From positions 1 through 13,491 of the forward strand of contig JACRDW010000048.1 in NCBI GenBank assembly GCA_016212785.1: a stretch of 13,491 bases of DNA. The letters are read 5' to 3'. This stretch comes from Methanobacteriota archaeon (GTDB lineage: Archaea; Hydrothermarchaeota; Hydrothermarchaeia; Hydrothermarchaeales; JACRDW01). Below, one piece after another: positions 1-13,491 of this stretch. The translations under genes and the position numbers were made by a program. Every line of letters begins with the position of its first letter. The stretch's first letter is position 1. The notes beneath the pieces are model-generated. The model made no database searches. It saw only the letters and a program-made list of their open reading frames with translations, and was not told the DNA's origin.

Positions 1-131
1 CGAGCAAGCAGGAGCTGGGCAGGGTAAGCGGTTTAGAAGTTTCAACAGCTTCTGCGTGCGTGGTAACGCCTGGAAAGGCAAGAGAAATAATAGAGGAAAT
101 TGCAGAAAAATTAAAAAGTTTGAAAAAGTAA
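1..131 (+). CDS. rpl7ae: Ribosomal protein eL8 (L7Ae), C-terminal part
   Basis: The window opens inside a gene; the frame starts at base 3 and stops with TAA at 129-131, giving 42 residues. The visible part begins SKQELGRVSGLEVSTAS, continues with a VVTPGKA segment and ends in a Lys-rich helix (EIIEEIAEKLKSLKK). This matches the C-terminal third of L7Ae proteins, where SK-ELG...GLEV...A is followed by a small-residue strand and a terminal helix. Known for the family: L7Ae binds kink-turn RNA in 23S rRNA, in box C/D and H/ACA guide RNPs and in RNase P. The eS28 gene starts 16 nt downstream, and L7Ae-S28e-L24e-Ndk is a standard archaeal order, which strengthens a call made from a fragment. The N-terminal RNA-binding part lies outside the window. 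Confidence 0.87.
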   Translation, partial: SKQELGRVSGLEVSTASACVVTPGKAREIIEEIAEKLKSLKK

Positions 132-147
132 TTGAGGAGGCTGACAA

Positions 148-369
148 ATGCCGAAGGAAGAGGAAACCAGAGGTTTTCCAGCAGAGGTCGTCGAGGTCAT
201 AGGCAGAACCGGCATGACGGGCGAGATTCTTCAGGTCAAGTGCAGAATTTTAGAGGGCAGAGACAAGGGAAGAAGTATCAGGAGAAACGTAAAAGGTCCA
301 ACAAGAGTCGGCGATATATTGATATTAATGGAGACTGACAGAGAAGCCAAAGAATTAAGGGTGCCCTAG
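148..369 (+). CDS. rps28e: 30S ribosomal protein eS28
   Basis: This 73-residue protein has the length and sequence of archaeal eS28, a small OB-fold protein of the 30S head near the mRNA exit and E site. Family hallmarks are the early [13 protein letters not shown] segment (residues 14-26), [13 protein letters not shown], and the signature tail [21 protein letters not shown] (residues about 50-70). The start is the ATG at 148, with a good ribosome binding site (GAGGAGG) about 7 nt upstream; an overlapping frame starting at 132 has no family resemblance. It follows rpl7ae by 16 nt and is probably co-transcribed with it. The stop TAG at 367-369 is immediately followed by the first repeat element, so nothing separates the end of this gene from the repeat. 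Confidence 0.95.
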
Positions 370-579
370 TCTCAGCATTTCGCTGTCAAGCTTTTCAAAC
401 CACTTGACGTAGGGATTGTCCCTACGTCTGTCTTCTCGAATGATTGCTCGTGCCGAGACCCAGTCGGTCAAGACACGACTGAGCATTCATTCAGCAGGAA
501 CGAAGGCACGAGCGACACTCATGCGATTCTTCTTGCGAAATCTCGCTTCTACGAAGCGAATGCGACGAAGGGATTGAAA
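370..579 (+). repeat. Modular leader repeat, copy A (rps28e to rpl24e)
   Basis: This element fills the whole gap between rps28e and rpl24e. Blocks in order: CTCAGCATTTCG at 371, GTCAAGCTTTTCAAAC at 385, a perfect hairpin with arms GACGTAGGGA and TCCCTACGTC around loop TTG (406-428), CGAATGATTGCTCG (437-450), then TGCCGAGACC paired with GGTC at 466-469, an outer TCGTG (448-452) paired with CACGA (474-478), and CTGAG at 479-483, complementary to the opening CTCAG (371-375). A private segment follows with hairpin TCGCTTC / GAAGCGA (543-559). The right end GAAGGGATTGAAA leads into the ATG of rpl24e. Bases 387-442 match copy C (5099-5154) with one mismatch in 56. No TATA box is evident, so it is probably transcribed as part of a longer message. 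Confidence 0.8.
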
Positions 580-753
580 ATGGAAGTTCATGAATGTTCA
601 TTCTGCGGCAGGAAGATTGAAAGCGGCATAGGAAAAATGTTCGTAAAGAAAGACGGCACCGTGCTTTATTTCTGCAGCAGCAAATGCGAGAAGAACGCAC
701 TTAAGCTTGGAAGAACTCCGAGAAAAGTTGGGTGGATAAGAAAGGCGAAGTAA
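580..753 (+). CDS. rpl24e: 50S ribosomal protein eL24
   Basis: This short gene encodes 57 residues. It has the treble-clef zinc site of eL24 (C6, C9, C32, C36) in the contexts [15 protein letters not shown] and [11 protein letters not shown], followed by the basic [13 protein letters not shown] tail. Archaeal eL24 proteins are about 55-65 residues and lack the long C-terminal extension of the eukaryotic protein; they sit at the subunit interface of the 50S. The ATG at 580 is the last part of the GGATTGAAAATG motif that ends repeat copy A, with GAAGG acting as ribosome binding site. The gene ends GCG AAG TAA, and this GCGAAGTA string recurs at the left edge of repeat copy E, so its last two codons and stop may lie inside the left boundary of copy B. 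Confidence 0.95.
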
Positions 754-906
754 TTTCTCAGCACTTCGAAACGCTCAGACCTTCGAGCATTGGCATGGTT
801 CGCGTTTCTTGTGCCGAGACCCATCATTACACTTGCGTAGCAAGTGGTAGAGTGGGTCAAGACACGAGGAGAAACGACTAAAAGGAGTTTCGACGAGTGG
901 ATTGAA
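746..906 (+). repeat. Modular leader repeat, copy B (rpl24e to ndk)
   Basis: This copy starts at or inside the end of rpl24e: CGAAGT at 746-751 (overlapping the TAA stop) can pair with ACTTCG at 763-768, enclosing CTCAGC. It lacks the TCAAGCTTTTCA block and the GACGTAGGGA hairpin of copies A and C; that position instead holds a GAAACG (769-774) / CGTTTC (803-808) pair. The core is complete: GACCCA (818-823) pairs with TGGGTC (853-858) around an inner hairpin CACTTG / CAAGTG (830-846). Outside it, CTTGTG (808-813) pairs with CACGAG (863-868) through one U-G wobble. A GAAAC / GTTTC pair (871-891) precedes the right end GAGTGGATTGAA, one A shorter than in the other copies, leading to the ndk ATG. 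Confidence 0.75.
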
Positions 907-1320
907 ATGGAGAGAAGTTTTTTCATGGTCAAGCCTGATGGCGTTGAGAGAGGCTTGGTGGGCGAGATTATCTCGAGAGTTGAGAAAAAAGGACTCAAAA
1001 TAATTGCCATGAAGATGATTCGTGTGGATGCGAATCTTGCGAAAAAGCATTACGCAGAGCATGCTGCGAAGCCGTTTTTCCGGGATTTGGTGGCGTATAT
1101 AACTTCTGGACCCTGCGTTGCGATGGTTGTGGAGGGAAACAACGCAATTAAAACATTGAGAGATATGACTGGCAAGACTAATCCAAAGGAAGCTGCCGCA
1201 GGAACGATTAGAGGCGACTTCGGTATCGACGTTTGCCGCAACGTTGTGCACGCTTCTGATTCCAAAGAGTCTGCAAAGAAAGAAATCGAGCTTTTCTTTA
1301 GACCGAGTGAAATTTTATAA
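907..1320 (+). CDS. ndk: Nucleoside diphosphate kinase
   Basis: Ndk moves the terminal phosphate from ATP to other (d)NDPs through a phosphohistidine, balancing cytosolic NTP and dNTP pools. The 137-residue product is co-linear with the family: [21 protein letters not shown] at the N-terminus (nucleotide-site Lys in VKPDG), the HYAEH helix near residue 50, GTIRGDFG (99-106), and the catalytic motif NVVHASDS with the phosphorylated His115. The usual residue after that His is Gly; Ala is found here. The frame is open upstream to 844, but those 21 codons are repeat-element sequence, so I place the start at the ATG at 907, where the family N-terminus begins. Ndk between eL24 and aIF5B is the classical archaeal order. 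Confidence 0.95.
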
Positions 1321-1324
1321 ACGT
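1309..1324 (+). promoter_or_regulatory. Probable TATA/BRE promoter for infB
   Basis: The sequence TGAAATTTTATAAACG at the end of ndk looks like an archaeal BRE plus TATA box. Its centre (about 1317) lies about 28 nt before the infB ATG at 1345, the spacing expected when transcription starts at or next to the start codon. No Shine-Dalgarno sequence is visible before that ATG, which fits a leaderless mRNA. It overlaps the last ndk codons. Inferred from spacing and composition only. Confidence 0.5.
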
Positions 1325-1344
1325 TAATCTCTAAGAAATAAACA

Positions 1345-3093
1345 ATGATAAGACAGCCTATAGTATCTGTTCTGGGTCATGTTGACCATGGAAAGACCAC
1401 GCTGCTCGACACGATTCGCGGTTCAGCGGTTGCGGAAAGAGAGGCGGGCGGCATAACGCAGCACATCGGAGCTACGGAAATACCAATGAGCGTAATTGAG
1501 AAGCTGTGCGGCGGCTTGCTCAAGCAGCTGGCTGTCAAAATAACGTTGCCCGGACTTCTCTTTATAGATACGCCCGGGCACGAGGCATTTACAACGCTTC
1601 GAAAGCGGGGAGGCGCACTTGCAGATTTAGCCATTCTCGTTGTGGACGTTAACGAGGGATTCCAGGCGCAAACCTTAGAAGCTTTGAATGTTTTAAAAAC
1701 CTACAAAACCCCGTTTTTAGTGGCTGCGAATAAAATCGATAAAATAAAGGGATGGCAGGTATTCAAGGGATTTCCGTTCACGCACAGCTTTTCAAAGCAG
1801 GACGAGGAAACAAAGTCTCTGGTCGAGAATGAAGTCTACGAGCTCGTCGGAAAGCTCTACGAAGAGGGCTTTCAGTCAGAGAGGTTTGACAGAGTAACGC
1901 AGTTTGAAAAGCAGGTGGCAGTGATACCTGTAAGCGCAAAAACAGGAGAGGGCATTCCGGAGCTTTTGATGATGCTGATAGGACTTGCCCAGAAGTTCAT
2001 GGAGAAGCGGCTTGAAGTGGAGATACAGAGTCCTGCAAAGGGGACGATACTCGAGGTAAAAGAGGAGGTCGGGCTCGGAGTAACTGTGGATGCAATAATA
2101 TATGACGGGAAAATCAAGAGAGGAGATGCCATAGCGGTGGGCGGGAGAAAAGAAGTGATTGTAACCAAGGTTCGCTCGCTTCTAAAGCCAAAGCCGCTCG
2201 ATGAAATCAGAGACCCGAGGTTTAAATTCAATCCTGTTTCCGAGGCGCATGCGGCATGCGGAATAAAAATTGCTGCACCAAATCTCGAAGACGCTCTCGC
2301 AGGCTCTCCTATACGAGTGGTCGGCGAGGATTTGGAGAAAGGAGTGGCAGAGGTTAAAGCAGAGATAGCGGAAATAAAAGTTGAAACAGAAAAAGCTGGC
2401 GTCGTTGTTAAGGCAGACACCCTCGGCTCCCTGGAAGCCTTGATAAACATGCTGGAGAAAGAGAGCATACCGGTTAGAAAAGCGGACGTGGGCGACGTAT
2501 CGAGGAGAGACATTGTGGAGGCTGAGGCTGTGAGAGGTGAGGACAGATATAAAGCCGTAGTGCTCGGATTCAATGTAAAAGTTTTGAAGGATGCTGAGGA
2601 GAGAGCCAGGGCAACTGCAACGCAGATATTTCAGAACAATGTAATTTATAGATTAATTGAGGACTACCAGAAGTGGATAGCAGAGGAAAAAGAAAGGGAA
2701 AAGAGAGAAGAATTCGACAAGATTACTAAACCTGCGAAGATTAAAATTCTCCCCCACTACGTATTCAGGACCAGCAAGCCCGCCATAGTCGGAATAGAAG
2801 TACTGGCAGGTACCATAAGAACCAACGTGAAGCTTATGAACGAGGAAGGCGGAGTAATTGGAACCGTCAAAGGCCTGCAGGACAGGAACGAGAATATCGA
2901 AGAGGCGAGGAAGGGACGCCAGGTTGCGATTGCAATAGATGGCGCAACCGTGGGAAGGCAGATAAAAGAGAACGATATTCTATATTCTGAATTGCAGGAA
3001 AACGAGGTGAAGTTGATAGAGAAATATAGAAAGAATTTAAGCCCAGACGAAGAAGAGGCTTTCGAGGAAATAAAAAAAATAAGAGGTGATTAG
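1345..3093 (+). CDS. infB: Translation initiation factor aIF5B (IF2-like GTPase)
   Basis: aIF5B is the universal GTPase that promotes subunit joining and positions initiator tRNA. The 582-residue product has the archaeal length without the long N-terminal region of bacterial IF2. GTPase motifs are intact: G1 GHVDHGKT (11-18), switch I with GGITQHIGAT (35-44), G3 DTPGHE (75-80), G4 NKID (129-132), G5 SAKTGEG (197-203). Beta-barrel domain II begins near residue 225, domain III near 345, a charged linker helix (KWIAEEKEREKREEFDK) near 450, and the C-terminal tRNA-binding barrel follows with KPAIVGIEVLAGTIR. No intein interrupts it. The gap to ndk is 24 nt, with a TATA-like box rather than a ribosome binding site, so it may also be transcribed separately. 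The stop TAG abuts the TTG start of rps6e. Confidence 0.97.
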   Translation: MIRQPIVSVLGHVDHGKTTLLDTIRGSAVAEREAGGITQHIGATEIPMSVIEKLCGGLLKQLAVKITLPGLLFIDTPGHEAFTTLRKRGGALADLAILVVDVNEGFQAQTLEALNVLKTYKTPFLVAANKIDKIKGWQVFKGFPFTHSFSKQDEETKSLVENEVYELVGKLYEEGFQSERFDRVTQFEKQVAVIPVSAKTGEGIPELLMMLIGLAQKFMEKRLEVEIQSPAKGTILEVKEEVGLGVTVDAIIYDGKIKRGDAIAVGGRKEVIVTKVRSLLKPKPLDEIRDPRFKFNPVSEAHAACGIKIAAPNLEDALAGSPIRVVGEDLEKGVAEVKAEIAEIKVETEKAGVVVKADTLGSLEALINMLEKESIPVRKADVGDVSRRDIVEAEAVRGEDRYKAVVLGFNVKVLKDAEERARATATQIFQNNVIYRLIEDYQKWIAEEKEREKREEFDKITKPAKIKILPHYVFRTSKPAIVGIEVLAGTIRTNVKLMNEEGGVIGTVKGLQDRNENIEEARKGRQVAIAIDGATVGRQIKENDILYSELQENEVKLIEKYRKNLSPDEEEAFEEIKKIRGD

Positions 3094-3474
3094 TTGCAGA
3101 AACTTATAATCTCGGATTCGAACGGAAAATCTTACAGCATCGAGTTGGATGAAAAAAAGTCTAAGAGTTTTATCGGCTTGAATATAGGGAAAGTTTTTGA
3201 TGCCGCACAGCTCGGGCTTGCGGGCTATAAGATTAAGATAACCGGCGGAAGCGACAAAGACGGCTTTCCGATGCGCAGCGACGTGCACGGAAGGGTGAGA
3301 GCGAGAATACTTCTCTCCAGCGGCCCTGGTTACCGACCAAAGGAGAAAGGGCTGAGGAGGAGAAAGATGGTAAGAGGGAGAGCTATTACCCCTGAGATCA
3401 TCCAGATTAATGCAAAGGTTGTGGAGAAGGGAGAGAAAAGCCTTGAAGAGCTGCTCGGCAAGAAAGGTGGTTGA
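3094..3474 (+). CDS. rps6e: 30S ribosomal protein eS6
   Basis: This 126-residue protein matches archaeal eS6, a 30S body protein: DAAQLGLAGYKIKITGGSDKDGFPMRSDVHG (residues about 36-66), then a basic RPKEKGLRRRKMVRG stretch and ISPEI-type VQINAKVVEKG near the end. Archaeal eS6 lacks the phosphorylated tail of eukaryotic RPS6. The start is TTG at 3094, directly after the infB stop, with GAGGTGATT as ribosome binding site; no ATG near the family N-terminus exists. It is therefore likely translated by coupling to infB. The downstream aIF2-gamma gene also uses TTG directly after this stop. eS6 next to aIF2-gamma is a widely conserved archaeal pair. Confidence 0.95.
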   Translation: MQKLIISDSNGKSYSIELDEKKSKSFIGLNIGKVFDAAQLGLAGYKIKITGGSDKDGFPMRSDVHGRVRARILLSSGPGYRPKEKGLRRRKMVRGRAITPEIIQINAKVVEKGEKSLEELLGKKGG

Positions 3475-4695
3475 TTGCAGCCTGAAGTGAACATAGGCAT
3501 GGTTGGTCACGTAGACCACGGCAAGACAACGCTGACCCAGGCGCTGTCCGGGATATGGACGGACAGGCACAGCGAGGAGATAAAGAGGGGCATTTCCATA
3601 AGACTGGGATATGCAGATTGCACTTTTCGGCGCTGTCCTTCCTGTCCAGCGCCGAGATGCTACGCAACGGAGGAGAAATGCAGGCACTGCGGTTCAAAAA
3701 CAGAGGTATTGAGGGAGGTTTCTTTTGTTGATTCTCCAGGGCACGAGACTTTAATGGCTACCATGCTTTCCGGCGCCGCAATAATGAACGGTGCAATTCT
3801 CGTCATCGCAGCGAACGAACCCTGCCCCCAGCCCCAGACAAAGGAGCATCTCATGGCCCTGGATATAATAGGCGTCAAGAATATCATAATCGTCCAGAAT
3901 AAGATAGACCTGGTCCCAAAAGAAAAAGCCCTGGAACACTACGAGCAAATTAAAAATTTCGTCAAGGGCACCACAGCCGAGAATGCTCCGATAATACCGG
4001 TCGCAGCCCAGCACAAGGCTAATGCAGACGTCTTAATTCAGCACATCGAAAAAATCATACGCCCCGTGGAGAGAGACCCAAGCAAGCCTGCGAGAATGTT
4101 TGTTGCACGCTCTTTCGATATAAACAAGCCGGGTGCTCTTCCAGAGAACCTAAAAGGCGGAGTTGTGGGCGGTTCTCTGACGCAGGGAAAATTAAAAGTT
4201 GGAGATGCGATAGAAATATCCCCGGGAATAAAAATAGAGGAAGAGAACAAAGTTTACTGGAAATCTCTCACAACCGAAATAGCGTCTCTGATGATTGGAG
4301 AAAAAAAATTCAAGGAAGTTTTTCCGGGCGGGTTGGTGGGAATAGGCACGAAGCTCGACCCATCTTTTACAAAATCCGACGGCTTGTCAGGAATGATTCT
4401 CGGGCAGCCGGGCGCGCTGCCTCCGGTATTGCACAGCCTTCTGCTCGAAGTTTACCTGCTTCAGAGAGTTGTCGGAACCAAAGAAGAGCTTGAGGTAGAA
4501 AAGATTAAAACAGGCGAGCCTCTAATGCTGAGCGTGGGAACAGCAACAACCGTAGGAGTAGTATCCAGCGCCAGAAATAACGAGGTCGAGATGAAGTTAA
4601 AGCTGCCCGTGTGCGTGGAAAAAGGAGTCAGAGTTGCGATTAGCAGGAGAATAGGAGCAAGGTGGAGATTGATTGGCTACGGAATCATATTATAA
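3475..4695 (+). CDS. eif2g: Translation initiation factor aIF2 subunit gamma
   Basis: This is the GTP-binding core of the heterotrimer that delivers Met-tRNAi to the 30S subunit. The 406-residue length is typical. Motifs: G1 GHVDHGKT (11-18), switch [16 protein letters not shown] (34-48), a zinc knuckle inserted in the G domain with cysteines at 54, 57, 69 and 72 (C49 and C62 also present), G3 DSPGH (86-90), G4 NKID (142-145), then two beta-barrels beginning near residue 205 ([14 protein letters not shown]) and 310. The start is TTG at 3475, immediately after the rps6e stop with GGTGG as ribosome binding site, and is the only start matching the family N-terminus ([18 protein letters not shown]). 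The 3' end overlaps the following PIN gene by 23 nt. Confidence 0.97.
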
Positions 4696-5050
4696 AGTTG
4701 TGCTGGACTCAAATTTTTTGCTGCTGCCGCTTCAGTTCCGCATCGACATATTTGCAGAGCTGGATAAACTGCTGGATGTACGCTACGAAGTTTATGTTAC
4801 GAAGGGAGTGATAGAGGAGCTGAAAAAAATAAAATCGAGGCATGCCAGAGCAGCGTTATCTATTGCAAATAAGCTTCCTGTTATAGATGCGGAAGGCGGT
4901 GTTGACGAGGCTCTTTTAAAACTTGCCTCAAAAGACATTATAATCGCTACAAACGATAAGTTTTTAAAGGAGAAGATAAGAAAAAAAGGTGCGCCAGTAG
5001 TTTACCTGCGCCAGAGGAAATACCTGGCGATTGACGGTTATATTAGGTAG
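4673..5050 (+). CDS. PIN-domain protein, archaeal Fcf1-like putative rRNA-processing nuclease
   Basis: This 125-residue protein is a single PIN domain. Expected acidic metal ligands are visible: D12 in [10 protein letters not shown]48/E49 in [11 protein letters not shown]78 in [11 protein letters not shown] and D95 in [29 protein letters not shown]. The last stretch closely resembles the ATNDxxLKxRIRKxxGVPxxY segment of eukaryotic Fcf1/Utp24, the nuclease acting on pre-18S rRNA. Family position next to aIF2-gamma in archaea supports a ribosome-related role, but activity is inferred. The start is TTG at 4673 inside the aIF2-gamma 3' end, preceded by GGTGGAGA; it is the third TTG start in a row. 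The stop TAG is immediately followed by repeat copy C. Confidence 0.85.
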
Positions 5051-5197
5051 CGAAGTTAGGCGCAAAGGGTCAAGATACGACTCTCAGCACTTCGATGACA
5101 AGCTTTTCAAACAACTTGACGTAGGGATTGTCCCTACGTCTGTCTTCTCGAATGTCGTCTCGTGCCGAGACCCATTGAGAAAAGGAGTGGATTGAAA
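5051..5197 (+). repeat. Modular leader repeat, copy C (PIN gene to hppA)
   Basis: This copy fills the gap between the PIN gene and hppA. Its modules are shuffled relative to copy A: a GGGTCAAGATACGACT block (5068-5083) lies before, not after, CTCAGCACTTCG (5083-5094). CGAAGT (5051-5056) can pair with ACTTCG (5089-5094). Then come CAAGCTTTTCAAAC, the perfect GACGTAGGGA / TCCCTACGTC hairpin (5118-5140), TCTTCTCGAATG, and TCTCGTGCCGAGACCCA (5158-5174). The partner GGGTC is missing on the right, so the core stem of copies A, B and E cannot form in the same way. The right end AAAGGAGTGGATTGAAA leads to the hppA ATG. Bases 5099-5154 are 55/56 identical to 387-442 of copy A. Confidence 0.8.
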
Positions 5198-7291
5198 ATG
5201 ATAGAATATATCGTACCAATAGCAGGTTTTACAGGTCTTGCATTCGCAGCCTACCTGGCGAGATATGTTTTGAACCAGGACAAAGGTACGCAGAAAATGC
5301 AGGACATTGCGAATGCAATTGCGGAGGGGGCGAACGCTTTCTTACACAGACAGTACAGTACCATTGGTAAGCTCGCTGTCATTGTTGCAGCGATTCTTGC
5401 GGCGGTGTGGTATATCGCTGCGCCGGAGAACAAGGGCGCTGCAGCGTTTAAGGTAGGATTTGCATTCCTCACCGGCGCTGCAATGTCAGCAATATCTGGT
5501 TATGTGGGCATGTATATTTCAGTCCGTTCAAATGTCAGAGCAGCTGCCGCTGCAAGGAAGAGCGCAAGTGATGCGCTTACCGTTGCGCTGCGCGGCGGCG
5601 CAGTTACCGGGCTGCTCATCGTTTGCCTGAGCGTGCTCGGCGTTGCAGGCATTTACTATCTATATTCTGCGCTGTTTGGTCTTGGTAAGGATACGCCTCT
5701 CTACATCGTCGGCTACGGCTTCGGCGCAAGTTTTGTCGCACTTTTTGCACAGCTCGGCGGCGGGATTTACACCAAGGCAGCAGATGTTGGTGCTGATTTG
5801 GTTGGCAAAATCGAGGCAGGAATACCGGAGGACGACCCGCGCAACCCGGCAGTTATCGCTGACTTGGTAGGCGACAACGTCGGCGACTGTGCGGGAAGAG
5901 GTGCAGATTTGTTCGAAAGCACTGCCGCAGAAAACATAGGCGCCATGATTCTGGGCATACTTTTGTTCCCGATAGCAGGTTTTGCCGGCATATTATTTCC
6001 GCTCGTGGCAAGGGCGCTCGGCATATTCGCAACGATTGCAGGTCTTTTCTCTGTGAAAATGAAGGAGGATGAAGACCCGATGAAGGCTCTTGCAAGGGGT
6101 TATGTCATCACGAGCATACTCGCTGCGATATTCTTCTACATAGCAGTAAAAATTATGTTTGCACCCACGATACCCGGGCACATGTGGCTCTTTGCTTCCG
6201 GGCTGGTGGGCATTGCAATGAGCGTTGTGTTCCTGTATCTGACTGATTATTACACATCCGATAAATACAGACCTGTTCAGGAGATTGCAGAGTCCTCGCA
6301 GACAGGTCCTGCAACCAATATAATTTCAGGGCTTGCAGTCAGCATGGAAACAACAGCGCTGCCGGCAATAACAATTTGCGCGTCTCTTCTGCTCGCCTTC
6401 TATTTCGGAGGTAAAAGCGGCGTTGCGCACGGCGGTCTCTACGGCACGGCGCTCGCTACGATGGGCATGCTTGCGACGTGTGCGTATATACTTGCAATGG
6501 ACACCTTTGGACCGATTACTGACAATGCGAACGGCATAATCGAAATGTCAGGCTTTTCGGGTGAGGTGAGGAAGGTAACAGACAAGTTGGACGCAGTCGG
6601 CAACACAACGAAAGCATTAACAAAGGGATATGCCGTAGGAAGTGCCGGGCTTGCAGCATTTTTGCTCTTCCAGGCATACATGGAAGCGGTGCATATAAAT
6701 ATCGTGGATATTGCAAAGCCTGATGTGTTTGTGGGCGGTTTCGTAGGCGTTATGCTCGTGTTCATATTCAGTTCGCTTGCAATTCGCGCAGTCGGCAGAA
6801 ATGCGTACGTCATAATCAACGAGGTTCGCCGCCAGTTCAGAGAAATTCCAGGGATAATGGAGGGAAAAGCAAAGGCAGATTATGCTGCATGCGTGGATAT
6901 ATGCACAAGGGGTGCGCTGAAAGAGATGGTCTTACCCGGGATGCTGCCTGTACTCGGGCCGGTACTCATCGGCGTGTCCTTCAAATATGCCTACGGCAGC
7001 GGCGGTGAGGCGGTCGCGTCTTTCTTGATGATGGGCACAATCGGCGGGGTCATCCTGGCTATGATGATGAACAACGGCGGCGGTGCCTGGGACAATGCAA
7101 AGAAGTATATAGAGGCAGGAGCATACGGCGGTAAACGTTTGGCTGACGGAAGCAAAAATCCCACCCACGCTGCGGCGGTAGTCGGAGACACTGTCGGAGA
7201 CCCGCTCAAGGACACCGCAGGACCTTCGCTGCACGTGGTAATAAAACTGCTGAGTACAATTACCCTCGTGCTCGCGCCTTTGTTCGTATGA
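5198..7291 (+). CDS. hppA: Membrane-bound proton-translocating pyrophosphatase, K+-independent type
   Basis: This 697-residue polytopic membrane protein couples cytosolic PPi hydrolysis to ion pumping. The catalytic signature is complete: TKAADVGADLVGK (192-204), EDDPRNPAVIADLVGDNVGD (211-230) and CAGRGADLFEST, a second acidic loop DTFGPITDNANGI (435-447), and the C-terminal motif with AAVVGDTVGDPLKDTAGPS. About 16 hydrophobic segments are expected and many are obvious. The segment GNTTKALTKG has Lys472 where K+-dependent enzymes have Ala; by published family rules this predicts a K+-independent H+ pump. An open frame continues upstream to a GTG at 5162, but those 12 codons belong to the repeat; the ATG at 5198 with GGAGTGG fits the family N-terminus. 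Using PPi made by tRNA charging and polymerases would fit its neighbours, though that link is inference. Confidence 0.97.
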   Translation: MIEYIVPIAGFTGLAFAAYLARYVLNQDKGTQKMQDIANAIAEGANAFLHRQYSTIGKLAVIVAAILAAVWYIAAPENKGAAAFKVGFAFLTGAAMSAISGYVGMYISVRSNVRAAAAARKSASDALTVALRGGAVTGLLIVCLSVLGVAGIYYLYSALFGLGKDTPLYIVGYGFGASFVALFAQLGGGIYTKAADVGADLVGKIEAGIPEDDPRNPAVIADLVGDNVGDCAGRGADLFESTAAENIGAMILGILLFPIAGFAGILFPLVARALGIFATIAGLFSVKMKEDEDPMKALARGYVITSILAAIFFYIAVKIMFAPTIPGHMWLFASGLVGIAMSVVFLYLTDYYTSDKYRPVQEIAESSQTGPATNIISGLAVSMETTALPAITICASLLLAFYFGGKSGVAHGGLYGTALATMGMLATCAYILAMDTFGPITDNANGIIEMSGFSGEVRKVTDKLDAVGNTTKALTKGYAVGSAGLAAFLLFQAYMEAVHINIVDIAKPDVFVGGFVGVMLVFIFSSLAIRAVGRNAYVIINEVRRQFREIPGIMEGKAKADYAACVDICTRGALKEMVLPGMLPVLGPVLIGVSFKYAYGSGGEAVASFLMMGTIGGVILAMMMNNGGGAWDNAKKYIEAGAYGGKRLADGSKNPTHAAAVVGDTVGDPLKDTAGPSLHVVIKLLSTITLVLAPLFV

Positions 7292-7313
7292 GAGGAGGGA
7301 AAAGCGATAAAAG

Positions 7314-7979
7314 ATGTATAGACTCGTAGTACTAGAAGACCTCATAAGGGTTCCGCCTGATAAATTTGGTCTGCCGCTGACCGAGGTTGTAGAGGATATT
7401 CTAAAAGCAGGTTATGAATATACGATGCACAATAAGCTGAGAAGAGAAGGCGGCTATGAAGGCAGGCTGGACAAAGAGCTGGGGATGATACTGGCAGTAA
7501 CGAAAATAATAGATATAAAGGACGGAACAGTTATACCCGGCGACGGCGCTGCTTATCACAGCACAACCTTTGAGGCGCTGGTATTTAAGCCAGAGCTGCA
7601 CGAAATTCTTGACGTCGAAATCGTCGAAATCGTCGAGTTTGGCGCATTCGTGCGCTTGGGACCCCTCGACGGCTTGATTCACGTTTCCCAGATAACAGAC
7701 GACTTCATAATTCACGACGTAAAGAGAGGAGCTCTGGTCGGAAAGGAAAGCAACAAGGTTCTGGGAGTCGGAGACAGGGTGAGAGCAAGAATTGTTGCAG
7801 CTAGCCTGAACCCTGAGAAATCCAAGGAGAGCAAGATAAATCTCACAACCCGCCAGCCCGGACTGGGAAAGCATGAGTGGCTGGAAGAAGCAAGAAAGAA
7901 AGGAAAGAAAGAGCCAAAGAAACCAGAGAAGCCGAAAGAGGAAGAGAAGAAAGAAGAAAAGAAAAAGGAGAAGAAATGA
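7314..7979 (+). CDS. rpoE1: DNA-directed RNA polymerase subunit RpoE1 (Rpo7, RPB7 homologue)
   Basis: RpoE1 forms the polymerase stalk with RpoF and binds emerging RNA. The N-terminal half has the RNP-like fold (MYRLVVLEDLIRVPPDKFGLPL), with conserved VIPGDGAAYH (73-82) and FEALVFKPELHE (86-97). An S1 RNA-binding domain follows from about 98 to 178 (VEFGAFVRLGPLDGLIHVSQ, then GDRVRARIVAASL). Two oddities stand out. First, about 12-14 residues (YEYTMHNKLRREGG, about 35-48) sit between the ILKAGYE helix and YEGRLDKELG, where homologues I recall run directly into YEGKIDKDLG. Second, residues about 191-221 form a tail almost wholly of Lys, Glu and Pro. The start ATG at 7314 has a strong GAGGAGGG site 14 nt upstream and follows hppA by 22 nt. 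Spt4 is next, the usual partner order, but separated by repeat copy D. Confidence 0.95.
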   Translation: MYRLVVLEDLIRVPPDKFGLPLTEVVEDILKAGYEYTMHNKLRREGGYEGRLDKELGMILAVTKIIDIKDGTVIPGDGAAYHSTTFEALVFKPELHEILDVEIVEIVEFGAFVRLGPLDGLIHVSQITDDFIIHDVKRGALVGKESNKVLGVGDRVRARIVAASLNPEKSKESKINLTTRQPGLGKHEWLEEARKKGKKEPKKPEKPKEEEKKEEKKKEKK

Positions 7980-8168
7980 GCCCTTTCAGCCCTTTTGCTT
8001 TTGCAAAAGCGCTGGCGGAAAACTACTTGCGATAGCAAAACCGCCAGACTTGCGCACTACCTGACGGTATTGCGAAGCGAACTGCAATAACGGGTCAAGA
8101 CCGAGGTCTTCAAACGTAGAAAATTTGCGAAGCAAATTTTCAGACGTTTAAAAACGAAGGGATTGAAA
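7980..8168 (+). repeat. Modular leader repeat, copy D (divergent; rpoE1 to spt4)
   Basis: This most divergent copy is almost entirely stacked inverted repeats. These are the palindrome GCTTTTGCAAAAGC (7997-8010); CTGGCGG (8012-8018) / CCGCCAG (8041-8047) enclosing TTGC / GCAA around GATA (8027-8038); TATTGC / GCAATA (8068-8089); and a long stem AAACGT + AAAATTTGC / GCAAATTTT + ACGTTT (8112-8149) capped by GAA. The family link is GGGTCAAGACCGAGG (8092-8106), matching the GGGTCAAGACACGA block, and the right end ACGAAGGGATTGAAAATG, identical to copy A. CTTC (8108-8111) could also pair with GAAG (8156-8159), the likely ribosome binding site of spt4. The left CTCAGCACTTCG block is reduced to TTTCAGCCCTTT. 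Membership is supported by two blocks only. Confidence 0.6.
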
Positions 8169-8351
8169 ATGAAGGAAAGAGCGTGCAAGGAATGCGGCAG
8201 GATAACCGAGCTGGATGTTTGCGTCGTGTGCAAAACTCCCACCTCATCGGACTGGATGGGTTACGTCAGCGTGATAGATGCTGAGAAGTCTGAAATAGCG
8301 AAAAAGTTGAACATAGCTGCAAAGGGAAGATACGCATTGAGAGTAAGGTAA
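8169..8351 (+). CDS. spt4: Transcription elongation factor Spt4 (RpoE2)
   Basis: This 60-residue zinc protein is the archaeal partner of Spt5/NusG, together clamping RNA polymerase for processive elongation. It has the four-Cys zinc site C6-x2-C9 and C18-x2-C21 (ACKECGRITELDVCVVCKT), followed by the SSDWMGYVSVIDAEKSEIAKKLNI core and a GRYALRVR terminus, typical in order and length. I place the start at the ATG at 8169, within the conserved GATTGAAAATG end of repeat copy D; a TTG two codons upstream is possible but is part of that shared motif. The stop TAA is followed without a gap by the DUF359 gene. The rpoE1-spt4-DUF359-rps24e order is common in archaea. Confidence 0.93.
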   Translation: MKERACKECGRITELDVCVVCKTPTSSDWMGYVSVIDAEKSEIAKKLNIAAKGRYALRVR

Positions 8352-8867
8352 ATGAAAGATTTAAAGCTGCCCAAAGAACTTCGGGGCATTTTCAAAAAAC
8401 CTTTTGGTGAAGTCTATAGAGGTAAAGGATTAAAGCCAGCGCAGGAAATCAAGAGCAGGCTGAAGGGCGAGAAGGTAATCGTAGTCGGAGACATGACTCT
8501 CAAAAACATGCTTGCGGTCGGAGTTAAGCCGAATCTCGCTGTCGTGGATTTAAAAACGAAAAGGAGCATTGAGATGCCTGCAGTTGAAAACGTTTTCAGA
8601 GCGAAGAATCCTCCGGGAATGATAACAAGCGACTTATGGAACAAAATACACGAGGCCATCGAAGTGGACGGCTCGGTTGTACTGATTGAAGGAGAGGAAG
8701 ACCTCGCTGTGCTGCCCTGCGTTTTAGAGGCAGACTGGGGTACGGTCGTGCTCTACGGACAGCCGGACGAGGGAATAGTATTTATTAAAGTAGATGAGAA
8801 CAAAAAGATTGAGGCAGGCATGGTGCTGAAGCTTTTAATGAGTTCACAGGAAAAGGAGGCGATTTAG
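8352..8867 (+). CDS. GTP-dependent dephospho-CoA kinase (DUF359)
   Basis: The 171-residue product belongs to the DUF359 family, shown in Thermococcus kodakarensis to phosphorylate dephospho-CoA with GTP, the last step of archaeal CoA synthesis, unrelated to bacterial CoaE. Family segments are all present: PFGEVYRG near the N-terminus, VVGDMTLKNML (44-54), NLAVVDLKTKRS (61-72, with the conserved acidic D66), NPPGMIT, VLIEGEEDLAVLPCVLEADWGTVVLYGQPDEGIV (110-143). The acidic EGEEDL and GQPDEG motifs are the likely metal and phosphate site. It starts at ATG 8352 directly after the spt4 stop and ends in TAG overlapping the GTG start of rps24e by one base, so it is firmly in the ribosomal operon, as in other archaea. 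Function is taken from the family, not shown here. Confidence 0.92.
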   Translation: MKDLKLPKELRGIFKKPFGEVYRGKGLKPAQEIKSRLKGEKVIVVGDMTLKNMLAVGVKPNLAVVDLKTKRSIEMPAVENVFRAKNPPGMITSDLWNKIHEAIEVDGSVVLIEGEEDLAVLPCVLEADWGTVVLYGQPDEGIVFIKVDENKKIEAGMVLKLLMSSQEKEAI

Positions 8868-9282
8868 TGGAAGTAACGATACTCGAAGAGAAGGAAAACC
8901 CGCTTCTTGACAGAAAAGAACTGAGGGTCAAGGTTGTTCACGACGCCGCAACCCCGAGAATATCTGAAGTAAGAGACAAGATGGTTGCGATGCTGGGCGT
9001 TGATAAAGAAACTCTCATACTGGATTCCTTAAAGTCAAGATTTGGCGCCAGAGAAAGCATCGGCTTTGTCAAGGTTTACAAGACGAAGGAGAGGGCACTC
9101 AAGGTAGAGCCGAGGCACAGGCTGGAGAAAAATTTGCTTGTGGAAAAAACCAAGAGAGAAGAGAAGCCAAAAGCAGCACCCAAGAAAAAAGAGGAGCCTA
9201 GGAAGGAAGTCCCAAAAAAGGAAGAGAAGCCAAAAGCGGAAGTGAAAAAAGAGACGCCTAAGAAAGAGACGGAGAAGAAGCA

Positions 9283-9286
<4 letters not shown>
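8867..9286 (+). CDS. rps24e: 30S ribosomal protein eS24 with Lys/Glu-rich tail
   Basis: The first 95 or so residues match eS24: [33 protein letters not shown], then [35 protein letters not shown], ending at the usual family boundary near YL/NLLVE. A tail of about 45 residues follows, made of Lys, Glu and Pro with imperfect repeats around EEKPKA ([31 protein letters not shown]). Archaeal eS24 is usually about 100 residues, so the tail is an extension, probably disordered, resembling the tail of RpoE1 in this window. The start is GTG at 8867, overlapping the DUF359 stop (TAGTG) and preceded by AAAAGGAGG. The stop overlaps the rps27ae ATG (ATGA), a four-base overlap that implies translational coupling. 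Confidence 0.93.
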
Positions 9287-11012
<1,726 letters not shown>

Positions 11013-11014
<2 letters not shown>

Positions 11015-11060
11015 AATTTCTGGACCCATTAATGTAGGCTTGTTTGGGTCCAGAAATTTT
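11013..11060. terminator. Perfect 15-bp inverted repeat between convergent genes
   Basis: Arms AAAATTTCTGGACCC (11013-11027) and GGGTCCAGAAATTTT (11046-11060) are perfectly complementary around an 18-nt loop. The A/T-rich arm ends give a U-run after the hairpin on either strand. It lies exactly between the bud32 stop (11012-11014) and the stop of the minus-strand gene (TAA at 11062-11064 on the complement), so it can terminate both. It does not resemble the modular leader repeats. Confidence 0.7.
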
Positions 11061-11061
11061 A

Positions 11062-11595
11062 TTAATAAGTGCACACTACAGCGCTGGCGGCATGCAGCTC
11101 AAAGTATGGGCAGGGCTTCGTGCATTCTTTTATCTCGACTTCACTTCTCTTCCAGGGGCAATCTACAGAGCCATTTTTGATTGGAATACTCCTCCTGGGG
11201 TGGGCTTCCTTGAACCACCTGATAGAGGGCGCCGTAGACTCGTATGTGTTCTTGTTTACCTGCTTTATATATTTCAGTGCCTGCAGTACTAGCAGTGCTC
11301 TTGCAACAACCGTCTTTTTCAAGGGAACTTGCTTGTAGAGATCCTTCTCCCTGAATACCGGAGGCATGGCGTAGAGGTATTTCTTTACACTTTCTACCTC
11401 TTCTTTGGATATAGAGGGGTTATTTTTCCACAAAAGCACATATTTGGTATTTGTTCTAAAAATTACCCCTTTTTCAAACTCTAACAAGTCTCCATCCAAT
11501 TTTGAAAGCTTCTCATCTATTTTAGACAGCTTTTTTTCCAGTTCTTCCTTCTCCCTTACCAGACTTTTTATCCTCTGGATGCCAATTTTCATCAT
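11062..11595 (-). CDS. Unrecognised coiled-coil, possible winged-helix, Cys-containing protein
   Basis: I do not recognise this 177-residue protein. Residues about 8-42 are heptad-like and charged (LVREKEELEKKLSKIDEKLSKLDG) and look like a coiled coil. A middle part (about 65-115) is helical with a DLYKQVPLKKTVVARALLVLQALKYIKQ stretch ending in a possible beta-wing, which could be a winged helix and hence DNA or RNA binding. The C-terminus holds four Cys (146, 158, 162, 175; DCPW, ECTKPCPYF) that might bind zinc. It is the only minus-strand gene in the window and splits kae1-bud32 from rdgB-rps15, so it looks like an insertion. The ATG at 11595 faces rdgB; only about 65 nt lie between the likely starts. 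Coding is supported by an open frame of family-like composition and a flanking terminator, not by homology. Confidence 0.7.
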   Translation of the reverse strand: MMKIGIQRIKSLVREKEELEKKLSKIDEKLSKLDGDLLEFEKGVIFRTNTKYVLLWKNNPSISKEEVESVKKYLYAMPPVFREKDLYKQVPLKKTVVARALLVLQALKYIKQVNKNTYESTAPSIRWFKEAHPRRSIPIKNGSVDCPWKRSEVEIKECTKPCPYFELHAASAVVCTY

Positions 11596-11621
11596 TTAAT
11601 ATGTTAAAATTACCGTCAAAA

Positions 11622-11640
11622 AACCAAAAAATTTATGTTT
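11622..11640 (+). promoter_or_regulatory. Possible TATA box for rdgB (divergent promoter region)
   Basis: An A/T-rich string CAAAAAATTTATGTTTTA in the gap between the divergent genes resembles BRE plus TATA. Its TTTATG core (about 11630-11635) lies about 28 nt before the GTG at 11661, the distance expected for a leaderless or near-leaderless transcript. The same A/T-rich stretch, read on the minus strand, could serve the divergent gene. Weak evidence: composition and spacing only. Confidence 0.35.
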
Positions 11641-11660
11641 TAGTAAAAAAAAGCGGAGTT

Positions 11661-12329
11661 GTGATTTACTTTACAACCTCGAACAGGCATAAATATCTCG
11701 AAGCAAAGGAGATATTTAGGAAGAACGGGCTTAAATTGGGGAGAATATCCAGAGATTATACAGAAATACAGGCAAATACTCTGGAAGAAGTAGTAAAAGA
11801 GGCCCTCTGGCACATAAACAGAAAAAAAGTATTCATTGAAGATTCAGGCATTTTTATAAAGGCGCTGAACGGCTTTCCGGGCGTTTATTCTCGCTACGTC
11901 GAGGACACGATTGGAAATCGCGGAATTTTAAGATTGATGCGAGATGTTAAAAATCGCGGTGCTGTCTTCAGGTCAGTAGTTGGCTACAAAGACAGTAGAA
12001 CAAAGCTATTCAAGGGCGAGGTTTACGGCAGCATAGCTCTGGAAGAGCGCGGTATCAAGGGCTTTGGCTACGACCCCATATTCATACCAAAAGATTATAA
12101 TAAGACCTTCGCAGAGGATTATAGACTAAAGCAGAAAATTTCGCACAGGAGAAAAGCGATAGAGAAGCTTGCGAAGTATCTCAGCACTTCGCAATCAAGC
12201 TTTTCATATAGGCGAGAGCGAATGATTGCTCATGCCGAGACCCAGAGTTGCACTTGCCGAGGGCAAGTGATATATCGGGTCAAGACACGACTGAGAGAAG
12301 AACGAAGTTCGAGCGAAGGAGTGGATTGA
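11661..12329 (+). CDS. rdgB: Non-canonical purine NTP pyrophosphatase (RdgB/HAM1) with repeat-encoded tail
   Basis: RdgB/HAM1 hydrolyses dITP, ITP and XTP to the monophosphate and PPi, keeping deaminated purines out of nucleic acids. Motifs: [19 protein letters not shown] at the N-terminus (substrate-binding S/T-x-N-x-x-K), [22 protein letters not shown] (catalytic acidic motif), [11 protein letters not shown] (specificity loop) and a [12 protein letters not shown] terminal helix. I start at GTG 11661, where the family N-terminus begins; an ATG at 11601 adds 20 residues without family resemblance and leaves no room for a promoter next to the divergent gene. The family normally ends near KLAKYL (about residue 174 of 222). 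The last 48 residues are translated from repeat copy E up to a TGA inside its GATTGAAAATG end, two bases before the rps15 ATG. The tail is Arg/Ser-rich and resembles no known domain to me. Confidence 0.88.
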
Positions 12330-12331
12330 AA
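12171..12331 (+). repeat. Modular leader repeat, copy E (overlaps rdgB 3' end, precedes rps15)
   Basis: This copy lies mostly within the rdgB reading frame and ends at the rps15 start. TTGCGAAGT (12169-12177) pairs perfectly with ACTTCGCAA (12186-12194) around ATCTCAGC. Then come TCAAGCTTTTCA, an AGGCGAGAGCGAATGATTGCTC segment replacing the GACGTAGGGA hairpin, and TGCCGAGACCC (12233-12243), whose GACCC pairs with GGGTC (12277-12281). Inside is a hairpin CACTTGCC / GGCAAGTG around GAG (12251-12269). AAGACACGACTGAG follows, with CTGAG (12291-12295) complementary to CTCAG (12180-12184). GAAC / GTTC around GAA (12300-12310) precedes the right end GAAGGAGTGGATTGAAAATG. The left edge GCGAAGTA is shared with the last codons of rpl24e at copy B. 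Confidence 0.78.
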
Positions 12332-12784
12332 ATGTCAAGGATGCATTCAGGTAAGAGAGGCAAATCAGGTTCTACGAGACCTTACAGGACCTCACCCCCG
12401 GAGTGGGCAGAGTATCAGCCGCAGGAGATTGAAAATCTGATACTCAAGCTCGCAAAGAAGGGTGAAAATCCAAGCATGATTGGTACAACATTGAGAGACC
12501 AGTACGGCGTACCAAACGTTAAATTAATCTCGAAAGAGAGGATAACTAAAATTTTAGATAAAAAAATGAAGAGGGAAATACCAGAGGATTTGATGAATCT
12601 AATTAGAACGGCAGTAAATCTGGAGAAGCACCATGCGGCGAATCCTCACGATACGACTGCCAAGCGGGGCATGCAGCTAGCCGAGTCGAAAATAAAGAGG
12701 CTTGCGAAGTACTACGTGAGGGAGGGCAGATTACCTGCAGGCTGGGCGTACGACCTTGCAAAAGCTAAGCTGCTGGTGAAATAG
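12332..12784 (+). CDS. rps15: 30S ribosomal protein uS15
   Basis: This 150-residue protein has the archaeal/eukaryotic form of uS15, longer than the bacterial 89 residues. The N-terminal signature [17 protein letters not shown] is present, followed by [43 protein letters not shown] and the 16S-rRNA-binding core ([42 protein letters not shown]) and a short [12 protein letters not shown] tail. The ATG at 12332 fits the family N-terminus exactly and is the ATG of the GATTGAAAATG motif of repeat copy E; the frame is open upstream to 12248 only because of the repeat. The next gene (DHH family) starts 2 nt after the stop. uS15 followed by a RecJ-like gene is a common archaeal pair. Confidence 0.96.
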
Positions 12785-12786
12785 CA

Positions 12787-13491
12787 ATGCGGCTTCCAAT
12801 AAAAATGCTCAGAGAGTTTGAGGAAGCTTCAAAAGTTTTTAAAGAACTCATTGAAAAAGGCGAAGTTGTTAGAGTAATAACCCACAACGATGCGGACGGA
12901 CTCAGCGCGGGGTCAATACTCCACAAAAGCGTGAGCAGGGAAAGCTGCGCGGTTCATATAACAAGCGTTAAACAGCTTGATGAAAGAGCAATAAAAGATG
13001 CTTCGGCAAATAGCCAGAAAATCGTCATAATTACAGATGCTGGCAGCGGGCAGCTGGAGGAGATAAGGGAGCACCTGCTTGACAAGCATTACGTGATAGT
13101 GCTGGACCACCACCAACCGAAGGAACTGGAGCACGAGAGTTTATTCCACATAAATCCTCACCATCACGGCATCGACGGAGCAAGAGAAATCAGCGGAGCA
13201 GGAATGGCGTACCTGTTTTCCAAGGCAGTAAATCCGAGCAATACGGATTTATCACCGCTTGCAATAGTGGGCGCGCTTGGGGATATCCAGGATGCCGGCG
13301 GAGAGCTCGTCAGACTGAACAGAGACGTACTTGAGGACGGGATAAATGCAGGAGTTTTAAAGGCCGAGAAGGATTTGCGCCTGTTCGGAAGGCAGACGAG
13401 ACCTCTGTACAAGGCGATAGAGTACACGACAGAGCCGTTCATCCCGGGCTTGAGCGGAAGCGAGTCAGCGTGCGCGCAGTTTCTAAACGAC
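12787..13491 (+). CDS. DHH-family phosphoesterase, archaeal RecJ-like nuclease (5' part)
   Basis: An open frame starts at ATG 12787 and runs off the window end with 235 codons visible. DHH-family motifs appear in order: VITHNDADGLSAGSI (motif I, metal ligands in NDAD), IITDAGSGQ (motif II), VLDHHQP (the DHH motif III, followed by an unusual His-rich NPHHHG), and AIVGALGDIQD (motif IV). This matches archaeal RecJ-like proteins, 5'-3' or 3'-5' single-strand exonucleases, some of which associate with GINS/Cdc45-type replisome components; which subtype this is cannot be told from the N-terminal half. It begins 2 nt after the rps15 stop and is presumably in the same operon, though no clear ribosome binding site is seen beyond GGTGAAATAG. 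The C-terminal DHHA1 region lies outside the window. Confidence 0.92.
   Translation, partial: MRLPIKMLREFEEASKVFKELIEKGEVVRVITHNDADGLSAGSILHKSVSRESCAVHITSVKQLDERAIKDASANSQKIVIITDAGSGQLEEIREHLLDKHYVIVLDHHQPKELEHESLFHINPHHHGIDGAREISGAGMAYLFSKAVNPSNTDLSPLAIVGALGDIQDAGGELVRLNRDVLEDGINAGVLKAEKDLRLFGRQTRPLYKAIEYTTEPFIPGLSGSESACAQFLND

Follow-up and report, generated by a model that had tools for sequence, protein, structure and literature searches.

Hairpin elements at start codons and tRNA 3' termini of archaeal genomes, a probable family of short non-autonomous mobile sequences

REPINs and REP sequences, which go together with RAYT Y1 transposases, are dispersed imperfect hairpins, non-autonomous and devoid of terminal inverted repeats, and Rickettsia palindromic elements are palindromic inserts translatable within host proteins. 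The elements analysed here occur as gene leaders in an archaeal window, i.e. the whole stretch of 13,491 nucleotides under study. Like REPINs they are dispersed imperfect hairpins, non-autonomous and without terminal inverted repeats, and like the Rickettsia elements they are palindromic inserts which can be translated as parts of host proteins. They differ from REPINs in the lack of Y1 matches in the carrier genomes, in being placed exactly at tRNA ends and start codons and in their nested modules; they differ from the Rickettsia elements in docking at gene boundaries, the two protein changes seen being end extensions.

Two organellar systems are also close. Yeast mitochondrial GC clusters are presented, in the text available from PMC4478555, as short palindromic non-autonomous mobile sequences with constrained stems, which merge and shuffle into compound elements, have a putative short target duplication (AG) and move by an unsettled mechanism. 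Compared by description, the archaeal elements share the palindromes, the non-autonomy, the constrained stems, the compound organization and a putative short target duplication, but GC clusters are mitochondrial and duplicate AG, and that part of the source describes no docking at start codons or tRNA ends and no GA/GA hairpins (PMC4478555). The repeats of sponge mitochondria are, in the available portion of PMC2800124, hairpin-forming sequences which invade intergenic regions with a patchy distribution, as the archaeal ones do; they are, however, organellar and structurally divergent, and exact docking at gene boundaries is not stated in that portion (PMC2800124). No description of the present family was found in searches of open-licence PMC papers, and within this literature the hairpins look like a family not described before.

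Leaders and hairpin types in the window

The five leaders reported in the initial annotation are present, each ending 0 nt before the ATG of the following gene: rpl24e (580), ndk (907), hppA (5198), spt4 (8169) and rps15 (12332), the gene identities being assigned via Pfam. Their components are listed below, with the strand (where assigned) and the scores of models R1 (type 1) and R2 (type 2).

368..461, minus: copy 1, type-2 hairpin, antisense, 3' end 1 nt from the rps28e stop (R2, 46.3 bits)
406..428 and 5118-5140, no strand: inner hairpin GACGTAGGGATTGTCCCTACGTC, repeat I4, in copies 1 and 3
465..579, plus: copy 1, type-1 hairpin, larger through a nested multi-hairpin insert (R1, match 465-582, 31.1 bits)
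485..565, no strand: copy 1, nested multi-hairpin module GCATTC...GAATGC (from the sequence, borders by eye)
571-579, plus: copy 1, foot GGATTGAAA, abutting the rpl24e ATG
754..822, minus: copy 2, type-2 hairpin, antisense, 3 nt from the rpl24e stop (R2, 63.7 bits)
816..858, no strand: copy 2, linking hairpin GACCCA...TGGGTC (the MFE fold is a row of three hairpins)
854..906, plus: copy 2, type-1 hairpin, foot abutting the ndk ATG (R1, match 854-910, 77.7 bits)
5067..5197, plus: copy 3, D block to foot with an inverted type-2 hairpin nested between, foot abutting the hppA ATG (from the sequence; as a whole, no match to R1)
5080..5173, minus: copy 3, type-2 hairpin (R2, 51.4 bits)
7979..8021, plus: copy 4, left module P, AGCCCTTTC AGCCCTTTTGC...GGCGGAAAA, directly 3' of the ATG at 7976-7978, which overlaps the rpoE stop
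8092..8168, plus: copy 4, type-1 variant GGGTCAAGACCGAGG...GAAGGGATTGAAA, foot abutting the spt4 ATG (R1, match 8092-8171, 36.3 bits)
12177..12243, minus: copy 5, type-2 hairpin within the rdgB frame (R2, 77.3 bits)
12277..12331, plus: copy 5, type-1 hairpin, foot abutting the rps15 ATG (R1, match 12277-12334, 64.7 bits)
12177..12329, plus: element-encoded RdgB tail of about 50 codons, ending at a TGA within the foot (ORF)

The blocks described as shared and ordered do recur, but not in a common order: copies 1, 2 and 5 read A-C-D-foot, while copy 3, with its D block at 5067, reads D-A-C-foot. Copy 4 has neither the CTCAGC nor the TGCCGAG block and carries a different left module and the D variant GGGTCAAGACCGAGG; TCAAGCTTTTCA is missing from copies 2 and 4. 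Copy 5 is contained within the reading frame of rdgB, lengthened by about 50 codons; copy 2 starts at about 754, past the rpl24e stop, and not at 746 as proposed. Compared with dinucleotide shuffles, all five copies fold better on both strands (z from -3.4 to -6.2), with about equal strength on each. The 20-mers of the inner hairpin were counted 8 times in the 270 kb examined first. By eye, modules resembling GCATTC...GAATGC of copy 1 are seen in other loops.

The leaders are composed of two covarying hairpins, often nested or inverted, and of extra modules. Type 1 (GGGTCAAGACACGA...GTGGATTGAAA) terminates at the start codon, with the consensus GGGU[C/G]AA GA CAC GA C GA-stem ... stem-GA G GA GUG GA UU[G/C]A-AAA. 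Type 2 (GGGTCTCGGCACGAG...CGAAGTGCTGAG), the reverse complement of the first and third blocks originally noted, has the consensus GGGU[C/G]UCGGCAC GA G-stem ... stem-C GA A GUGCUGA[G/C]-AAA. The two types are related, both featuring conserved GA/GA mismatches amid strongly covarying stems. In type 1, 88.3% of the cells of 13 pairs are paired, with 135 double-change cells vs 47.4 in shuffles, and covariation is seen in two of the four outer pairs (CG 44/GC 12; AU 52/GC 6), all four of which lay outside the model behind the alignment. The 15 pairs of type 2 are 95.6% paired, with 57 double-change cells vs 15.5.

Elements appear as strings of hairpins nesting inside and beside one another, and type 2 is found in both orientations relative to type 1. 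The 3' end often falls exactly at a boundary, either the 3' terminus of a tRNA (antisense) or, in sense, the base preceding a start codon. The opposite side varies and often consists of module P. Thirteen P-to-foot elements were listed, but P as a fixed left end is frequent, not universal. The foot carries its own purine-rich GGAG/GGAT stretch near the ATG. Imperfect hairpins lie at or near the element ends, as in REP/REPIN or IS200/IS605-type MITEs, and by inspection the 5' (GGGTC/AGCCC) and 3' (GGATTGAAA) ends do not form terminal inverted repeats such as mark classical MITEs of DDE transposases.

Other readings of the same letters were discarded. The foot is not a CRISPR-like repeat, because it covaries with the D block (GGATTC, GGTTCG, GGATCC), and translational coupling via its TGA is not a general rule, because GGATTC copies have lost the TGA. 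In two frames an apparently conserved mini-ORF (MGQDT.../WVKTR...) can be made out by eye, presumably a by-product of the conserved hairpin letters. Template-switch correction of palindromes does not fit, because the mismatches persist unrepaired.

Copy number, distribution and insertion sites

Model searches at E<=0.001 yielded 41 type-1 and 47 type-2 copies in the 1.1-Mb genome hosting the window (G000), with further copies in three additional families of the order. The carriers are G000, G004, G006 and G009, three of the four only 57-62% complete; in the searched set the nearest genomes belong to other families, the own family being represented by one genome. Distribution within the order is lineage-patchy. 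Exact copies of the 13-base D core number 25 in 1.11 Mb, and with up to 2 mismatches the core occurs in 47 places, vs 21 for the pattern read backwards, in excess of chance. Near-identical copies precede unrelated genes: L040 and L053 share 100 nt at 99% identity, ahead of unrelated ORFs which we take from their sequence to be response-regulator-like and S14-like, and L041 and L054 share 70 nt at 98.6% identity, ahead of two different ORFs.

The predicted association with start codons holds beyond the window. Among type-1 matches at E<=0.05, in contigs selected for matches and making up 38% of the own genome, the foot meets, in 41 of 54 cases, the ATG of an ORF that either has 45 or more codons or is open at the contig end; of random positions, 4.2% meet the ATG of an ORF with 45 or more codons. 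ATG is preserved between tandem elements at five loci. Selection against insertions elsewhere in a compact genome may be a partial cause of this concentration.

The leaders are insertions, because the orthologous gaps in relatives are much shorter: rps28e-rpl24e measures 1-15 nt in 17 relatives, none with an insert, vs 210 here, and rpl24e-ndk 2-38 nt in 16 relatives vs 153. The spacing between rdgB and rps15 ranges from -20 to +4 nt in six relatives, one further relative (L164) being not interpretable; in these six, RdgB ends shortly past the equivalent of 'KYL', and rps15 follows. In L30 about 15 N-terminal residues are element-coded, and both this extension and the RdgB tail are end extensions of host proteins.

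The second docking point is the tRNA 3' terminus. Of the 33 hairpins in the three carrier relatives, 18 abut it exactly and in antisense orientation. Type 2 does so in 10/19 matches of G004, 7/47 of G000 and 2/4 of G006, and type 1 in 2/2 of G006 and 4/6 of G009, while no type-1 match was found there in G004 (0/2) or G000 (0/41). Next to 13 of 73 distinct tRNA loci, all from carriers, a stretch of about 17-28 nt repeats part of a tRNA; only three of the 13 have a docked type-2 model match, and one more has a type-1-like hairpin recognised by eye. Partial copies at the score used are absent from the docked G004 tRNAs examined. At start codons only ATG is repeated, and the duplicated unit may be as short as that. 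Classical MITEs, by comparison, have target duplications of constant length. The statement that no target duplication is seen therefore needs revision, given the partial copies at several carrier tRNA loci and the ATG flanking several start-codon inserts.

Nature of the elements

These sequences are probably a family of short non-autonomous mobile elements. A trans-acting enzyme would recognise the hairpin with its mismatches, the substrate most likely being folded single-stranded DNA, and would attach the A-rich 3' end of the hairpin at a nick in a tRNA terminus or start codon, the target sequence being duplicated upon joining. Once inserted, the foot probably acts as a new ribosome-binding region, its GGAG/GGAT lying near the ATG, and some inserts contribute N- or C-terminal codons. 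Of the two proposals of the initial annotation, that of an invasive RNA or DNA element is favoured by the empty gaps, the patchy lineages, the near-identical copies at unrelated genes and the tRNA-end docking in three relatives. Targeting of ribosome binding sites is not its general rule, because the elements dock at tRNA 3' termini and at start codons, and a GGAG/GGAT stretch comes with the foot itself.

The choice between DNA and RNA was approached through G.U pairs. The stems of the own genome contain GU 4 vs AC 10 in type 1 and GU 10 vs AC 9 in type 2; tRNAs of the carrier genomes gave GU 17 vs AC 0 in 72 acceptor stems, a control which overstates the contrast because its stem offsets favour G.U over A.C. 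Stems without the G.U bias of the local tRNAs lean, not decisively, towards a DNA hairpin over an RNA leader. One nearly invariant G.U pair in type 2 (23/23 in A4, 49/53 in A5) and the 12 type-1 stems of relatives (GU 4 vs AC 0) are compatible with RNA.

An RNA route, in which element RNA made of hairpin and A-rich tail would be reverse transcribed from a nicked target or a tRNA 3' end, is unlikely. It would explain the fixed A-rich 3' end with a variable 5' end, the duplications of variable length and the antisense position at tRNA 3' ends, expected from priming there; yet the own stems have no G.U bias, and reverse transcriptase (PF00078) has no match in the four carriers, three of them 57-62% complete, being found in one of 20 genomes of the order, the non-carrier G007.

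Rather improbable is also a functional leader RNA, i.e. a genome-wide cis-acting translational or processing element under selection, whose hairpin masks or presents the ribosome-binding region. The foot at ORF starts in 41/54 matches, its GGAG/GGAT near the ATG, the compensatory changes conserving the stems, the invariant type-2 G.U and the relatives' type-1 counts would suit it. It is opposed by the antisense hairpins at tRNA 3' ends in the own and three other genomes, by relatives whose orthologous genes manage without hairpins, by the either-way orientation of type 2, by own copies free of G.U bias and folding about equally on both strands, and by the unrelated downstream genes. A dedicated genome-wide cis-regulatory leader, the other original proposal, is not supported, given the tRNA copies and the stems without G.U bias; co-option as leaders in the own genome could have occurred.

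The 13 of 73 tRNA loci that have a complete tRNA at one side and an incomplete copy at the other recall attachment-site duplications, i.e. scars of a tRNA-targeting site-specific integrase, spread later by recombination between copies. This is quite doubtful, as start-codon sites and covarying hairpins are left unexplained and the docked G004 tRNAs examined are without a partial copy at the score used. IS200/IS605-type elements are not known to make flanking duplications. A REP/REPIN or IS200/IS605-like MITE, mobilised by a Y1 (HUH) transposase cutting hairpin ends, matches the imperfect hairpins, conserved mismatches, missing terminal inverted repeats and single-strand logic, but is very improbable, since flanking duplications are present and Y1 (PF01797) has 0 matches in G000, G004, G006 and G009 (three of them 57-62% complete), the two genomes of the order with matches, G011 (13) and G007 (1), having no hairpin matches.

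If the sequences are mobile elements, many genes of a compact archaeal genome, among them ribosomal genes, have had their intercistronic regions remodelled by a parasite-like repeat, which docks at two boundaries that rank among the most constrained in a genome. A broader and more tentative possibility, to which we give somewhat less than even credence, is a new archaeal class of mobile elements: minimal hairpin DNAs with tandem GA/GA mismatches, docked by a putative enzyme through one end and in fixed orientation at tRNA 3' termini, and in one lineage redirected to start codons, where they fill the space from stop to start and form the leaders of many genes, including ribosomal ones. Defined hairpins, defined junctions and four carrier genomes offer a system for an enzyme hunt, and open the way to study the recognition of tRNA ends and start codons by a hairpin and the conversion of mobile DNA to gene leaders.

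Rfam had no gathering-level match in the window, with two weak matches (E 0.3 and 3.1) at positions 340-920; copies 1-2 had no match in plasmid and phage collections, nor the type-1 pattern in viral contigs. Five viral contigs matching the type-2 pattern are attributed to chance, as R2 gives them only 11-19 bits and R1 no score at all; own type-2 copies score 24-84 bits with R2. One of the five contigs, L230, reads by eye as coding sequence.

Leaders as insertions between adjoining genes

The window is contig C156 of an archaeal genome of 1.11 Mb in 161 contigs (G000), and its gene neighbours by Pfam are S28e, L24e, NDK, H+-pyrophosphatase, an Rpb7-like protein, Spt4, Ham1/RdgB and S15. The initial annotation had described five leaders ending at start codons, and a base-by-base reading placed an ATG at the end of all five. 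At gathering level no Rfam family matched the window; with a relaxed cut-off, positions 340-920 gave two matches, both weak (E 0.3 and 3.1).

Comparison of orthologous gaps revealed that these gene pairs lie almost end to end in relatives, against leader-sized gaps here, as anticipated for an invasive element. The rps28e-rpl24e gap measures 210 nt here vs 1-15 nt in 17 relatives, and the rpl24e-ndk gap 153 nt vs 2-38 nt in 16 relatives; rdgB-rps15 spacing is -20 to +4 nt in six relatives, while the value of a seventh (L164, 541 nt) is uninterpretable. Judged from these sequence comparisons, the leaders are insertions. RdgB extends here about 50 codons into the element, its stop being the TGA of the foot, i.e. 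the 3' end of the type-1 hairpin described below. For ribosomal protein L30 (L060:904-1404, minus strand), an ATG inside a type-1 hairpin begins an uninterrupted frame whose Pfam domain starts at residue 17, so that the hairpin appears to encode the first residues (about 15), with the start codon chosen by us. Near-identical copies are found upstream of two different ORFs in L040 and L053 (99% over 100 nt) and in L041 and L054 (98.6% over 70 nt); L034 and L117 share 99% over 168 nt, followed in both by P, the left module (AGCC(C)TTTT...) of many elements. The surroundings differ within all three pairs, despite the near-identity.

Structure, copy number and distribution of two hairpin types

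Alignment recasts two of the blocks initially reported, GGGTCAAGACACGA and GGATTGAAA, as paired feet of a single hairpin (type 1), of the form UCAA-GA-CAC-GA-C-GA-stem-loop-stem-GA-G-GA-GUG-GA-UUGA, where three tandem GA/GA mismatches lie between Watson-Crick segments. A covariance model (R1) was trained on 13 copies, leaving out the outer UCAA/UUGA pairs, and covariation was evaluated on its 66 matches with E<=0.05 (54 from the own genome, 12 from relatives) in 504 kb of fetched contigs. Two of the four outer pairs covary (CG 44/GC 12; AU 52/GC 6), the other two being nearly constant, and so does the lone C-G between GA pairs (CG 29/GC 26). Over 13 pairs, 88.3% of cells are paired, and double-change cells number 135, compared with 47.4 after shuffling and 7-34 after sliding.

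The blocks CTCAGCAC and TGCCGAG, on the opposite strand, form a second hairpin (type 2), GGGU[C/G]UCGGCACGAG-stem ... stem-CGAAGUGCUGA[G/C], which also has the GA/GA step. In 23 chosen copies, 95.6% of cells in 15 pairs are paired, double-change cells are 57 vs 15.5, and one G.U pair is kept in all 23.

Copy 2 folds as a row of three hairpins. Type 2 is nested between type-1 feet, in either orientation, in copy 3, L035, L051, L052, L055, L056 and L121. Loops carry extra palindromes, such as GACGTAGGGATTGTCCCTACGTC, the 20-mers of which occur eight times in the 270 kb retrieved first; the outer stems around such palindromes vary between copies yet mostly pair, window copy 1 being an exception. 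In copies 1, 2 and 5, type 2 is inverted on the upstream-gene side and type 1 lies at the downstream start. Of 40 own-contig type-2 matches (one really a type-1 copy), four have their 3' end no more than 3 nt from a facing stop codon (copies 1, 2, L037, L042) and three more have one 5-10 nt away, counting ORFs with 60 codons or more.

The proposed covariance search extended the family well beyond the five leaders: R1 gave 41 own-genome hits at E<=0.001 and 57 at E<=1, and the type-2 model, R2, gave 47. When 23 genomes of the phylum were searched, R1 matched G000, G009 (6), G004 (2), G006 (2) and, weakly, G021 (once); R2 matched G000, G004 (19) and G006 (4), with a single weak, partial hit in G010 and another in G012. 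In 394 genomes, with E<=1e-5 and stricter filters, R2 was confined to G000, G004 and G006. Among GTDB r220 contigs, a sequence pattern matched two, both from MAG OS_PC_MetaG.mb.32.

Docking at start codons and tRNA termini

The association with start codons holds in the fetched own-genome contigs. After 41 of the 54 type-1 hits comes an ATG that begins a reading frame of 45 codons or more, or one cut off by the contig end, vs 4.2% for random positions (frames of 45 codons or more); in 39 of the 41 the ATG lies 8 or 9 nt from the foot start. The remaining hits comprise five with ATG plus a P module, five without ATG, one with a short ORF and two without a recognisable foot.

In relatives, hairpins dock antisense on tRNA genes (located with Rfam), the hairpin 3' end coinciding with the tRNA 3' terminus. 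Exact docking was found for type 2 in 10 of 19 G004 hits (one more at 6 nt), 2 of 4 in G006 (one more at 5 nt) and 7 of 47 in G000, and for type 1 in 2 of 2 in G006, 4 of 6 in G009, 0 of 2 in G004 and 0 of 41 in G000; in the three relatives combined it concerns 18 of 33 hits. Four further G004 type-2 hits lie 52-65 nt from the tRNA, three of them stacked behind a docked hairpin. It can be argued that such exactness would not be expected from selection alone, because a trailer may begin anywhere downstream.

Of 73 distinct tRNA loci on the sequence pieces fetched from the four carriers, 13 have a second partial copy of their own terminus (about 17-28 nt, within 500 nt). These copies score 15-25, and from 0 to 7 of 72 other tRNA ends score equally at the same place. 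A fourteenth candidate (tRNA-Asp), matched by 18 of 72 other ends, was set aside as a neighbour's copy. In most listed examples, with L118 among the exceptions, a P-like module adjoins the partial copy, and the intact tRNA stands at the opposite end. A docked type-2 model hit is present at three of the loci (L056-Ser, L120-Lys, L125), and a type-1-like hairpin was seen by eye at L204-Lys.

ATG directly precedes P in 8 of 13 P-to-foot elements listed by eye; in five of the eight it already follows another foot, and the cases are therefore not independent.

ATG before P: L034, L040, L048, L050, L053, L062 (from its first AGCCC), L111, L117
No ATG before P: L043, L050:1297, L057, L058, L110

Six intact tRNA-Val genes, distributed over G000, G009 and G004, are preceded by a duplicate of the tRNA 5' portion and then a P-like module:

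L115, ~2944-3147
L224
L128, ~1901-2128
L204
L208
L218

P-like modules also lie inside tRNA genes in L125 (minus strand, 11437) and L051 (minus strand, 13183), classified by ARAGORN as tRNA-Ser with introns and by eye as tRNA-Lys and tRNA-Thr; the modules may be part of introns.

Nature of the element

Stems maintained as RNA should contain more G.U than A.C. In 72 tRNA acceptor stems of the carriers the counts are GU 17 and AC 0, a contrast overstated by stem offsets picked with a G.U-rewarding score. Own type-1 stems have GU 4 and AC 10 with one bulge-shifted column pair omitted, or GU 8 and AC 22 with that pair and the relatives included; type-2 stems, excluding the invariant G.U column, have GU 10 and AC 9. 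Against these counts stand the relatives' 12 type-1 stems (GU 4, AC 0), the nearly invariant G.U of type 2 and the transcription of type 2 in both orientations. On balance, the counts lean towards a DNA hairpin, short of proof.

We favour a non-autonomous family of hairpin elements with one docked end, whose insertion chemistry is inferred. The leader role in the own genome is likely a consequence of insertion, because the foot now provides the region upstream of the ATG. Comparable behaviour is described for mitochondrial GC clusters (PMC4478555); structure and target choice are new as far as our searches reach. PF01797 (Y1 transposase) and PF00078 (reverse transcriptase) had no match in the four carriers, the enzyme search covering these two families. 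On one contig of a non-carrier relative (G007:C229; L103, L174), positions 2505-3086 hold a reverse transcriptase and positions 5557-5805 part of a Y1 transposase.

Several own-genome contigs are probably neighbours split by the assembler, because they share exact 141-base ends (L053/L060, L042/L053, L110/L125, L061/L121, L050/L052). A 694-base duplication with 94% identity links two others (L113:1-694, L118:7587-8280).
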